Below, piece after piece: positions 1-64,000 of a DNA stretch of 64,000 nucleotides (its first letter is position 1; every line of letters starts with the position of its first letter). The stretch lies in NCBI RefSeq assembly GCF_024362205.1, contig NZ_CP101462.1, forward strand, positions 2,886,001 through 2,950,000. Reading direction: 5' to 3'. The notes beneath the pieces were generated by a model. The model was not told where the DNA came from, did not search any database, and saw nothing but the letters and a program-made list of their open reading frames with translations. Both the position numbers and the translations under genes were made by a program. This DNA comes from Exiguobacterium aurantiacum. Its GTDB lineage: Bacteria > Bacillota > Bacilli > Exiguobacteriales > Exiguobacteriaceae.

Positions 1-2
1 TG

Positions 3-95
3 ATGGCAGCCTGGACGGAGATACTCACGTATATGTTGATTGCCGGTGGCGTCAGTCTCGCCATCATCGTGTTGCGCAAAGTCACGAAGTCATAA
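3..95 (+). CDS. C-terminal end of a membrane protein (5' end outside window)
   Basis: The reading frame is open from the first bases and stops at TAA 93-95. The visible tail has one hydrophobic helix (residues such as MLIAGGVSLAIIVL) and a basic end, RKVTKS. An ATG at position 3 could be internal or the start of a 30-residue protein. No ribosome site can be judged because the upstream sequence is missing. Its transcript would run into the hairpin at 99-122, which the IS has separated from its T tract. The family is not recognised. Confidence 0.5.
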   Translation: MAAWTEILTYMLIAGGVSLAIIVLRKVTKS

Positions 96-98
96 GAA

Positions 99-122
99 AA
101 AGAGCGGCCGCAGCCGCTCTTT
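99..122. repeat. 24-bp target-site duplication of IS copy 1, left
   Basis: This is a perfect copy of 1818-1841. The 24 bases form a 10-bp stem (AAAGAGCGGC) with a CGCA loop. The A tract left of it (97-101) survives here, but the T tract that would complete a plus-strand terminator is now on the other side of the IS. Confidence 0.92.
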
Positions 123-123
123 C

Positions 124-158
124 AGACTGTAGACAAAACATTGTCTGCAGTCTTTTTT
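124..158 (+). terminator. Terminator-like hairpin at left end of IS copy 1
   Basis: AGACTG-T-AGACAA pairs with TTGTCT-G-CAGTCT around an AACA loop (124-153), followed by six T. The terminal inverted repeat forms part of the stem. It would stop outside transcripts entering from the left, protecting or isolating the transposase. The same structure is at 16015-16049. Confidence 0.7.
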
Positions 159-362
159 ATTTGCCCGACCGGGCACAGCTCGCTTTTCTGGGGGCAAGCA
201 GGGAGCCGCATCGCGACTTTGTCGCTGCTGGGTCTCCCTTTGCTTGCTAATCCCCTGGAAGTCTCGCGTGCCCGCAGTCGGCCCACGCATCAATCCCTCT
301 TTTCGTAACGTCGTCGCTTTTTTATAATGGGAGATATAGAAACAGTTATGGAGGCGAATCGG

Positions 363-1730
363 ATGATCAGGAAATCAACAGAATCGGAAACCAATCGGAC
401 ACAACTGGAAATGGTCACGCTCGACGAGCTTGTGCCAGCGGACCATCTGGTCCGAAAAATCGAGGCGGTGATCGACTTTGAGTTCATCTATCCGCTCGTG
501 GAGGACTTATATTCTGAGGACCGTGGCCGGCCAAGCGTCGACCCTGTCGTCCTGATCAAGATGGCCTTCCTTCAGTACCTGTTCGGTATCCGATCCATGC
601 GACAGACGATTCGTGAGATCGAGACGAACGTCGCATACCGTTGGTTTCTCGGGTTCGGGTTCACGGACAAGGTGCCACATTTCTCGACGTTCGGGAAGAA
701 CTATGTGCGTCGGTTCCAGTACACGAGCTTGTTCGACGACATCTTCTATCATATCCTTGAACAGGCTGCTGACGCAGGGTTCATCGATCGTGCCGTCCTA
801 TTCGTCGACTCGACACACGTCAAAGCGAACGCAAACAAGCGGAAGCTCGTCAAGAAGACCGTCCGGCAAGAGGTGAAGCACTATCAAGAACAACTCGATG
901 CCGAGGTCGAGCGAGACCGCGAAGAAAGTGGAAAGAAGCCCTTAGGGCCAAAAAAGAATCAGGCGGAGGAGACGAAGGAAATCAAGGTCAGCACGACAGA
1001 CCCTGAGAGTGGATATTACGTGAAGGGTGAGCGTGAGAAGCAGTTCGCTTACTCGGTCCATGCGGCGAGCGACGCCCATGGGTTCGTGCTCGGTGCTATC
1101 GTCACACCGGGTAACGTGCACGATAGTGTAGCGTTCCCCGATCTGCTCGACAAGGTCTCCGACCGCCTGATTCAACCGTTCGCCGTCGCCGCCGACTCCG
1201 CCTATAAAAATCCGGCCATTGCCAAGCTGCTGATTGACCGTGGGATCCTGCCGGTCTTCCCATACACCCGCCCGAAGGGTAAGAAGGGCGCCTTCAAGAC
1301 CAAGGATTTCATCTACGACGAGCACCATGACGTCTACATCTGCCCAAACAACGAGTTATTAACGTACAGCACGACGATGCGCGAGGGGAAACGCAAGTAC
1401 GTCTCGAATCCTGCGGTTTGTGTGAACTGCCCGCTGCTCGAGCAGTGCACGAAGAGCCAGAAGCACCAGCGGATCATCGAGCGGCACCTCTGGCAACCCT
1501 ATATGGACGAGGTCGAAGACCTCCGCCACACGGAATTGAACCGCAACATCTATGACCGTCGTAAACAGACGGTCGAGCGCGTGTTCGCGGACGCAAAAGA
1601 GAAGCATGGCATGCGTTGGACCCGTTATCGGGGACTTGAAAAAGTTTCAATGCAGGCGATGCTTACTTTTGCTGCCCTCAATCTTAAGAAGATGGCGGGC
1701 TGGGCATGGAAGAACGCCCAGCCCGCCTGA
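363..1730 (+). CDS. IS1182 family transposase (copy 1)
   Basis: A DDE transposase of 455 residues. ATG 363 is chosen because GGAGG (350-354) lies 8 nt upstream; an in-frame ATG at 327 would add 12 residues but has no ribosome site. The N-terminal part has the IS1182/IS5-like domain (motifs such as GRPSVDPVVLIKMAFLQ and NVAYRWFLGF). The catalytic residues are probably D149 (FVDSTHVKAN), D278 (AADSAYKN) and E405 (ERVFADAKEKHG). A cluster of cysteines (VCVNCPLLEQC) precedes the last motif, as in this family. The gene looks intact, so the element may still be active. Confidence 0.93.
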   Translation: MIRKSTESETNRTQLEMVTLDELVPADHLVRKIEAVIDFEFIYPLVEDLYSEDRGRPSVDPVVLIKMAFLQYLFGIRSMRQTIREIETNVAYRWFLGFGFTDKVPHFSTFGKNYVRRFQYTSLFDDIFYHILEQAADAGFIDRAVLFVDSTHVKANANKRKLVKKTVRQEVKHYQEQLDAEVERDREESGKKPLGPKKNQAEETKEIKVSTTDPESGYYVKGEREKQFAYSVHAASDAHGFVLGAIVTPGNVHDSVAFPDLLDKVSDRLIQPFAVAADSAYKNPAIAKLLIDRGILPVFPYTRPKGKKGAFKTKDFIYDEHHDVYICPNNELLTYSTTMREGKRKYVSNPAVCVNCPLLEQCTKSQKHQRIIERHLWQPYMDEVEDLRHTELNRNIYDRRKQTVERVFADAKEKHGMRWTRYRGLEKVSMQAMLTFAALNLKKMAGWAWKNAQPA

Positions 1731-1767
1731 AAAGGGGCTCGGGCAGAGCGCCTCAAGGCCCGAAAAC

Positions 1768-1808
1768 GACAAAGTCACGTTTCAGTTCGCCTGAAACGTG
1801 ACTTTGTC
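1768..1808. repeat. 18-bp perfect inverted repeat at right end of IS copy 1
   Basis: GACAAAGTCACGTTTCAG (1768-1785) is perfectly complementary to 1791-1808 around a TTCGC loop. On the minus strand it is followed by GTTTT, so it may weakly terminate transcripts entering from the right. Its outer part overlaps the terminal inverted repeat, so it could also be a transposase binding region or fold in single-stranded DNA or RNA. The same structure is at 17659-17699. Confidence 0.8.
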
Positions 1809-1817
1809 TACAATCTG

Positions 1818-5251
<3,434 letters not shown>

Positions 5252-6103
5252 TTAGGATCGTCTTTCTTTCATTAAGTTTTCGATATGAATCATCATATAC
5301 AACCGCTCATCGGTCGAGACCTCATAATTGTACTTCGTGGCGATCAGACCAGCGATTTTCTCGACACATTCGTAAGCGTCCGGATAACGCAGCTTCACCA
5401 TCTCAAACAACGTCTCGTCGCCACCCGGCTTAATCTGCTCACCTGAAGCAAGCCGTTGCACGAAATACTTCAAGTGGGTCAAAAATCGCGAGTAGGCGTA
5501 TGACTCTTCATCCAAATCGATTTGAAAATGGTACGTGATGATGGTAAGGATTGCTTGTGTGGCGCGTGTCATCTCGGTGACGAGATGCAAATTCTCACCT
5601 TTGGCGCCCGACATCGTCGCGTTGACTATATGAAGTGCGATGGCGACCGCCTCGTCTTCGTCTAACTTGACGTCGTGGCGCTCGTTGATGAGGGCGACCG
5701 CTTCTTTCCCGATGGTGAACTCGGGTCCGTAAAATCGTTTCACTTCCCAAACGAGCGGGTTCCGAATGATGATTCCATCCCGATACCGACTGAGGGCGAA
5801 ATGGATGTGATCGGCAAGGGTCACGTATAGCGAATCATGGACTGCCTTCTCAAGTCGCGTCTCCGACAACTTGACAATCTCTTTGACCGTATCCATCTCC
5901 GCCGCCGGCATCTCATTCAAAAAATGAACAAATCGCTCTTGGCTCTCTTTACTCTCGAGCGTAAAGACTTTTTCAATCCGTGCTTGATCAATCGCATCGC
6001 CCGGACGTTTTTGAAACGCAATCCCTCGTCCCATGACGACTTGTTCTTGACCGTTCGCTTGAATCGCCACGACGTTGTTGTTGAACACTTTTGAAATCTG
6101 CAT
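5252..6103 (-). CDS. licT: BglG/LicT family transcriptional antiterminator
   Basis: 283-residue RNA-binding antiterminator. The N-terminal co-antiterminator domain (about 1-55, MQISKVFNNNVVAIQ) binds RAT RNA. Two PTS regulation domains follow (about 65-170 and 175-283) with the histidines that PTS proteins phosphorylate, for example in LADHIHFALSR and HIVNATMSG. It is the first gene of the licT-bglP-bglH operon and has a RAT/terminator both before and after it, which predicts positive autoregulation. The start ATG 6103 lies 5 nt after GGAGG. It is paralogous to the GlcT-type protein at 13386. Confidence 0.93.
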   Translation of the reverse strand: MQISKVFNNNVVAIQANGQEQVVMGRGIAFQKRPGDAIDQARIEKVFTLESKESQERFVHFLNEMPAAEMDTVKEIVKLSETRLEKAVHDSLYVTLADHIHFALSRYRDGIIIRNPLVWEVKRFYGPEFTIGKEAVALINERHDVKLDEDEAVAIALHIVNATMSGAKGENLHLVTEMTRATQAILTIITYHFQIDLDEESYAYSRFLTHLKYFVQRLASGEQIKPGGDETLFEMVKLRYPDAYECVEKIAGLIATKYNYEVSTDERLYMMIHIENLMKERRS

Positions 6104-6140
6104 GGAATCAATTCACCTCCGCTCAAGTTCGAGTGAAAAG

Positions 6141-6224
6141 AAAAAAACCTAAATTCACACCGGTCCCCAAATCTGGATGATCGGCATCAATTTAGGTTTT
6201 GCCTGCTTGACCAGTAACAATCCC
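6141..6224 (-). promoter_or_regulatory. RAT antitermination site and terminator ahead of licT
   Basis: Minus strand GGGATTGTTACTGGTCAAGC followed by AGGCAAAACC (6195-6224) is close to the classical LicT RAT. It overlaps a terminator whose 11-bp stem pairs AAACCTAAATT (6189-6199) with 6145-6155 and ends in seven T. Sugar-activated LicT should allow readthrough into its own gene. Confidence 0.9.
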
Positions 6225-6251
6225 AAAGTGGATTTTTTTCTTCTCGCTATT

Positions 6252-6302
6252 AGCATACTCTCTTGAAATCTTGACGTCAACATAAAAATAAAACGCTTAC
6301 AA
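6252..6302 (-). promoter_or_regulatory. Promoter and possible cre of the licT-bglPH operon
   Basis: On the minus strand TTGACG (6275-6280) and TATGCT (6252-6257) are separated by 17 bp, a good SigA promoter spacing. TGTAAGCGTTTT just upstream (6290-6302) resembles a CcpA cre, with mismatches in its last two bases. This predicts carbon catabolite control as well as antitermination. Confidence 0.65.
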
Positions 6303-6313
6303 CGTGACCGTTT

Positions 6314-7063
6314 TTACTCGAATAGGATGCGTTGCATCCGTTCCGGCGCCGCTAAAAAATCACGCATCACACGTACGTGCTCGAGTTCGTCGAACGTCGT
6401 CGGTCGGAGTCCCGTCTCGACTTGGAGGATGTCGGCGTCAGGATACGACATGAGAATCGGCGAATGGGTGGCGATGATGAATTGACTCCCCGATTGTACG
6501 AGTTCATGCATCCGTGCGAGCATCGTTAACTGTCGCATCGGCGACAAGGCGGCCTCAGGCTCGTCCAATATATAGAGCCCGCCACCCCGGAAACGGTGGA
6601 GCATGAGCGACAGGAACGCCTCTCCGTGCGACTGCTCATGGAGCGACCGACCGCCGTAGGACGCATAGAACCGTTCCGGGTCAGGAGACGTCCGGGCAAT
6701 CTCATCCACATAGCTCGACAATTGATACGCCGTCTCGGCCCGGAGGAAAAATCCGTCCTTCGGCCGGTAAGCGCCCCGAATCGGACGAAGTGCCTCGAAC
6801 AGCGGGCTATGCGTCGATTCGGTCTCAAAGCGGAACGTCGTCGCCCCACCTTCCGGATTGAACCCGGCGGCGATAGCCATCCCTTCGACCAACGTCGATT
6901 TTCCACTCCCATTCTCGCCAACCAAGAACGTGACCGGCTTCGTCAACGTCAGTTCATCGAACCCTTCAAAAATCGGTAGCGAGAACGGATAGCCCGGTGT
7001 CTCGATGCGGTCCCGTTCCAAACGCACGCCCCGCAAAAATAAGTTTAGTCCCATTCGATCCAA
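6314..7063 (-). CDS. AAA family ATPase (ABC-type ATPase fold), stand-alone
   Basis: 249-residue soluble ATPase. Walker A is GENGSGKST (about residues 50-58), a signature-like segment is LHEQSHGEAFLSL, Walker B is GGLYILDEPEAAL, and the switch histidine is in IIATHSP. No nuclease domain or membrane segment is visible. It belongs to the small PF13304-like AAA group of unknown role. TTG 7063 is the likely start because GAGGGGG lies 7 nt upstream; ATG 7054 is the alternative. It overlaps the end of the histidine kinase gene by 19 bp, so it is probably co-transcribed with the two-component system. Confidence 0.85.
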   Translation of the reverse strand: MDRMGLNLFLRGVRLERDRIETPGYPFSLPIFEGFDELTLTKPVTFLVGENGSGKSTLVEGMAIAAGFNPEGGATTFRFETESTHSPLFEALRPIRGAYRPKDGFFLRAETAYQLSSYVDEIARTSPDPERFYASYGGRSLHEQSHGEAFLSLMLHRFRGGGLYILDEPEAALSPMRQLTMLARMHELVQSGSQFIIATHSPILMSYPDADILQVETGLRPTTFDELEHVRVMRDFLAAPERMQRILFE

Positions 7064-8322
7064 AACAGCGCCCCCTCTCCCTCTCTCGATTCGACTCCGT
7101 AAACGAGTCCTTGAGCCTCGAGCAACAGCTTGTTGATGGCCAGACCAAGTCCGTGACCGTTCGAACGGTCCCCTTTCACATACATATCCCAGATGTTGGC
7201 GCGCATCGTCTCGGCAATGCCCGGCCCTTCGTCTTCGATTTCAAGCCGTCGCTCGGAGAGCCTGATCGTGATCACACCTCCTAGTGGACTGGCGTGATAC
7301 GCGTTCTGAAGAAAGTTCGACAGCACACGCTCCATCGCCAATCGGTCCGCCTGGACGACCGCGTCCTCGACGAGTTCAAGTGTGACCGTCACTTCCTTAT
7401 GACGGAACCATTCCTCCATCCGCGAGACAGTCTCTTTGATCAATGCATCCAAACGAACGGACTCGAGCGAAAGTGTCACGTTGCCCGCGGATAGTTTGGA
7501 GTATTCGAGCATCTGACTGACGAGCCGATCGATCCGATCGACTTCCTCGGTTAAACTTCGACCCGTCGCCGCCACATCTTCTTGTTTGACGACACCGAGT
7601 TCAAGCATTTCGGCCTCGTTCCGGACAATGGCAAGCGGGGTGCGGACATCGTGCGTAATCCCTGAGATGAATGTATTTTGCATCCGTTCTTTCTCTTCGA
7701 GTGATGTGTTCATCTGACGGACCGCTTCCGTCAAATCGCCAATCTCGTCGTCGGTGACAGGCGGTAGTGTGATGTCATGCCGGCCCGACATGATGGCTGC
7801 GGTCGCCCGTTTCAGCTCGATGAGTGGGGACGTCAAACGCCGCCCCATCCAATACGTGACACCGACGGCGACGAGAAGCGCGAGCAAGAACCCGCTGCCG
7901 AGAATGACGTAAATTTGGCGAAACTGAGGGTTCGACAGCGGGACAGGTGCATACGTCACGATTTGAACATCCCCTTCTTCCCGAAGGAACGTCAATAGCC
8001 GCCCCCCGTTCACGCTGACCTCGTCCCGTTCAGACAATGCGTCCGGATCAAGTATCGGTGTCATCTGTCGACGCATCCTGCCTCCCCGTTCAAGATTGAC
8101 CGCCTCCCCGTCCTGAAACACGAGGACGTCGAGCTGTCCGGGAATGCCGCGCCCGTCCACGAGAGCCTCGTAGACGATATCCGCTTCACGCGCTAATTGG
8201 TCGTAACTCTCCGTCTCAGCGAAACGACCAATCAATAGCGACGTCAGGCCGAACGTGAGTAACGCCATGACGATGAGTGGAAGGATTGCCGTCCAGAGCA
8301 ATTTTTTCATCAAACGGCTCAT
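7045..8322 (-). CDS. Sensor histidine kinase
   Basis: 425-residue membrane kinase. TM1 is about residues 9-31, an extracellular sensor region about 32-136, TM2 about 137-159, then a HAMP linker, the phospho-acceptor H224 (ISGITHDVRTPL), and an ATPase domain with N-box (NFLQNAYHAS), G1 (IEDEGPGIAE) and GHGLGLAI. ATG 8322 overlaps the response-regulator stop (ATGA) and follows GGAGG by 7 nt, so the two are translationally coupled. The longer in-frame opening upstream lies inside the regulator gene and is not coding. The signal is unknown; the divergent secreted protein may be a target or a partner. Confidence 0.92.
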   Translation of the reverse strand: MSRLMKKLLWTAILPLIVMALLTFGLTSLLIGRFAETESYDQLAREADIVYEALVDGRGIPGQLDVLVFQDGEAVNLERGGRMRRQMTPILDPDALSERDEVSVNGGRLLTFLREEGDVQIVTYAPVPLSNPQFRQIYVILGSGFLLALLVAVGVTYWMGRRLTSPLIELKRATAAIMSGRHDITLPPVTDDEIGDLTEAVRQMNTSLEEKERMQNTFISGITHDVRTPLAIVRNEAEMLELGVVKQEDVAATGRSLTEEVDRIDRLVSQMLEYSKLSAGNVTLSLESVRLDALIKETVSRMEEWFRHKEVTVTLELVEDAVVQADRLAMERVLSNFLQNAYHASPLGGVITIRLSERRLEIEDEGPGIAETMRANIWDMYVKGDRSNGHGLGLAINKLLLEAQGLVYGVESREGEGALFWIEWD

Positions 8323-8969
8323 CGGATTTCCTCCAATCGATAACCGACGCGGTGCACCGTCTTCAATTGCCGTTTCATCGTCGGTGATTTGTCGCGCAAC
8401 TGCTTGACGTGCGTATCGACCGTCCGCGTGTCCCCGGCGAACGTATAATCCCATACCTCATCGAGTAGACGGTTCCGATCGAGCGCTTCTCCGCTATGCT
8501 TCAAGAAGAAGAGGAGCAATTCGTACTCTTTATTGGTCATCCGAATCGCTTGCCCGGCGTCGGTCACCGTCCGGGATCGTGCGTCCACCGTCATGTCGCC
8601 GAATGAAATCTCGTCCGTCTGTTTGACGAGACGTTTCAGGCGAATTTCGAGTTCTTTTAACACGATCGGTTTGACCAAATAATCGTCAGCCCCGAGCTCG
8701 AGGCCGAACACACGGTCATCCGCCTCTCCCCGTGCCGTCGCCAAGATGATGGCCGGCCGCGGTTTGAGCGTCTTTAGTTTTGGAATGAGCGTCCATCCTT
8801 CCCCGTCCGGCAGACGAACATCGAGCAGGACCGCATCGAACGGTTGCTCGAGCTGTCGTTTCGCCTCGGCGAGCGTACCGGCCACACTGACATGAAAACC
8901 CGCGTACGTTAAAAAGCGAGCGAGCCCGTCCGCTAATTTCGGTTCATCTTCGACTACGAGTACGTTCAT
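8319..8969 (-). CDS. OmpR/PhoB family response regulator
   Basis: 216 residues: a receiver domain with phospho-acceptor D50 (AVLLDVRLPDGEG) and conserved lysine in LVKP, then a winged-helix DNA-binding domain (FAGDTRTVDTHVKQLRD). ATG 8969 follows GGAGG by 8 nt. It forms an operon with the kinase and the AAA ATPase and is divergent from the secreted protein at 9112. TTGCA repeats in the shared intergenic region are candidate binding sites. It should activate or repress transcription when phosphorylated by its partner kinase. Confidence 0.93.
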   Translation of the reverse strand: MNVLVVEDEPKLADGLARFLTYAGFHVSVAGTLAEAKRQLEQPFDAVLLDVRLPDGEGWTLIPKLKTLKPRPAIILATARGEADDRVFGLELGADDYLVKPIVLKELEIRLKRLVKQTDEISFGDMTVDARSRTVTDAGQAIRMTNKEYELLLFFLKHSGEALDRNRLLDEVWDYTFAGDTRTVDTHVKQLRDKSPTMKRQLKTVHRVGYRLEEIR

Positions 8970-9033
8970 CTTTATCGCCTCCACTCTCATTATATCGCAT
9001 CGCGAAACGAACCCATCATTTCCCAAAGACAAT

Positions 9034-9049
9034 TTGCAGAAACCTTGCA
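9034..9049. promoter_or_regulatory. TTGCA direct repeats, candidate response-regulator site
   Basis: Two TTGCA elements (9034-9038 and 9045-9049) are 11 bp apart, about one helical turn, in the 142-bp gap between the response regulator and the secreted-protein gene. OmpR-family regulators commonly bind such repeats. No single sigma-A promoter stands out clearly here. Confidence 0.35.
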
Positions 9050-9111
9050 ACTCCCTCACAACTTTTGAACGTTGTCGTCCTACACTTGAAGTAGTAAAGG
9101 AGGAGATTGAC

Positions 9112-9681
9112 ATGAATTCATCTAAATTAGCCATCGCCCTGGCCGGCCTACTGGCCGTCTCAGGAACCGGCGTCTATGCCGCCACGAACGACACGACAAC
9201 GACCGACGGAACGGAAACGACGACCCAATGCGAACGCGGAGAACGCGGCGAGCGGGGCATGTTCGGTGACCGGGCAGCCGGGCAGGCCGCTTTGCTCGAG
9301 GCGCTCGGTTTGACGGAAGCCGAGGTGGAAGCAGCGCGAGAAGAAGGACAATCGCTTCCTGAACTCGCGGAAGAAACAGGGATCACCATCGAACAGTTCA
9401 TCGAGGCGATGATCACTTCTCATGAAGCGAAACTTGACGCAGCCGTCGAATCCGGCGACTTGACGCAAGATGAGGCCGACGCGATTCTTGCCGATCACGA
9501 AGAGCGTTTTGCTGACGTCACGAGTTACGATGACTTGGGCGACATGCGCGGCTTTGGCGGCGGACATCACGGTGGTGGGCATGGCCCTCATCGCGGTGGT
9601 CAATTCGGTGGACCGAACCAAGATGAGGACACACCGGCAACCGACGATAACGTAGACAATCAGAGCACCAATTCACTGTAA
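9112..9681 (+). CDS. Secreted DUF2680-like acidic protein with Gly/His tail
   Basis: 189 residues. A signal peptide (about 1-24, ending VYAA) is followed by a helical core with alternating LLEALGLTEAEVEAAREEG, ITIEQFIEAMIT and LTQDEADAIL units, resembling the DUF2680/YckD family, and a flexible tail rich in Gly and His (GGGHHGGGHGPHRGG). The tail could bind metal. ATG 9112 follows GGAGG by 8 nt; an in-frame opening back to 9034 lacks a ribosome site. It is divergent from the two-component operon and may be its target. Function is unknown. Confidence 0.75.
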   Translation: MNSSKLAIALAGLLAVSGTGVYAATNDTTTTDGTETTTQCERGERGERGMFGDRAAGQAALLEALGLTEAEVEAAREEGQSLPELAEETGITIEQFIEAMITSHEAKLDAAVESGDLTQDEADAILADHEERFADVTSYDDLGDMRGFGGGHHGGGHGPHRGGQFGGPNQDEDTPATDDNVDNQSTNSL

Positions 9682-9684
9682 GCA

Positions 9685-9711
9685 AAAAGGCAACCGCGAG
9701 GTTGCCTTTTC
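9685..9711. terminator. Bidirectional terminator
   Basis: An 11-bp stem (AAAAGGCAACC) with a GCGA loop and T tracts on both strands, between the convergent secreted-protein and ZIP-like genes. Confidence 0.9.
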
Positions 9712-10417
9712 ATATGGCCAATAACAGTAAGGCGTATCCGATGAGCCCGACAGCAAACGCACGAAAGCTGCTGTCCCGTTCTTCTGGCAACTCTTCTTTC
9801 ATGACGTTCAAGATGATTCCCCCGGCCAAGAACGCGACGATCATCGACAGCGTCACTTCATGGAGCGCTGAAAATGCGCCGACGCCCCACCCGGCAAGCA
9901 CGGCCAACGACAACCACAATCGGCCCCGTTTGTCGTACAGCTCCTGATGGTGATGTCTCAAACCTTGGTCGACCGTGATGAAGTGAATTCCTAACGCCAG
10001 AAAGTAGAGCGTCATCGCCCATGCCGTATCGAACTCACTCTCCGCGAGCACATAGCCGATGCTGAAGTTATAGACGATGAACAACGCCATATGAATCCAG
10101 AACACGCTGCCGTTGCGTCGTTTTTTCATTTGCGTGGCCAACCGTTCCAAGCCATAAAACACGGCCAGACCGAGCATGCTGACGACGAGGATATGATTCT
10201 CGATTGACGCGAACAGTCCGCTCTCGAGATGTCCTTCGAGCTCGCGTTGATATTCGTTCAGTTCAGGCAAGAGATGGAGGAACACATAGGCGACGGCGAC
10301 ACCACCGGCGAGCGACAAAAACCGGCTCCGCGGCGTCTCGCGCACGTGAATCAATTGTCCTGAGAAGTAGTGAATCAAGGCAAATCCGATAGCAAACAAC
10401 AAGCTTAACCAAAACAT
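9710..10417 (-). CDS. ZIP-like metal permease family membrane protein
   Basis: 235 residues with about eight hydrophobic segments. The histidine-containing segments (LHLLPELNEYQ, ALHEVTL, and a charged loop HHHQELYDKR) and the overall layout resemble ZIP zinc/divalent-metal transporters, but the canonical HNxxEG motif is not clear, so substrate transport is only inferred. ATG 10417 follows GGAGGTGAC. It lies on the minus strand downstream of the MutS2-like gene and shares a terminator with the convergent secreted-protein gene. Confidence 0.6.
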   Translation of the reverse strand: MFWLSLLFAIGFALIHYFSGQLIHVRETPRSRFLSLAGGVAVAYVFLHLLPELNEYQRELEGHLESGLFASIENHILVVSMLGLAVFYGLERLATQMKKRRNGSVFWIHMALFIVYNFSIGYVLAESEFDTAWAMTLYFLALGIHFITVDQGLRHHHQELYDKRGRLWLSLAVLAGWGVGAFSALHEVTLSMIVAFLAGGIILNVMKEELPEERDSSFRAFAVGLIGYALLLLAI

Positions 10418-10507
10418 CCAGTCACCTCCGACACGTTACCCGAAAGCCGAACTGTACGTGATGGCTCCCGGTCCTTGTTCCTTACCCGAGTGTCCTGCCG
10501 GATACAC

Positions 10508-12418
10508 TCATTCGCCTCGTTCAGCCCGTTGCCGCGACCGGATCTCTTTCTCGACGCGACGCAGCGCCTTTTTCGAACCGCGGGCAAAGTCGTGGGCTTC
10601 TTTCCGGTCCCGATAATCGACGAATAATGTCTCCAGGTCATAACCAGCCGGATATAAGTCGAGCGCTTTCGCCTCACGCCGGACCCGACGAAGCGGATGC
10701 TCGCTGAAGACACCATCGATATACACGGTGACTTGACGCAACGATTCATCCATCGCGTAGACAAGACCGACTTGATTCGTCTCGAGCAGGCGGACCCGGT
10801 CACCTTTTGCTAGCATTTGGTCAGGTTCGACGACATGGCGGACGACTTCTTGCGTCAGGCGCGTCGCATCAAGCAACGACTGGTCGTACGTCTTGTCGTG
10901 CATATAGCGGGCTGCCTGCTTCAAAATCGATTCTGGCAATTTCATTTTCCGGGCAATGAACAAGGCGTTGCTGTCGCCGGATTGCCCGATCAACAGCCGA
11001 TACTTCGGTTCGAGCGTGTCCGGGTCGAACTGCATGGCCGCGTTCATGAAGTCCGGATGTGTCTCCGAATACGCTTTGATCTCGCCGTAATGGGTCGAGG
11101 CGACGACGAGACAGCCCCGTTTATATGCCTCTTCTAAAATCGCGATGGCGAGGGCCGCTCCCTCGTTCGGCTCGGTCCCGCTTCCGATTTCATCGAACAA
11201 CAGGAGCGACCGTTTCCCTGCCTTCTGCATGATGCTCGCCACGTTGTGCATATGGGCCGAGAACGTGCTGAGCGCCGACCCCATATCCTGATTGTCCCCG
11301 ATGTCGACAAATACGTCGTCAAACGTCGAGATGTCCGTTTCCGGATGTGCCGGGATATGAAGCCCGCTCATCGTCATCAAACTGAGCAGACCGATCGTCT
11401 TCAAGACGACCGTCTTCCCGCCGGCGTTCGGTCCGGTGATAATCAGACCGCGGTACGTGTCCCCGAGCGAGAAGTCGAGCGGGACCGCCCTTTCGAGGAG
11501 CGGATGGCGGACTTGTTTCAAACGGATTTTTCCGACACCGTTCACGCGCGGAGCGATGCCGTCGATTGCTTGGCTATACTTCCCTTTCGCGAACACCATG
11601 TCATATTGGGCGATGACGTCGAGCGTCGCCTCTATGGTCGGCAACGCCTCCGCCACCATGCCGGTGAGCGTGGCGAGCACTTGATAGATTTCGACGGCTT
11701 CCTCGGTTCGCTTGACGACAAGTTCTGCGTTCAACTTCGCGACTGCTTCCGGTTCGATGAAGACCGTCGTCCCCCGGCTTGACGTATCGATGATCGCCCC
11801 GGCGACTTTATGTTTATACGAGGCTTTGATTGGAATCGTGAATCGATCTTGTTTCTTCGTCACAAAGCCGTCTTGAATCGCTTCCCGGTTCGCAGCGCTC
11901 TTCAAGAACTTGTTCAATCGCTCCTCGATTCGACCTTCGAGAATATCGATTTGTTTGCGGACCCGTTTCAACTCTTTGGACGCCTCATCGACGACACGTC
12001 CTCCGCGAATCGCTTGGGTGATGTCTTCCTCGATGTTACGCCACTCGCTCATCTCTCCCGCATAAAGCGACAGGAGCGGTGCAAAGAATGCCTGCTCGGC
12101 CATGAACCGTTTCAACTTGCGGGCGCCGCGGAAAAACTCGGCGACGGCTTCAAGTTCGCTCGCCTCGAGTTGGATGCCACGGCTGATTTTACCGATGAGC
12201 GGTTCCATATCGGACACCCCGATAAAGGGGACGTGTGACGTCGCGTCTAGAATCGCGCGTGCTTCCGATGTCTCTTGGAGCCGTTTTTTCACCGTTTGCA
12301 GGTGGCTCGTCGGACGCTGGTTTCGTAACAAGTTGCGTCCGAATCCGCTGATGCAGTAGCGTTCGACGTGTTGAATCAAATCGTTGTATTGTAGTTTGTC
12401 TAATGTTTGTTCATTCAT
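10508..12418 (-). CDS. MutS2-family ATPase lacking the Smr nuclease domain
   Basis: 636 residues. It follows MutS2 (YshD) through a core/clamp region (1-310), an ABC-type ATPase with Walker A GPNAGGKT (329-336), Walker B LLLFDEIGSGTEP, and a KOW-like segment (about 535-575, KGDRVRLLETNQVGLVY). It ends in a basic helix instead of the C-terminal Smr endonuclease that brings B. subtilis MutS2 to about 785 residues. MutS2 is known as a ribosome-collision factor in B. subtilis; this shorter paralogue may act on ribosomes or on DNA branches. The start follows AAGGAG. Its leader (12419-12650) looks like an attenuator. Confidence 0.85.
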   Translation of the reverse strand: MNEQTLDKLQYNDLIQHVERYCISGFGRNLLRNQRPTSHLQTVKKRLQETSEARAILDATSHVPFIGVSDMEPLIGKISRGIQLEASELEAVAEFFRGARKLKRFMAEQAFFAPLLSLYAGEMSEWRNIEEDITQAIRGGRVVDEASKELKRVRKQIDILEGRIEERLNKFLKSAANREAIQDGFVTKKQDRFTIPIKASYKHKVAGAIIDTSSRGTTVFIEPEAVAKLNAELVVKRTEEAVEIYQVLATLTGMVAEALPTIEATLDVIAQYDMVFAKGKYSQAIDGIAPRVNGVGKIRLKQVRHPLLERAVPLDFSLGDTYRGLIITGPNAGGKTVVLKTIGLLSLMTMSGLHIPAHPETDISTFDDVFVDIGDNQDMGSALSTFSAHMHNVASIMQKAGKRSLLLFDEIGSGTEPNEGAALAIAILEEAYKRGCLVVASTHYGEIKAYSETHPDFMNAAMQFDPDTLEPKYRLLIGQSGDSNALFIARKMKLPESILKQAARYMHDKTYDQSLLDATRLTQEVVRHVVEPDQMLAKGDRVRLLETNQVGLVYAMDESLRQVTVYIDGVFSEHPLRRVRREAKALDLYPAGYDLETLFVDYRDRKEAHDFARGSKKALRRVEKEIRSRQRAERGE

Positions 12419-12444
12419 GATGGAGTCTCCTTATTTTGTGATGG

Positions 12445-12600
12445 AGATACCGCGCAAACAAAAAGCGTCGGCCGATGACGACCAACGCAAAAAGACAGAC
12501 CGGTGTCTGGCAGTTTATGAAGGGCGGTATCTGTAACAGAACATGAAGGCATGACAAAAACGCGTGTCATCCAACATTTTTCAGTTCGTTAGGCAGATAC
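12445..12600 (-). promoter_or_regulatory. Attenuator-like leader of the MutS2-like gene
   Basis: Segment 2 on the minus strand, CAGATACCGC (12524-12533), can pair either with GTATCTG inside the leader peptide gene (12594-12600, 7 bp) or with GCGGTATCT just before the ribosome site (12445-12453, 9 bp). Between 2 and 3 lie two terminator-like hairpins: CAGAC/GTCTG (12496-12509) followed by TCTTTTT, and a 10-bp stem (12465-12488) followed by TTTTT. This is the layout of a ribosome-controlled switch. I saw no match to a riboswitch I know. Confidence 0.6.
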
Positions 12601-12618
12601 AACCTCACTCATTAACAT
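12589..12618 (-). CDS. Candidate 9-residue leader peptide MLMSEVVSA
   Basis: ATG 12618, 4 nt after GAAAGGTG, codes MLMSEVVSA and stops at TAA 12589-12591. It begins about 30 nt from the predicted transcription start and its last codons form one arm of the alternative leader stem. Ribosome stalling or slow termination here could change the folding of the mutS2-like leader. Short open frames arise by chance, so the support comes from its position, ribosome site and pairing. Confidence 0.5.
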   Translation of the reverse strand: MLMSEVVSA

Positions 12619-12648
12619 GCAACACCTTTCTCATTCAGTTTCGCCCTT

Positions 12649-12677
12649 ACTATACAACAGATTCTTGAAGAAGTAAA
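12649..12677 (-). promoter_or_regulatory. Promoter of the MutS2-like transcript
   Basis: Minus strand TTTACT (12672-12677), 17 bp, TATAGT (12649-12654). It is divergent from the PTS promoter starting at 12707. Confidence 0.6.
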
Positions 12678-12683
12678 ATTTCT

Positions 12684-12735
12684 AGAGAACGCTTTCAAAT
12701 TAGGTCTTGATATCTATACATCGGCATGCTATCTT
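12684..12735 (+). promoter_or_regulatory. Promoter and cre of the IIA-glcT-IICB operon
   Basis: TTGATA (12707-12712) and TATCTT (12730-12735) are 17 bp apart. AGAGAACGCTTTCA (12684-12697), just upstream, matches a CcpA cre on the minus strand with one mismatch. Confidence 0.65.
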
Positions 12736-12751
12736 GAGGGTGACGAAACGA

Positions 12752-12842
12752 ATAATGATCACATGTGACTGATTCGATCAGGCATGGGGTAAGACGAAAG
12801 GCTCACGCCACCCGTCTATACTCCATGCCTGTTTTGTTTTTT
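12752..12842 (+). promoter_or_regulatory. GlcT-type RAT and overlapping terminator
   Basis: The segment with ATGTGACTGATTCGATCAGG (12763-12782) matches the GlcT antiterminator RNA. It overlaps the left arm of a terminator, AGGCATGG (12780-12787) pairing with CCATGCCT (12823-12830), which is followed by GTTTTGTTTTTT. Readthrough into the downstream PTS genes should require the GlcT-type protein encoded in the same operon. Confidence 0.88.
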
Positions 12843-12877
12843 CACAATCATTTTTCAAGCGAAAGGATGATTCGAAG

Positions 12878-13366
12878 ATGTTATTGAATAAGTGGATGAA
12901 GAGACATACACTGACACTTTATGCACCCATGGAAGGAGACATCATTCCACTTGAGGAAGTGACCGACCCTGTCTTCAGCGAGAAGATGATGGGCGACGGG
13001 ATCGCCATCATGCCGACGAACGGAACTGTCGTCGCCCCAGCTGATGGGACCATCGTCCAAGTCGCACCGACAAAGCATGCCATCGGACTCCGTTCGGGAG
13101 ACGGAGCTGAAATTTTGATTCATGTCGGTCTGGATACGGTCGAGCTTGCGGGAAACCCGTTCGACGTTCACGTCAAAGTCGGTGACACGGTCACGACCGG
13201 ACAGCCACTCTTGACGGCCGACTTGGAACAAATCCGGCAAGCCGGAAAAGATACGGTCACCCCGATGGTCATCACGAACGGAGGCGCGTTGGAACAAGCT
13301 TACTCGTTCCATTCAGGCGGCCCCTCGCTTCCTGGGAAGACCGTCGTCGCTCAAGCGGAACAATGA
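12878..13366 (+). CDS. crr: PTS glucose-type IIA protein
   Basis: 162-residue soluble IIA of the glucose family. It has the two active-site histidine motifs, PTKHAIGL and [12 protein letters not shown]; the second is phosphorylated by HPr. It passes phosphate to a IIB domain, probably that of the IICB at 14231, which lacks its own IIA. The gene starts at ATG 12878 after GAAAGGATG and is the first gene after the GlcT-type leader. Its close resemblance to the IIA domain of BglP reflects family membership. Confidence 0.9.
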   Translation: MLLNKWMKRHTLTLYAPMEGDIIPLEEVTDPVFSEKMMGDGIAIMPTNGTVVAPADGTIVQVAPTKHAIGLRSGDGAEILIHVGLDTVELAGNPFDVHVKVGDTVTTGQPLLTADLEQIRQAGKDTVTPMVITNGGALEQAYSFHSGGPSLPGKTVVAQAEQ

Positions 13367-13385
13367 CTCCTCGATAGGAGGACAC

Positions 13386-14234
13386 ATGTTAAAAATCAAA
13401 AAGATTCTCAACAACAACGCGGTCATCGTCTCGGACGAGGGTGAAGAAAAAATCGCCATCGGACCGGGTGTCGCATTCAAGAAGGCACGCAACGATATCG
13501 TCAATCCGCATAAAGTTGAAAAACTGTTCGTCATGTCGGAGAACGATAAGTTTCAACAACTGTTGACGCGGATTCCAATCGAGCACTTCACGATTTCAGA
13601 AGAAATCATTTCGCATGCGGAAAAACGGCTCGAGACGACGTTCAACGAACACATCCATATCGTTCTCACCGATCACATCTCGTTTGCCATCGAACGCGAG
13701 CAAGAAGGTATCTCGCTCCGGAACAAACTGTTGAACGAGATCAAGATTTTATATCGCAACGAGTACGAGATCGGACTATGGGCGCTTCACCTCATCGAGG
13801 ACAAACTCGGCGTCAAGATGCCGAAAGATGAGGCGGCCTTCATCGCGCTCCACATCCATACACTAAAAGTGAAGGGAGGTGATTTACGCAAGACGGTCAA
13901 ACAGACGACAATCGTACGTGACATGATTCAATCGATTTCGAGACGGCTCGATCTATCTATAGAAGAAGATGACTTATCCTATCAACGCTTATTAACTCAT
14001 TTACGATTCGTCATGGATCGGGTCAACCATTACGATCACCATACGATCGACGAAGATATGCTTCTCATGATTCAAACGAAGTTCTCGTCGGCCTATGCAT
14101 GTGCGTCTGACGTCGCCAACGAAATGGAAGACTTATACGGCATCGTCTTGCCCGAATCAGAGCTCGGTTATATCACGCTCCACATTCAACGCTTGCAAGA
14201 TCAACACCATCAAAAAGGAGGACATTTACAATGA
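13386..14234 (+). CDS. glcT: BglG-family antiterminator, GlcT type
   Basis: 282 residues: a co-antiterminator RNA-binding domain (1-55, MLKIKKILNNNAVIV) and two PRD domains (about 65-170 and 175-282) with conserved histidines, for example LTDHISFAIE and ALHIHTLK. ATG 13386 follows AGGAGG. It sits between the IIA and IICB genes and downstream of a GlcT-type RAT, so it probably controls this operon in response to transporter activity. In B. subtilis glcT is beside ptsG, which supports the assignment. Confidence 0.88.
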   Translation: MLKIKKILNNNAVIVSDEGEEKIAIGPGVAFKKARNDIVNPHKVEKLFVMSENDKFQQLLTRIPIEHFTISEEIISHAEKRLETTFNEHIHIVLTDHISFAIEREQEGISLRNKLLNEIKILYRNEYEIGLWALHLIEDKLGVKMPKDEAAFIALHIHTLKVKGGDLRKTVKQTTIVRDMIQSISRRLDLSIEEDDLSYQRLLTHLRFVMDRVNHYDHHTIDEDMLLMIQTKFSSAYACASDVANEMEDLYGIVLPESELGYITLHIQRLQDQHHQKGGHLQ

Positions 14235-15718
14235 TGAATTATTTACAACGTCTCGGACGTTCTCTCATGTTGCCGGTTGCGGTACTTCCGGCCGCTGCCA
14301 TCCTCATGGGGATTGGTTACTGGATTGACCCATCTGGTTGGGGATCTGGTAATGTGATTGCTGCTTTCCTCATTAAAGCAGGGGCAGCCATCATCGACAA
14401 TATTCCAATTCTCTTCGCCGTCGGGGTCGGATTAGGAATGGCTAAAAATCGTGACGGTTCGGCCGCACTGAGCGGACTTGTCGCGTTCCTTACTATCACG
14501 ACTCTTCTTTCTTCAGGATCAGTCGCCCTCTTCCAAAGCATCGATTTAGAAGCGGTAAACCCTGCATTTAGTCGAATTGAGAATGCATTTATCGGAATTT
14601 TATCAGGTCTTGTCGCCGCATCGATGTATAATCGCTTCAGTCACGTCCAGTTACCAGATGCACTCGCGTTCTTCAGCGGCAAGCGTCTTGTCCCGATTAT
14701 GACGGCGTTCTCGATGATTCTCGTCTCGGTCGCCCTCTACTTCGTCTGGCCGGTCGTGTACACAGGACTCGTCGGATTCGGGGAAACGATCTCGAAAATG
14801 GGCGCGATCGGTGCTGGACTTTACGGATTCTTCAACCGCTTGTTGATCCCGACAGGTCTTCACCATGCCTTGAACTCGGTGTTCTGGTTCGATGTTGCCG
14901 GCATCAATGATATCGGTAACTTCTGGTCAGGCGAAGGCGTGAAAGGAATCACTGGTCGCTATCAAGCCGGGTTCTTCCCGATCATGATGTTTGGTCTTCC
15001 GGCCGCAGCCCTCGCCATGTACCACACTGCGAAAACGAAACGGAAGAAACAAGCAGCCTCACTTCTTCTCGCAGCTGGATTTGCAGCCTTCTTTACAGGT
15101 GTCACGGAACCGCTCGAATTCTCGTTCATGTTCCTCGCACCAGTTCTCTACCTCGTCCACGCGGTCTTGACTGGAGTCTCGCTCTTCATCGCCGCAACGT
15201 TCCAATGGACGGCAGGTTTTACCTTTAGCGCCGGTTTCGTCGATTTCTTTCTCAGCTCACGGTTGCCGCTGGCGAATCAGCCTTATATGTTGATTGTTCA
15301 AGGTCTCTTCTTTGCGGTCGTTTACTACTTTGTCTTCCGCTTCATGATTGTCAAATTCAATTTGGCGACGCCTGGTCGTGAGTCAGACGAAGCGGTTGAC
15401 GCGGTCGCAACCGAAACTGCTCCTGAAGGCGGAACGAAGACAGCTCCAGTTGCTGCCGGCGGTCAATATTCAGCGATGGCAGCGATGATTTACGATGGTC
15501 TCGGTGGCGATCAAAACGTCACAGGCATCGAGTCATGTGTCACACGTCTCCGCGTCGATGTGAAAGACATGGATACGGTCGACCAAGCCCAAATCAAGAA
15601 AGCGGGCATCCCTGGTATCAAGGTTGTCAGCCCGAACCATATTCAAGTCATCGTCGGAACGAACGTCCAATTCGTCCTCGAAGAGATTGAAAAACTCCGG
15701 AGCCATCGCGCCGGGTAA
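14231..15718 (+). CDS. PTS transporter subunit IICB, N-acetylglucosamine/glucose type
   Basis: 495-residue permease. The IIC membrane domain (about 1-385) is followed by a linker and a C-terminal IIB domain with phosphocysteine in IESCVTRLRVDV. Segments such as RLLIPTGLHHALNS, GFFPIMMFGLPAAALAMY and VTEPLEFSFMFLAP are closer to NagE/NagP than to PtsG, while the GlcT-type leader argues for glucose. Both substrates remain possible. ATG 14231 overlaps the glcT stop (ATGA), giving coupled translation. It lacks IIA and presumably uses the protein encoded at 12878. Confidence 0.85.
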   Translation: MMNYLQRLGRSLMLPVAVLPAAAILMGIGYWIDPSGWGSGNVIAAFLIKAGAAIIDNIPILFAVGVGLGMAKNRDGSAALSGLVAFLTITTLLSSGSVALFQSIDLEAVNPAFSRIENAFIGILSGLVAASMYNRFSHVQLPDALAFFSGKRLVPIMTAFSMILVSVALYFVWPVVYTGLVGFGETISKMGAIGAGLYGFFNRLLIPTGLHHALNSVFWFDVAGINDIGNFWSGEGVKGITGRYQAGFFPIMMFGLPAAALAMYHTAKTKRKKQAASLLLAAGFAAFFTGVTEPLEFSFMFLAPVLYLVHAVLTGVSLFIAATFQWTAGFTFSAGFVDFFLSSRLPLANQPYMLIVQGLFFAVVYYFVFRFMIVKFNLATPGRESDEAVDAVATETAPEGGTKTAPVAAGGQYSAMAAMIYDGLGGDQNVTGIESCVTRLRVDVKDMDTVDQAQIKKAGIPGIKVVSPNHIQVIVGTNVQFVLEEIEKLRSHRAG

Positions 15719-15727
15719 CTGACGAAA

Positions 15728-15754
15728 GCCACCTCGCGCGCGAGGTGGCTTTTT
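15728..15754. terminator. Terminator of the IIA-glcT-IICB operon
   Basis: GCCACCTCG (15728-15736) pairs with CGAGGTGGC (15741-15749) around CGCG, followed by five T. The stop codon of the convergent small gene lies in the T tract. Confidence 0.9.
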
Positions 15755-15974
15755 ACTGCCTTTGCTCATATGTTTTGTAAAATTGAATCAAAAAGTAAAG
15801 AAAGATCCATGGCAACACGTATGTCGTCATCCACATGAATGACTCGAAGAGTAATCGCCACGGGTTAAATCCGAAAAAACCGAGGACAGATAGCCCGATG
15901 AACAGCGCTAGTCCGATGCCTATGTACTTGATAAATGCTTGAATCTCACTCACTCCTTTTCCATTTTTCTCCAT
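15753..15974 (-). CDS. Small membrane protein, unknown function
   Basis: Up to 73 residues with two hydrophobic helices (IKYIGIGLALFIGLSVLGFF and WMTTYVLPWIFLYFLIQFY) and a short charged C-terminus. ATG 15974 has no ribosome site; AAAAGGAG at about 15950-15957 would instead place a start near the codon for Ile11 (ATT) or Val8 (GTG), giving about 62-66 residues. Its upstream region now abuts IS copy 2, so its promoter may be altered. The family is not recognised. Confidence 0.6.
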   Translation of the reverse strand: MEKNGKGVSEIQAFIKYIGIGLALFIGLSVLGFFGFNPWRLLFESFMWMTTYVLPWIFLYFLIQFYKTYEQRQ

Positions 15975-15983
15975 GATATCATA

Positions 15984-16013
15984 TAAAAAAATCGGCCATG
16001 TTCATGGCCGATC
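15984..16013 (-). terminator. Left copy of IS2 target duplication; hairpin with U tract
   Basis: 15990-16013 is the 24-bp duplication; its core is a 10-bp palindrome arm ATCGGCCATG (15991-16000) with its complement. On the minus strand it is followed by seven T (15984-15990), so it was a terminator for the small gene at 17775-17873 before the IS inserted. Confidence 0.82.
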
Positions 16014-17708
16014 CAGACTGTAGACAAAACATTGTCTGCAGTCTTTTTTATTTGCCCGACCGGGCACAGCTCGCTTTTCTGGGGGCAAGCAGGGAGCCGC
16101 ATCGCGACTTTGTCGCTGCTGGGTCTCCCTTTGCTTGCTAATCCCCTGGAAGTCTCGCGTGCCCGCAGTCGGCCCACGCATCAATCCCTCTTTTCGTAAC
16201 GTCGTCGCTTTTTTATAATGGGAGATATAGAAACAGTTATGGAGGCGAATCGGATGATCAGGAAATCAACAGAATCGGAAACCAATCGGACACAACTGGA
16301 AATGGTCACGCTCGACGAGCTTGTGCCAGCGGACCATCTGGTCCGAAAAATCGAGGCGGTGATCGACTTTGAGTTCATCTATCCGCTCGTGGAGGACTTA
16401 TATTCTGAGGACCGTGGCCGGCCAAGCGTCGACCCTGTCGTCCTGATCAAGATGGCCTTCCTTCAGTACCTGTTCGGTATCCGATCCATGCGACAGACGA
16501 TTCGTGAGATCGAGACGAACGTCGCATACCGTTGGTTTCTCGGGTTCGGGTTCACGGACAAGGTGCCACATTTCTCGACGTTCGGGAAGAACTATGTGCG
16601 TCGGTTCCAGTACACGAGCTTGTTCGACGACATCTTCTATCATATCCTTGAACAGGCTGCTGACGCAGGGTTCATCGATCGTGCCGTCCTATTCGTCGAC
16701 TCGACACACGTCAAAGCGAACGCAAACAAGCGGAAGCTCGTCAAGAAGACCGTCCGGCAAGAGGTGAAGCACTATCAAGAACAACTCGATGCCGAGGTCG
16801 AGCGAGACCGCGAAGAAAGTGGAAAGAAGCCCTTAGGGCCAAAAAAGAATCAGGCGGAGGAGACGAAGGAAATCAAGGTCAGCACGACAGACCCTGAGAG
16901 TGGATATTACGTGAAGGGTGAGCGTGAGAAGCAGTTCGCTTACTCGGTCCATGCGGCGAGCGACGCCCATGGGTTCGTGCTCGGTGCTATCGTCACACCG
17001 GGTAACGTGCACGATAGTGTAGCGTTCCCCGATCTGCTCGACAAGGTCTCCGACCGCCTGATTCAACCGTTCGCCGTCGCCGCCGACTCCGCCTATAAAA
17101 ATCCGGCCATTGCCAAGCTGCTGATTGACCGTGGGATCCTGCCGGTCTTCCCATACACCCGCCCGAAGGGTAAGAAGGGCGCCTTCAAGACCAAGGATTT
17201 CATCTACGACGAGCACCATGACGTCTACATCTGCCCAAACAACGAGTTATTAACGTACAGCACGACGATGCGCGAGGGGAAACGCAAGTACGTCTCGAAT
17301 CCTGCGGTTTGTGTGAACTGCCCGCTGCTCGAGCAGTGCACGAAGAGCCAGAAGCACCAGCGGATCATCGAGCGGCACCTCTGGCAACCCTATATGGACG
17401 AGGTCGAAGACCTCCGCCACACGGAATTGAACCGCAACATCTATGACCGTCGTAAACAGACGGTCGAGCGCGTGTTCGCGGACGCAAAAGAGAAGCATGG
17501 CATGCGTTGGACCCGTTATCGGGGACTTGAAAAAGTTTCAATGCAGGCGATGCTTACTTTTGCTGCCCTCAATCTTAAGAAGATGGCGGGCTGGGCATGG
17601 AAGAACGCCCAGCCCGCCTGAAAAGGGGCTCGGGCAGAGCGCCTCAAGGCCCGAAAACGACAAAGTCACGTTTCAGTTCGCCTGAAACGTGACTTTGTCT
17701 ACAATCTG
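16014..17708 (+). mobile_element. IS1182-family insertion sequence, copy 2 (1695 bp)
   Basis: Same length, orientation, ends and encoded protein as copy 1, exactly 15,891 bp downstream. It is flanked by its own perfect 24-bp direct repeat (15990-16013 and 17709-17732), a palindrome unrelated to that of copy 1. The two copies were therefore separate insertions and not the ends of one composite transposon. Near identity suggests recent transposition. Confidence 0.93.
16254..17621 (+). CDS. IS1182 family transposase (copy 2)
   Basis: The 455-residue protein is identical to that at 363-1730, with the same D, D and E motifs and the same start choice (GGAGG 8 nt before the ATG). No frameshift or stop is present, so both copies could supply transposase. 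Confidence 0.93.
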   Translation: MIRKSTESETNRTQLEMVTLDELVPADHLVRKIEAVIDFEFIYPLVEDLYSEDRGRPSVDPVVLIKMAFLQYLFGIRSMRQTIREIETNVAYRWFLGFGFTDKVPHFSTFGKNYVRRFQYTSLFDDIFYHILEQAADAGFIDRAVLFVDSTHVKANANKRKLVKKTVRQEVKHYQEQLDAEVERDREESGKKPLGPKKNQAEETKEIKVSTTDPESGYYVKGEREKQFAYSVHAASDAHGFVLGAIVTPGNVHDSVAFPDLLDKVSDRLIQPFAVAADSAYKNPAIAKLLIDRGILPVFPYTRPKGKKGAFKTKDFIYDEHHDVYICPNNELLTYSTTMREGKRKYVSNPAVCVNCPLLEQCTKSQKHQRIIERHLWQPYMDEVEDLRHTELNRNIYDRRKQTVERVFADAKEKHGMRWTRYRGLEKVSMQAMLTFAALNLKKMAGWAWKNAQPA

Positions 17709-17732
17709 AATCGGCCATGTTCATGGCCGATC
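17709..17732. repeat. 24-bp target-site duplication of IS copy 2, right
   Basis: A perfect copy of 15990-16013. Transcripts of the small gene at 17775-17873 meet this hairpin first, but the U tract is replaced here by the IS end. Confidence 0.92.
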
Positions 17733-17774
17733 CATAGACGCGTTTGACCGTTTTAATCATGTACCCTCTTCCAC

Positions 17775-17873
17775 TCAGCTCTTCTTTTTGGCTGACATCA
17801 ACATGAGCGAAACCGTGATGGAATAAATCAATAAAAATAGGACAATGCCTAACTCAAGTGCCGACTCAAACAT
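17775..17873 (-). CDS. 32-residue single-pass membrane protein
   Basis: The short gene codes MFESALELGIVLFLLIYSIT, then VSLMLMSAKKKS: one transmembrane helix and a lysine-rich end. GGAGGGG lies 5 nt before ATG 17873. The hairpin now split by IS copy 2 was its terminator. An upstream TTGTAT/GATAGT pair 17 bp apart (around 17900-17935) is a weak promoter candidate. No family is recognised; the size resembles small accessory subunits or stress peptides. Confidence 0.6.
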   Translation of the reverse strand: MFESALELGIVLFLLIYSITVSLMLMSAKKKS

Positions 17874-17979
17874 GAGGTCCCCTCCAATCCGTCCTCTTTT
17901 TACTATCATTCCCATTCAAGATCAATACAAACTGGATTTGCGAGATGAGCTGCACCCCTTCACAAGTCTCTTCACATAC

Positions 17980-18007
17980 AAAAAAAGCCCTCTTTCTAAA
18001 AAAGAGG
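17980..18007 (-). terminator. Terminator of the lemA-htpX operon
   Basis: Minus strand CCTCTTT and AAAGAGG (7 bp) around a short loop, followed by GC and seven T. Confidence 0.85.
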
Positions 18008-18021
18008 ACCTTCGTTATGCA

Positions 18022-18906
18022 CTACATACTTCGCAGTCTGGCAATCCGTTCAGCCGGGTTCGGATGCGTCGAGAACAGACCACTCAGCTTTTTCTTAAGC
18101 GGGTCTGAAAAGTAGAGCGACGCCGAAGCGCGTGAGGCTTCCTTGACCGGTGTTTGGATATTCGCGATTTTCTCTAAAGCCGACGCGAGCGCATCCGGAT
18201 TACGCGTCAACTCAGCCCCGCTCGCATCCGCCAAAAACTCGCGATTTCGTGAGATGGCCAAATTGACGAGGGTGGCGATGAGCGGCGCAAGAATCAATAA
18301 CACCAGCCCGACGATCATAAAAATCGGGTTTTGGTTGTTGTCGCGGCGCCCGCCCACACTCCGGAAAAAGAGCATCCGGGAGCCGATATCGCTCATGATG
18401 GCGATGACCGAGACGAGGGCGAGCGTCACCGTCGCCAATCGTACATCGTAATTTTTAATATGAGCGACTTCATGGGCGATGACACCTTCGACTTCTTCTC
18501 GCGTCAACTGATCGAGCAGTCCGGTCGTCACGGCGACGGCCGCCTTCTCTGGTTTCAGGCCGGTTGCGAACGCGTTCGGTGACGCATCTTTGATGATGAA
18601 GATGCGTGGCATCGGGACGCGCGCGACCATCGCCATGTTCTCGACGGTGTGCCAGAGAAACCGATGCTGGTCGACCGACGTAATCTCTTGGGCATGGTTC
18701 ATTTTCATGACGATGTTCGTGCTCGACATGATGACGATCCCGATATAAAACAGGGAGAACACCGGCGTGAAGATGAGACCCGGGAGCGGATCACCGTAAT
18801 TCAAATACGAGATCACCACCCCGACCCCTAAGACGAGAAGGACGAATCCGGCCACGATGAACACGGTCTTGATTTTGTTTTTCCGAATCTGTTCATACAG
18901 GATCAT
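18022..18906 (-). CDS. htpX: Zinc metalloprotease HtpX homologue (M48)
   Basis: Membrane-bound protease that degrades misfolded or damaged membrane proteins. 294 residues from ATG 18906, which lies 8 nt after GGAG; an upstream GTG overlaps the ribosome site. Two N-terminal TM helices (about 14-34 and 43-63), the zinc motif HEVAH (145-149), two further TM segments, and the glutamate ligand in NREFLADASG. It follows lemA by 18 nt on the same strand; LemA and M48 proteases often pair in Bacillota. Confidence 0.93.
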   Translation of the reverse strand: MILYEQIRKNKIKTVFIVAGFVLLVLGVGVVISYLNYGDPLPGLIFTPVFSLFYIGIVIMSSTNIVMKMNHAQEITSVDQHRFLWHTVENMAMVARVPMPRIFIIKDASPNAFATGLKPEKAAVAVTTGLLDQLTREEVEGVIAHEVAHIKNYDVRLATVTLALVSVIAIMSDIGSRMLFFRSVGGRRDNNQNPIFMIVGLVLLILAPLIATLVNLAISRNREFLADASGAELTRNPDALASALEKIANIQTPVKEASRASASLYFSDPLKKKLSGLFSTHPNPAERIARLRSM

Positions 18907-18924
18907 CGTCGCCACTCCAATCCA

Positions 18925-19473
18925 TTAGAATGAGACACGCACGTTTTCACGTTCTTCTTCACGCGCTTCAAGCATGTCACGTTTTTCAAAGTTGTGGACC
19001 GAGGCGATGATGTTCGTCGGGACCGATTCGACTTTCGTGTTATATTTCATGACCGTATTGTTATACAACTGTCGTGAGTAGGCGACTTTGTTTTCAGTCT
19101 GTGTCAGTTCTTCTTGCAGCATTTTAAAGTTTTCGTTCGCTTTCAAGTCCGGATACGCCTCACGGAGAGCGAACAAGTTTTTCAACGCGCCACTCAATTG
19201 ATCGTTCACTTCCATCTGTTCTTGACGGCTCGTCTTCGACCCAAGCTGATTCCGGAGCTCGACGACTTTGGCGAGCGTCTCTTGCTCATGCTTGGCATAG
19301 CCCTTCACCGTTTCGACCAAGTTCGGAATCAAATCGTAACGCCGTTTCAGCTGCACATCAATCTGTGCCCACGCCTCGTCGACCCAGTTCCGATACTTGA
19401 CGAGTCCGTTGTACATCGAAAAATAGATGAACGCCAAGACAGCGATGATACCGATTGCAATAATCCAACCCAT
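18925..19473 (-). CDS. lemA: LemA family protein
   Basis: 182 residues: one N-terminal TM helix (MGWIIAIGIIAVLAFIYF) and an outer helical domain with the family signature YNGLVKYRNWVDEAWAQIDV and RRYDLIPNLVETVKGYA. ATG 19473 follows GAGGTG. The cellular role is unclear; the frequent link with HtpX, seen here, suggests membrane-protein quality control. Confidence 0.92.
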   Translation of the reverse strand: MGWIIAIGIIAVLAFIYFSMYNGLVKYRNWVDEAWAQIDVQLKRRYDLIPNLVETVKGYAKHEQETLAKVVELRNQLGSKTSRQEQMEVNDQLSGALKNLFALREAYPDLKANENFKMLQEELTQTENKVAYSRQLYNNTVMKYNTKVESVPTNIIASVHNFEKRDMLEAREEERENVRVSF

Positions 19474-19673
19474 TTCGACACCTCATTTCATGATTTTCTC
19501 CTGTATTAATTCCCTTTTGTCGTATACCATAAGCATAACTTACACGAAATATAAAATGACTCATAGTAATCACTTGAAGTACCGCTCAGACGACTTCAAC
19601 CTCTTACTAACTAAATACGCGTAGTCTATGAAGTTGGTTTCAAAAAAATGATTAATTGATAGGAGTGCTCTCC

Positions 19674-20858
19674 ATGTTTGTTGCTGACCTTGATGCACGT
19701 TTAACAGAATTATACGACGAGATGGTGACGCTCCGCCGCCACTTCCATCAACATCCCGAACTTTCCTTCGAAGAACGGGAGACACCACGGACAATCGCGG
19801 CCTATTTACGCGACCTCGGCCTGGACGTTCGCGAACACGTCGGTGGCAACGGTGTTGTCGCACGCATTCATGGCGGCGAAGGCCCGACCATCGCATTTCG
19901 TGCCGACTTTGACGCCTTGCCGATTCAAGATTTAAAAGACGTTCCGTACCGCTCGAAAGTGAACGGTTCGATGCACGCCTGCGGTCATGACGCCCATACG
20001 GCGACGTTGCTCGTCCTTGCGAAAGCGCTCACGGAGATTGATCTTCCCGGAGATGTCGTGCTCATCCACCAGTTTGCGGAAGAACTCGCGCCGGGTGGGG
20101 CCAAACCGATGATTGAAGACGGCTGCCTCGACGGGGTCGACTACATTTACGGTTCACATATTTGGACCCCGCTTCCATTCGGCACGATTGGTGTGAAGAC
20201 AGGACCGATTATGGCGGCGGCCGATCGCTTCGAACTGACAATCAAAGGCAAAGGTGGGCATGGCGCCATCCCGCAACACACGGTCGATGCCGTCATGGTC
20301 GGAACGAATATCGTCAGCCAGTTGCAACAAGTGATCAGCCGTCGAATCGACCCGCTCGAACCGGCCGTCTTGACGGTCGGCACGTTCGTTGCCGGGCAAG
20401 CGTTCAACGTCATCGCCGATGAAGCGAAGCTATCCGGTACGGTACGGACGTTCACACCGGAGACGCAAACGCGCATCATTGCCGAGATGGAACGGACCAT
20501 CGCCCACATCTGTTCGGCGAGCGAAGCACACTACGAGCTCGACTATATCCGGGGCTACCCCGCCGTCATCAACCATCCCCTCGAGACGGATCATGTCCGT
20601 CGTAGTGCAGCGCGCGTCGTCGGCACGGATGGCGTCATCGAGATGTCCCCCCTGATGGTCGGAGAGGACTTTGCCTACTATATGCAACACGTACCGGGCA
20701 GCTTCTTCTTCACAGGAGCCGGCAACCCGGAAATCGGTGCCGTCTTCCCTCATCATCATCCCCGCTTCGATGTCGACGAACGAGCGATGCTCCATACCGC
20801 CCGCATCCTCATGCAGGCGGCGTTCGAGACGTGGAGCATGCACAAAAAAGAAGACTGA
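19674..20858 (+). CDS. M20 family amidohydrolase
   Basis: 394-residue metal-dependent amidohydrolase of the hippurate/IAA-amino acid hydrolase and N-acetyl-diaminopimelate deacetylase group. Metal-ligand motifs include MHACGHDAHTAT and QFAEELAPGGA, and the dimerisation insert begins around KGKGGHGAIPQ. ATG 19674 follows AGGAG by 8 nt; an in-frame TTG further upstream overlaps that site. It stands alone, so the substrate (an N-acyl amino acid) cannot be told. A terminator covers its last codons. Confidence 0.88.
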   Translation: MFVADLDARLTELYDEMVTLRRHFHQHPELSFEERETPRTIAAYLRDLGLDVREHVGGNGVVARIHGGEGPTIAFRADFDALPIQDLKDVPYRSKVNGSMHACGHDAHTATLLVLAKALTEIDLPGDVVLIHQFAEELAPGGAKPMIEDGCLDGVDYIYGSHIWTPLPFGTIGVKTGPIMAAADRFELTIKGKGGHGAIPQHTVDAVMVGTNIVSQLQQVISRRIDPLEPAVLTVGTFVAGQAFNVIADEAKLSGTVRTFTPETQTRIIAEMERTIAHICSASEAHYELDYIRGYPAVINHPLETDHVRRSAARVVGTDGVIEMSPLMVGEDFAYYMQHVPGSFFFTGAGNPEIGAVFPHHHPRFDVDERAMLHTARILMQAAFETWSMHKKED

Positions 20859-20879
20859 CGCGGCGTCAGTCTTCTTTTG
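20845..20879. terminator. Bidirectional terminator spanning both stop codons
   Basis: A 14-bp perfect stem (AAAGAAGACTGACG, 20847-20860) with a CGG loop. It contains the stop codons of both convergent genes, so both proteins end in Lys-Glu-Asp coded by the two arms. Confidence 0.92.
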
Positions 20880-22182
20880 TTTGTTCAGGCAACATCGACA
20901 CGAGCACTTGATCGACACGTTTGCCGTCCATATCGACGACCTCGAATCGAAGACCATATGCCTCGACAACGTCCCCTCGTTTCGGGAAGTCGCCGAGCGA
21001 GTAAATGACGAGTCCGGCGAGCGTATGATATGAGTTGCGACCTTCATCGAAACGATTGTCCCGAATTCCGAATGTCCGCTTCAAATCCTCAATCCCGAGC
21101 AGGCCATCAGCCAAGTACGTCCCGTCTTCACGGCGCACGACTTCCGGCGTTTCTTCTTCAATCATCACTTCGCCGACAATTTCTTCTAGAATATCGAACA
21201 ACGTGACCATCCCGAGGAATCCACCGTACTCATCGAGCACGAAGGCGATTTCGACGCCATTCTTTTGCATCATCTGCAACACTTGGCTCGCTTCTCGCTG
21301 TTTTGGCACGATGAGCGGTTGTTTGATTCGCTTCAAAATTTGTGACGGCTCCCGAAGCGTCGACAACGTCAAAATGTCACGGACATCGATATAGCCGACG
21401 AACTCGTCGAGCGTATCGCGCCCGACCGGGAGTTTATTGTGTTTACTTTCATAAATCGATTTCTTGATATCGTCCATATCGTCTTCAAGGTCGACCCATT
21501 CGAGCGTCGTCCGCGGTTGCATCAATTCATAGATCAATTGGTCATGGAATGCAAACACACGCTCGACCTGTTGCACTTCTTCGTGTGCGAACGCCCCTTG
21601 TTGGGCACCTTCGAACAAGAGTTGCTTGATTTCGAGCTCGGTCTCGCCACTCGATTGCTCCGCTTTCAAGCCAAGCAATTTGAAAAGGAAGAGTGTCGAC
21701 TTCGATAAGATCCAGATGAACGGTCGCATCACTTTACTAAATAAGTCGAGTGCTGGAATAATCGACATCGTGACTTTTTCCGGGGCCACGAGGGCAATCC
21801 GTTTCGGCACGAGTTCACCGATAATGAGCGACAAGTACGTGATGATCGTGACAACGACGACGTAACCGACGGTTGGTGCGTATTGGGCACTCATTCCGAG
21901 CTGTGCGAACAAATCGCCGAGCGGTGCCGAGAAACGCGCCCCACCGTAAGCCCCGTTGATAATCCCGATCAACGTGATTCCGACTTGGACCGTCGATAAC
22001 AGGTCGGTCGGATCTTTTGAATACTTGAGTGCGATTTCGGCGCTGCGTTTACCACGGCTCGCCTCGACTTCAAGTTTGGTCGGTTTGGACGAGATCAGTG
22101 CGATTTCCGTCATCGCGAAAATCCCGTTCAACACGATCAAGAATAAAACGATCAGTAAATCGATCACTATGGAAGAATCCAC
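20866..22182 (-). CDS. CNNM/CorC-type transporter with CBS domains (hemolysin-like)
   Basis: About 438 residues. A DUF21 (CNNM) membrane domain (about 1-190) is followed by two CBS domains (about 200-335) and a CorC_HlyC domain at the end. Such proteins are linked to Mg2+ efflux or homeostasis; the old label hemolysin is not supported here. AGAGGTGAT, a near-perfect ribosome site, precedes GTG 22182 by 7 nt, so I take that start; ATG 22191 overlaps the ribosome site. It is convergent with the M20 gene. Confidence 0.88.
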   Translation of the reverse strand: MDSSIVIDLLIVLFLIVLNGIFAMTEIALISSKPTKLEVEASRGKRSAEIALKYSKDPTDLLSTVQVGITLIGIINGAYGGARFSAPLGDLFAQLGMSAQYAPTVGYVVVVTIITYLSLIIGELVPKRIALVAPEKVTMSIIPALDLFSKVMRPFIWILSKSTLFLFKLLGLKAEQSSGETELEIKQLLFEGAQQGAFAHEEVQQVERVFAFHDQLIYELMQPRTTLEWVDLEDDMDDIKKSIYESKHNKLPVGRDTLDEFVGYIDVRDILTLSTLREPSQILKRIKQPLIVPKQREASQVLQMMQKNGVEIAFVLDEYGGFLGMVTLFDILEEIVGEVMIEEETPEVVRREDGTYLADGLLGIEDLKRTFGIRDNRFDEGRNSYHTLAGLVIYSLGDFPKRGDVVEAYGLRFEVVDMDGKRVDQVLVSMLPEQTKED

Positions 22183-22279
22183 CGTTTTCATCACCTCTGC
22201 GAATATTTCGTACTACAATCTCATCATATCAGAGATTTGTTACTCACCTGTACCCGTTTCACTCGAGAAAAAAGCCCCT

Positions 22280-22756
22280 TCAACGTGAAGTGGCTTCGGG
22301 TGCGGCTTCCTGATGCAGGGCCGCCGCTTGAGATTGTTTGAAGACGATGACACCTAAGAGCAACACCATCAACCCGATGACTTGTCCCGGGGACAGTGAC
22401 AACTGTTGCATTCCGAACGCTCCCGTTAGGTCGACGGCGAGCGCCCATATCAACTGAGATACGAGAATGATGGACACCGATAGCGTCGGTCCGAGCAATT
22501 GAATACTTCGCATCACACAGAAAACGACACCGACCCCGAGCAACCCACCGAGCGCGTATATCGGCGAAATCTTAAATACGCCTTGAAGACTGCCACCGAA
22601 CAAAGCGAGCGGGACGAGAGATCCAAGCAAGCCGACGATAAAGACGAGCACCGTCGTCGCCCATGCCCCTAAATAAACGTTCATTTTGGCATTGACCGCC
22701 GCTTGGACACTAATGAACGCGCCAGCCACTGCCGAACAGATGATTCCTACTATCAT
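22280..22756 (-). CDS. DMT family transporter, YdcZ/DUF606 type (second)
   Basis: 158 residues with five hydrophobic helices, of the EmrE-like YdcZ family (MIVGIICSAVAGAFISVQAA). ATG 22756 lies after AAGGAGG. It is the last gene of a three-gene operon, DMT-regulator-DMT, and is a paralogue of the protein at 23451. The two half-size proteins may form a heterodimer, as with other small multidrug transporters. The substrate is unknown. A hairpin (AGCCCCTTCAACGTGAAGTGGCTT, about 22273-22296) near its stop may end transcription. Confidence 0.82.
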   Translation of the reverse strand: MIVGIICSAVAGAFISVQAAVNAKMNVYLGAWATTVLVFIVGLLGSLVPLALFGGSLQGVFKISPIYALGGLLGVGVVFCVMRSIQLLGPTLSVSIILVSQLIWALAVDLTGAFGMQQLSLSPGQVIGLMVLLLGVIVFKQSQAAALHQEAAPEATSR

Positions 22757-22767
22757 GAATGGCCTCC

Positions 22768-23439
22768 TTATTCGTACAACATGCCATTGGCACGTTCTTT
22801 TAATCGACTCGCATCTAAAATCGTCACTTGCGTCCTTGTTCTCTCGACGAGTCCCTCGTCCGCGAACGCCTGCAACGTCCGATTCAAATGGCGATAGCTC
22901 GTCCCGAGCCATTCCGCCACTTCTTTTCGTTTTAACTGGCTCATCTCATCTTGGAACAACTCATTCCCTGACTCGCTGAGCGAGACGAGATAGCCCGCCA
23001 ATCGTTCTTCGAGCGTCGACATGAGATGATTCGATGAGGCGTTCGCTTCGATGAACAATTTCTCAGATACACCGCGCAGAAGATGCTCGGTGAACTCAAT
23101 CGTTCGGTTATGCGTGCGCAGCACGTCAAAAGGGATGCGCAGACACGTCACCGCTCCGACCGCCTCGACCGTGTGGAGCACATTACGCCCGCTGGCGTAT
23201 TCGATATCCCCAATCAATGTCGGGGCCATCTTTAAACGGAGCAAACGCAACTTGCCTTCCTCGCTCAACGTATAGATTTTGACCCGTCCTTCTAACACGA
23301 CGAACAGTGACTCGATCAGGTTATCGTTCGTGCAGAGCATCGCCCCTGACGGATACGTCACAATCGTCGATGCGTCCAGCGTCCGTCTTGAGAACAGGTG
23401 GGCCCACCCGAGTCGCTCTAGTGCTGTCTCTAGTTCCAT
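22768..23439 (-). CDS. Crp/Fnr family transcriptional regulator
   Basis: 223 residues: an N-terminal cyclic-nucleotide-binding-like beta barrel (about 20-130) and a C-terminal Crp-type winged helix (RKEVAEWLGTSYRHLNRTLQAF). No Fnr-type cysteine cluster is visible, so oxygen sensing through an iron-sulfur centre is unlikely. ATG 23439 follows GGGGGAG and lies 11 nt after the stop of the upstream transporter gene. Its position between two related transporters suggests it controls them and itself. Confidence 0.88.
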   Translation of the reverse strand: MELETALERLGWAHLFSRRTLDASTIVTYPSGAMLCTNDNLIESLFVVLEGRVKIYTLSEEGKLRLLRLKMAPTLIGDIEYASGRNVLHTVEAVGAVTCLRIPFDVLRTHNRTIEFTEHLLRGVSEKLFIEANASSNHLMSTLEERLAGYLVSLSESGNELFQDEMSQLKRKEVAEWLGTSYRHLNRTLQAFADEGLVERTRTQVTILDASRLKERANGMLYE

Positions 23440-23450
23440 CCGTCTCCCCC

Positions 23451-23876
23451 TCACGTGAACGTGTAAATGCCAATCCCAACGACCATCAAAACGAGCCCCG
23501 TCAATTGACCTTGGTTGACCGGCTTCTGCTTCACACCAAACCACCCGTTCACGTCAATCAAGAACGCCCCAATCAATTGGGCGACGAGTAGGACACAGAT
23601 TGCCCAGGTGACACCAAGCTGTTGAATCGCAGTCAACTCTCCGAAGACGACGAACACACCGAACAGCCCGCCTAAGCTATAGTACCAAGGCACGCGCCGA
23701 AATGCCGTCACATCTGCATCCCGCTTGAACGCGTAAATGAGGAGCGCGAGCACAAGCCCGACAAGATGAACGACCGTGACCGACATCCAGGCGCCGACCG
23801 CGTAACCGAGCTTGGCATTGAAAATACCTTGCAATGCGATGAACGTACCCGAGAGCACGGCAAATAAAATCCCCAA
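23451..23876 (-). CDS. DMT family transporter, YdcZ/DUF606 type (first)
   Basis: 141 residues if started at TTG 23876, which lies 8 nt after GGGAGG and aligns with the start of its paralogue (GILFAVLSGTFIALQ against GIICSAVAGAFISVQ). ATG 23900 is an alternative start adding eight residues. Five hydrophobic helices. First gene of the operon with the Crp-type regulator and the second transporter. The role is unknown. Confidence 0.8.
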   Translation of the reverse strand: MGILFAVLSGTFIALQGIFNAKLGYAVGAWMSVTVVHLVGLVLALLIYAFKRDADVTAFRRVPWYYSLGGLFGVFVVFGELTAIQQLGVTWAICVLLVAQLIGAFLIDVNGWFGVKQKPVNQGQLTGLVLMVVGIGIYTFT

Positions 23877-23932
23877 ACAAATTCCCTCCCATCTCCTCAT
23901 CTGACTGTACGTGAGATGAAGTACCTTGAAAA

Positions 23933-23944
23933 GGACATATGTCC
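23933..23944. promoter_or_regulatory. Palindrome GGACATATGTCC, candidate operator
   Basis: A perfect 12-bp palindrome about 33 bp before the first possible start of the DMT-regulator-DMT operon. It could be the binding site of the Crp-family protein encoded in the operon. Only its position supports this. Confidence 0.4.
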
Positions 23945-23983
23945 AAAAAAAAGACAGCTTAGAAATGATTCCTAAGCTGTCTT
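23945..23983 (-). terminator. Terminator of the DJ-1-family gene
   Basis: A 12-bp perfect stem (AAGACAGCTTAG) followed on the minus strand by a T tract of eight. Confidence 0.92.
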
Positions 23984-23988
23984 TGGGA

Positions 23989-24648
23989 TTATCCGAGCAA
24001 TTTGACAATCTCTGCACCGACTTGTTCTGACGACTGCGGGTTCTGACCCGTGACAAGGAGTTCGTCCACGGCCACGTTGACAGCCCAGTTGTCGGCGTTA
24101 TCGAACTTCCCGCCGCGCTCGCGCATCGCCGATTCGAGCAAGAATGGCACCGCTGAATCAAGCTGCATCTCGCGCTCCTCCGCGTCGGTGAATCCTGTCA
24201 CGCGTTTGTCTTTGACGAGCGGTTCTCCATTGCTCAACTTGACGTTGACAAGACCAATTGGGCCATGACAGACGGCCGCGACGACGTTTCCACTTTCATA
24301 CGTGTCACGGACGACACGCTGTAGCGTCTCACTGTTCGGGAAGTCGACGACTGTCCCATGTCCGCCTGGAAGGAAGACAGCGTCATACGTGTCATCGGCC
24401 ACTTGATCAAGTCGGGCCGTATCTTTCAGCAACTGCTTCGTATCCAACACTTCTTGCGGCAAGTCGCCTTCTAAGCTGTTCGCATCGATTGGCACGTCTC
24501 CACCCTCGATGCTCGCCACCGTTACTTTATAACCTTGCTTCTCGAATTGAAGGTACGGTGCAGCAAACTCCTCGAGCCAAAGCCCTGTCGCGTGACCGTT
24601 CTCTAATTGATTGGCAGAAGTCGAAACAATCAGTACATGTTTAGACAT
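23989..24648 (-). CDS. DJ-1/PfpI family protein (Hsp31-type class I GAT domain)
   Basis: 219 residues. The nucleophilic elbow is C127 in AAVCHGPIGL, with a conserved acidic residue near residue 27 and FLPGGHGTV. The family includes glyoxalase III/deglycase and chaperone-like proteins, so a role in carbonyl stress is likely but not proven; methylglyoxal synthase is encoded at 33816. ATG 24648 follows AAGGAGG. Monocistronic, with its own terminator. Confidence 0.88.
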   Translation of the reverse strand: MSKHVLIVSTSANQLENGHATGLWLEEFAAPYLQFEKQGYKVTVASIEGGDVPIDANSLEGDLPQEVLDTKQLLKDTARLDQVADDTYDAVFLPGGHGTVVDFPNSETLQRVVRDTYESGNVVAAVCHGPIGLVNVKLSNGEPLVKDKRVTGFTDAEEREMQLDSAVPFLLESAMRERGGKFDNADNWAVNVAVDELLVTGQNPQSSEQVGAEIVKLLG

Positions 24649-24820
24649 TGTAAATTCCTCCTTCTAAATTAAGCATACGAAAGAGTTGTTCCCGCTATGA
24701 ATTCGTTCAAACCTTGTAACCCGCAACGATGCTCTTTTTTTGACCCGGTCTTTTTTTTAGAACGGCAAAGGCGAGCACACCATCTATACTGGTCTCATCA
24801 GCTGGCAGGAGGGAACGACC

Positions 24821-24901
24821 GTGATGAAGTACGTACTCGATTGGGGATTTCTTGCCGTCGTCGCTTTGATTGTGTTACTCGTGATCATTGGTGGGTTGTG
24901 A
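24821..24901 (+). CDS. Tiny single-pass membrane protein
   Basis: 25-26 residues, MKYVLDWGFLAVVALIVLLV then IIGGL, nearly all one transmembrane helix. AGGAGGG (24807-24813) lies 7 nt before GTG 24821 and 10 nt before ATG 24824; either may start it. A TATACT at 24785-24790 could be its -10 box. No family is recognised. It resembles small regulatory membrane peptides or type I toxins, but no antisense RNA can be shown. Confidence 0.5.
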   Translation: MMKYVLDWGFLAVVALIVLLVIIGGL

Positions 24902-25021
24902 AGGAAACTTAGAGCAGTTTCACTGAGATGTCACATGTAGGACTGTTTGAAGGAGGGACTGTATCGGGAACAAACCTAATGTTGTCCTGTCGTCACGGTT
25001 ACTATAGAAAGGATGTTGAAT

Positions 25022-26128
25022 ATGTCAGAACGCGTATTTATCAGTCCGGCCAAGTACGTGCAAGGAAAAAATACAATCGATCGCATCGGCGACCATGTGA
25101 GCCATTTCGGGTCCCAGGCTCTCTTGATCGCCGATGACATCGTCTGGCGCTTGATTGGGGAACGGGTGACCGATTCGCTCAAGGCGAGCGGCGTGAACGC
25201 TGAAAAGGCCGATTTTGTCGGGGAAGCGTCCCGTCATGAGATTGAACGGATCGCCAAAGCGGCAGCAGAGAGCCATACTGCTTTCGTCATCGGAATGGGC
25301 GGCGGAAAAACGCTCGACACGGCGAAAGCCGTTGCCGATGAACTCGACGCCCGCATCGTCATCGTCCCGACCATCGCCTCGACGGATGCGCCGACGAGCG
25401 CCTTGTCGGTCATCTATACAGATGAAGGAAACTTTGAAAGCTATCGCTTCTATAAAAAGAACCCGGATTTGGTCCTCGTTGATACGAAATTGATCGCCGA
25501 GGCCCCGGCCCGGTTCCTCGCCTCGGGAATTGCCGATGCGCTCGCGACATGGGTCGAGGTCCGAAGCGTCCTCGCCTTCGGCGGGAAAACGATGGCGGGT
25601 GGTGTCCCGACGATTGCGGCGGAAGCCATCGCCAAACGCTGCGAAGAGGTGCTGTTCGATTACGGAATCCCTGCTTATGAATCTGTGAAGGCCAAAGTCG
25701 TCACACCAGCGCTCGAGTCTGTCGTCGAAGCGAATACACTCCTGAGCGGTCTCGGTTTTGAAAGCGGTGGCCTCGCAGCAGCCCACGCCATTCATAACGG
25801 CTTTACCGCCCTCCACGGAGACATCCATCATTTGACGCACGGGGAAAAAGTTGCGTTCGGTACACTCGTTCAACTCGCGCTCGAAGGACGGACGCAAGCC
25901 GAGTTCGATCGTTACGTCGCCTTGTATATGGCGCTCGAGTTACCGGTCACACTCGAAGACGTGAAGTTGAAAGATGCTTCCCGTGAAGACATTCTAAAAG
26001 TCGGTCAAGCCGCGACCGCGGAAGGTGAGACGATTCATAGCGGATTTGATGTGACCCCTGAACAAGTCGCCGATGCCATCATCGCGGCCGATCGCTACGC
26101 CCGCCTGTATCAAAGTAAACTTCAATAA
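25022..26128 (+). CDS. gldA: Glycerol dehydrogenase
   Basis: 368 residues. NAD-dependent oxidation of glycerol to dihydroxyacetone. The NAD motif is [12 protein letters not shown] (91-102). Metal ligands are probably D172 (GIADALATW), a histidine near 255 (AAHAIHNGF) and one near 272 ([10 protein letters not shown]). ATG 25022 is preferred because ATG 25013 overlaps the AAAGGATG ribosome site. Single gene with a strong terminator downstream. Confidence 0.95.
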
Positions 26129-26134
26129 ACGAAT

Positions 26135-26167
26135 AACGAGGAACGGCTAGTTGAGCCGTTCCTCGTT
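26135..26167. terminator. Bidirectional terminator after gldA
   Basis: A 13-bp perfect stem (AACGAGGAACGGC) with a TAGTTGA loop; the stop codon of the convergent gene is in the loop edge. Confidence 0.92.
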
Positions 26168-26617
26168 CGTTTGTTTGCGGGTGACGAAAGATAGCGCCAC
26201 CCCGATTGCCATACAACTGACCGTCAAAACGAAAAACGTCAATTGGTTCGCATAGATGATGTTCGTGAACTGGTTCCATCCAGATGCATACGCCGCGTTC
26301 TCAGAAACACGGATACCAGCCCGGAGCGAAGCCGCTTGGCCGGCATTGATATAAAGACCGATTCCTGCCATGACGAGACTCCCGACTAAAAGACCGACTC
26401 GTCCCAGGCGATGAACAGATTCCACCGTGCGCCGAGCCAGCCGGATGGTGATCCAGATGAACAACAGGACGAACGGCCAACCGATGAGCAAGACGAGCAC
26501 GTATGGATTCCCTTCGCCCGCCGCTTCTGTGTAGGCGGCGGTCATCGTCTCGCCGAGTTTGAATAATACAAACGTAATGAGCGTGATGATGAACCACGCC
26601 TTGATCAATTTCTCCAT
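26147..26617 (-). CDS. Four-helix membrane protein, unknown function
   Basis: 156 residues with four hydrophobic helices (about 5-25, 41-60, 73-92, 126-147) and an outside loop between the last two. The C-terminus is charged (TRKQTNEERLN). ATG 26617 follows a weak GGTGTTG site. It is convergent with gldA and downstream of another small membrane-protein gene, from which a terminator separates it. The family is not recognised. Confidence 0.65.
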   Translation of the reverse strand: MEKLIKAWFIITLITFVLFKLGETMTAAYTEAAGEGNPYVLVLLIGWPFVLLFIWITIRLARRTVESVHRLGRVGLLVGSLVMAGIGLYINAGQAASLRAGIRVSENAAYASGWNQFTNIIYANQLTFFVLTVSCMAIGVALSFVTRKQTNEERLN

Positions 26618-26642
26618 GACAACACCTCACACCCCAGTATAG

Positions 26643-26674
26643 CAAAAAACACCATGCGCTTTCGCACACGGTGT
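26643..26674 (-). terminator. Terminator of the 72-residue membrane-protein gene
   Basis: ACACC and GGTGT arms around an imperfect inner stem, followed on the minus strand by six T. Confidence 0.7.
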
Positions 26675-26678
26675 CAGG

Positions 26679-26897
26679 TCAGGCTTTCGGACGGACGGCA
26701 TAATAAATCAGAATGACGAGCCACGTCCAAACGCCGGTGAAAATCCCGATAATCCCGACGATAAAGAACCCGAGCGGCATCATCGATTTCGTCCGATCAT
26801 AGTCTTTCCACATGTTCGATAACCCTTTGATGTTGAAATACAAAAAGGCGAAGAACAAGACGAGCAACAATAACGGTAAACCAAAAATGAGTTCCAT
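26679..26897 (-). CDS. Small two-helix membrane protein
   Basis: 72 residues from ATG 26897, 8 nt after AAAGGAG. Two hydrophobic helices (MELIFGLPLLLLVLFFAFLY and LGFFIVGIIGIFTGVWTWLV) flank a charged loop, KGLSNMWKDYDRTKSM. A longer opening to 26996 lacks a ribosome site. The family is not recognised. Confidence 0.6.
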   Translation of the reverse strand: MELIFGLPLLLLVLFFAFLYFNIKGLSNMWKDYDRTKSMMPLGFFIVGIIGIFTGVWTWLVILIYYAVRPKA

Positions 26898-27097
26898 ACG
26901 CTCACTCCTTTCTAGTCTCAACCATTCTCTTATACTCAGTGTACTACTTCCCTTCGCACACCACATCGGGCTCGCGCAGTACAGGGAGCAGGTCAAGAGG
27001 CGGAGACAGTCCTGTTCATTATTCCCTAATTTCTCTTCTTTTCATCCTTAAAATAACCGGGAAAAGAGGAGTATCCAGCAAAAAGGGGGTCTTTCCT

Positions 27098-27937
27098 GTG
27101 AAGCTCATCCGTGTACTCCTCGTCCTATTGCTCATCTTCCCCGTCACGTCCACGTTCGCGGCGACACCGTCACCTCAGCCAGGCTATACGATCAAGACGA
27201 CGAAACTATATTGGCGGGCGATGCAATCATCCCCGGTCGCCAAAACATTATCCACAAACACACCCGTCCGTTACACGGTCTATAACCGAAGTTGGTCGAA
27301 CGTCTACATCAATGACACACGCTATTACACCCCGTCGAGCAACTTGAAGGCCGGCATCCCAAAACTTACGACCACGGAACGGCTTCGGCTCGTCAATAAA
27401 CAACACGGACTGTCGAGCACGTATCGATCTCGTCAACTCGTCACGTTGACCATACCGACCGTTTACGCGAAAGGAAGCGAGCGCACCCTCATGGCCGCTG
27501 AAGCCGCCCACGCCCTAGCCCGCCTTTATTACGCCGGTCGAAAAGAAGGACACACGCTTTATGCGCTCAGTGCCTATCGATCCTACGCCACCCAGAAATC
27601 GCTCTACACGTATTGGGTCAATACCCGCGGCACGGCGTACGCCTCGAAGTATGTCGCCCGCCCTGGCTATAGCGAGCATCAGACCGGACTTGCCGTCGAT
27701 ATGACAAGTGCGCGGATGCAGATGGGGCTCTATGCCTCGTTCGACCAGACCCCGGAAGGCAAATGGATGCTTCAACAGGCGCACCGTTACGGCTTCATCG
27801 TTCGCTATCCGAAAGGCAAAGAGACGATTACCGGCTACAACTACGAGCCATGGCACCTCCGTTACGTCGGCGTGAAAGAAGCGACGACGATGAAACAAAA
27901 AAACTGGACGTTCGAGGAGTGGTGGGCGAAACGTTGA
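27098..27937 (+). CDS. D-alanyl-D-alanine carboxypeptidase, M15B (VanY) family
   Basis: 279 residues. A signal peptide (about 1-22) is followed by an N-terminal region with repeated Tyr/Trp motifs that may be SH3-like (about 25-85), then the M15B peptidase domain (about 125-270) with SAYRSYATQ, SEHQTGLAVDM (His and Asp zinc ligands) and EPWHLRYV (catalytic Glu, zinc His). It would trim the terminal D-Ala of peptidoglycan stem peptides outside the cell. GTG 27098 follows GGGGGT; the opening upstream to 26939 has no ribosome site. Confidence 0.9.
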   Translation: MKLIRVLLVLLLIFPVTSTFAATPSPQPGYTIKTTKLYWRAMQSSPVAKTLSTNTPVRYTVYNRSWSNVYINDTRYYTPSSNLKAGIPKLTTTERLRLVNKQHGLSSTYRSRQLVTLTIPTVYAKGSERTLMAAEAAHALARLYYAGRKEGHTLYALSAYRSYATQKSLYTYWVNTRGTAYASKYVARPGYSEHQTGLAVDMTSARMQMGLYASFDQTPEGKWMLQQAHRYGFIVRYPKGKETITGYNYEPWHLRYVGVKEATTMKQKNWTFEEWWAKR

Positions 27938-28015
27938 CGCGAGCATCTGGAGCGAGGCATTTCATGCGTTCAAGGTATAATGGACGCGTATGATATCGTA
28001 GAGGAGGACATGTGC

Positions 28016-28351
28016 ATGTGGATTGTCATGAACAAGCTAGACGTTGAAAAAGGAAAAGTCGCTGCGGTCACGGCCCGTTTCCAGACGACGAAAGGCATCG
28101 AGTCGATGGATGGGTTTGTCCGGATGCAAGTCTTGACCGATACGTCGGATGAGGCGAAAGATCAAGTCGTCATCATGACGACTTGGCGCGATGCGGCGAG
28201 CTTCGAAAATTGGCGCGACAGCGGAGCATATAAACATGCCCATAAAAAACGGGACGACGGCACTTCTGAAGTGAAGCCCATCGTCCTTGGAAACACGGTC
28301 ACCCAATATGAGGTCGCCATCGAGCACGGCGCCTCATCCGATGACGTATAA
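28016..28351 (+). CDS. Antibiotic biosynthesis monooxygenase domain protein, IsdG-like
   Basis: 111 residues. The residues that define IsdG/HmoA heme-degrading enzymes appear in place: Asn in MWIVMNKLDV, Trp in FENWRDS and His in YKHAHKKR. It would cleave heme to release iron. ATG 28016 lies 8 nt after GGAGG; ATG 28010 is too close. TATAAT at 27976-27981 may be its -10 box. No Fur box or heme-uptake gene is nearby. Its last 18 bp overlap the end of the convergent HEPN-CBS gene. Confidence 0.78.
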   Translation: MWIVMNKLDVEKGKVAAVTARFQTTKGIESMDGFVRMQVLTDTSDEAKDQVVIMTTWRDAASFENWRDSGAYKHAHKKRDDGTSEVKPIVLGNTVTQYEVAIEHGASSDDV

Positions 28352-29035
28352 AATATCTTGCGGCCGGATAATACCGAGCAGCGGTTCATCTTCTTGCCCC
28401 GTCTCGGTGATCAACAAGGCGTCGAGACGGACCCCATCTTTCATGTTGATGAAATGATGGTGCGCCTCGATGACCGACGTCTCTTTCGCGATAAACCGAT
28501 ACCGTCGCAGGTGCGGGTCGTGATGGAGCACGTGCTTGACTTGAACGCCTTCGAGTGACATATGCGGCCCGTCGACCGTTTCGGCGAGCCAGCTGGTCAC
28601 TCCTTTTTTCGTCAATAATCCGCGCCACGTGCCGTCATGATTATAGACAGGGAACTGCGAGTAGTTCTTATCCCGAATCTCACCGAGCACCTTGACCAAC
28701 GAGTCGTCGGCGTCGAACGTCGTCACGATTTTACGAAACATCGGGATGACTTGACGCGGATGGAGGAGTTCTTTTTCCACCTCGAGAATCAAATTGACGA
28801 TCGATTCATGCGGTTCGGCGATGATGAAGTCCGGCTCCCGACGCTCGTGGACGATGGCGTTCCGCAACTGACTCATTTGATGTAAATCTTCTTTATACCG
28901 GTCGATAATCGGATTATGTTTGGCGAGACGATTGACCATGTTACTGAAACTAAAATGTTGCCCGTTCCCCATCTCTCGACTCAAATAATCCTCAATCCGG
29001 TGATACGACGCGATAAATTCTTCAGCTCGACTCAT
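28334..29035 (-). CDS. HEPN-like domain fused to a CBS pair
   Basis: 233 residues. The N-terminal helical part (1-70) ends in LRNAIVHERR, where R58-N59 and H63 form the RNxxxH motif of HEPN ribonucleases. Two CBS domains follow (about 80-150 and 150-233; motifs SQFPVYNHDGTWRGLLT and DALLITETG...GIIRPQDIL), which usually bind adenine nucleotides. The CBS part resembles small c-di-AMP binding proteins such as CbpB. ATG 29035 follows AAGGAG by 7 nt. It is convergent with, and overlaps, the IsdG-like gene by 18 bp. Confidence 0.78.
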   Translation of the reverse strand: MSRAEEFIASYHRIEDYLSREMGNGQHFSFSNMVNRLAKHNPIIDRYKEDLHQMSQLRNAIVHERREPDFIIAEPHESIVNLILEVEKELLHPRQVIPMFRKIVTTFDADDSLVKVLGEIRDKNYSQFPVYNHDGTWRGLLTKKGVTSWLAETVDGPHMSLEGVQVKHVLHHDPHLRRYRFIAKETSVIEAHHHFINMKDGVRLDALLITETGQEDEPLLGIIRPQDILYVIG

Positions 29036-29147
29036 ATATTCACACTCCTTATCGCCTATATATACCCTATTTTTTTCGAGTCCGAGCAGGAAACGGTGAT
29101 CCAATCTCGAATCAACAATAAATCATCTTTGAAATGGAGGCGGTCTC

Positions 29148-29876
29148 ATGGCAACCCCGGTCTCGCAAATGACACCGATCCCGAATAAGGACGCCTTCCG
29201 TTCCGGCATGCGCGCCGGTATCCCCGTCGCCGTCGGCTACATCCCGATCGCCATCGCCTTCGGCCTGCTAGCGAAATCCTTCGATATGCCGAACGTTATC
29301 ACGCTCGCCATGTCTTTATTCATCTTTGCCGGTGCCAGTCAGTTTATCGGCGTTCAATTGATTATGGCCGGTTCGATGTATTGGGAAATCATCTTAACGA
29401 CATTCATCCTGAACTTGCGGCACTTTCTTATGTCGGCGTCGTTGTCCCAACGTCTCGAGACGACCTCGAATCGATTTCTGGCCGCCATCGCGTTCGGGGT
29501 GACCGATGAGACGTTCAGTGTCGCCTCGACACGTGATGAGTCTACGCGCGGCCACTTTGTGCTCGGATTGAATATGATTGCTTTTCTCGCTTGGAACATC
29601 GGGACATGGATTGGTGTCTTTCTCGCCTTTGGCTTGCCCGCCTCCGTCCAAGCGAGTATGGGCATCGCGCTGTACGCCATGTTCATCGGGCTACTCGTCC
29701 CATCGCTCACCCGCAAACCGGTCATCGTCGTAGCGGCGATTGCCGTTTTGACACAAGCCACTCTCTATTTCGGCATCGCTCCGTTCATTCCGTTGTCATC
29801 CGGCTTAAGCATCATCCTGGCCACGATTGTCGCCGCTGGAGCCGGAGCCTTGCTGTATAAGGAGGACGAAACATGA
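29148..29876 (+). CDS. azlC: AzlC family branched-chain amino acid exporter subunit
   Basis: 242 residues, large subunit of a two-component branched-chain amino acid exporter. Several hydrophobic helices and the family segments GYIPIAIAFGLLAK, FAGASQFIGVQL and LNLRHFLMSASL. ATG 29148 follows GGAGG. Its stop overlaps the azlD start (ATGA). Confidence 0.93.
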   Translation: MATPVSQMTPIPNKDAFRSGMRAGIPVAVGYIPIAIAFGLLAKSFDMPNVITLAMSLFIFAGASQFIGVQLIMAGSMYWEIILTTFILNLRHFLMSASLSQRLETTSNRFLAAIAFGVTDETFSVASTRDESTRGHFVLGLNMIAFLAWNIGTWIGVFLAFGLPASVQASMGIALYAMFIGLLVPSLTRKPVIVVAAIAVLTQATLYFGIAPFIPLSSGLSIILATIVAAGAGALLYKEDET

Positions 29877-30175
29877 TCAGCCTCTTGTTGCTCGTCCTGG
29901 CCATGGCGCTTGTCACGTACATCCCGCGACTCGTGCCGCTTCTTTGGCTCCGGGACATGAAACTACCTCCGCTCTTGAAGCGATTTTTACTCTTCACGCC
30001 TTATGCAGTGCTCGCAAGTCTCATTTTCCCGGGCATCCTCCAAGCGACGACTAGTCTCACGTCGGCTGTGGCGGGTGGGGCGGTCGCAGCAGCGCTCGCA
30101 TTACTTCGGGTCAACTTGATGCTCGTCGTCATTGGCGGCATCGCCGGGGTGTATCTCATTGATATGTTCCTCTAA
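29873..30175 (+). CDS. azlD: AzlD family transporter subunit
   Basis: 100 residues with four hydrophobic helices, including TYIPRLVPLLWLRDMKLPP, a family motif. It is the small partner of AzlC and is coupled to it by the ATGA overlap; GGAGG lies 7 nt before the start. Confidence 0.92.
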   Translation: MISLLLLVLAMALVTYIPRLVPLLWLRDMKLPPLLKRFLLFTPYAVLASLIFPGILQATTSLTSAVAGGAVAAALALLRVNLMLVVIGGIAGVYLIDMFL

Positions 30176-30176
30176 C

Positions 30177-30209
30177 AAACAGGTCCGCCCAATTTGGGCG
30201 GACCTGTTT
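30177..30209. terminator. Bidirectional terminator after azlCD
   Basis: A 14-bp perfect stem (AAACAGGTCCGCCC) with an AATTT loop between convergent genes; the HD-GYP gene stops just beyond it. Confidence 0.93.
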
Positions 30210-30211
30210 GT

Positions 30212-31690
30212 TTAGGCAGAGACGGCTTGACGTCGTAACTGAACGAACACGTCGACGAAGGCCGCATCCCATTGGGTACCGCGTCCACTCTCGAGAATCG
30301 AGAGTGCCTTCTCGATCGGCATCCCGTCTCGATACGGACGGTCAGAAGTCATGGCGTCATAGGCGTCGGCAATAGCCATGATGCGACCAAAGAGTGGAAT
30401 CGCCTCTCCGACCAATCGATCTGGATACCCGCGACCATCGATCCGTTCATGATGGGATCGGACACCCGCCAAGATTGGCTGTAACGCTTCCGGTAGCGAA
30501 ATCTGATTCAAAATATGAATTCCGATGGTCGGATGTTCTTGAATCTGAGCGAACTCATGGTCCGTCAGCTTCCCTTCCTTCAACAACACATCGTCACGGA
30601 TGCCAATCTTCCCAATATCATGGAGGAGCGCCGACTTGCGGAGTAGCTCGATTTGTCCGACCGGCAACTGGAGCGCTTGCGCCAATTCGACGGAATAGGC
30701 GGCGACCCGCTCCGAATGTCCGGCCGTATATGAATCCCTGGCATCGAGTGTCGCAGCGAACAAGACGAACAGACTGTTCAACAGTTGCTCATTTTCCGCA
30801 TCCCGATACGTGACGTTCGTGACCATCTGATTGAAACCCGTGACGAGTTGTGCGAACTCATCCGAGTAAGGGTTGTCGATCGGATTCAACCGCCCGGCGT
30901 CTAACGCGGCGACGCCTTCAGTTAATGCGCTAATCGGACGTTTGATATTGTCGTAAAGCAAAAAGCTGCTGAACGTCGCCACGCCGATGATGACGACTAA
31001 AATCAAAGCCGCCCACTGCCAATACGCATCGACTTGATTGACAGTCGACAATTGAACTCCAGATGCGAGGATGAATAACGCGACCGGGAACACCCCGATG
31101 ACGAGCATGCTGATCAATAGTTTCGTCCGGACGCTAATCGAGCGATACGTCGCTTGAAGCGGGCGCTCATACAAGCGGTTGCTCATCTCTTGTAACTGAA
31201 GCAACAACGGTTCCACCGAGCGATACGTCAGAAAGAATTCAATCAAGGCGTGCAAGATAGCAATTAAAATGGCACCGAACGCCGCCAACCCAATCAACCG
31301 ATACGGCAAGTCGATCCATCCTCGCTCGATAGCGAGTGCCGTCATACTCATCGCCGGCACAGACAAGCCAAACAAGTGCGGACCGAGAATTCGTTTCACC
31401 GTCAATGTGGGAAAATGACTCGTTTGATTGAACGCCTGTTGCAGCGCCTCATACGTCGGTGTCTCTGTTTGAAACACGTGACGGATCGGTCGGATATGAC
31501 GCCGATAGAGGAGCAGTTCCAGCCCAATCATCATCATTCCGGACAGACCCATGATGGACAATAGGATGAGCATCTCCATCTCGGACAAATCGAGTGTCTG
31601 AAAGATGAACAGCCCCCCGACCCCGAATACGGCGATACCGGAACCCCATATGTAATTCATGATTAATGTTTGTTGAAACCGTTTGAACAT
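30212..31690 (-). CDS. HD-GYP domain protein, membrane-bound with HAMP
   Basis: 492 residues. Six or more hydrophobic helices in the N-terminal half, a HAMP-like linker (about 255-310), then an HD-GYP domain (about 315-485) with HSERVAAY, LLHDIGKIGI, HHERIDGRGYP and DAYDAMTSDRPY. It probably hydrolyses cyclic di-GMP or another cyclic dinucleotide at the membrane. No GGDEF protein is encoded in this window. ATG 31690 lies 10 nt after AGGAG. Confidence 0.9.
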   Translation of the reverse strand: MFKRFQQTLIMNYIWGSGIAVFGVGGLFIFQTLDLSEMEMLILLSIMGLSGMMMIGLELLLYRRHIRPIRHVFQTETPTYEALQQAFNQTSHFPTLTVKRILGPHLFGLSVPAMSMTALAIERGWIDLPYRLIGLAAFGAILIAILHALIEFFLTYRSVEPLLLQLQEMSNRLYERPLQATYRSISVRTKLLISMLVIGVFPVALFILASGVQLSTVNQVDAYWQWAALILVVIIGVATFSSFLLYDNIKRPISALTEGVAALDAGRLNPIDNPYSDEFAQLVTGFNQMVTNVTYRDAENEQLLNSLFVLFAATLDARDSYTAGHSERVAAYSVELAQALQLPVGQIELLRKSALLHDIGKIGIRDDVLLKEGKLTDHEFAQIQEHPTIGIHILNQISLPEALQPILAGVRSHHERIDGRGYPDRLVGEAIPLFGRIMAIADAYDAMTSDRPYRDGMPIEKALSILESGRGTQWDAAFVDVFVQLRRQAVSA

Positions 31691-31765
31691 CTTCGTCTCA
31701 CTCCTGCCTTTTCGCCAACCTATTTCTTATTATATCGACAAAAGTGACACTTTTTTACAGAAATA

Positions 31766-31794
31766 CAAAAAACGGGCCCCTTCTAGGGACCCGT
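31766..31794 (-). terminator. Terminator of the MscS-type channel gene
   Basis: ACGGG/CCCGT arms extended over 9 bp with one mismatch, followed on the minus strand by six T. Confidence 0.85.
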
Positions 31795-31803
31795 TCTTCA
31801 TCG

Positions 31804-33591
31804 TTACGGACGACGTGGACCTTCGTTGTCATCAAGTGAACGATTGTCTTGATCTGGAGTGACGTTTTCATGGAACGGGTTCGGTTCTGGACCGTCCACG
31901 TTCGTCACGTCAGATTGTGAGGTTTGCGGACGATTCGTTTCACGTTTCAACTCTTGTTTCGTTTGATCCGCTTCACGCTTCGACTGCTGCATACCTTGTT
32001 TAGCCTGTTGCTTCGCAACTTCGGCTTCTTGATTCATTTGTGCTTTCTCTTGTTCGAGACCTTCTTTTGACACTTCTGTCTCATCGATCCGTTTCTCAGC
32101 TTTCTTCAAGTAACGAGCCGCTGTCTCGCGTCCACCGAGACCGAAGGCAAGACCGAAGGCGAGGGCGACCGCACCGAGGATAAGCAAGAATGCCGTGTTG
32201 ACGATCATCGGGGCAATGCCGAGCTGGCTGACTGCCATGAAGAAGGCGATACCGAGAATCGCATATTTCGCGACGTGACGCAAGACGCTCGGTTGACCTG
32301 CCCCATCTACGAGCACACTGCCAACGAGACGTTCTGCCATGTTCGCGAGCCAGAAACCGACTGCCAAGATGACGATGGCTGCAATAACCATTGGCAAGTA
32401 GGCGAAGATCGCTGTAGCAAGCGAAGCCATGAAGTCGAGGTTCGCGACTTGAAGAGCTTCCGACACGAACAACAAGATGATGATGATTTGAACGATTGTT
32501 CCGATCACTTGCGCGATCGATGTCGATGACGACGAGCGGCCACCGAGACCCATCTTGCTAGCAAGCGAATTGACGCCTAGGTTTTCAAGGAGTGAAACGA
32601 CGACACCCTTCAACCACTTGGCAATGAACACACCGGCGAGAATCAAGACGATGGCTACGATAATGTTTGGAATCATCGCCAAGACGTCGTTGAGCATCGA
32701 GATGGCCGGATCCGAGATCCCGCGAATATCAAGTGCTTCAAGCGCTGAAATCGTGACTGGGATCATAATCAAGATGAAGACGATCGTTCCGACCGCTTTC
32801 GCAAGACTAGAGCCTTTCACATAGTCAGCCAAGTGAAGTTTTTCGGCAAAGCGGTTAAGACCTGCCGCTTCCAAGAACTTCGTCAAAATATCACGCACGA
32901 TTTTCGCAACGATGTATCCGATCGCAAAGATGAGTGCCGCAGCGACGAGTTTCGGAATGAAGGCAAGGAAACTGTTCAACAAGTCTTCAAACGGTCCACT
33001 GATGCCTTGCAAACCAAGCGCATCAAGTACAGCCGGAAGAGCTAGCAATAGGACAAGATAGAAGACGATATTAGCGACAGTGTCGACCCATTTCGTCTGA
33101 TTGACGCTTGTCGACTCTTGGCCTGTCTTCTCCATCAACTTATTCAAGTTGAGACGATGACCTGCCATTTGAATGGCCTTTTTCAAGAGTGTGGCGATAA
33201 TCCAAGCGACGAGCAGGATGAGACCCGCTTTGATGACGCCTGTGATCAAGCCAGAGAAACCGGCATAGATTTGGCTGAACGGTTGTGTAATCGCAGGCAC
33301 GTTCATAAATTCAAAGATGATTAAGAATGCGAGCAGCAATACACCAAAGAAGACGACTTTACCGATGATTCGCTCAGGCGTCCACCGTTTCTCTTCTTTG
33401 CTCGGTTTTCCAGGTTCACCTTCTTGTTTAACACCGACACGATCGTCAAGGCGTGCTTTGCGAAGCGCTTTGCGCGTCACGTTTTCAAGAACTTTCGCCA
33501 AAATGAATCCGACGACTAAAATGACCAATGCGAGCAAAAGCTCAGGTAGCCATGACATGAACGTGTTGAAGTTGTACGTAGTATCGTTCAT
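31804..33591 (-). CDS. Mechanosensitive ion channel-type protein with repeated TM units
   Basis: 595 residues. At least four repeats of a long TM helix pair (for example FIPKLVAAALIFAIGYIVAK, MIPNIIVAIVLILAGVFIAK, YLPMVIAAIVILAVGFWLA) as in the conserved TM helix family linked to MscS, ending with LAFGLAFGLGGRETAARYL, an MscS-like pore-end segment. The last 90 residues are hydrophilic, with a Gln/Lys/Glu-rich coiled coil (about 505-560) and an acidic, Pro/Asn-rich tail. It may protect against hypo-osmotic shock. ATG 33591 follows AGGAGG. A SigB-like promoter lies upstream. Confidence 0.85.
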   Translation of the reverse strand: MNDTTYNFNTFMSWLPELLLALVILVVGFILAKVLENVTRKALRKARLDDRVGVKQEGEPGKPSKEEKRWTPERIIGKVVFFGVLLLAFLIIFEFMNVPAITQPFSQIYAGFSGLITGVIKAGLILLVAWIIATLLKKAIQMAGHRLNLNKLMEKTGQESTSVNQTKWVDTVANIVFYLVLLLALPAVLDALGLQGISGPFEDLLNSFLAFIPKLVAAALIFAIGYIVAKIVRDILTKFLEAAGLNRFAEKLHLADYVKGSSLAKAVGTIVFILIMIPVTISALEALDIRGISDPAISMLNDVLAMIPNIIVAIVLILAGVFIAKWLKGVVVSLLENLGVNSLASKMGLGGRSSSSTSIAQVIGTIVQIIIILLFVSEALQVANLDFMASLATAIFAYLPMVIAAIVILAVGFWLANMAERLVGSVLVDGAGQPSVLRHVAKYAILGIAFFMAVSQLGIAPMIVNTAFLLILGAVALAFGLAFGLGGRETAARYLKKAEKRIDETEVSKEGLEQEKAQMNQEAEVAKQQAKQGMQQSKREADQTKQELKRETNRPQTSQSDVTNVDGPEPNPFHENVTPDQDNRSLDDNEGPRRP

Positions 33592-33649
33592 TTACATCTT
33601 CCTCCTATCTCTTTTTGAAATGATTTCATTTATTTGACTCTTTGTATAA

Positions 33650-33675
33650 ATACCAACATTTTCATCTGCCTAAAC
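33650..33675 (-). promoter_or_regulatory. SigB-like promoter ahead of the MscS-type gene
   Basis: Minus strand GTTTAG (33670-33675), 14 bp, TGGTAT (33650-33655), near the SigB consensus GTTTAA-N12-15-GGGTAT with two mismatches. Confidence 0.5.
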
Positions 33676-33815
33676 CTTGCCATTTTCTATTTCCCTATAG
33701 TGGATTCATTGGAAAACAATTTTTTCAGTAAGCATTCTTAAAGAAAGAAGGCGTGTCTTTCTAAGTCAAATGTGATACGAATTAAAAGAAGAAGTCTTTT
33801 GGAGGAGGAAGGAAG

Positions 33816-34229
33816 ATGAACATCGCCCTGATTGCCCATGACAAAAAGAAAGATGATTTGATCGTACTCGTAAAAGCGTACGCTCACGTCTTGGAAAAAC
33901 ACCATCTGTTCGCCACCGGTACGACCGGTAAGCGCATTGCCGAGGCCACAGGACTGCCCGTCCATTGTTTTCAGTCGGGTCCGCTCGGCGGGGACCAAGA
34001 AATCGGAGCAGCTGTTGCCAGGGGCGAGATGGACATGATTATTTTCTTCCGTGACCCGTTGACGGCCCAGCCGCACGAGCCCGATGTGAGCGCTCTGATG
34101 CGCCTCTGTGATGTCTATTCCATCCCATTGGCCACCAATATGGGCGGAAGTGAGATTCTCATCCGCAGTATCGAGCAAGGTGATTTTGAATCGCTGACCT
34201 TGACTCATAATGACAACCCGCCTGTATGA
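33816..34229 (+). CDS. mgsA: Methylglyoxal synthase
   Basis: 137 residues. Converts dihydroxyacetone phosphate to methylglyoxal and phosphate, relieving sugar-phosphate stress. Motifs: [31 protein letters not shown] and [21 protein letters not shown] 33816 follows GGAGGAGG. This fits with the two sugar-PTS clusters and glycerol dehydrogenase, which supply triose phosphates. Confidence 0.95.
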
Positions 34230-34260
34230 ATAACTTATTAAGAAGAAGAGAGGAATTTTT

Positions 34261-35133
34261 CTGAAACCACACGTATCGAACGACCCGGTCGTTCAACAGT
34301 TTTACGATCAAGTCCGCACACATCTAAACGATTTATTAGATGACAAGCAGAAAGCCGACCGCTTGCTTGAAAGTTTAGCCGGCTATATTCAACAGGCCGA
34401 AAAGAATGGGCAGTCCCTTGAAGGACTCACAAAACAACGTCCGCACGATTATGCTAAGTTTTTAATTGAACAACCGACGACAAATGAGGAATACCAACGT
34501 CGCTATCATATGATGATCGAGGCGACCGATGAGTTGAAACCTCATGAGAAAATGCAGGCCAACCGTGAGTTCGATTGGGCGATCGAGCGGCTCAACGAAG
34601 TTCAAGTCAAGCTCCAAGATGTCGAGATGCGCGATGTCTCCTTTTTGGCCTATACGAAAATCGAGGCGATCAAATCATCGCGTCGCGTCTGGAATCAGTT
34701 CGGTTGGCTGCTTGGTATGATTTTGGCGTTCGCCTACGCGAATTTATTGCTCGTGATGGATGATGTGTTCAGCTTGCGCCTCTTCACGGCACCCGCCACG
34801 TCTTATCCGCTCGACTACTTCGCGTTTGTGCTACCGGTGTTATTAACTGGTGCCGTGTTTGGCTTATTGACGCGATTCCGACACCATTTTCAAACGTTAG
34901 GACGACGGATTTTATTCGCACTGCTCATCATAGCCGTTTACATCGGTTTCGTTTTATTGACCCAGCCCATCTTGTTCGCACTCGGATGGTCGTTCTTGAT
35001 TCAATTGACACCCGTGTATGCGCTCATCCTTCTCGGAATCAGTGGATTCATGGCCATGTGGACGTTGGTCGAGTTCGTCTGGAAGAACACGCGATGCCAT
35101 CTCGGAAATGAAACGTTGATGATTTATTATTGA
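34261..35133 (+). CDS. Membrane protein, possible DUF1129 family
   Basis: About 290 residues if started at CTG 34261, which lies 7 nt after GAGAGG and is in frame with the stop at 34231 upstream. The helical N-terminal region continues open back to this point; TTG 34363 is the next possible start but has no ribosome site. A charged helical N-terminal part (about 1-140) precedes four TM helices (about 150-170, 190-212, 222-242, 250-280). It follows mgsA by about 30 nt. The DUF1129 assignment is tentative. Confidence 0.6.
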   Translation: MKPHVSNDPVVQQFYDQVRTHLNDLLDDKQKADRLLESLAGYIQQAEKNGQSLEGLTKQRPHDYAKFLIEQPTTNEEYQRRYHMMIEATDELKPHEKMQANREFDWAIERLNEVQVKLQDVEMRDVSFLAYTKIEAIKSSRRVWNQFGWLLGMILAFAYANLLLVMDDVFSLRLFTAPATSYPLDYFAFVLPVLLTGAVFGLLTRFRHHFQTLGRRILFALLIIAVYIGFVLLTQPILFALGWSFLIQLTPVYALILLGISGFMAMWTLVEFVWKNTRCHLGNETLMIYY

Positions 35134-35135
35134 TC

Positions 35136-35166
35136 ACGCCATTCTCGCCTTGAGATGGCGTTTTTT
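35136..35166 (+). terminator. Terminator after the DUF1129-like gene
   Basis: ACGCCAT (35136-35142) pairs with ATGGCGT (35155-35161), with an inner CTC/GAG pair, followed by six T. Confidence 0.85.
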
Positions 35167-35192
35167 GTTTGAACCTTTGCTAGAACGGAAAT
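35167..35192 (+). promoter_or_regulatory. SigB-like promoter ahead of the general-stress genes
   Basis: GTTTGA (35167-35172), 14 bp, GGAAAT (35187-35192). It is close to the SigB consensus and precedes two genes of a known general-stress family. Confidence 0.45.
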
Positions 35193-35246
35193 TACTAATA
35201 GCGTGACGTCGATTTAAAAAATAAACGATTACGAAGGAGGCACAAC

Positions 35247-35762
35247 ATGTCTGATCGAAAAATCATTGGGTTGTTCCATAACGAGCAAGAAGTCATGGAT
35301 AAGGTGAACGAACTCAAACAATCTGGGGAAGCAGAGAAGAACATGCACGTCGTAGCCAAGCGGGACGGGGAAATTTCTGCCTTGCGCTACCATACCGATG
35401 TGAACGCCGAATCGGGGATTCGTGATGTCAACTGGTTGGACCGTGTGAAAGCGTTCCTTCACGGCAGTGACCGCATTCGCGATGAATTGCGGAACATGGG
35501 GCTCAGTGATGCGGAGGCTGAAGAATATTATTCGTCGATCGACGACGGCAAATTACTGCTTTACGTCGATAAACACTCTTACGAACGCTATCCGAACATG
35601 TATAAAAAAGATAGCGAGCTCGACCACGATAAAGGCGAAGAAGCGGATGGTATCGCCTTCGATGCGAAGCCGTTCAATGATCATGACGAAGAACCACAAG
35701 GCACGAAAGACGATCCCATCGTCCGTGGACACTCTGGCTTAGAAGACCATCGTCGATTATAA
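35247..35762 (+). CDS. General stress protein 17M/YflT-like
   Basis: 171 residues. The N-terminal general-stress 17M-like domain (about 4-110) has KIIGLFHNEQEVMDKVNELK and VVAKRDGEISALRY and ends with LLLYVDKHSYERYP. A short acidic tail carries DGIAFDAKPFND, a variant of the repeat in its neighbour. ATG 35247 follows GAAGGAGG. First of two related genes separated by 13 nt. The function is unknown beyond stress association. Confidence 0.85.
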   Translation: MSDRKIIGLFHNEQEVMDKVNELKQSGEAEKNMHVVAKRDGEISALRYHTDVNAESGIRDVNWLDRVKAFLHGSDRIRDELRNMGLSDAEAEEYYSSIDDGKLLLYVDKHSYERYPNMYKKDSELDHDKGEEADGIAFDAKPFNDHDEEPQGTKDDPIVRGHSGLEDHRRL

Positions 35763-35775
35763 GGAGGAAGCTAGG

Positions 35776-36549
35776 ATGAGTGAAAAACGATTCATCAGCA
35801 TGTACGACACACAAGACGCGGCACTCGGGAAAGTCGAGGAGTTGCGTGCGAAAGGCTACAAAGATTCAGATATTTATGTCGTCGCGAAACACGAGGACAG
35901 CGTCTCAATTTTGCGTCGTCAGACGGACGTCCATACTGAAGCGTCGCACCAAACCGGTTGGTTCGATAAGGTTCGTTCTTTCTTGAGCGGACACGAGGAC
36001 GTCCACGCCGGTCTCCGTAATATGGGCTTGAGCGAAGACGAAGTGAAACGTCATTATAGCGATGTCGAAGCCGGAAAGATTTTAATCTATGTAGATGAAG
36101 ACTTCGAACGTCGTCACAACGAAGGATTGACGGTCGATTCGACTCCTTATACTGACTCACGACACGATACAAGCCACCAAGGCCACCATACGGCTGACGG
36201 TCTTGAAATTGATTCAGAGCCATATAATGAGCCAAAACGTTCCACACATGACACGGGCCGGTCCGATCGCACATCGTCAGACGGCTTAGAGATCGATTCG
36301 GAGCCCTATAATGACCCGAAACATCGTGACACGAACCGGGAAGACCGTCATACGTCCGACGGTGTAGAAATCGATTCGAAACCGTTCAATGAATCGGTTG
36401 CCGACAATCCGAACCGGGCCGTCGACCCTGAGCAGGACAAATTGGATAAAAAATCAGAGTTGACTGACCGTGAGAACAAGTTGCGCGGACTCGATGACCG
36501 CGCACTCCGAAACGATTATGAAGATCCAGACAATATCCGCCGTTTCTAA
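35776..36549 (+). CDS. General stress protein 17M/YflT-like with acidic repeats
   Basis: 257 residues. The N-terminal 17M-like domain (1-110) is followed by a long hydrophilic tail with repeats LTVDSTPYTD (118-127), DGLEIDSEPYNE (141-152), DGLEIDSEPYND (169-180) and DGVEIDSKPFNE (195-206), joined by His/Thr/Asp-rich linkers. The tail looks disordered and highly charged, like a hydrophilin. ATG 35776 follows AAGGAGG. Probably co-transcribed with its paralogue upstream. Confidence 0.85.
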   Translation: MSEKRFISMYDTQDAALGKVEELRAKGYKDSDIYVVAKHEDSVSILRRQTDVHTEASHQTGWFDKVRSFLSGHEDVHAGLRNMGLSEDEVKRHYSDVEAGKILIYVDEDFERRHNEGLTVDSTPYTDSRHDTSHQGHHTADGLEIDSEPYNEPKRSTHDTGRSDRTSSDGLEIDSEPYNDPKHRDTNREDRHTSDGVEIDSKPFNESVADNPNRAVDPEQDKLDKKSELTDRENKLRGLDDRALRNDYEDPDNIRRF

Positions 36550-36559
36550 TCAAGACAAA

Positions 36560-36590
36560 GACCTGACCGCACACGGTCAGGTCCTTTTTT
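36560..36590. terminator. Terminator after the general-stress genes
   Basis: GACCTGACC (36560-36568) pairs with GGTCAGGTC (36575-36583) around GCACAC, followed by C and six T. It lies between convergent genes. Confidence 0.92.
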
Positions 36591-37551
36591 ACGTCAATCG
36601 ATTTTTCGGTTCTTCCCCTTCGAGCACGTTCACGATGGCATCTCGATTGAGCGCCATCATCGCAAGCCGGGTCTTGATCGAGGCACTGCCGATATGCGGC
36701 AATGTCGTCACGTTCGGGAGCGTCAAGAGCGGGTGGTCCATCGCTACCGGTTCTTTGGCGAACACATCGAGTCCCGCCGCCCAAATCCGCCGTTCCTTCA
36801 GCGCTTCATAGAGCGCCTTCTCATCGATAATTTCACCGCGGGCGACATTGATGAAGACGGCTGTCTCTTTCATTTTCGCGAACTCATCCGCCCCTAACAT
36901 CCCACGCGTCTCTTCGGTGAGCGGGGCGAGGACGACGACGAAATCCGACTGTTCGAGCAACTCGTCGAGTTCCGCGTAGACGAAGCCGTACATCGATTCA
37001 GATTCATGGCGACGGGTCCGGTTGTGGTATAACACATCCATATCGAAGCCGCGGGCCCGCCGTGCGACCGCCTCCCCGATTCGGCCCATGCCGATGATGC
37101 CGAGTTTGGCCCGGTATAAATCCATCCCGACATAGCCCATCGGTGTCCACGACTTCCATTCCCCGGCCCGTAAATCACGTTCTGCTTCTCCGAGCCGGCG
37201 TGCCGTCATCATCATCAGCCCGAACGCGAGGTCGGCCGTCGTCTCCGTCAACACGTCTGGCGTGTTCGTCACGATGATGCCCCGTTCCTTGGCCGCTTCA
37301 ATATCAATATTGTTATAGCCGACCGCCAAGTTCGAGATGACCTCAAGTTGCGGAGCCTGTTCGATGACTTCCCGATCGATCGTATCACTGAGCATCGTCC
37401 AGAGCGCATGTGCCGACGATGCCTCTTTCAACAAGACGTCCCGCGGGACGCTCTTCGCCTCTTCCTCCCACATCTGGACCTCATACTTGTCCCGTAGCGG
37501 TGCCACCGCTTCTTCTGGTAAACGTCTCGTAATGTAAATACGTTTCTTCAT
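36589..37551 (-). CDS. D-2-hydroxyacid dehydrogenase (glyoxylate/hydroxypyruvate reductase type)
   Basis: 320 residues of the D-isomer-specific 2-hydroxyacid dehydrogenase family. NAD(P) motif GIIGMGRIGEAVAR (about 150-163), catalytic Arg in NVARGEIID, Glu in AGLDVFAKEP and His in LPHIGSAS. It resembles GyaR-type enzymes that reduce glyoxylate or hydroxypyruvate. ATG 37551 follows AAGGGGGA. Confidence 0.88.
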   Translation of the reverse strand: MKKRIYITRRLPEEAVAPLRDKYEVQMWEEEAKSVPRDVLLKEASSAHALWTMLSDTIDREVIEQAPQLEVISNLAVGYNNIDIEAAKERGIIVTNTPDVLTETTADLAFGLMMMTARRLGEAERDLRAGEWKSWTPMGYVGMDLYRAKLGIIGMGRIGEAVARRARGFDMDVLYHNRTRRHESESMYGFVYAELDELLEQSDFVVVLAPLTEETRGMLGADEFAKMKETAVFINVARGEIIDEKALYEALKERRIWAAGLDVFAKEPVAMDHPLLTLPNVTTLPHIGSASIKTRLAMMALNRDAIVNVLEGEEPKNRLT

Positions 37552-37600
37552 GTTGATTCCCCCTTTATTTTGTCTCGACTAGTGTATCAAAACGGGCAGA

Positions 37601-38743
37601 TTAAGATTTCTTTTTTGTCACTGGATTTTGTTCCATGAACTGCTCGAATAGCGAGCCGAAGTCGCTGTTGAGCAGTTGCTCGATCGTCTTCGATGAGTCC
37701 ATCGCGTTTCGGTACGCGACTTCATTGATGGCGAGTCCGATTGCCCACGTGATGCCTGACGCGACGGTCGCATTGATGACGCTCGCGGCGGCGTTCGCTC
37801 CCGGGAAGAACTTCATGACATTCAGTAAGATCGTCTTTGAGAGTGCCCGTCCGATTTGTGGGATGATCGTGCTCCCAATCAGCGTCTTCAACATATCGTC
37901 ATTCGCTTTCACGCCCCAATAGCGGAACAAGTGGACGCTCATCGTCACTTGAATCGGGGTGAGCGCGATCGCATCGGCGAACGGGAGCGGGACCGCGGCG
38001 GCCGTTCCGGCACTGGCGACATAACCCGAGATGATTCGATTCGCTTTCTTCCGCTTCAGCTTGAGCATCGCCTCGCTCTCAGCGTGGATCTCCATGAGCA
38101 GTCCTTCTTGAAGTGATTGATCGAGTTGTTCGACGGACCAGGTGACGAGACGCTCCCAATCGAGATGGGCTCGGAGTTCTGGATCGTTCAACAGCTCTTC
38201 GGCGACACTGACTTGGAACACGGCCTGTTCCGGGACGACGTCCGCCAACTCATTTCGAAGCGCCGTGAGTTCCTCCATATCGACTTGGTCAATTTGCGTC
38301 AACAGAACAGCGACCGACGTCGCTTCATTCAGCTGTTTGATGAGTGCCCGGTCGAGCGGCGTGACCCGTTTCATCGAGGCGTTGATGGCGTACCAAACGA
38401 GATGCATCTGTTCGGCCGCTCCTTTCGTTTGGGCCCGCTCGACGAAACCGATGACTTCATCGGCATATGCTTGTTGCCGGGCACTCCCGATCTCATACCC
38501 TTCGCTGTCATATAGGACGATCGCGATGTCATCACTCATGAACTGATGAATCCCGCGCGTCACCGGCTCACCGGCGGCGACTTTTGTTAAATCACGCCCG
38601 AACACATGATTGACGACGGAGCTCTTGCCCGACCCGGTCGCTCCCGCAATCAAGATGTTCGGTTTCTTGACTTTCCCGCGCAACCGGTCGAGTTCTTCTT
38701 TCAAATCGTACGTATCTAAATTGAATGGGACTTTTTTATCCAT
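37601..38743 (-). CDS. GTPase with C-terminal membrane-associated DUF697-like region
   Basis: 380 residues. The P-loop GATGSGKSS (34-42) and G4-like LLTQIDQVD mark a TRAFAC-class GTPase of the Era/YcjX-like group. The C-terminal half (about 245-350) is hydrophobic and glycine/alanine rich (ASAGTAAAVPLPFADAIALT), typical of DUF697, and probably associates with the membrane. The stop of the upstream GTPase gene lies in its ribosome site (AATGAGGAGG), so the pair are translationally coupled. Confidence 0.8.
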   Translation of the reverse strand: MDKKVPFNLDTYDLKEELDRLRGKVKKPNILIAGATGSGKSSVVNHVFGRDLTKVAAGEPVTRGIHQFMSDDIAIVLYDSEGYEIGSARQQAYADEVIGFVERAQTKGAAEQMHLVWYAINASMKRVTPLDRALIKQLNEATSVAVLLTQIDQVDMEELTALRNELADVVPEQAVFQVSVAEELLNDPELRAHLDWERLVTWSVEQLDQSLQEGLLMEIHAESEAMLKLKRKKANRIISGYVASAGTAAAVPLPFADAIALTPIQVTMSVHLFRYWGVKANDDMLKTLIGSTIIPQIGRALSKTILLNVMKFFPGANAAASVINATVASGITWAIGLAINEVAYRNAMDSSKTIEQLLNSDFGSLFEQFMEQNPVTKKKS

Positions 38744-38755
38744 GTCTGTTCCTCC

Positions 38756-39874
38756 TCATTGATTGAGCGTTCGACCGAGCCGATGCATCTCTTCCTCGAA
38801 CCCACGTCGCACGTCCAACTCGATTGTCTGTTTGACCAACTCGTATTGCTGATCGACGGCTTTTTTGATGCCACGCTCCGCCGTCCGCCGCTTGAACGCC
38901 CAATAGATGAAATGGACACCCGGGATCATCCCGAGCACCATTTTGCGGACCGTACGGTTGAAGGAATAATCAAAACCGAGCTCGACCCGGCGTGTCTTGA
39001 AGACGAGATCCGACGGGGCGCCGACGAGCGGATAGCGCTCCATCAGTTGAATGTAGTGGCGGACGCCTTGAGCCATCGCGGCCTCCGTCGTCTCGGCTGC
39101 CTCCTCGAGCGTTCGTTCCAAATCTTTTTCGATTTGGCGGGCTTTCCAGCTGATCATCACTTGCGGGGTGATCATGCGAATCGTCTCAGCGGAGCGGTAA
39201 CTCCGGGTGCGCCAGGCCTCCAACTCGGTCAACAAGTGGCGCGTCAAGTTGAGGGGTAATTTTCGTTCGACGTCTCGCCATAGATTGGTCCGGTTCCGCT
39301 TCCAGACGTCATCGTATCCGATGCGGGGGACAACTTGTCCGCCGAGCAGCTTCTTCTCGACACTGTTGACGCGAATCATGGCATCTCGCGGGATTCCGAG
39401 TTCGCGTATGAGGACTGCTTCCATCGCCTCCGCCTTCTCGACGTTCATCGCACTATCCGGGTTATAGTTCGTCAAGATGATTGTGACGTTGCTCCGCTTC
39501 GCATAGAGCGGTTTTAAAATGGCTTCTAACTCGTACGCCTCGACGCGTCCCGAGTTGATGGACAGTAAGTAATAGATCGTATGGAACCAGTCGGCGATAT
39601 CGAGCGCGCCCTCCCGTTTGTTGACGATCGACAGCACCGCTTCATGCCATTCGTCGGATCGGTCCGCCTCGAGCCCCCATGTATCGAAGAAACGGAACAA
39701 GATGCCTCGCTCGAGGTCATAATATTCATATTCGTGCAGCCCTTCGGCTGTCACCGGACTGCCGGCACGTGACTCGGCGACGTCACGCCCGTAAATATAA
39801 TTTAAAAAAGCGCTCTTCCCGACCCCGGTCTTCCCCGCGATCAAGATGTTCGAGACAAGCCCCGTGTTGTCCAT
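38756..39874 (-). CDS. GTPase, upstream partner of the twin pair
   Basis: 372 residues. P-loop GKTGVGKSA (14-22) and a G3 motif (FFDTWGLE); the G4 position reads LTNYNPD, a departure from NKxD/TQxD, so guanine specificity may be weakened. The C-terminal third is helical with the hydrophobic segment KMVLGMIPGVHFIYWAF. No DUF697 region like that of its partner is clear. Forms a two-gene operon with the GTPase at 37601. Confidence 0.78.
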   Translation of the reverse strand: MDNTGLVSNILIAGKTGVGKSAFLNYIYGRDVAESRAGSPVTAEGLHEYEYYDLERGILFRFFDTWGLEADRSDEWHEAVLSIVNKREGALDIADWFHTIYYLLSINSGRVEAYELEAILKPLYAKRSNVTIILTNYNPDSAMNVEKAEAMEAVLIRELGIPRDAMIRVNSVEKKLLGGQVVPRIGYDDVWKRNRTNLWRDVERKLPLNLTRHLLTELEAWRTRSYRSAETIRMITPQVMISWKARQIEKDLERTLEEAAETTEAAMAQGVRHYIQLMERYPLVGAPSDLVFKTRRVELGFDYSFNRTVRKMVLGMIPGVHFIYWAFKRRTAERGIKKAVDQQYELVKQTIELDVRRGFEEEMHRLGRTLNQ

Positions 39875-39955
39875 ATGGTTCCCCCTGCATTCGTTATATA
39901 ATAACCATTATACTAAACGGACACATTTGAAACGTCCGCCGGAAGGATGAGACCG

Positions 39956-40342
39956 ATGTTACATCATGTCGAACTATACGTTTCTGATTTGAACAAGAGC
40001 CTCACAGCTTGGGACTGGCTCCTCACTGAGCTCGGTTATACGGTGTATCAACAATGGGATGAAGGAAGGAGTTACCGTTTCGGCGATACGTATCTCGTCT
40101 TCGTCCAAACCGAGGCCAATCACCTCGAGCCGCCGTACCATCGGAAAAGGACCGGATTGAACCACCTCGCCTTCCACGCCGAGTCGATTGAGCAACTCAT
40201 AGGTTTCCGTGAAAACCTGACACAGCACGGATTTACAGAACTGTATGCCGACCGGTTCCCTTATGCCGGCGGTCCGAACTATATCGCCCTTTATTTCGAA
40301 GACCCCGACCGAATGAAAGTTGAACTCGTGGCAACGATGTGA
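39956..40342 (+). CDS. VOC (glyoxalase/dioxygenase superfamily) protein
   Basis: 128 residues. Begins MLHHVELYVSDLNKSL and ends FEDPDRMKVELVA, the paired beta-alpha-beta modules of the superfamily; metal-ligand positions H3/H4, the HLAFHAES segment and the final Glu are plausible. ATG 39956 follows GGAAGGATG. The substrate is unknown. Confidence 0.82.
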   Translation: MLHHVELYVSDLNKSLTAWDWLLTELGYTVYQQWDEGRSYRFGDTYLVFVQTEANHLEPPYHRKRTGLNHLAFHAESIEQLIGFRENLTQHGFTELYADRFPYAGGPNYIALYFEDPDRMKVELVATM

Positions 40343-40368
40343 ACAGTTGAAACGGCTTCCAAAAAAGT

Positions 40369-40402
40369 TTGTGAAAACAATTGCAAACTTTTTATAGACC
40401 TC
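40369..40402 (+). promoter_or_regulatory. Promoter/operator region of the formate/nitrite transporter
   Basis: TTGTGAA (40369-40375) begins an imperfect inverted repeat ending TTGCAAA, resembling a Rex half-site (TTGTGAA-N6-TTCACAA). It lies about 60 bp before the start codon. The second half is poor, so this is only a candidate redox-responsive operator. Confidence 0.25.
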
Positions 40403-40437
40403 CTAGACTTAAGTTGTCTAAAGGAGGCCGTGTTCAA

Positions 40438-41238
40438 ATGGAAAAACAAGCTGTCGAGTATATGGAAGAAGCCGCCTATAAAAAAGCGACGCTGTTGCGT
40501 CATGCGTTCGGTCACTACGCACTCCGCTCCATCGTCGCCGGTTTTCTGATCGGAATTGGGGTCGTCTTTGCCTTCTCCGTCGGGAACATGTTCATTGATG
40601 TGCCAGGAACAATGCTGTTCGCGGGGATGAGTTTCTCAGTCGCCCTCGTCTTCATTGTTTGGACGGGCGGAGAGCTGTTCACGAGCAATACGATGTATCT
40701 GTACACGGGCGCGAAACGCGGACGTGTCGACTGGCGCGATTTAACGGCCGTATGGGGCATCAGCTGGTTCGGTAATTTGGTCGGTGCGCTCCTTCTCGTC
40801 GGGCTCGTCATTGGTGCCCATAGCATGGGCGATGTCAGTGCCGACCATCTGTTATCGGTCGTCGCCGCCAAAAAGATGGGTGGCGAGGCGTTCGCGATTT
40901 TCTTGAAAGGAATTTTGTGCAACATCCTCGTCTGCATCGCTATCTTCATGCCGTTGAAGACGAAAAATGACGTTGCCAAGATCATGCTCACGATGCTCCC
41001 GGTCGTCGTCTTTTTCGCCGCCGGCTTTGAGCACTCGATTGCCAATATGGGCATCTTCGGGCTCGCGCTCTATTACGCCCCATCTGAGGCGATCAACCTC
41101 GGACTCGCGTTGAACAACCTCGTGTTTGCGACACTCGGCAACATTGTCGGAGGCGCCTTGTTCGTCGCTGGGACGTACGTCCATTTGAACGCCAAGCCTA
41201 CCGAAACAAAAGTCGAATCGATTCGTCAGAACGCATAA
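40438..41238 (+). CDS. Formate/nitrite transporter family protein
   Basis: 266 residues with six TM helices. Family segments include FIGIGVVFAFSVGNMF-like TM1-2, SNTMYLYTGAKRGRVDW and GFEHSIANMG. The pentameric FNT channels carry formate, nitrite or hydrosulfide. ATG 40438 follows AAAGGAGG. No formate or nitrite enzyme genes are nearby. Confidence 0.9.
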   Translation: MEKQAVEYMEEAAYKKATLLRHAFGHYALRSIVAGFLIGIGVVFAFSVGNMFIDVPGTMLFAGMSFSVALVFIVWTGGELFTSNTMYLYTGAKRGRVDWRDLTAVWGISWFGNLVGALLLVGLVIGAHSMGDVSADHLLSVVAAKKMGGEAFAIFLKGILCNILVCIAIFMPLKTKNDVAKIMLTMLPVVVFFAAGFEHSIANMGIFGLALYYAPSEAINLGLALNNLVFATLGNIVGGALFVAGTYVHLNAKPTETKVESIRQNA

Positions 41239-41271
41239 AAAGACAGGGGCCCCGATGAGCAGGGCCCCTGT
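41237..41271. terminator. Bidirectional terminator
   Basis: ACAGGGGCCC (41243-41252) pairs with GGGCCCCTGT (41262-41271), with an A tract on the left that forms a T tract for the minus-strand symporter gene. Confidence 0.92.
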
Positions 41272-41291
41272 TGTTGCTTGATTGAATGAAA

Positions 41292-42755
41292 TTAAGCTTT
41301 AGATGAATCGGCAGCAGCCACTTGGACTGTACGTTCTGCAACCTCGTCCTCTTCGACATCCCAGCACTCCGTGTTCTCGATACCGAGTTTGCGGGCCGAG
41401 AAGCGCGGGTTGAGGCCTTGGGCACGCTGTTCTTCGTAGTCACGGAGGACTTTGAAGGCAACTCCGCCAAGAAGCGTGATGGCTGCCAAGTTGATGAGTG
41501 TCATACCTGCCATGAACAAGTCAGCGAGGCTCCAGACGAAACCGAGGCTTGCGACTGCGCCGATGAAGACGAAGCCCATTGTGAGTAATCGGAAACCGAA
41601 GACAGCTGTTTTGCTCTTCTTGATGAACTCGATGTTCGTTTCACCGTAGTAGTAACTACCAACGATTGAGCTGAAGGCGAACAAGAGAACACTGATGGCG
41701 ATAAAGGCAGGTGCCCACGATCCAATTTGTTCAGCTAATGCATTTTGGAGAAGCGCAATTCCTTCGCCGTTACCTGCGGCGTAGCTGTCTGAGAGAAGAA
41801 CGATCGCAGCCGTTGCCGTACAAACGATCAACGTGTCCAAAAAGACTCCGAGTGTCTGCATGAAACCTTGTTTCGCCGGGTGCGACACTTCTGCCGTTGC
41901 CGCGGCGTTTGGTGCCGAACCCATACCAGCTTCGTTCGAGAAGAGACCGCGACGTACACCCATCATGATCGCCGCTCCGACCGATCCGCCGAACGCTTGC
42001 TCGAGACCGAACGCGCTTTGGAAGATCATCCCGATGACAGCCGGCATTTCTGTGATGTTCACGACCACGACGTAAAGAGCGACAATCAAGTAAAGAACAG
42101 CCATGATTGGAACGACGATGGCCGAGAAGTTGGCGACACGTTGTACCCCACCGAAGATGACAAGTCCTGTCAAGACGACGAGGATGACGCCACCGACTGC
42201 GGCTTCGAGACCGAATGCGTTATCAAACGCCGCCGCGATCGTGTTCGATTGAACCGAGTTGAAGATAAGACCGAATGTGAAGGCAATCAATACCGCAAAG
42301 ACGATGCCGAGGACACGGTTGTTCAAACCTTTTTCAATGTAGTAAGCTGGACCACCGCGGTAAGCGACGTCATCTTTTACTTTATACACTTGAGCGAGCG
42401 TGCTCTCAATCATCGCGGTCGCTCCACCGAGAAGTGCGACGATCCACATCCAGAAGACCGCACCCGGTCCACCGAGCGTGATAGCGACTGTGACACCGGC
42501 CAAGTTACCTGTACCGATTCGCGTCGCCGCTCCAATGAAGAACGACTTCGCCGAGCTGATGCTCTTACTGTCTGTGGCATCTGATTTTTCGGTGACGACA
42601 CGGAACATCTCTTTTAAGTAACGGAACTGCATAAACCTTGTTTTGACTGTGAAGTAAATCCCTGCTCCGACGAGTGCGACGATCAACACGTACGTCCATA
42701 AAATGTTGTTTAAAAAGTCGACGCTTCCTTGCAGTAAGTTTTGTACGGCTTCCAT
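41292..42755 (-). CDS. Sodium:alanine/glycine symporter (AGCS/AlsT family)
   Basis: 487 residues with about eleven TM helices. Family motifs: FFIGAATRIGTGNLAGV, GGPGAVFWMW, RRGLFSNEAGMGSAP and FLDTLIVCTATA. It imports alanine or glycine with Na+. ATG 42755 follows GGGAGG. It has a strong SigA promoter and a distant cre upstream. Confidence 0.93.
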   Translation of the reverse strand: MEAVQNLLQGSVDFLNNILWTYVLIVALVGAGIYFTVKTRFMQFRYLKEMFRVVTEKSDATDSKSISSAKSFFIGAATRIGTGNLAGVTVAITLGGPGAVFWMWIVALLGGATAMIESTLAQVYKVKDDVAYRGGPAYYIEKGLNNRVLGIVFAVLIAFTFGLIFNSVQSNTIAAAFDNAFGLEAAVGGVILVVLTGLVIFGGVQRVANFSAIVVPIMAVLYLIVALYVVVVNITEMPAVIGMIFQSAFGLEQAFGGSVGAAIMMGVRRGLFSNEAGMGSAPNAAATAEVSHPAKQGFMQTLGVFLDTLIVCTATAAIVLLSDSYAAGNGEGIALLQNALAEQIGSWAPAFIAISVLLFAFSSIVGSYYYGETNIEFIKKSKTAVFGFRLLTMGFVFIGAVASLGFVWSLADLFMAGMTLINLAAITLLGGVAFKVLRDYEEQRAQGLNPRFSARKLGIENTECWDVEEDEVAERTVQVAAADSSKA

Positions 42756-42819
42756 GAATAAGTTCCTCCCTGTTGTGTGAATCTAAAGTTGTTCAGATTT
42801 TTATAATGTCTTGTTTTGA

Positions 42820-42847
42820 ATTATACAAAGATTCTGACAATTATCAA
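42820..42847 (-). promoter_or_regulatory. SigA promoter of the symporter gene
   Basis: Minus strand TTGATA (42842-42847), 16 bp, TATAAT (42820-42825). Confidence 0.75.
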
Positions 42848-42914
42848 TAATTTTTTTATGGGTCAGTTCACACTTATTTCATATGTTATATAACAAATAA
42901 TGAGTTATAGCTTT

Positions 42915-42931
42915 ATTTAAAGCGCTTACAA
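42915..42931. promoter_or_regulatory. Possible cre in the symporter/secreted-protein gap
   Basis: TTTAAAGCGCTTACA fits the CcpA cre core (AARCGNWWNCA) but lacks the leading TG. The 419-bp gap at 42756-43174 is AT-rich and otherwise shows only the promoter at 42820-42847. Confidence 0.4.
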
Positions 42932-43174
42932 AGTTATTTGAAAGAAATAATAAATCTTTATTTCCCTTCTCATTTTTGATGTCTACATTCAAATTGTTTC
43001 AAACTATTCGCTTTATGAATAGGTTCCATTGTGAAAGTTATGAAAATTCCTCATTCCGTTTGAATTATTTCCCTGTTCCCTGAATGAACCGAGATTTACC
43101 GGGTAATATCTAACTATAGGTGCGCGCCTTCTCTAACACCACGTTCAGTCATCACGAGGAAAGAAGGGAATGAG

Positions 43175-44086
43175 ATGAAGAAGCATCGAAAATGGTGGTC
43201 ACTCTTGTTCGTGCTCATGTTCGTGCTGTCGCTCTTGCCAATGAAAGGAGTCGTTGCGGAAGAAAGTAGTCAACAATGGTGTGTGTCGACGACGTCGAGT
43301 ACAACGATTTACGCGGGGCAGGACAACCCGATTGGTACGGTCGACTTTGAGTTTGTAAACGGCGATCTGAAAATCGTCATCGATTTGAATAGCGGGGTCG
43401 TCTTGCAAGATGTATCGGAGAATATCAAGATTGATTTCCGTTTATTGAGCGAGTCGCTTGCACGCGGAAATCCCGGTGCATATGAATTCAAGACCAAATC
43501 ACTTGTCGACCCGACACAGCTGTTCATCTCGTACGATGCGCTCGCCGGTTACCTTGGAGTCCCTGTATCGACACTCTTGTCGGACGGTTTCCAATTCAAC
43601 GTCTTCCTTCACTTGGACACAGTGGTGAATGGCGCTGACGAAACCGCCTATCCGGGTGACGATCCGGGTCTCAACCCATGGGTCCGTTACGTCACGTTGA
43701 CAGTGGAAGAATGTACGCCACCACCGCCACCAATAGACGACTATGATGTGTATACAATCGGCTTCTGGAAAAACACATTCAACTTCGACAAAGTGACGTT
43801 CTCGTATGGAACAGTCATTACAATCAACGGCCAAACCTACAGCGTGATTGACGACCGTGAAGCACTCGCCCTGCTCATGGATCCTGCGAAAAAAGGAATG
43901 ACCGAAGAGAAACGATTGATCATGCAACTGACTGGTGCAAAAATCAACGTCTTGTTAAACGGTGCTGATGTGCTCGATCTCGAGCTAGTCTATGCCATAG
44001 ACAATAGCGAAGTCGGGTTGACCGTCGGTGAGATGCTTGCCGGTGCAGACGCAGCACTTGCGAGCCAGAACATCGAACACAGATGA
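43175..44086 (+). CDS. Secreted protein with a GFWKN-type C-terminal domain
   Basis: 303 residues. Signal peptide (about 1-28, ending GVVA-E), a beta-rich domain (about 35-185), a proline hinge (CTPPPPPIDDYD) and a C-terminal domain starting YTIGFWKNTFNFDKVTFSYG, a motif found in several surface or extracellular proteins. No LPXTG anchor is present. ATG 43175 follows GGAAAGAAGGG. The last base pairs overlap a 22-codon frame. The family is not recognised with confidence. Confidence 0.7.
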   Translation: MKKHRKWWSLLFVLMFVLSLLPMKGVVAEESSQQWCVSTTSSTTIYAGQDNPIGTVDFEFVNGDLKIVIDLNSGVVLQDVSENIKIDFRLLSESLARGNPGAYEFKTKSLVDPTQLFISYDALAGYLGVPVSTLLSDGFQFNVFLHLDTVVNGADETAYPGDDPGLNPWVRYVTLTVEECTPPPPPIDDYDVYTIGFWKNTFNFDKVTFSYGTVITINGQTYSVIDDREALALLMDPAKKGMTEEKRLIMQLTGAKINVLLNGADVLDLELVYAIDNSEVGLTVGEMLAGADAALASQNIEHR

Positions 44087-44151
44087 AGTATTATCAACAA
44101 TTGCTTGACCACTTCAACAATGGCTATTTCATCGGTACGTCACATGATTGA
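44083..44151 (+). CDS. Possible 22-residue coupled peptide
   Basis: ATG 44083 overlaps the stop of the secreted-protein gene (ATGA) and codes MKYYQQLLDHFNNGYFIGTS plus HD. There is no separate ribosome site, so translation would depend on coupling. It may be a chance frame. Confidence 0.25.
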   Translation: MKYYQQLLDHFNNGYFIGTSHD

Positions 44152-44169
44152 ACGGGTATGGACGAAGAA

Positions 44170-44202
44170 AAAAGCAGTCGCTCACTGAGCGGCTGCTTTT
44201 TA
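44170..44202. terminator. Bidirectional terminator
   Basis: AAGCAG and CTGCTT arms with an inner CGCTC/GAGCG stem and T tracts on both strands, between the secreted-protein gene and the minus-strand small gene. Confidence 0.85.
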
Positions 44203-44367
44203 GATGCCCGTCCGTTTCTTCTGGTTGTTCGGCTTCTTCGTCAACTGGTTCGTCAACGGTTTCTGCTTCGTCCCACGAAGTCCTGTCGGCACTTTCGTAT
44301 CGTTCTGTTTCTTCTCGGCGAGCTTTTGCTTCATCGCCTCTTGAAAACTTAATTTCTTTTCACTCAT
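44200..44367 (-). CDS. 55-residue basic protein, unknown function
   Basis: Begins MSEKKLSFQEAMKQKLAEKK and ends NNQKKRTGI; strongly basic with no hydrophobic core. GGAGGTGA lies 6 nt before ATG 44367. The stop of the upstream YwbE-like gene is 1 nt away, so the two are coupled. It may be an RNA- or DNA-associated small protein; the family is not recognised. Confidence 0.7.
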   Translation of the reverse strand: MSEKKLSFQEAMKQKLAEKKQNDTKVPTGLRGTKQKPLTNQLTKKPNNQKKRTGI

Positions 44368-44368
44368 G

Positions 44369-44572
44369 TCATTCACCTCCAGCTTCGATCACTTTCACCC
44401 GACCGACCTGTCCATCGCTTAAGCGTACTTTAATGCCGTGCGGGTGACGCGGCGAGTTCGTCAAAATGTCTTTGACGACGCCTGACGTCAACTTCCCACT
44501 CCGCTGATCTTGTTTTAGGACAATCTGGACGTGGAGCCCTGGGCGAATGTCCGCGCGTTTCGTGCCATCCAT
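44369..44572 (-). CDS. YwbE family protein
   Basis: 67 residues, DUF2196 (YwbE) type: DIRPGLHVQIVLKQDQRSGK and SPRHPHGIKVRLSDGQVGRV. ATG 44572 follows AAAGGGG; an in-frame start at 44599 has no ribosome site. The structure is probably a small beta barrel. Function unknown. Confidence 0.85.
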   Translation of the reverse strand: MDGTKRADIRPGLHVQIVLKQDQRSGKLTSGVVKDILTNSPRHPHGIKVRLSDGQVGRVKVIEAGGE

Positions 44573-44636
44573 ACCCGACACCCCTTTCCGTATAGTCAAC
44601 CTCTATCATATGCTCTTTTCCCGCGTTTGTCACAAT

Positions 44637-44969
44637 CTATTCGACAATCCCTATCTGGGCAAGCGCCGGCATCACGTAGCTTTGATTGGTTCGAAACGCT
44701 CGAACGGCCCTGTCGCGGACGAGCCGTACCTCGACCTGTCCCCGTTTGAAAGTAAGTGTCAATAAGGCGTTCCCTATCTCGCTGACAAGTTCTGCTCTCC
44801 CATCTAATCGGGTGTAGGCTTCCGTGAGCGCGCGAACGAACCTGACGTAATCTGCAACGTGCACGCCTTCCCTATGGCCGAACAAATCGACTGTCAACGT
44901 ATTACGGTCAGCACCCACGATGGTGAAGCGGTGTGTCTCGATTTCGTTGCCGATTTCAAAGTGATGCAT
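44637..44969 (-). CDS. Small alpha/beta protein, unknown function
   Basis: 110 residues from ATG 44969, 5 nt after AGGAGGGG. No signal peptide or TM helix. Alternating beta strands (HRFTIVGADRNTLTVDLFG) and one helix (VRFVRALTEAYTRLD). It follows the mrp operon terminator and is separate from ywbE by about 60 bp. The family is not recognised. Confidence 0.6.
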   Translation of the reverse strand: MHHFEIGNEIETHRFTIVGADRNTLTVDLFGHREGVHVADYVRFVRALTEAYTRLDGRAELVSEIGNALLTLTFKRGQVEVRLVRDRAVRAFRTNQSYVMPALAQIGIVE

Positions 44970-44983
44970 CGAACCCCTCCTAA

Positions 44984-45010
44984 CAAAAACACTCTCCGAA
45001 TCAGAGAGTG
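44984..45010 (-). terminator. Terminator of the mrp operon
   Basis: CACTCTC (minus, 45004-45010 side) pairs with GAGAGTG across 7 bp, followed by five T on the minus strand. Confidence 0.88.
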
Positions 45011-45370
45011 TCAATTCGTGTCTTTTCGTGCTTCCGGGTATTTTTTCTTTAAGTCATCCTGCGTCGTCAATTTCGAGAGCGGGACGCCGGTTCGATAAGC
45101 GGCCCGGGATACCATCAGTGCTGCGAGCGGAGCCGTCAAGAAGACGAAGAGGATTGTCAGCAAAATCTTGCCGGAGAACATCCCTTCTACGAATAAGAAG
45201 TAGAGAAACGTACCAACCATGACGGTGATGACACCGAGTGTGGCACTCTTCGTCGCCGAATGGGTCCGTCCATAGACGTCCGGGAAGCGGATGAAACCGA
45301 TTCCGCCGACCAAGCTGAGAAAACCACCGATGAGACAAAGAATCGCAACAATCCATTCAATCGCGGTCAA
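45011..45370 (-). CDS. mrpG: Na+/H+ antiporter subunit MrpG
   Basis: 119 residues with three TM helices. TTG 45370 follows a GGGGGGA ribosome site and overlaps the end of mrpF by 14 bp. Motif GGIGFIRFPDVYGRTHSATK is typical of MnhG/MrpG. Last gene of mrpABCDEFG. Confidence 0.93.
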   Translation of the reverse strand: MTAIEWIVAILCLIGGFLSLVGGIGFIRFPDVYGRTHSATKSATLGVITVMVGTFLYFLFVEGMFSGKILLTILFVFLTAPLAALMVSRAAYRTGVPLSKLTTQDDLKKKYPEARKDTN

Positions 45371-45632
45371 AGATATCCCCCCTCTCCACGAATTTTGACA
45401 GTGCAATCGTTCCAATGAACGCTAAAATCCCGATGACGAGGATGACCTCGGCATAAGCAATCGTCTCTTGAAGAATCATCAAAATCCCGATGACGCCAAT
45501 CAACGTGATTCCAATCGCATCGAGCGCGACAATCCGGTCTGGCATCGTCGGCCCTTTCACGGTCCGGATGAACGAGATGACGAGCGAGATGGACATGAAG
45601 AACAAGGCAATCATGAGCAACACTTTAAACAT
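45357..45632 (-). CDS. mrpF: Na+/H+ antiporter subunit MrpF
   Basis: 91 residues with three TM helices (family segment RTVKGPTMPDRIVALDAIG). It overlaps mrpE by one base. Small subunit of the heteromeric Mrp antiporter. Confidence 0.94.
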   Translation of the reverse strand: MFKVLLMIALFFMSISLVISFIRTVKGPTMPDRIVALDAIGITLIGVIGILMILQETIAYAEVILVIGILAFIGTIALSKFVERGDIFDRD

Positions 45633-46108
45633 TAGTGCGTCACCTCCATAATTGCTTTTTCGAACGAATCGTGAATCTCTCGAATCATCTGTTCCTTATC
45701 TGGCACATGAATCGAATGGACGAAAATCGACTTCTTATCTTCCGAAAAATCCATCGATAGCGTCCCTGGCGTCAAGCTGATGAGCGACGCTAAAAGCGTC
45801 AATTCCCAATCCGACTTGAGCTGCGTCGGCACTTCGATGATGCCGGGCTCAATGTCGAGTTTCGGACTGAGCAACACTTTCACGACATCGATGTTCGACA
45901 TAATCAATTCTTTGATGAACAACGCAATCAACTTGAACGCAGCGAAGACCCGGCGCATATAGAAATCGAAATGAAGGAAGCGGCGCAATACGAACAGGAT
46001 GAAAATCCCGACGATATAACCGAGCAGGAAATCGACGCCTGTGTAGCTATTCCAAAGCACCGCCCACATGATGGCGATGACGGTGTTTAAAACGATTTGG
46101 AACGTCAT
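45632..46108 (-). CDS. mrpE: Na+/H+ antiporter subunit MrpE
   Basis: 158 residues, two N-terminal TM helices and a cytoplasmic domain (SLTPGTLSMDFSEDKKSIFV, a family motif). Its start overlaps the mrpD stop. Required for Mrp assembly. Confidence 0.94.
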   Translation of the reverse strand: MTFQIVLNTVIAIMWAVLWNSYTGVDFLLGYIVGIFILFVLRRFLHFDFYMRRVFAAFKLIALFIKELIMSNIDVVKVLLSPKLDIEPGIIEVPTQLKSDWELTLLASLISLTPGTLSMDFSEDKKSIFVHSIHVPDKEQMIREIHDSFEKAIMEVTH

Positions 46109-47595
46109 GCGCCCCCTCCTTTCAAGACTGAATCAATATAAATCGACGGATCGAGTAACTGGTCCGACGCCTCGAGGAAGAACGAGAGAATCGGCTGGGC
46201 TGCGACGCCGAGCACCGTCGTCAAAATGACGAGCGGAATGGCTGGAAGCAACAAATCGCCGACTTTCGTCTTACCTTGGGCTTTCGTATGCTTTTGCTCG
46301 CCCCAGAACACATACATGAAGATTTTAATCATCGAGAAGAGCGTCAACATCCCGACAGCGAGTGCGATGCCGCCGACAACGTATTGCTCTGTCTCAAAGC
46401 TCGAGACGACGAGCGAGAGCTTGCTGACGAAGCCGCTGAACGGCGGGATTCCGGCGATGGCGATCCCGGTTATGAAGAACATCCAACCGAGGAGCGGGTG
46501 CGTTTTCAACAAGCCACCCATCTGCTTCAAATCGGTCGTACCGGTAATCCGTTGCGCCGTCCCCGCATAGAGGAAGAGCGCCGTCTTCACGATGATGTTG
46601 TGGACGATATAGTAAATCGCCGCTGCAATCGCGAGACTCGTGTACAGACCGAGACCGATGACCATATAGCCGACCTGCGACACGATATGGTACGACAGGA
46701 TGCGCTTGAAGTCGAAGTTCGATACGGCGCCTAGTCCGCCAATGACGATTGTAATCGCCCCGACCCAAATGAGAATCGGCTGCGTGAACTCCTGATTGTG
46801 CGGGAAGATGAGCGTGAACGTCCGAATGATCGCGTAAATCCCGACTTTCGTCAGCAATCCGCCGAACAAGGCGGCGACCGCGGCCGGCGGTCCGAAGTAA
46901 GAACGCGGCAACCAGAAGTAAAGTGGGAACAATGCCCCTTTCATCCCGAAGACGATGAAGTAGAACATGGCGATGACATTTAACACCCCGACCTGTTCTA
47001 GTTCGGCGACACGCTCGGCAAGTTGCGCCATGTTGAGCGTGCCTGTCACCGCATACGTGAATGCCATCGTCGCAATGAACAAGATGGAGGCAAAGATATT
47101 CATGACGACGTATTTGAGCGACTCCCGAAGTTGATAGTTCGTCCCACCCATGACAATCAAGACATACGATGAGATGAGCATGACTTCGAAGAAGACGAAC
47201 AAGTTGAAAATATCGCCCGTCAAGAACGCCCCGTTCACACCCGTCAACAAGAAGAAATAGAACGGATAGAAGTAAAACTTCTCACGTTCCGGCGCAATCG
47301 TCCGAAACGCGAAGAAGAGACAAAGGAGTCCGACGATGGCCGACATGAGCACCATGATCGCCGCGAACAAGTCGGCGACGAGCACAATCCCGAACGGTGC
47401 CGACCAATTGCCGACCTCAAGGACGACAACCCCTTTGGACCGAACGACAGTGAGCAAGTACGTCGCGACGCCGAGCATGAGTACGGCCGTCAAGCCGCTT
47501 AAGAAACGTTGTAACGCAATGCGTTTCGAGAACAGAATTAAAACCGCTCCGACCGCAAATGGAATCAAGAATGGGAGTACGAGCAAGTTATTCAT
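46105..47595 (-). CDS. mrpD: Na+/H+ antiporter subunit MrpD
   Basis: 496 residues with about fourteen TM helices, of the NuoL/M/N-like proton-pumping family (GALFPLYFWLPRSYFGPPAAVAALFGG). One of the two ion-conducting subunits. It overlaps both neighbours by a few bases. Confidence 0.95.
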   Translation of the reverse strand: MNNLLVLPFLIPFAVGAVLILFSKRIALQRFLSGLTAVLMLGVATYLLTVVRSKGVVVLEVGNWSAPFGIVLVADLFAAIMVLMSAIVGLLCLFFAFRTIAPEREKFYFYPFYFFLLTGVNGAFLTGDIFNLFVFFEVMLISSYVLIVMGGTNYQLRESLKYVVMNIFASILFIATMAFTYAVTGTLNMAQLAERVAELEQVGVLNVIAMFYFIVFGMKGALFPLYFWLPRSYFGPPAAVAALFGGLLTKVGIYAIIRTFTLIFPHNQEFTQPILIWVGAITIVIGGLGAVSNFDFKRILSYHIVSQVGYMVIGLGLYTSLAIAAAIYYIVHNIIVKTALFLYAGTAQRITGTTDLKQMGGLLKTHPLLGWMFFITGIAIAGIPPFSGFVSKLSLVVSSFETEQYVVGGIALAVGMLTLFSMIKIFMYVFWGEQKHTKAQGKTKVGDLLLPAIPLVILTTVLGVAAQPILSFFLEASDQLLDPSIYIDSVLKGGGA

Positions 47596-47926
47596 CAGCC
47601 GACCCCCTCAATTGTTCTAAATCATCCGTTTTAAACGCTTTGTATGTCCGGTATGACAGGACAAGTAGAAACGATGTCATCCCAAAGCTGATGACGAGCG
47701 CCGTCAAGACGAGTGCTTGCGGCAACGGGTCAGCGTACGCTTCCGAATTCAAGTTCAGAAGCGGCGGTGTCCCACTTTGCAGGCCAGCCATCGTCAATAG
47801 TAAGAAGTGCGCCCCGTGCGACAGCAAAATGAGTCCGAGCACGATTCGCAATAAGCTTTTCGTCAGTAACAGGTAAGTGCCGACCATGAAGAGGACACCG
47901 ACCGTAATCGACATGAGTATTTCCAT
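47588..47926 (-). CDS. mrpC: Na+/H+ antiporter subunit MrpC
   Basis: 112 residues, NuoK-like with three TM helices (GTYLLLTKSLLRIVLGLILLSHG). Its start overlaps the mrpB stop (TAATG). Confidence 0.94.
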   Translation of the reverse strand: MEILMSITVGVLFMVGTYLLLTKSLLRIVLGLILLSHGAHFLLLTMAGLQSGTPPLLNLNSEAYADPLPQALVLTALVISFGMTSFLLVLSYRTYKAFKTDDLEQLRGSADE

Positions 47927-48363
47927 TACGAATCATCCTCCGCAATCGCTAAAATTATTGTCAGGGCAATGGCCACGACCACCAAGTAAATTCCAAGGTC
48001 GAACGGGAGCGCCGTTGACAGCTCGGTCGTTCCAAGGACCGGTAAGTCGTAGTAGTCAAAAAACTGAGTCAAGAACGGATAACCGAACAGCATGCTCGAC
48101 ACGCCTGTGAACAAGGCGACGAGCAAGCCGACGGCAATCATCGTTGTGAAGTTGAACGGAATTGCTTTTTTGATGCGCTTCATATCAAAACCTAAATACA
48201 TGAGGAGAAGCGCGCTCGCCGTCATCAATCCACCGATGAACCCTCCGCCGGGGTTGTTGTGGCCGGCGAAGAACAAATAGATTGAGAAGGCGAGCAAGAC
48301 AAATGTGACGACCCGGGTGATGTTATGGAGCATCAAGTTACTCGCTCTCACATGTCGTTTCAT
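47926..48363 (-). CDS. mrpB: Na+/H+ antiporter subunit MrpB
   Basis: 145 residues with four TM helices (AGHNNPGGGFIGGL, the MrpB motif). ATG overlaps the mrpA stop (ATGA) and follows GGAGGAG. Confidence 0.94.
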   Translation of the reverse strand: MKRHVRASNLMLHNITRVVTFVLLAFSIYLFFAGHNNPGGGFIGGLMTASALLLMYLGFDMKRIKKAIPFNFTTMIAVGLLVALFTGVSSMLFGYPFLTQFFDYYDLPVLGTTELSTALPFDLGIYLVVVAIALTIILAIAEDDS

Positions 48364-50768
48364 ACGTCTTCTCCTCCTTTCAAGCGCAGTTTAATCAATG
48401 TGACAATCCCGAGGGCCGCAACAGCCAACACAAGCACTTCGAGCAACGTATCGAGTCCACGGAAGTCGACAAGAATGACGTTGACGACGTTGTAACCTCC
48501 AGCGAGTTCTTTCGCATTTTCGAGGAAGTAATCTGAAATTGATTCATATCCGGCCTCGTTCCCGAGTGCTGTCGAACTGAGCGCGACGAGCGTCATCATG
48601 ACGCCGACACCAATCGAGATAAAGAGGTTGGCCACGTTTAACCGAGGCGTGAACTTCTCTTTTCGCATCTCCGGCAAGTGATAGAACGCCAGCATGAAGA
48701 TGACGAGCGTGACCGTCTCGACGAGCAGTTTCGTGAGCGCCAAGTCTGGAGCGCGGAACACGATGAGTAGCAGCGCGAGCAAGAACCCGATGACACCGAC
48801 GACGATGACCGCCGTGATGCGGTGGTTCAAGAACGGGATCGTGACGATCGCCCCGATAAGGAGCGGCATCAAAATCCACATGAACGGTTCAATCACACTC
48901 GTGTTCGCCGTATCGATGGCGAATGCATCGAAGCGCCAGAACGTATAGCCGACGAGGAACAACATGAACGTGAAGATATATGCGAAATAGTCACGCAATA
49001 ACCCCGTCATTTGAAGGCGTGTAATCCACTGTGAACCTGACGTGAGGCCAGTGAGCGCATTGTCATAGAACCAGTTGAACGGGTCACGCTCGCGGTTGTA
49101 AATCGCGAGTTTCATCCAGCGGTGCATGAGATAGAACAAGAACGAAGCGATCAAGACGACACCGAGTGTCATCAGAAGCTCCGTATTGATTCCGTGCCAA
49201 AGTTTGATATCGACGACGAATTGTTCGCCTTCTGGCAAGACCGTTGGTAAAATTGCTTGTTTTGCCGGTTCGATAATCGAATACGACAACAAGTTTGGAA
49301 ATAAGCCAAAGACGATGACGAGCACGACGAGAATGATTGGACTGAGGAGCATCCCAATCGGTGCCTCGTGCACTTTTCGTTCATAATTGCTCGGCTCGAA
49401 CTTTCCACGGAACGTGTGGAAGAACATAATCAAGCTGTAGAGGAACGTGAAGATACTCGCGATCCAGGCGATGAGCGGGAAGAGGAACCCGAGCGAACCG
49501 ACATCGAACGCTTCGAAGTTACGCACGTTCAACATGGCCGAGAAGAACTTCTCCTTACTCAAAAATCCGTTGAACGGTGGGAGCCCGGCCATCGAGGCGA
49601 GACCAATCAGTGAGACAGTGAACGTGATTGGCATGACCGTCATCAAACCGCCGAGTTTGCGAATATCACGCGTCCCCGTCTCATGGTCGATAATCCCGAC
49701 CGCCATGAAGAGCGCACCTTTGAACGTCGCATGGTTGAATAAGTGAAAGACAGCGACGAGAATCGCTTGCGAGTAAATCGGATCATCGGCCCCACCCGTC
49801 AGCGCAGCCGAGCCGACTCCAAGGAGCGACATGATGAGACCGAGCTGACTGACCGTCGAGAAGGCGAGAATCCCTTTCAAGTCCTTTTGCCGGACGGCTG
49901 AAATCGAACCCCAAAGGAGCGTCACGAGTCCGACAATCGACAGCGTCCAGAACCAGACGTTCGAGCCGCCAAACACCGGCGTCATTCGAGCGACGAGATA
50001 AATCCCTGCTTTGACCATCGTTGCCGAGTGCAAGTATGCACTGACCGGCGTCGGTGCTTCCATCGCGTCCGGTAACCAGATGTGAAACGGGAACTGGGCC
50101 GACTTCGTGAACGCCCCGAGCAGGATGAGAATCATCGCTGGAACGAAGAGCGGGCTCGCCTGGACAATATCGACGTTCGCGATAATCGTCCGGATGCTGA
50201 ACGTACCGGTCATTTGGTAGAGCAATACGAAACCACCGAGCATGGCGAGTCCGCCTGCCACGGTGATCAGCATCGACTTTTGAGCACCTTTCGTCGACTT
50301 GTCCTTATGGAACCAGTAGCTGATGAGAAGGGCCGACGCCACACTCGTCACTTCCCAGAACACATACAAGACAATCAAGTTGTCCGATAAGACGACACCG
50401 AGCATCGCTCCCATGAACAGCATCAAGTAAACGTAGAAGTTACCGAGTCGTTCTTTCTTCGATAGATAGAAGATGGAATACAACACGACAAGTGACCCGA
50501 TTCCGGTAATCAATAAGACGAACAACATACTCAATCCGTCTAAATACGCAGTGAAATCAATTCCTAGCGCCGGAATCCAAGAAATCGTCGTTTCCACGAC
50601 TTGACCGGACGAGATGACCGGCAACCAATTCATGAAATAAATGAATAGGGCCGTTGGCAAGAGCCAAACAAACCAACCGGTATGAATTTTAGAGACGTAC
50701 TTAAACAAAAACGGGATGATCAGTGCGAATATAAAAGGTGATAAAATCACCCAATGCAATGCGGACAA
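48360..50768 (-). CDS. mrpA: Na+/H+ antiporter subunit MrpA
   Basis: 802 residues, the largest subunit, with about twenty-one TM helices. It combines a NuoL-like proton channel (SAQFPFHIWLPDAMEAPTPVSAYLHSATMVKAG) with C-terminal MrpB-like helices. TTG 50768 lies 6 nt after GAAGGAGGG; a farther start at 50795 has no ribosome site. Mrp exchanges Na+ for H+ and supports alkaline and salt tolerance. First gene of mrpABCDEFG. Confidence 0.95.
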   Translation of the reverse strand: MSALHWVILSPFIFALIIPFLFKYVSKIHTGWFVWLLPTALFIYFMNWLPVISSGQVVETTISWIPALGIDFTAYLDGLSMLFVLLITGIGSLVVLYSIFYLSKKERLGNFYVYLMLFMGAMLGVVLSDNLIVLYVFWEVTSVASALLISYWFHKDKSTKGAQKSMLITVAGGLAMLGGFVLLYQMTGTFSIRTIIANVDIVQASPLFVPAMILILLGAFTKSAQFPFHIWLPDAMEAPTPVSAYLHSATMVKAGIYLVARMTPVFGGSNVWFWTLSIVGLVTLLWGSISAVRQKDLKGILAFSTVSQLGLIMSLLGVGSAALTGGADDPIYSQAILVAVFHLFNHATFKGALFMAVGIIDHETGTRDIRKLGGLMTVMPITFTVSLIGLASMAGLPPFNGFLSKEKFFSAMLNVRNFEAFDVGSLGFLFPLIAWIASIFTFLYSLIMFFHTFRGKFEPSNYERKVHEAPIGMLLSPIILVVLVIVFGLFPNLLSYSIIEPAKQAILPTVLPEGEQFVVDIKLWHGINTELLMTLGVVLIASFLFYLMHRWMKLAIYNRERDPFNWFYDNALTGLTSGSQWITRLQMTGLLRDYFAYIFTFMLFLVGYTFWRFDAFAIDTANTSVIEPFMWILMPLLIGAIVTIPFLNHRITAVIVVGVIGFLLALLLIVFRAPDLALTKLLVETVTLVIFMLAFYHLPEMRKEKFTPRLNVANLFISIGVGVMMTLVALSSTALGNEAGYESISDYFLENAKELAGGYNVVNVILVDFRGLDTLLEVLVLAVAALGIVTLIKLRLKGGEDV

Positions 50769-50796
50769 AGTGTTCCCTCCTTCAAACTTTCTCAAT

Positions 50797-50812
50797 ATAC
50801 CTTTAAAGGTAT
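50797..50812. promoter_or_regulatory. Palindrome ATACCTTTAAAGGTAT in the mrp leader
   Basis: A perfect 16-bp palindrome 28 bp before the mrpA start, followed on the plus strand by T. As no plus-strand gene ends here, an operator or an RNA hairpin controlling mrp is more likely than a terminator. The rest of the gap 50769-51166 is AT-rich with no clear gene. Confidence 0.4.
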
Positions 50813-51166
50813 TTTTTTACATTAGTGAATGTGACTCCCTTTTCAAGGACGATTCAACAAGGCCTAGATTTTATAATTTAATTACCCAAATCCAAACACG
50901 CTCAACCTTGAACGTTTTTTTAATGCTCTCTCAATGTGTTGTTGGTTCCCAGTATATCGTACTTTTTTTGAGGTTTCACCCTTCTTGCTCTCTTGGATTC
51001 AAATTCACATGAACTTGTTAATAAGAAGAAACGTGATATTTTTTTATTTTTCACGACATTTTTAAAATCCTTTTAATGGAATTTAATTTACTTTTAAATA
51101 CATCTAATGGTCAGTCACATCATTTATTTTCAAACCTGTTACAACCTAATACTCTCCAAAAACGAC

Positions 51167-51205
51167 AAAAAGAGCATGTTCTGTTCATCCAGAACATGCT
51201 CTTTC
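51167..51205. terminator. Terminator of the alpha-glucosidase gene
   Basis: A 14-bp perfect stem (AAGAGCATGTTCTG, 51170-51183) around TTCATC, with T tracts on both strands. Confidence 0.93.
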
Positions 51206-51210
51206 GATTG

Positions 51211-52908
51211 TTAGAGACGATATAACCTAGCCTCGAACGGTCGCAACATAAACGTGTCCGTCTCAATCGTCTCAGGGTCCATCTCATTCGTTAACACGAG
51301 CGTCGCCTTGTCGAGATCAGGGAGCGTCGTCTCGGCAGGGTTCGCCGTCAAGTTGACGATGACATAAAACGTTTGTTCTTCAAACGTGCGCTCATAGGCG
51401 AACACTTGCAGATGGTCCGGCAACAAATCACGGTAACTGCCATACATAAACGTGTCTTCCGTCCGACGGAGACGAATCATCGCCTTATAGAACGAAAGAA
51501 TTGAATGGGCATCCTTCGATTGGGCGTCGACGTTGAGCGTCTCATACTCCTCATGAATCGGCATCCATGGCGACGCTGTCGAGAAACCGGCGTTCGGTGA
51601 CGCGTCCCATTGAATCGGGGTGCGGACGTTGTCGCGCGACGTGCCCCACACTTGCTGCATCGAATCGATTTCGCTCATCCCGTTGGCGATCCGTTCAAAG
51701 TATTCATTTTTCGTCGCCACATCGTCATAATCATGGATCGATGGCAGTGGCACGTTCTTCATGCCGATTTCCTGCCCTTGATAGATGAACGGTGTCCCGT
51801 GCATGAAGAAGTACATCATACCGAGGGCGGTCGCGCTCTCACGCCAATAGTGGTTCTCGTCCCCAACGAGCGAGACGGCGCGGACCATGTCATGGTTCTC
51901 GATATAGAGGGCGTTCCACCCTGTTTCGAGCAGGCCTTGTTGCCACTTGTCAAAGATGCGTTTCAGCTCGACGACGTCGAGCGGCGCTAGACGTGACTTG
52001 CGCATGATGTCGACATGGTCGAAATGGAACGCCATGTTCATCGCTCCATTCTCCGGTCCCATCCACAAGTCGGCTGCCTGCGGCTCGATCCCGTTCGTCT
52101 CGCCGACCGTCATGATATCGTAATTGGCGAACGTCGCCTGTTTCATCTCTTGGAGGTAGTCATGGATGCCCTCGATGTTCGAATACATCGAGAACGCCGT
52201 GACGTACGGCTTCCCATCCGGAGATGGTAACATCGTCTCGGTCGGCATCTTCTTGATGTGGCTAATCGCGTCGACCCGGAATCCGTCGATGCCTTTGTCG
52301 AGCCACCAGTTGATCATGTCATAGACGGCGCCGCGCACTTGTTCATTTTCCCAGTTCAAGTCTGGCTGTTTTTTCGAGAAGACGTGCAAATAGTATTGTT
52401 CGGTCGTTTCATCGTATTCCCAAGCCGAACCACCAAAGATGCTCGCCCAGTTGTTCGGGGGTCCCCCATCCGTCCCGTCGCGCCAGATGTACCAGTCGCG
52501 TTTCGGGTCGTCTTTCGAGCGCTTCGACTCGACGAACCAAGGGTGCTCATCGGACGTGTGGTTGACGACGAGGTCTAAGAGCAGCTTCATCCCACGCGCG
52601 TGGACAGCCTTGAGCAAAGCGTCAAAGTCTTCCATCGTCCCGAACTCTTCCATGATGTCTTCATAGTCCGAGATATCATAGCCGTTGTCATCGTTCGGGG
52701 ACTTGTACATCGGACATAGCCAAATCACATCGATGCCAAGGTCTTCTAAGTAATCGAGCTTCTCGATGATGCCACGGAGATCCCCAATCCCATCCCCGTT
52801 CGAATCTTTAAAACTGCGCGGATAAATCTGATATGCGATTGCTTCTTTCCACCATGTGCGGGTGATCGTTTTCTGTTTCTCTCGTTGTCTACTGACCATT
52901 GACTCCAT
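51211..52908 (-). CDS. Alpha-glucosidase, glycoside hydrolase family 13
   Basis: 565 residues. An intracellular enzyme without a signal peptide. Catalytic residues D213 (GFRVDAISHI), E270 (TVGETNG) and D340 (ENHDMVRA), with the calcium/GH13 motif DSNGDGIGDLRGI. The residue after D213 is Ala; Val there is typical of strict oligo-1,6-glucosidases, so alpha-1,4 specificity is plausible. ATG 52908 lies 10 nt after AGGAGG. A perfect cre overlaps its promoter, which predicts CcpA repression. No transporter gene is beside it. Confidence 0.9.
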   Translation of the reverse strand: MESMVSRQREKQKTITRTWWKEAIAYQIYPRSFKDSNGDGIGDLRGIIEKLDYLEDLGIDVIWLCPMYKSPNDDNGYDISDYEDIMEEFGTMEDFDALLKAVHARGMKLLLDLVVNHTSDEHPWFVESKRSKDDPKRDWYIWRDGTDGGPPNNWASIFGGSAWEYDETTEQYYLHVFSKKQPDLNWENEQVRGAVYDMINWWLDKGIDGFRVDAISHIKKMPTETMLPSPDGKPYVTAFSMYSNIEGIHDYLQEMKQATFANYDIMTVGETNGIEPQAADLWMGPENGAMNMAFHFDHVDIMRKSRLAPLDVVELKRIFDKWQQGLLETGWNALYIENHDMVRAVSLVGDENHYWRESATALGMMYFFMHGTPFIYQGQEIGMKNVPLPSIHDYDDVATKNEYFERIANGMSEIDSMQQVWGTSRDNVRTPIQWDASPNAGFSTASPWMPIHEEYETLNVDAQSKDAHSILSFYKAMIRLRRTEDTFMYGSYRDLLPDHLQVFAYERTFEEQTFYVIVNLTANPAETTLPDLDKATLVLTNEMDPETIETDTFMLRPFEARLYRL

Positions 52909-52983
52909 ACACCGTTTGCCTCCTACATCTCATCATTTATATTTAAATATACTTGAACAGCAATACCTGTTTTAGGCTGAATC

Positions 52984-53017
52984 TAATCCTACAATAGCAC
53001 TTGTGCAAGCGTTTGCA
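52984..53017 (-). promoter_or_regulatory. Promoter of the alpha-glucosidase gene with perfect cre
   Basis: Minus strand TGCAAACGCTTGCA (53004-53017) matches the CcpA cre exactly and is a full palindrome. TTGCAC within it can serve as -35, with TAGATT 17 bp later as -10. CcpA binding would block RNA polymerase. Confidence 0.75.
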
Positions 53018-53030
53018 AATAATAGGACAT

Positions 53031-53059
53031 AAAAAAATGTAGTCCGGAGACTACATTTT
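53031..53059 (-). terminator. Terminator overlapping the esterase stop
   Basis: An 11-bp stem (AAAATGTAGTC) followed on the minus strand by seven T; the esterase stop codon TAG is in the stem. Confidence 0.9.
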
Positions 53060-53806
53060 TGAGACCGTCGCAACTTGTTCACAGAATGCGCCGATGACGT
53101 CGGCCAACCGCTCCCGGTCATGGTCCATCGTGGCCACATGATACGACTGTTCGAGCACTTCCCGTTGTTTTGGAGCTCGCACTTGTTCATATAGCCATAC
53201 CGAGTCTTCCGGTGGGACGACGTTGTCGATGGCAGAATGGATGACGCACGTCGGGACGTTCACCTCGGCCACCATCGGTCGCACCTCCTCGATGAGCGCG
53301 AGCAGTTCACGAATGGCTGATGTCGGGACTTTGTCGTAGACGATCTCGTACACGCCCGGTGCACAGATGTCCGGTTCGTCTTCATCGATGAACCTACAGA
53401 CATCATCCTTGGCGTGACAGGCATAGCCCGGTACCGACAGCGCCGCATTGATGGTGACGATCGCATCGGCTTGACCCGACAAGGCGGCCTTCATCGCCAG
53501 CGTTCCACCCATCGACTGCCCGACGACGACGACGTGTCGACATCGCTCGCGCAATAGATTGATGCCGTCTTCCATCGACTCATACCAGCAGCGGTGGGTC
53601 GATTGTCGAAACTCTTCTGGGTCCGTCCCATGTCCTTTGAGCCGAGGCGCATAGACGGTGAATCCTTTCTCCATCAAGTCGATCCCGACGTCACGCACAC
53701 TCTGGGGCGTCCCGTTAAAGCCATGGCATAACAAGATGCCGATGTCATTTCCTTCATAATAAAACGCGCCCGCTCCCGGGATGACCGGATAAGTAATTGT
53801 CGTCAT
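53051..53806 (-). CDS. Alpha/beta hydrolase, carboxylesterase type
   Basis: 251 residues. Nucleophile S98 in GQSMGG, acid probably in SAIDNVVPP and His in SYHVATMDHD, an oxyanion segment CHGFNGTP. It resembles the thermostable monoacylglycerol lipase/carboxylesterase group (Est30-like). No signal peptide. ATG 53806 follows GGAGG. Single gene. Confidence 0.9.
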   Translation of the reverse strand: MTTITYPVIPGAGAFYYEGNDIGILLCHGFNGTPQSVRDVGIDLMEKGFTVYAPRLKGHGTDPEEFRQSTHRCWYESMEDGINLLRERCRHVVVVGQSMGGTLAMKAALSGQADAIVTINAALSVPGYACHAKDDVCRFIDEDEPDICAPGVYEIVYDKVPTSAIRELLALIEEVRPMVAEVNVPTCVIHSAIDNVVPPEDSVWLYEQVRAPKQREVLEQSYHVATMDHDRERLADVIGAFCEQVATVSKM

Positions 53807-54083
53807 TCGTTTCCTCCCTATTTAATCCACAGTTAACCGATACACTTAATTGTATTAATGAATTGTAAGAGTTGGAGGACGTCCCGTCAACCCGATTGAC
53901 CTCTTGCTCGGTTTTCTTCAAGCCTGTAATCAAACTGTAATACGAACTTCGCAATAAGTGGATTGAGTTCTGACGTCTGCTTGGTTATGTTTAACATGTA
54001 GTTGAAAAGTTGGTAAATGATAGTGAAATCCGTCAAACGATGGGGGAAGCATGCACGCGTTTTCCTTGCGTCAAGTTCAGTAA

Positions 54084-54097
54084 TGTAAGCGCTATCA
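54084..54097. promoter_or_regulatory. cre upstream of the secreted nuclease gene
   Basis: TGTAAGCGCTATCA matches the CcpA cre consensus TGNAANCGNNNNCA. It lies about 97 bp before the start. No clear sigma-A promoter was found in the gap 53807-54193. Confidence 0.55.
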
Positions 54098-54193
54098 TTT
54101 CGTTTTGGCTAAAGGGGGCATCCACTCAAGTAAGAGACCACACGAATTGGGACATCGTATCGGCCATCTACATAATCAAAGGGAGACTAACAC

Positions 54194-57100
54194 ATGGGGA
54201 AACCACAAGCACGTTCATTCAAACAAATGACCGGCCTCGCCTTATCAGCCGGACTCATCATCAGCAGCATGACGCCGATTGCGGCAAACGTACACGCAGA
54301 GACGTTGAACGCTTCAGACCTATTCATCTCGGAATACGTTGAAGGATCGAGCAACAACAAAGCGATTGAACTGTTCAATGGAACGAATGCGGCCATCGAC
54401 CTCTCGGCCTATAAACTTGAATTGTACGCGAACGGCGCGGCCACGCCAGGCACGACGCTCAACTTGACGGGGACACTTCAGCCAGGTGGCACGTACGTCA
54501 TCGTCAACGGCAGTGCGAACGATGCCTTGAAAGCGAAATCGAACGCAACGAGCGGTGTGACAAACTTTAACGGCGACGACACGCTCGTCTTGAAAAAAGG
54601 CGACACGGTGCTCGACGTCTTCGGTCAAGTCGGATTCGACCCGGGCACGAAATGGGGAACGACGGTCGCCACGGTGGACCAGTCGTTGGTTCGGAAAGAT
54701 ACGGTCACGACAGGGGATGCGAACGGCGCGGATGCGTTCGACCCGGCCACTGAATGGAACTCACAACCAATCGATACGTTCACGAACCTCGGATCGCACA
54801 CGTTCCAAGGCGTCGTCTATGGTGATGGCGGTACGGTCGAACCACCGGCACCGGTCACTCCAATCTCGATTAGTGACGCTCGTTCGAAAGCCGAAGGCGA
54901 AACGGTCACGATTAAAGGTGTCGTGACAGCTAAACTGGCAAATACGATTTCGATTCAAGATGCGACAGGCGGCCTCTCGGTCCGTCCGACGTCACTCGCC
55001 GTCAACGTCGGTGATGAAGTCGTCGTCACGGGTGCCATCGGTTCGTATCGTGAACTGCTTCAATTGAACAGCGCCGTCGTCGTGTCAAAACAAGCGGCGA
55101 GCGTCCCGCCTGCGCAAGTCCTCACAGGCGAACAGATTAATGAGGACGTCGAGTCTGAACTCGTCACCGTCAATAACGTCACCCTCTCAGGTAGCGGGCA
55201 AAACTTGACGGCGACGGACGGAACGAAAGAATTCGTCGTCCGTGACGAGCGCGGCATTCTCGATTTACAGACGGACGTCAACTACTCGTCAATCACAGGG
55301 ATCGTGCAACAGTTTGATAACACGTATCAAATCATCCCACGTGACGTGTCTGACACGGTCATTGACGCGTCGGTACTCCGCCCGGCCACAGCGAAGCCAG
55401 GTGCGGGCACGTTCGTCGGTCCACAAGACGTGACGCTCTCGACGACGACAGCGGGCGCCGACATCTATTACACGCTCGACGGGTCGGACCCGAAAGTGAA
55501 CGGCACGCTCTATACAGCACCTGTTCGCATCGAAACGACGAAAACGCTCAAAGTCGCCGTCAAATCGGGTGATGCGTTCAGCGCCGTAACAACATATGAC
55601 TATAAGATCACAGATAAAATTCGCATCCATGATATTCAAGGTGCGAGCCACACGTCACCGCTGAACGGCCAGACGGTCGAAGGCGTCGAAGGAATCGTCA
55701 CGTACTCATTCGTCTCACTGGGTACGACATACTACTATATTCAAACGCCTGACATGGAAGCCGATCAAGATGCGCGTACGTCAGAAGGCATCATCTTGTA
55801 TGGCGGACGTTCGATCGCAGGCATCCAAGTCGGTGACCTCGTCAGCGTGAAAGGTCTCGTCAGCGAGTACGCCATCGAAGGATATAGCGACCGCCAACAG
55901 ACGGACATGAAGATGACGCAAATCGATACGCGTAACGGCAGTGTCAGCGTCGTTAAGAGCGGCGTCGCACTTCCGACGCCAGTGAAGATTGACGAGTCGA
56001 ACTTGCCGACTGAGTTTATCGACAGCGATGCCCTCGCCGTCTTCAATCCGGACAAAGACGCCATTGACTTCTGGGAGAGCCTTGAAGGGATGCGCGTCGA
56101 GACGGGCAACCTCAAATCAGTCTCCCCGCAACAAAACGGCGACCTCGTGACCGTGCTCGAGAGCACGCCTGTCGAGACGTTCAACGGAGGAATCCTTTTG
56201 AAGAAAGATGACGCCAATCCGGAACGGATCCAATTCCGTCTCGAGCCGAACGTAGAAGCACGTGACTTCGATGTCGCGACTGGTGACCGTTTCAACGGCC
56301 CAATCGTCGGGGTCGTCGGTTATTCGTATGGGAACTACAAGATTCAAGCTGGTCTCGATGAGATGAAGGCATCCTTCGTCAAAGGTGATGCCAAACGTGA
56401 GACGACGTTCATCGAAGCGAAAGAAGATAAATTGACGATCGCTTCGTATAACTTGGAGAACTTCTCGAACAACTTGAAAGAGACGTCGGATGAGAAGGCA
56501 CTCAAACTCGCGAAAGCATTCGTTGAAGAGTTGAACAGTCCCGACATCATCGGCGTGACCGAAGTTCAAGACAACAACGGGCAAAGCACCGGAGATGCTG
56601 CAGCTGACCAAAGCTATCAGCGTTTGATTGACAACATCGTCGCCGTCGGCGGCAAGACGTACAAGTACGTCAACATCGATCCTGAGAACAATAAAGACGG
56701 CGGTGCACCGAACGCCAACATCCGTGTCGGCTTCTTGTATAACCCTGAGCGCGTCTCGCTCACAGAGGGTATCCCTGCCGGTGACGCGACGACGGCTGTC
56801 GGCTATGAGAACGGGAAATTGACGCATAACCCGGGCCGGATCGAGCCACTCGACCCAGCCTTCAACAGCTCACGCAAGCCGCTCGCAGCCCAGTTCGACT
56901 TCCAAGGCGAGAACGTCGTCGTCATCGCCAACCACTGGAATTCAAAAGGTGGCGATACTGGTTTCTTCGGTTCACAGCAACCGGTCGTCCTCGGCAGTGA
57001 AGTACAACGTAAGAAAATCGCACAAATCGTCCATGACTTCGTCGCTGACGTGAAGACGGACAATCCGGACGCGAACGTCGTCGCCCTCGGTGACTTCAAC

Positions 57101-57700
57101 GACTTCGAATTCTCGGATGCGATGCAAATCTTCAAAGGTGACTTGATGACGAACATGGTCGAAAAAGTGCCAGCCGTCGACCGTTACTCATACGTCTACC
57201 AAGGCAACTCGCAAGTGCTCGACCATATCCTCGTGTCGAACCGTTTAGCGGCGACGACCGAGATCGATATGATTCACGTCAACGCGGACTTCACGGAGAT
57301 GTCAGGCCGCGCCAGTGACCACGATCCGGTCCTCGCACAAATCGATCTCACTCCGGAGCCAGAAGTTGAATTGACGCGTTACACGGTCGAGAACAACAAG
57401 GCTGCACGCCTCGTCCTTCAAGACGACTTCATCGGCGTGACGATTGGCAAAGGCACGAACTTCAAGAACGGTATCTTCATACGTGGCGCTTACACTGAAT
57501 TGACAGGTGAACCGCTCAAAAACGTTGTCGTTCAAGTGAAACCGAAACAAGCTGGCGCCATCATCGACTTCGACGGCGCAACGGTCAAAGAAGTCATCGT
57601 CGACGGCACGAACTTGGCCGAGATTCGTGGAGCCGAAAATGTGAAACGAATCAGTTACACGAAAGGCGCATCCGCGAAAACGGTCGTCATCAAGAAATAA
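54194..57700 (+). CDS. Secreted multidomain endonuclease (lamin-tail, OB-fold, EEP)
   Basis: 1168 residues. Signal peptide (about 1-36, ending VHA), lamin-tail domain (about 40-135, LFISEYVEGSSNNKAIELFNG), an OB-fold domain (about 225-315), a chitobiase C-terminal-like domain (about 395-460, IYYTLDGSDPKVNG), a second OB-like region (about 475-600), and an endonuclease/exonuclease/phosphatase domain (about 740-1045) with ASYNLENF, VTEVQDN, LGDFNDFEF and SDHDPV. It ends without LPXTG. It probably degrades extracellular DNA for phosphate or carbon, or in biofilms. ATG 54194 follows AAGGGAG. Confidence 0.9.
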   Translation: MGKPQARSFKQMTGLALSAGLIISSMTPIAANVHAETLNASDLFISEYVEGSSNNKAIELFNGTNAAIDLSAYKLELYANGAATPGTTLNLTGTLQPGGTYVIVNGSANDALKAKSNATSGVTNFNGDDTLVLKKGDTVLDVFGQVGFDPGTKWGTTVATVDQSLVRKDTVTTGDANGADAFDPATEWNSQPIDTFTNLGSHTFQGVVYGDGGTVEPPAPVTPISISDARSKAEGETVTIKGVVTAKLANTISIQDATGGLSVRPTSLAVNVGDEVVVTGAIGSYRELLQLNSAVVVSKQAASVPPAQVLTGEQINEDVESELVTVNNVTLSGSGQNLTATDGTKEFVVRDERGILDLQTDVNYSSITGIVQQFDNTYQIIPRDVSDTVIDASVLRPATAKPGAGTFVGPQDVTLSTTTAGADIYYTLDGSDPKVNGTLYTAPVRIETTKTLKVAVKSGDAFSAVTTYDYKITDKIRIHDIQGASHTSPLNGQTVEGVEGIVTYSFVSLGTTYYYIQTPDMEADQDARTSEGIILYGGRSIAGIQVGDLVSVKGLVSEYAIEGYSDRQQTDMKMTQIDTRNGSVSVVKSGVALPTPVKIDESNLPTEFIDSDALAVFNPDKDAIDFWESLEGMRVETGNLKSVSPQQNGDLVTVLESTPVETFNGGILLKKDDANPERIQFRLEPNVEARDFDVATGDRFNGPIVGVVGYSYGNYKIQAGLDEMKASFVKGDAKRETTFIEAKEDKLTIASYNLENFSNNLKETSDEKALKLAKAFVEELNSPDIIGVTEVQDNNGQSTGDAAADQSYQRLIDNIVAVGGKTYKYVNIDPENNKDGGAPNANIRVGFLYNPERVSLTEGIPAGDATTAVGYENGKLTHNPGRIEPLDPAFNSSRKPLAAQFDFQGENVVVIANHWNSKGGDTGFFGSQQPVVLGSEVQRKKIAQIVHDFVADVKTDNPDANVVALGDFNDFEFSDAMQIFKGDLMTNMVEKVPAVDRYSYVYQGNSQVLDHILVSNRLAATTEIDMIHVNADFTEMSGRASDHDPVLAQIDLTPEPEVELTRYTVENNKAARLVLQDDFIGVTIGKGTNFKNGIFIRGAYTELTGEPLKNVVVQVKPKQAGAIIDFDGATVKEVIVDGTNLAEIRGAENVKRISYTKGASAKTVVIKK

Positions 57701-57733
57701 CAGTTGAATCGATTTTTCTTCAGATTCTTCATG

Positions 57734-57760
57734 CCGCAGACAGATTGTCTGCGGTATTTT
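57734..57760 (+). terminator. Terminator after the nuclease gene
   Basis: CCGCAGACA (57734-57742) pairs with TGTCTGCGG (57746-57754), followed by TATTTT. Confidence 0.82.
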
Positions 57761-57822
57761 GCGTTTTCATTCGCAAAATTCGGGGATTAAGTAGAAGATG
57801 CTGATTATCGGAGGATGACGTC

Positions 57823-59028
57823 ATGGAGATGCATAACGGGAATTTATATTGGTCGATTACGGAATCGGAACAGATCGTCTTACAGAAACCAATCAAGAAA
57901 GAACGCTACGACGTACTCGTCATCGGCGCAGGCATGTCCGGGACACTGACGGCCTATACGCTTCACAAGGACGGTGTCGATTTCGCCGTCATCGACCAAG
58001 GGAAAGTCGGGGCTGGGAGTACGGCGGCGAACACGGGACTCATCCAATACTCGAACGACATTATGTTGCATGAACTCGCCGAGCAAATCGGTGAAGAAGA
58101 CGCCGTCCGTTTCTATAAACTGTGCGCCGAGGCGGTTGATGCGCTCGACGAGGTCGCCGAGACGGTCGATGCCAAAGACGTCTATATTCGACGCGATAGT
58201 CTTTGCTTTGCCAGCAGTGAGGCAGATGTCTCCAAATTGAAACGGGAGTATGAGATGCTGACGAAACATGGGCTTCAAGCCGAATGGCTCGACCGGGAGG
58301 CGTTACAGGAACGGTACCCGTTCGATAAACCGGCCGGCTTGGTCACGAACGGGGACGCCGAGGTCAATCCGCTCACGCTCAGCCGTCAGGTCGTCCGTTA
58401 CTTGTCGACACAGAACGTCCCAATCTTTGAAGAGACGGACGTCACGGACGTCGTCGCCGATGGAGATGACTGGCTCGTCTTGACACCCGCGGGAACGTTC
58501 AAGGCAGGTCATGTCATCTTTGCGACGGGCTATCGTCCTGCCCCGCTCCTCGATACCCATCGCATCGAGCTCAACCGTTCCTATGCGATCGCGACGAATC
58601 CCGTACCCGATTTTAAAGAATGGGACGGTCAGGCGCTCATTTGGGAGACGAAACGACCTTACCTCTATTTGCGGACGACCGTCGACGGCCGGATTATCGC
58701 CGGCGGGCTCGATGAAGAAAAAGCAGAGACCCCGCATAGCGAGGCGCTCATCCAAAGACGGGCCGAACGGTTGCGGCGAGAAGTCGAGGCTTTGTTCCCG
58801 ATGTATGAATTGACAGTTGAATATGCTTGGGTGGCCCTGTTCGGCGAGTCAATCGACCAGCTGCCCTTTATCGGGGAACATCCAGACCGACCGAACCTCT
58901 TCTATCTACTCGGATATGGGGGTAACGGCACGGTGTACAGTATGTTAGGTTCTAAAATCTTGAGCGAGTTGGTTCGCGGCATCGATCATCCAGATGCTCG
59001 GATTGTACGATTAGATCGGACACGTTAA
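57823..59028 (+). CDS. FAD-dependent oxidoreductase, DAO family
   Basis: 401 residues. A dinucleotide-binding motif DVLVIGAGMSGTLTAY (30-45, with GxGxxG at 35-40) and DAO-family segments (VGAGSTAANTGLI, SYAIATNP, ESIDQLPFIG). It resembles glycine/D-amino acid oxidase-like proteins such as OrdL. The N-terminal extension before the FAD motif has no signal peptide. ATG 57823 follows GGAGGATG. The substrate is unknown. Confidence 0.88.
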   Translation: MEMHNGNLYWSITESEQIVLQKPIKKERYDVLVIGAGMSGTLTAYTLHKDGVDFAVIDQGKVGAGSTAANTGLIQYSNDIMLHELAEQIGEEDAVRFYKLCAEAVDALDEVAETVDAKDVYIRRDSLCFASSEADVSKLKREYEMLTKHGLQAEWLDREALQERYPFDKPAGLVTNGDAEVNPLTLSRQVVRYLSTQNVPIFEETDVTDVVADGDDWLVLTPAGTFKAGHVIFATGYRPAPLLDTHRIELNRSYAIATNPVPDFKEWDGQALIWETKRPYLYLRTTVDGRIIAGGLDEEKAETPHSEALIQRRAERLRREVEALFPMYELTVEYAWVALFGESIDQLPFIGEHPDRPNLFYLLGYGGNGTVYSMLGSKILSELVRGIDHPDARIVRLDRTR

Positions 59029-59053
59029 TCCCCTGACATCAGGGGATTTTTTG
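59027..59053 (+). terminator. Terminator after the oxidoreductase gene
   Basis: AATCCCCTGA (59027-59036) pairs with TCAGGGGATT (59039-59048), followed by TTTTT. Confidence 0.88.
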
Positions 59054-59078
59054 ATACATAAGAATTGGAGTGATTTAG

Positions 59079-59741
59079 ATGACAACGAAACGAAAACCGA
59101 GATGGGTATACCGCCTAAGGCGCGCTCTTCTCTTCATACCCGCCATCGTCTTGACAGTCTATGCTTGGCCGCATGAGCCTGCCGATGAGGAAATCGATGA
59201 CGCGGCCGCACAAACAGACGTAACGCGCGAAACAGGACGCTATACGATTGTAGCGAGGCAGGCCGTGAAAGAAGACGAATCCGTTCGTTATGCGTACGAC
59301 GTTGTCGTACATGGCCAACCTGATGTGGAGACGCTCCAATCCATCAGCCACGATGTGATTGACGAGGTGACGGCTCGCGACACGTTTCAAGCCGCCCTCA
59401 TCCGTTTTTATGACCACGAAGCCTACGTCGGTACAGAATCCCCGCTTGGTGAGGCCGTATTTGCGCCCGATGGGGACTGGAGTCTCGCTGACATGACAGA
59501 ACCAGGTACCTATGAAGACATGACGTTCGGGTGGCAGTTGATAGAGAAAGAATGGGACGCCCAACTAACCGACCAGGAAGCAAATGTCTGGGAAGCATGG
59601 AATCGTGTCTACGAAGCGGAACAGTCGGACGATCCGGACTTGAAAGCGAAGGTGACCCGCGCCATTTCCACGAAATACGACTTGAATCCAGAAACCGTCC
59701 AACAAATCGTATTAAAGCAGAACGTTTGGGCCGCGTTATAA
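59079..59741 (+). CDS. Membrane-anchored or exported protein, unknown function
   Basis: 220 residues with a basic N-terminus and one hydrophobic helix (LRRALLFIPAIVLTVYAW), then an acidic domain that includes VRYAYDVVVHGQPDVETLQS and ends LNPETVQQIVLKQNVWAAL. The helix may be an anchor or an uncleaved signal. ATG 59079 follows TTGGAG. The family is not recognised. Confidence 0.6.
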   Translation: MTTKRKPRWVYRLRRALLFIPAIVLTVYAWPHEPADEEIDDAAAQTDVTRETGRYTIVARQAVKEDESVRYAYDVVVHGQPDVETLQSISHDVIDEVTARDTFQAALIRFYDHEAYVGTESPLGEAVFAPDGDWSLADMTEPGTYEDMTFGWQLIEKEWDAQLTDQEANVWEAWNRVYEAEQSDDPDLKAKVTRAISTKYDLNPETVQQIVLKQNVWAAL

Positions 59742-59760
59742 CCTGAATCCTCCAGAAAAA

Positions 59761-59814
59761 ATACATTTAATTTCCCTTTATTTGGTTAAATATATAATTG
59801 TACACTAAATGTAT
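59761..59814. repeat. Inverted repeat ATACATTTA / TAAATGTAT around a TATAAT
   Basis: Perfect 9-bp arms at 59761-59769 and 59806-59814 enclose TATAAT (59793-59798), just ahead of the heparinase-like pseudogene. It could be an operator pair or a chance AT-rich repeat. Confidence 0.3.
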
Positions 59815-59853
59815 ACATGCAACCGATTGAACGGCCAAAGAAAAGAAGACGTT

Positions 59854-61664
59854 ATGAAACGATTGATCATTTTGTGGGTGCTATTGTTCGTCATGGGTTC
59901 TACTATGACGCCACCATCCGCCGAGGCCGTGACGACTCCTCCCTATGAGGTGAGCGCTCCTTCCGGCACAACGCTCTATCAATTTGTCGGCAAGACACTC
60001 AAGCCGAAAGGGAACTGGTATATCCCCTCCCCGCCCTATCAGTTGCGTGTCCCGAACATCGATACATACTGCTTCGACGTCAGCGTCCCTGAGGTCGACT
60101 CGAAGTCATTCAAGTTCCAAATCCATTACTTCACGACGTTGAACCAGTTGACACAAGCGTACGCGGTGACCGGGAACAATGAGTATCTCCGTTACGGAAA
60201 GCGGATCGTGACGAGTTGGACCAAGCAATATCCGGCTGCGAACTACAAACGCTATCCATGACCGTATCATGATCACGGCACGGCGATTCGGACATTCCAT
60301 CTGTTCAACTTTTGGAACGAGTTCCGTTCGTCCACCGTCAACACCGATCCGGCGTTCTCGCAACTGTTCGCCAAGACGCTGTATGAGCATGCGTCGCTCC
60401 TCGCGACGCCGAGCTTTTATAAACCGAACAACAACCACGGCATGTTCCAAGATATGGCGTTGACCGCTGTCGCGGAGACACACCGGAGTTTCTATCGCTG
60501 TGGCGTGCCCTCGCGACGAACCGTCTCACGCAGCAATTGAACCATAGCTTGAGCACGGACGGCGTCCACCTTGAACACTCGCCGTTCTATCAGATTTATT
60601 TATACGACACGCTCGCCCGTTTCAACGACTGGGCCGCCGCTAACCGGTTCGCCTTGTCGAGCCGGATGCGGGATGTCAAAAACATGCCTGGTGCACTGAC
60701 GTACATGTTGAAACCGAATGGGACGTTGCCGATGTTCGGCGACACCCCGTCCATCGTCCACCGTCCGGACGCGATTCCCTATATCGAGCGCTATCCGCAC
60801 TTGTACTATGCGATGACGCAAGGGCAATCGGGGACGCAACCGTCGACCCGGGTCGGCAAGCTGTCGAACCAGTACGCCTTCTTCCGTCAACATTGGGGTG
60901 GCAACGCCGGTCCGGTCCGTGATTCGGTTCAAGTGATGATGACGGCTGGCTATCACAGCAACATCCACAAGCACGCCGACGACTTATCGATCGATCTTTA
61001 TGGTTACGGGCGTGATTTCCTCGTTGAGAGCGGTCGTTACGCCTATACGAACCGGTCCGAGCGGAAGGTCGTCATGCAGGCCGCGGCCCACAACACCGTC
61101 CACGTGGTAGGTAAGAACTTCAACTTGACGCCGAGCAACTTGCGGCGCAGTCAAATCACGTCGGTCGGTGCTTCGTCGACTCAATGGACGGCCGCCGGGA
61201 CGAGCGGACTGCTCGGTCAGGGGATGACGCACACTCGTCGCCTCGCCTACGACCGTGACGGAACAGTGCTCGTGTACGATGACATCACGAGTCCGACGAC
61301 GACCTCGTTCGTCCAACGGTTCCATCTTGGGACCGGTTTGAACCGCGTCTCGAGCGGAAGCCGTCATGCCTTGTTCAAAGACAAGGAAAACCGCTCCATC
61401 CACTTGTTGCAACTCGAGGTCGGCACGACCCCGAAAGTCGCCGTCGGTGCGAGTTACGTCTCATACCGCGACTATGATTGGCAACGCCGCAATCAAGTCG
61501 TGACGACCAGGCGCGGCAAGCAAGTCGAATATTTGACGCTGATTCATATCGGTGAGAAGACGACGAAAATCACATCCGCCACTGTTCAGACGACGGCGCG
61601 CCACTATGTCGTGCGCTACAAACTGTCGGACGGCAAGACGAAAACCTTATCCATGTTACGCTAA
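59854..61664 (+). pseudogene. Heparinase II/III family polysaccharide lyase, broken
   Basis: ATG 59854 opens with a signal peptide (MKRLIILWVLLFVMGSTM). The frame is stopped by TGA at 60259-60261 where the sequence reads YP-stop-PYHDHGTAIR; a tryptophan codon fits. It then continues in the same frame to about 60475-60490, where a frameshift is needed to join SLWRALATNRLTQQLN in another frame, which runs to 61664. The rest has the heparinase II/III core (MTAGYHSNIHKHADDLS and FLVESGRYAYTNRS). With one nonsense and one frame change it is a pseudogene unless sequencing errors explain both. Confidence 0.85.
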
Positions 61665-61692
61665 CCTCCATTTGGAAAATGGGGGTTTTTTC
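61664..61692 (+). terminator. Terminator after the heparinase-like pseudogene
   Basis: AACCTCCATTT pairs with AAAATGGGGGTT around GG with wobble, followed by six T. Confidence 0.82.
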
Positions 61693-61710
61693 TCGGTCGG
61701 TTAGGGAAAA
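61686..61710 (+). promoter_or_regulatory. Possible SigB-like promoter ahead of catalase
   Basis: GTTTTT (61686-61691), 13 bp, GGGAAA (61705-61710). It is near the SigB pattern, but overlaps the T tract of the preceding terminator, so chance is likely. Confidence 0.25.
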
Positions 61711-61772
61711 CTCGTTAAGTAGGCCAAAACGTGGCTTACAGCGGGTGCACATACTTAAAGGGAGGCAACAAC

Positions 61773-63782
61773 ATGGGGAACAAGAAAGAAGAGCAATTAA
61801 AACAACATATGATCGATAACGAGCAGCAAGCCGGGCTCACGACGAACCAAGGTCTAAAGATGGCGGAGGATGAGTTTTCGCTCAAAGCCGGGCGTCGTGG
61901 ACCGACGCTCATCGAGGATTTCCATTTCCGTGAAAAGATGACGCATTTCGACCACGAACGGATTCCTGAGCGCATCGTGCACGCGCGTGGCGTCGGCGCC
62001 CACGGAGAGTTCCAAGTATACGAGCCGCTCGCCGAGTATACAAAAGCCGATTTTTTAAATGATCCATCTAAAGTGACACCGGTGTTCGTACGTTTCTCGA
62101 CGGTACAAGGTTCGCGCGGTTCCGGGGACACCGTCCGCGACGTACGCGGATTCGCGACGAAATTTTACACCGATGAAGGCAACTATGACCTCGTCGGGAA
62201 CAATATGCCCGTCTTCTTCATCCAAGACGCCATCAAATTCCCGGACCTCGTCCACGCCGTGAAACCTGAGCCGCACACGGAAGTGCCGCAAGGCGGAAGT
62301 GCCCACGACACGTTCTGGGACTTCGTCGGTCAAAATCATGAGGCAGCTCACCACGTCATGTGGGCGATGAGCGACCGCGGCATCCCGCGCAGCCTGCGCA
62401 TGATGGAAGGGTTCGGCGTGCACACGTTCCGACTCGTCAACAAGGAAGGCAAGGCACATTTCGTCAAATTCCATTGGAAACCAAAACTTGGCGTCCATTC
62501 GCAAGTGTGGGACGAAGCACAAAAGGCGCTCGGCAAGAACGCCGACTTCCACCGCGTCGACTTGTATGAGGCGATCGATAAAGGCGATTACCCGGAATGG
62601 GAGCTCGGACTTCAAATCATCGCGGAAGAAGATGAGTTCAAATTCGACTTCGATATCCTCGACCCGACGAAACTTTGGCCGGAAGAAGACGTACCGGTCA
62701 AACTTGTCGGTAAGATGATGCTCAATCGAAACGTTGACAACTTCTTTGCTGAAACCGAGCAAGTCGCCTTCCACCCTGGCCACCTCGTGCCCGGCATTGA
62801 CTTCTCGAACGACCCGCTCCTTCAAGGACGCCTGTTCTCATACACGGATACACAATTGTCACGTCTCGGGGGACCGAATTTCCATCAACTCCCGATCAAT
62901 AAGCCGGTCTGTCCGTTCCATAACAACCAGCGCGACGGCATGCATCAGATGGCCGTCCATAAAGGACAGACGAGCTACCATAAAAACGCGCTCAACAACA
63001 ACCAACCAGAGCCCGTTCCAGCTGAGCAAGGCGGGTTCGAGCACTATCAAGAGAAAGTGGACGGCCATAAGATTCGGGGCCGGAGCGACAGCTTCCTCGA
63101 CTTCTATTCGCAGGCGAAGCTTTTCTATAACAGCATGACCGACGTCGAAAAGCAGCACATTCAAGACGCCTACAGCTTCGAGCTCGGCAAATGTGAGTCG
63201 GACATGGTCAAAGAGAACGCCGTCGACCTGTTGAATCGCATCGACCGTCACCTCGCCTCAGTCGTCGCTGACAATCTAGGTGTCGAGCTTCCGACCGAGA
63301 ACAATGAAGTCGTCTCGGACAAGACCTCACCGGCACTCAGCATGGCCAACACGATCGCGAAACCGGACACGAAGAGCGTCGCCGTCCTGCTCGCCGGAGA
63401 CGTCGATGCCGCGCAAGTGAAGGCGTGGGTCCAGGTGCTCGCCGACAACAAAGTCAATTACAGCCTCGTCGGGAAGAAATCGTACACGCTCGGCGACCTG
63501 AAAGTGAAAGAGACGTACGATACGGTCGACTCGAGCCTGTTCGACGCCGCTTTCCTCGTCAGCACGGCGACTTCGGTCGAAGACGACGTGCTCGAGTTCA
63601 TCGAGAACACGTATAAACACTTCAAGCCGCTCGCGTTGCATCTGCATCATGATGAAGTGCTCGACCATTGCCGCGTGAAGACGGACCAACCTGGCGTCTA
63701 CACGTTCAAACAACATAGTCTCGATGGCTTCGATACGTTTATCGACGGCATCGCGAAAGGCCGGTTCTGGGACCGCGCCTAA
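61773..63782 (+). CDS. katE: Large-subunit catalase (KatE/HPII type)
   Basis: 669 residues, larger than the small-subunit catalases of about 480-500 residues and typical of clade 2 enzymes with a C-terminal flavodoxin-like (class I GAT-like) domain (about 530-669). Distal H70 ([12 protein letters not shown]), Asn in [10 protein letters not shown] and the proximal Tyr in [13 protein letters not shown]. It destroys hydrogen peroxide in the cytoplasm. ATG 61773 follows GGGAGG; an in-frame start at 61731 is not supported. Confidence 0.93.
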
Positions 63783-63794
63783 CGTGAACAGTTT

Positions 63795-63831
63795 AAGGAT
63801 TCGACCCAAATCGACGGGTCGAATCCTTTTT
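63795..63831 (+). terminator. Terminator after catalase
   Basis: AGGATTCGACCC (63796-63807) pairs with GGGTCGAATCCT (63816-63827), followed by five T. Confidence 0.93.
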
Positions 63832-63860
63832 ACGCGCTTCCCCTCTCCTCCACTCTAGCG

Positions 63861-63880
63861 ATATACTTGGTGGGGTATAT
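63861..63880. promoter_or_regulatory. Inverted repeat ATATAC-N8-GTATAT ahead of last gene
   Basis: A 6-bp inverted repeat with a G-rich centre (TTGGTGGG), somewhat like CsoR/CstR-type operators (TATACCCC-GGGGTATA). It lies 23 bp before the start of the last gene. Only one half is good, so this is a weak call. Confidence 0.3.
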
Positions 63881-63902
63881 AGCGTAAAGGAGGAATGACT
63901 AG

Positions 63903-64000
63903 ATGCGAAAAAAGATGGCTACATATGTGGAAAACCTCGAGCACCAAAGAAAGTTATATAAACAAACGCTAGTCATCGTCGTGCTCTCGCAAGTGTTCGG
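63903..64000 (+). CDS. Probable MFS transporter, N-terminal fragment
   Basis: ATG 63903 follows AAAGGAGG. The visible 32 residues (MRKKMATYVENLEHQRKLYK, then QTLVIVVLSQVF) have a short cytoplasmic start and the beginning of a TM helix, in a pattern common to MFS transporters of Bacillota. The window ends before any further motif, so the class is an inference. Confidence 0.45.
   Translation, partial: MRKKMATYVENLEHQRKLYKQTLVIVVLSQVF

Follow-up and report, generated by a model that had tools for sequence, protein, structure and literature searches.

Most of what is known about HEPN ribonucleases comes from toxins and from effectors of immunity. In the type VII toxin HepT, the HEPN motif has the form RX4HXY and carries a modifiable tyrosine, while in Csm6/Csx1 (CARF-HEPN) a nucleotide-sensing domain gates a HEPN RNase, which makes these proteins a mechanistic analogue of the protein considered here, with a CARF rather than a CBS sensor and a C-terminal HEPN domain. 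Anantharaman et al. (2013; PMC3710099) drew attention to fusions of HEPN and CBS domains and, in their account of them, proposed ligand-controlled RNA stability. A single-protein CBS+HEPN anti-phage system, DS-11, was validated in 2026, and its defence, as described there, requires a CBS residue together with the HEPN catalytic residues (PMC13092281). Our literature search found no paper on the particular HEPN-CBS family described below.

The gene under study belongs to Exiguobacterium aurantiacum and lies in a 64,000-nucleotide stretch of contig NZ_CP101462.1 (hereafter the window, from whose first letter positions are counted). Judged from its translation and domain content, its product is very probably a fusion of a small HEPN domain, which would cut RNA, with a CBS pair that would sense nucleotides. 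Proteins of this two-part build, their active-site motif unaltered, occur in many Gram-positive bacteria.

The gene and its invariant motif

The gene occupies 28334..29035 on the minus strand, running from an ATG at 29035 to a stop codon ending at 28334, and encodes 233 amino acids. The start Met is common to the orthologues and the window protein, and by direct reading a Shine-Dalgarno-like AAGGAG (29045..29050, minus strand) lies 9 nt upstream of the ATG; a promoter scan found no promoter. The HEPN RX4H motif, RNAIVH, is at residues 58–63 (28847..28864, minus strand). The original prediction had placed this motif and a CBS pair in one protein, which the translation and Pfam confirm, and had made its reading depend on conservation of R58 and H63 in orthologues. 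Both residues are indeed invariant. Together with N59, they occur without exception in the 82-member family alignment, which comprises 16 Exiguobacterium orthologues and 66 others and from which two partial Rhodococcus copies (L038 and L041), a second L041 fragment, and a broken-looking copy (L119) were excluded. Shuffles of the window protein yield RN...H in 4.1% and RX4-6H in 97% of cases, and RN...H occurs at one site, RNAIVH itself, among the 57 ATG-initiated window ORFs of at least 150 aa. Since the three residues are conserved in 82/82 members, a chance motif is excluded.

Among 33 compared members, identity to the window protein falls to 21%. Only six columns are invariant in the 82-row alignment (L51, L57, R58, N59, H63, and A73), all of them in the HEPN half. 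Mean identity within Exiguobacterium (16 rows) is 93.7% for HEPN, 79.7% for CBS1, and 75.4% for CBS2; among 46 other members the gap is small (39.2, 35.2, and 33.6%, respectively). By sequence, the motif is conserved in the manner that defines RX4-6H members of the HEPN superfamily, and an RX4-6H RNase that is active would be expected to keep R58, N59, and H63 invariant, as is seen here.

Fold of the N-terminal domain

The HEPN domain is assigned to residues 1–94 (28754..29035, minus strand) from an AlphaFold2 model, VIA-align comparisons, and weak Pfam matches that are mostly to HEPN families. Modelled alone, these residues are all-helical (pLDDT 87.1, pTM 0.79), with helices at 3–22, 30–38, 42–46, 48–62, and 77–91. 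In a second look with VIA-align, the best eight rows are all HEPN proteins (Z 7.2–9.1), headed by 1wwp (Z 9.1, rmsd 3.4, 90 aligned residues), whose title names only a Thermus protein and which we take to be a HEPN protein, and followed by 8xeh (8.3), 6m6w (8.0), 7bxo (7.9), 5yep (7.8), 6m6u (7.7), the sacsin HEPN domain (7.4), and 7ae8 (7.2). The first unrelated row has Z 6.2, with Csm6 (5.4) and AbiV (5.0) below it. For a helical bundle, a Z below about 13 may be no more than middling, and Foldseek with the N-domain alone returned no match with E < 1 (best E 1.6; rank 1, not significant, was a HepT complex chain). The assignment of the fold therefore depends on the consistency of the VIA-align list, taken together with the sequence profiles and the motif.

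As for the profiles, the family N-domain profile searched against solved structures aligned R58..H63 with LRNxxxH of HepT (6m6w, E 0.41), ranking it after a TrwJ protein (E 0.078), neither match being significant. In Pfam, the window protein has sub-threshold matches to DUF4145 (0.0039), HepT-like (0.028), and DUF3644 (0.078), and no Pfam HEPN model reaches its cut-off; for DUF4145 (PF13643), scores were 17.7 bits for the full length and 20.1 bits for the N-domain against a gathering score of 23.1. Among 34 family N-domains at E ≤ 0.01, the weak matches were mostly to HEPN models, namely HepT-like (8), Apea (5), DUF4145 (4), RiboL-PSP (4), and DUF3644 (1), with non-HEPN matches to DUF6548 (2) and BRO1 (1). 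Taken together, the N-terminal half, as modelled, is a HEPN helical bundle, and the comparison of residues 1–80 with HEPN folds that had been proposed as a check on the prediction comes out HEPN-like for the modelled residues 1–94.

The CBS pair and its probable nucleotide site

Pfam PF00571 detects two CBS stretches (E 2.8e-9, 37.6 bits against a gathering score of 24). CBS1 covers about residues 95–155 (28571..28753, minus strand), as delimited by PF00571 and the structural match of residues 92–233, and CBS2 covers about residues 156–233 (28337..28570, minus strand), as delimited by the structural match, with the GIIRPQD segment that holds R224 and D227. Residues 92–233 match solved CBS pairs with Z 11.3–12.8 (among 50 matches listed), including DarB, CbpB, and AcuB, and a full-length fold search likewise had CBS-type proteins among the matches listed. 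The two-domain model, at pTM 0.49, places HEPN and CBS relative to each other without confidence.

Outside the Exiguobacterium orthologues, CBS2 largely retains G-I-I-T-P-x-D, with D227 in 64 and T224 in 56 of the 66 members. By contrast, position 224 is R, not T, in all 16 Exiguobacterium orthologues, the window protein included. In CBS1, where the CBS motif usually has D/N, position 145 is G in all 16 of these orthologues and mostly G in the family. Since CBS2 retains D227 (and usually T224) while CBS1 has G145, there is probably one nucleotide site per chain, and given R224 in CBS2 and G145 in CBS1, nucleotide binding may be altered in the Exiguobacterium proteins.

A CBS pair could also serve a protein in which the HEPN domain plays no RNase role, the invariant R/N/H being kept for RNA binding or a dimer interface and the whole acting as a nucleotide-responsive scaffold comparable to DarB with Rel. 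CBS pairs such as DarB do bind partners, and the structural matches include 8acu, a structure of DarB with Rel; some HEPN families, moreover, are described as having no motif (PMC3710099). However, R58, N59, and H63 correspond to the signature by which active HEPN families carry out catalysis, and they make up three of the only six invariant columns; we therefore find a scaffold quite improbable and continue to favor a catalytic HEPN domain.

Distribution of the family

The protein is present in 19/19 Exiguobacterium genomes, named loci being up to 96% identical to it, and a match occurs in 1/19 genomes of the other genus of its family. A second, diverged copy is carried by two of the 19 Exiguobacterium genomes, while the window's own genome has no second HEPN-profile site (1 match at E ≤ 1). 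Full-length relatives were found in 51/299 Bacilli genomes, counted from the listed rows of 100 matching genomes; in the other 49 the matches are weak (E 1.9e-7 or worse) and nearly all to the CBS part, one G054 row spanning 7–153. All 37 full-length Bacilli genomes outside Exiguobacterium were taken in, with the second copy of G128 left out. Across Bacillota, full-length relatives are present in 30/398 genomes, that is, 31 matches at E ≤ 1e-15 less G489, which matches in the CBS part only; of the 31, 20 were added, 5 were already included, and 6 were left out. Further copies, some partial, are on Chlorohelix, Rhodococcus, and Corynebacterium plasmids, and one member is in IMG/VR. In a tree calculated without 8 Exiguobacterium rows, clades mostly match taxonomic families; for example, 18/18 f3 rows were grouped (100/99).

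Gene context and the question of a partner

The window gene is not part of an operon-like group: azlCD is transcribed away from it on one side, and a gene for an ABM-domain protein is transcribed towards it on the other. Among 15 named Exiguobacterium loci, an azlC-like gene is on one side in 14 and an ABM-like gene on the other in 13. The prediction that the protein is not paired with an antitoxin holds: no antitoxin partner of the gene was found, and an MNT nucleotidyltransferase gene is not among the seven window neighbours scanned for domains (Fe-ADH, VanY, ABM, AzlC, AzlD, HD/HAMP, and MS-channel), a scan that omitted two small ORFs at 26147–26617 and 26679–26996. The window also has, at 31804–33591 on the minus strand, a gene for a 595-aa membrane protein with five MS_channel_1st_1 stretches.

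One might suppose that the gene is a HepT-like type VII toxin whose antitoxin has been lost, and several of the top structural matches are indeed to HepT, accompanied by a weak sequence match to NF047751 (E 0.0042). Yet the tyrosine of RX4HXY is missing, as Tyr two residues past H63 is found in 0 of 62 aligned rows (the later 20 rows being excluded), whereas the title of the HepT structure 6m6w names Y104, and the adjacent genes encode AzlC- and ABM-domain proteins, not MNT. Such an origin is thus very hard to credit, and a putative RNase without an antitoxin is the better description.

At other loci, neighbour genes, mostly without domain annotation, were clustered, and no gene partner conserved across lineages was found in this clustering over the family loci. 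Partners are local only: an lspA-type gene at five loci, a shared gene order at seven f3 loci, and purN/purD-like genes at five f105 loci. No same-strand neighbour lies within 60 bp at 40 of 68 non-orthologue loci. Also 40 of 68 is the number of loci that have two or more neighbour families, counted over five genes, in common with another such locus, a count that includes close relatives and one plasmid pair and in which most neighbours are without annotation; these common neighbour families suggest stable placement. In three of the 68 loci (L132, L142, and L144), the family gene was not among the ORFs that had been picked. By eye, the f105 loci with purN/purD-like genes near the HEPN-CBS gene are L134, L137, L138, L139, and L140, and in 4/5 f105 loci a gene for a conserved protein of 828–854 aa directly precedes it.

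Copies in defence islands and on mobile elements

The two second copies in Exiguobacterium (L042:4150-4845 and L043:5067-5762) are about 38% identical and lie within defence islands. Next to the G014 copy are type III R-M genes and a helicase that carries an MTES_1575 nuclease domain, and the run of genes around the G013 copy includes those for a PDC-S18 protein and a UvrD-like helicase. Plasmid copies are found within a few kb of DNA methyltransferases. On C. glutamicum plasmid pBL90, a broken-looking copy (L119:5926-6504) adjoins SIR2 and DUF87 genes; it is annotated only as a 285-base CBS gene, and the match is longer.

These settings raise the alternative that the protein is, like DS-11, a single-gene anti-phage effector (abortive infection), in which a nucleotide change upon infection would be sensed by the CBS pair, the HEPN RNase would become active, and growth would stop. 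DS-11 is itself described as a CBS+HEPN anti-phage protein (PMC13092281), the second Exiguobacterium copies are in defence islands, plasmid copies are near DNA methyltransferases or, in the broken-looking case, beside SIR2 and DUF87 genes, and weak PADLOC matches include a CARF-HEPN model, matched by 5 of 34 family members (best E 0.00087). PDC-S64 is matched by 5/34 members as well (best 0.00027), while for the window protein the defence libraries gave nothing beyond weak matches, one in PADLOC (DzbB, E 0.02) and one in PHROGs (E 0.092). Against this, the orthologue is present in every one of the 19 Exiguobacterium genomes, between ordinary genes, the common neighbour families at 40/68 other loci point to stable placement, and the window protein scores 17.2 bits against a cut-off of 260 for the DS-11 model (NCBIfam NF053863), over residues 102–154 in the CBS part only. 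A further argument comes from Enterococcus, as discussed below. We consider a dedicated anti-phage role unlikely for the window gene, and a regulator remains our preferred reading, since a fixed chromosomal gene in Exiguobacterium is likelier to be a regulator than a passing defence gene.

A phage-borne family was considered and rejected, as four viral-contig scans gave a single contig (L046 = L110). A phage collection gave three matches, all in unannotated records, of which the longest resembles host chromosome. L040 (OR846607.1), labelled as an Enterococcus phage, carries bacterial housekeeping genes (fhs-, lspA-, and pyr-like ORFs by eye) and seems to be host chromosome; in L039 (OR849199.1), a 2.2-kb fragment labelled as a Listeria phage, the genes ahead of lspA come in the same order.

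The family gene directly precedes an lspA-type gene in five loci, namely the Enterococcus-labelled record and four further ones, Peptidase_A8 being confirmed for L040 only. In Enterococcus, EF1723 is given as lipoprotein signal peptidase II (PMC7117660), and EF1724 of E. faecalis is listed as a CBS domain-containing protein scored ‘Fitness Important’ (dVal 0.020) and among the genes separating enterococci from Vagococcus (PMC7701990). Because of the gene order at these five loci, EF1724 is probably a member of the family, a placement drawn from gene order and the published annotation. If so, a family member contributes to growth in broth to which no phage was added, as that study reports, which speaks against an exclusively anti-phage role, and its fitness score hints at a housekeeping role, although insertions in EF1724 could be polar on lspA.

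Proposed function

An RX4H HEPN domain and a CBS sensor in one protein indicate a ligand-gated RNase. We hypothesize, with a probability of roughly 60%, that the protein works as an RX4H ribonuclease dimer whose activity depends on an adenine nucleotide at its CBS pair. The predicted fold, the motif, the conservation, and the gene context are what the analysis shows, whereas dimerization, cleavage, ligand, gating, and role are what we infer. Two subunits would pair, as other HEPN dimers do, and bring their R58/H63 motifs together into a single composite RNase site. A nucleotide of the adenine type (AMP/ADP/ATP, Ap4A, or c-di-AMP) would bind to the C-terminal CBS pair, the site with D227 in CBS2 being the likeliest. 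Its binding would turn the HEPN dimer on or off, and RNA turnover or translation would thereby be tuned to the nucleotide state of the cell. The physiological role may thus be stress control, as the original prediction had it, or housekeeping or defence, and some of the mobile or defence-island copies may serve defence. More tentatively, Bacillota might have a vertically inherited, chromosomal family of HEPN-CBS RNases that acts as a housekeeping nucleotide-to-RNA switch for normal growth, as the fitness score of EF1724 would suggest, and from which mobile defence copies were derived, or the reverse; this broader scenario we regard as possible, though doubtful.

If a widely retained chromosomal HEPN protein carries its own nucleotide sensor and lacks an antitoxin, metabolic state would be tied directly to RNA cleavage. 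The RNase half of such proteins goes unnoticed because the plasmid records examined annotate them only as ‘CBS domain-containing protein’.

Comparison with known systems

The window protein is like HepT in fold and RX4H motif and unlike it in having an extra CBS pair and no adjacent MNT gene. With the c-di-AMP-binding DarB/CbpB (YkuL) it shares the CBS-pair fold (Z 11.3–11.8), whereas its score for the CbpB/DarB model NF041630 (E 9.1e-5, 22.4 bits) is far from the cut-off of 125, and it differs in its N-terminal HEPN domain; in the window's own genome, the CbpB model has 5 matches, none over the cut-off. Csm6, the analogue in mechanism, appears among the structural matches of the N-domain at the Z of 5.4 given above.

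DS-11, as described, is similar in combining CBS and HEPN domains in one protein (PMC13092281), and by analogy it supports the principle of a ligand-controlled HEPN-CBS design. The CBS matches fall at about 83–195 of the 305-position DS-11 model, which suggests a different layout. In a search for DS-11 itself among Bacillota, 175/199 genomes matched the model at E ≤ 0.001 and 0/199 exceeded the cut-off, while 13/14 control genomes matched too, and these are therefore general CBS matches. Among 34 family members at 1e-3, 9 match the DS-11 model and 10 match IMP dehydrogenase.

The closest precedent in concept is the set of HEPN-CBS fusions described by Anantharaman et al. (2013), with the same fusion of HEPN and CBS and the same proposal of RNA stability and nucleotide sensing, although, compared by description, their examples (Pelobacter gi 118580987 and alr3009) are not the window protein, and some add an HD domain (PMC3710099). 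Both the HEPN-CBS kind of protein and the functional proposal are already known from the 2013 and 2026 accounts, and the main interest of the present family is its chromosomal, antitoxin-free setting.
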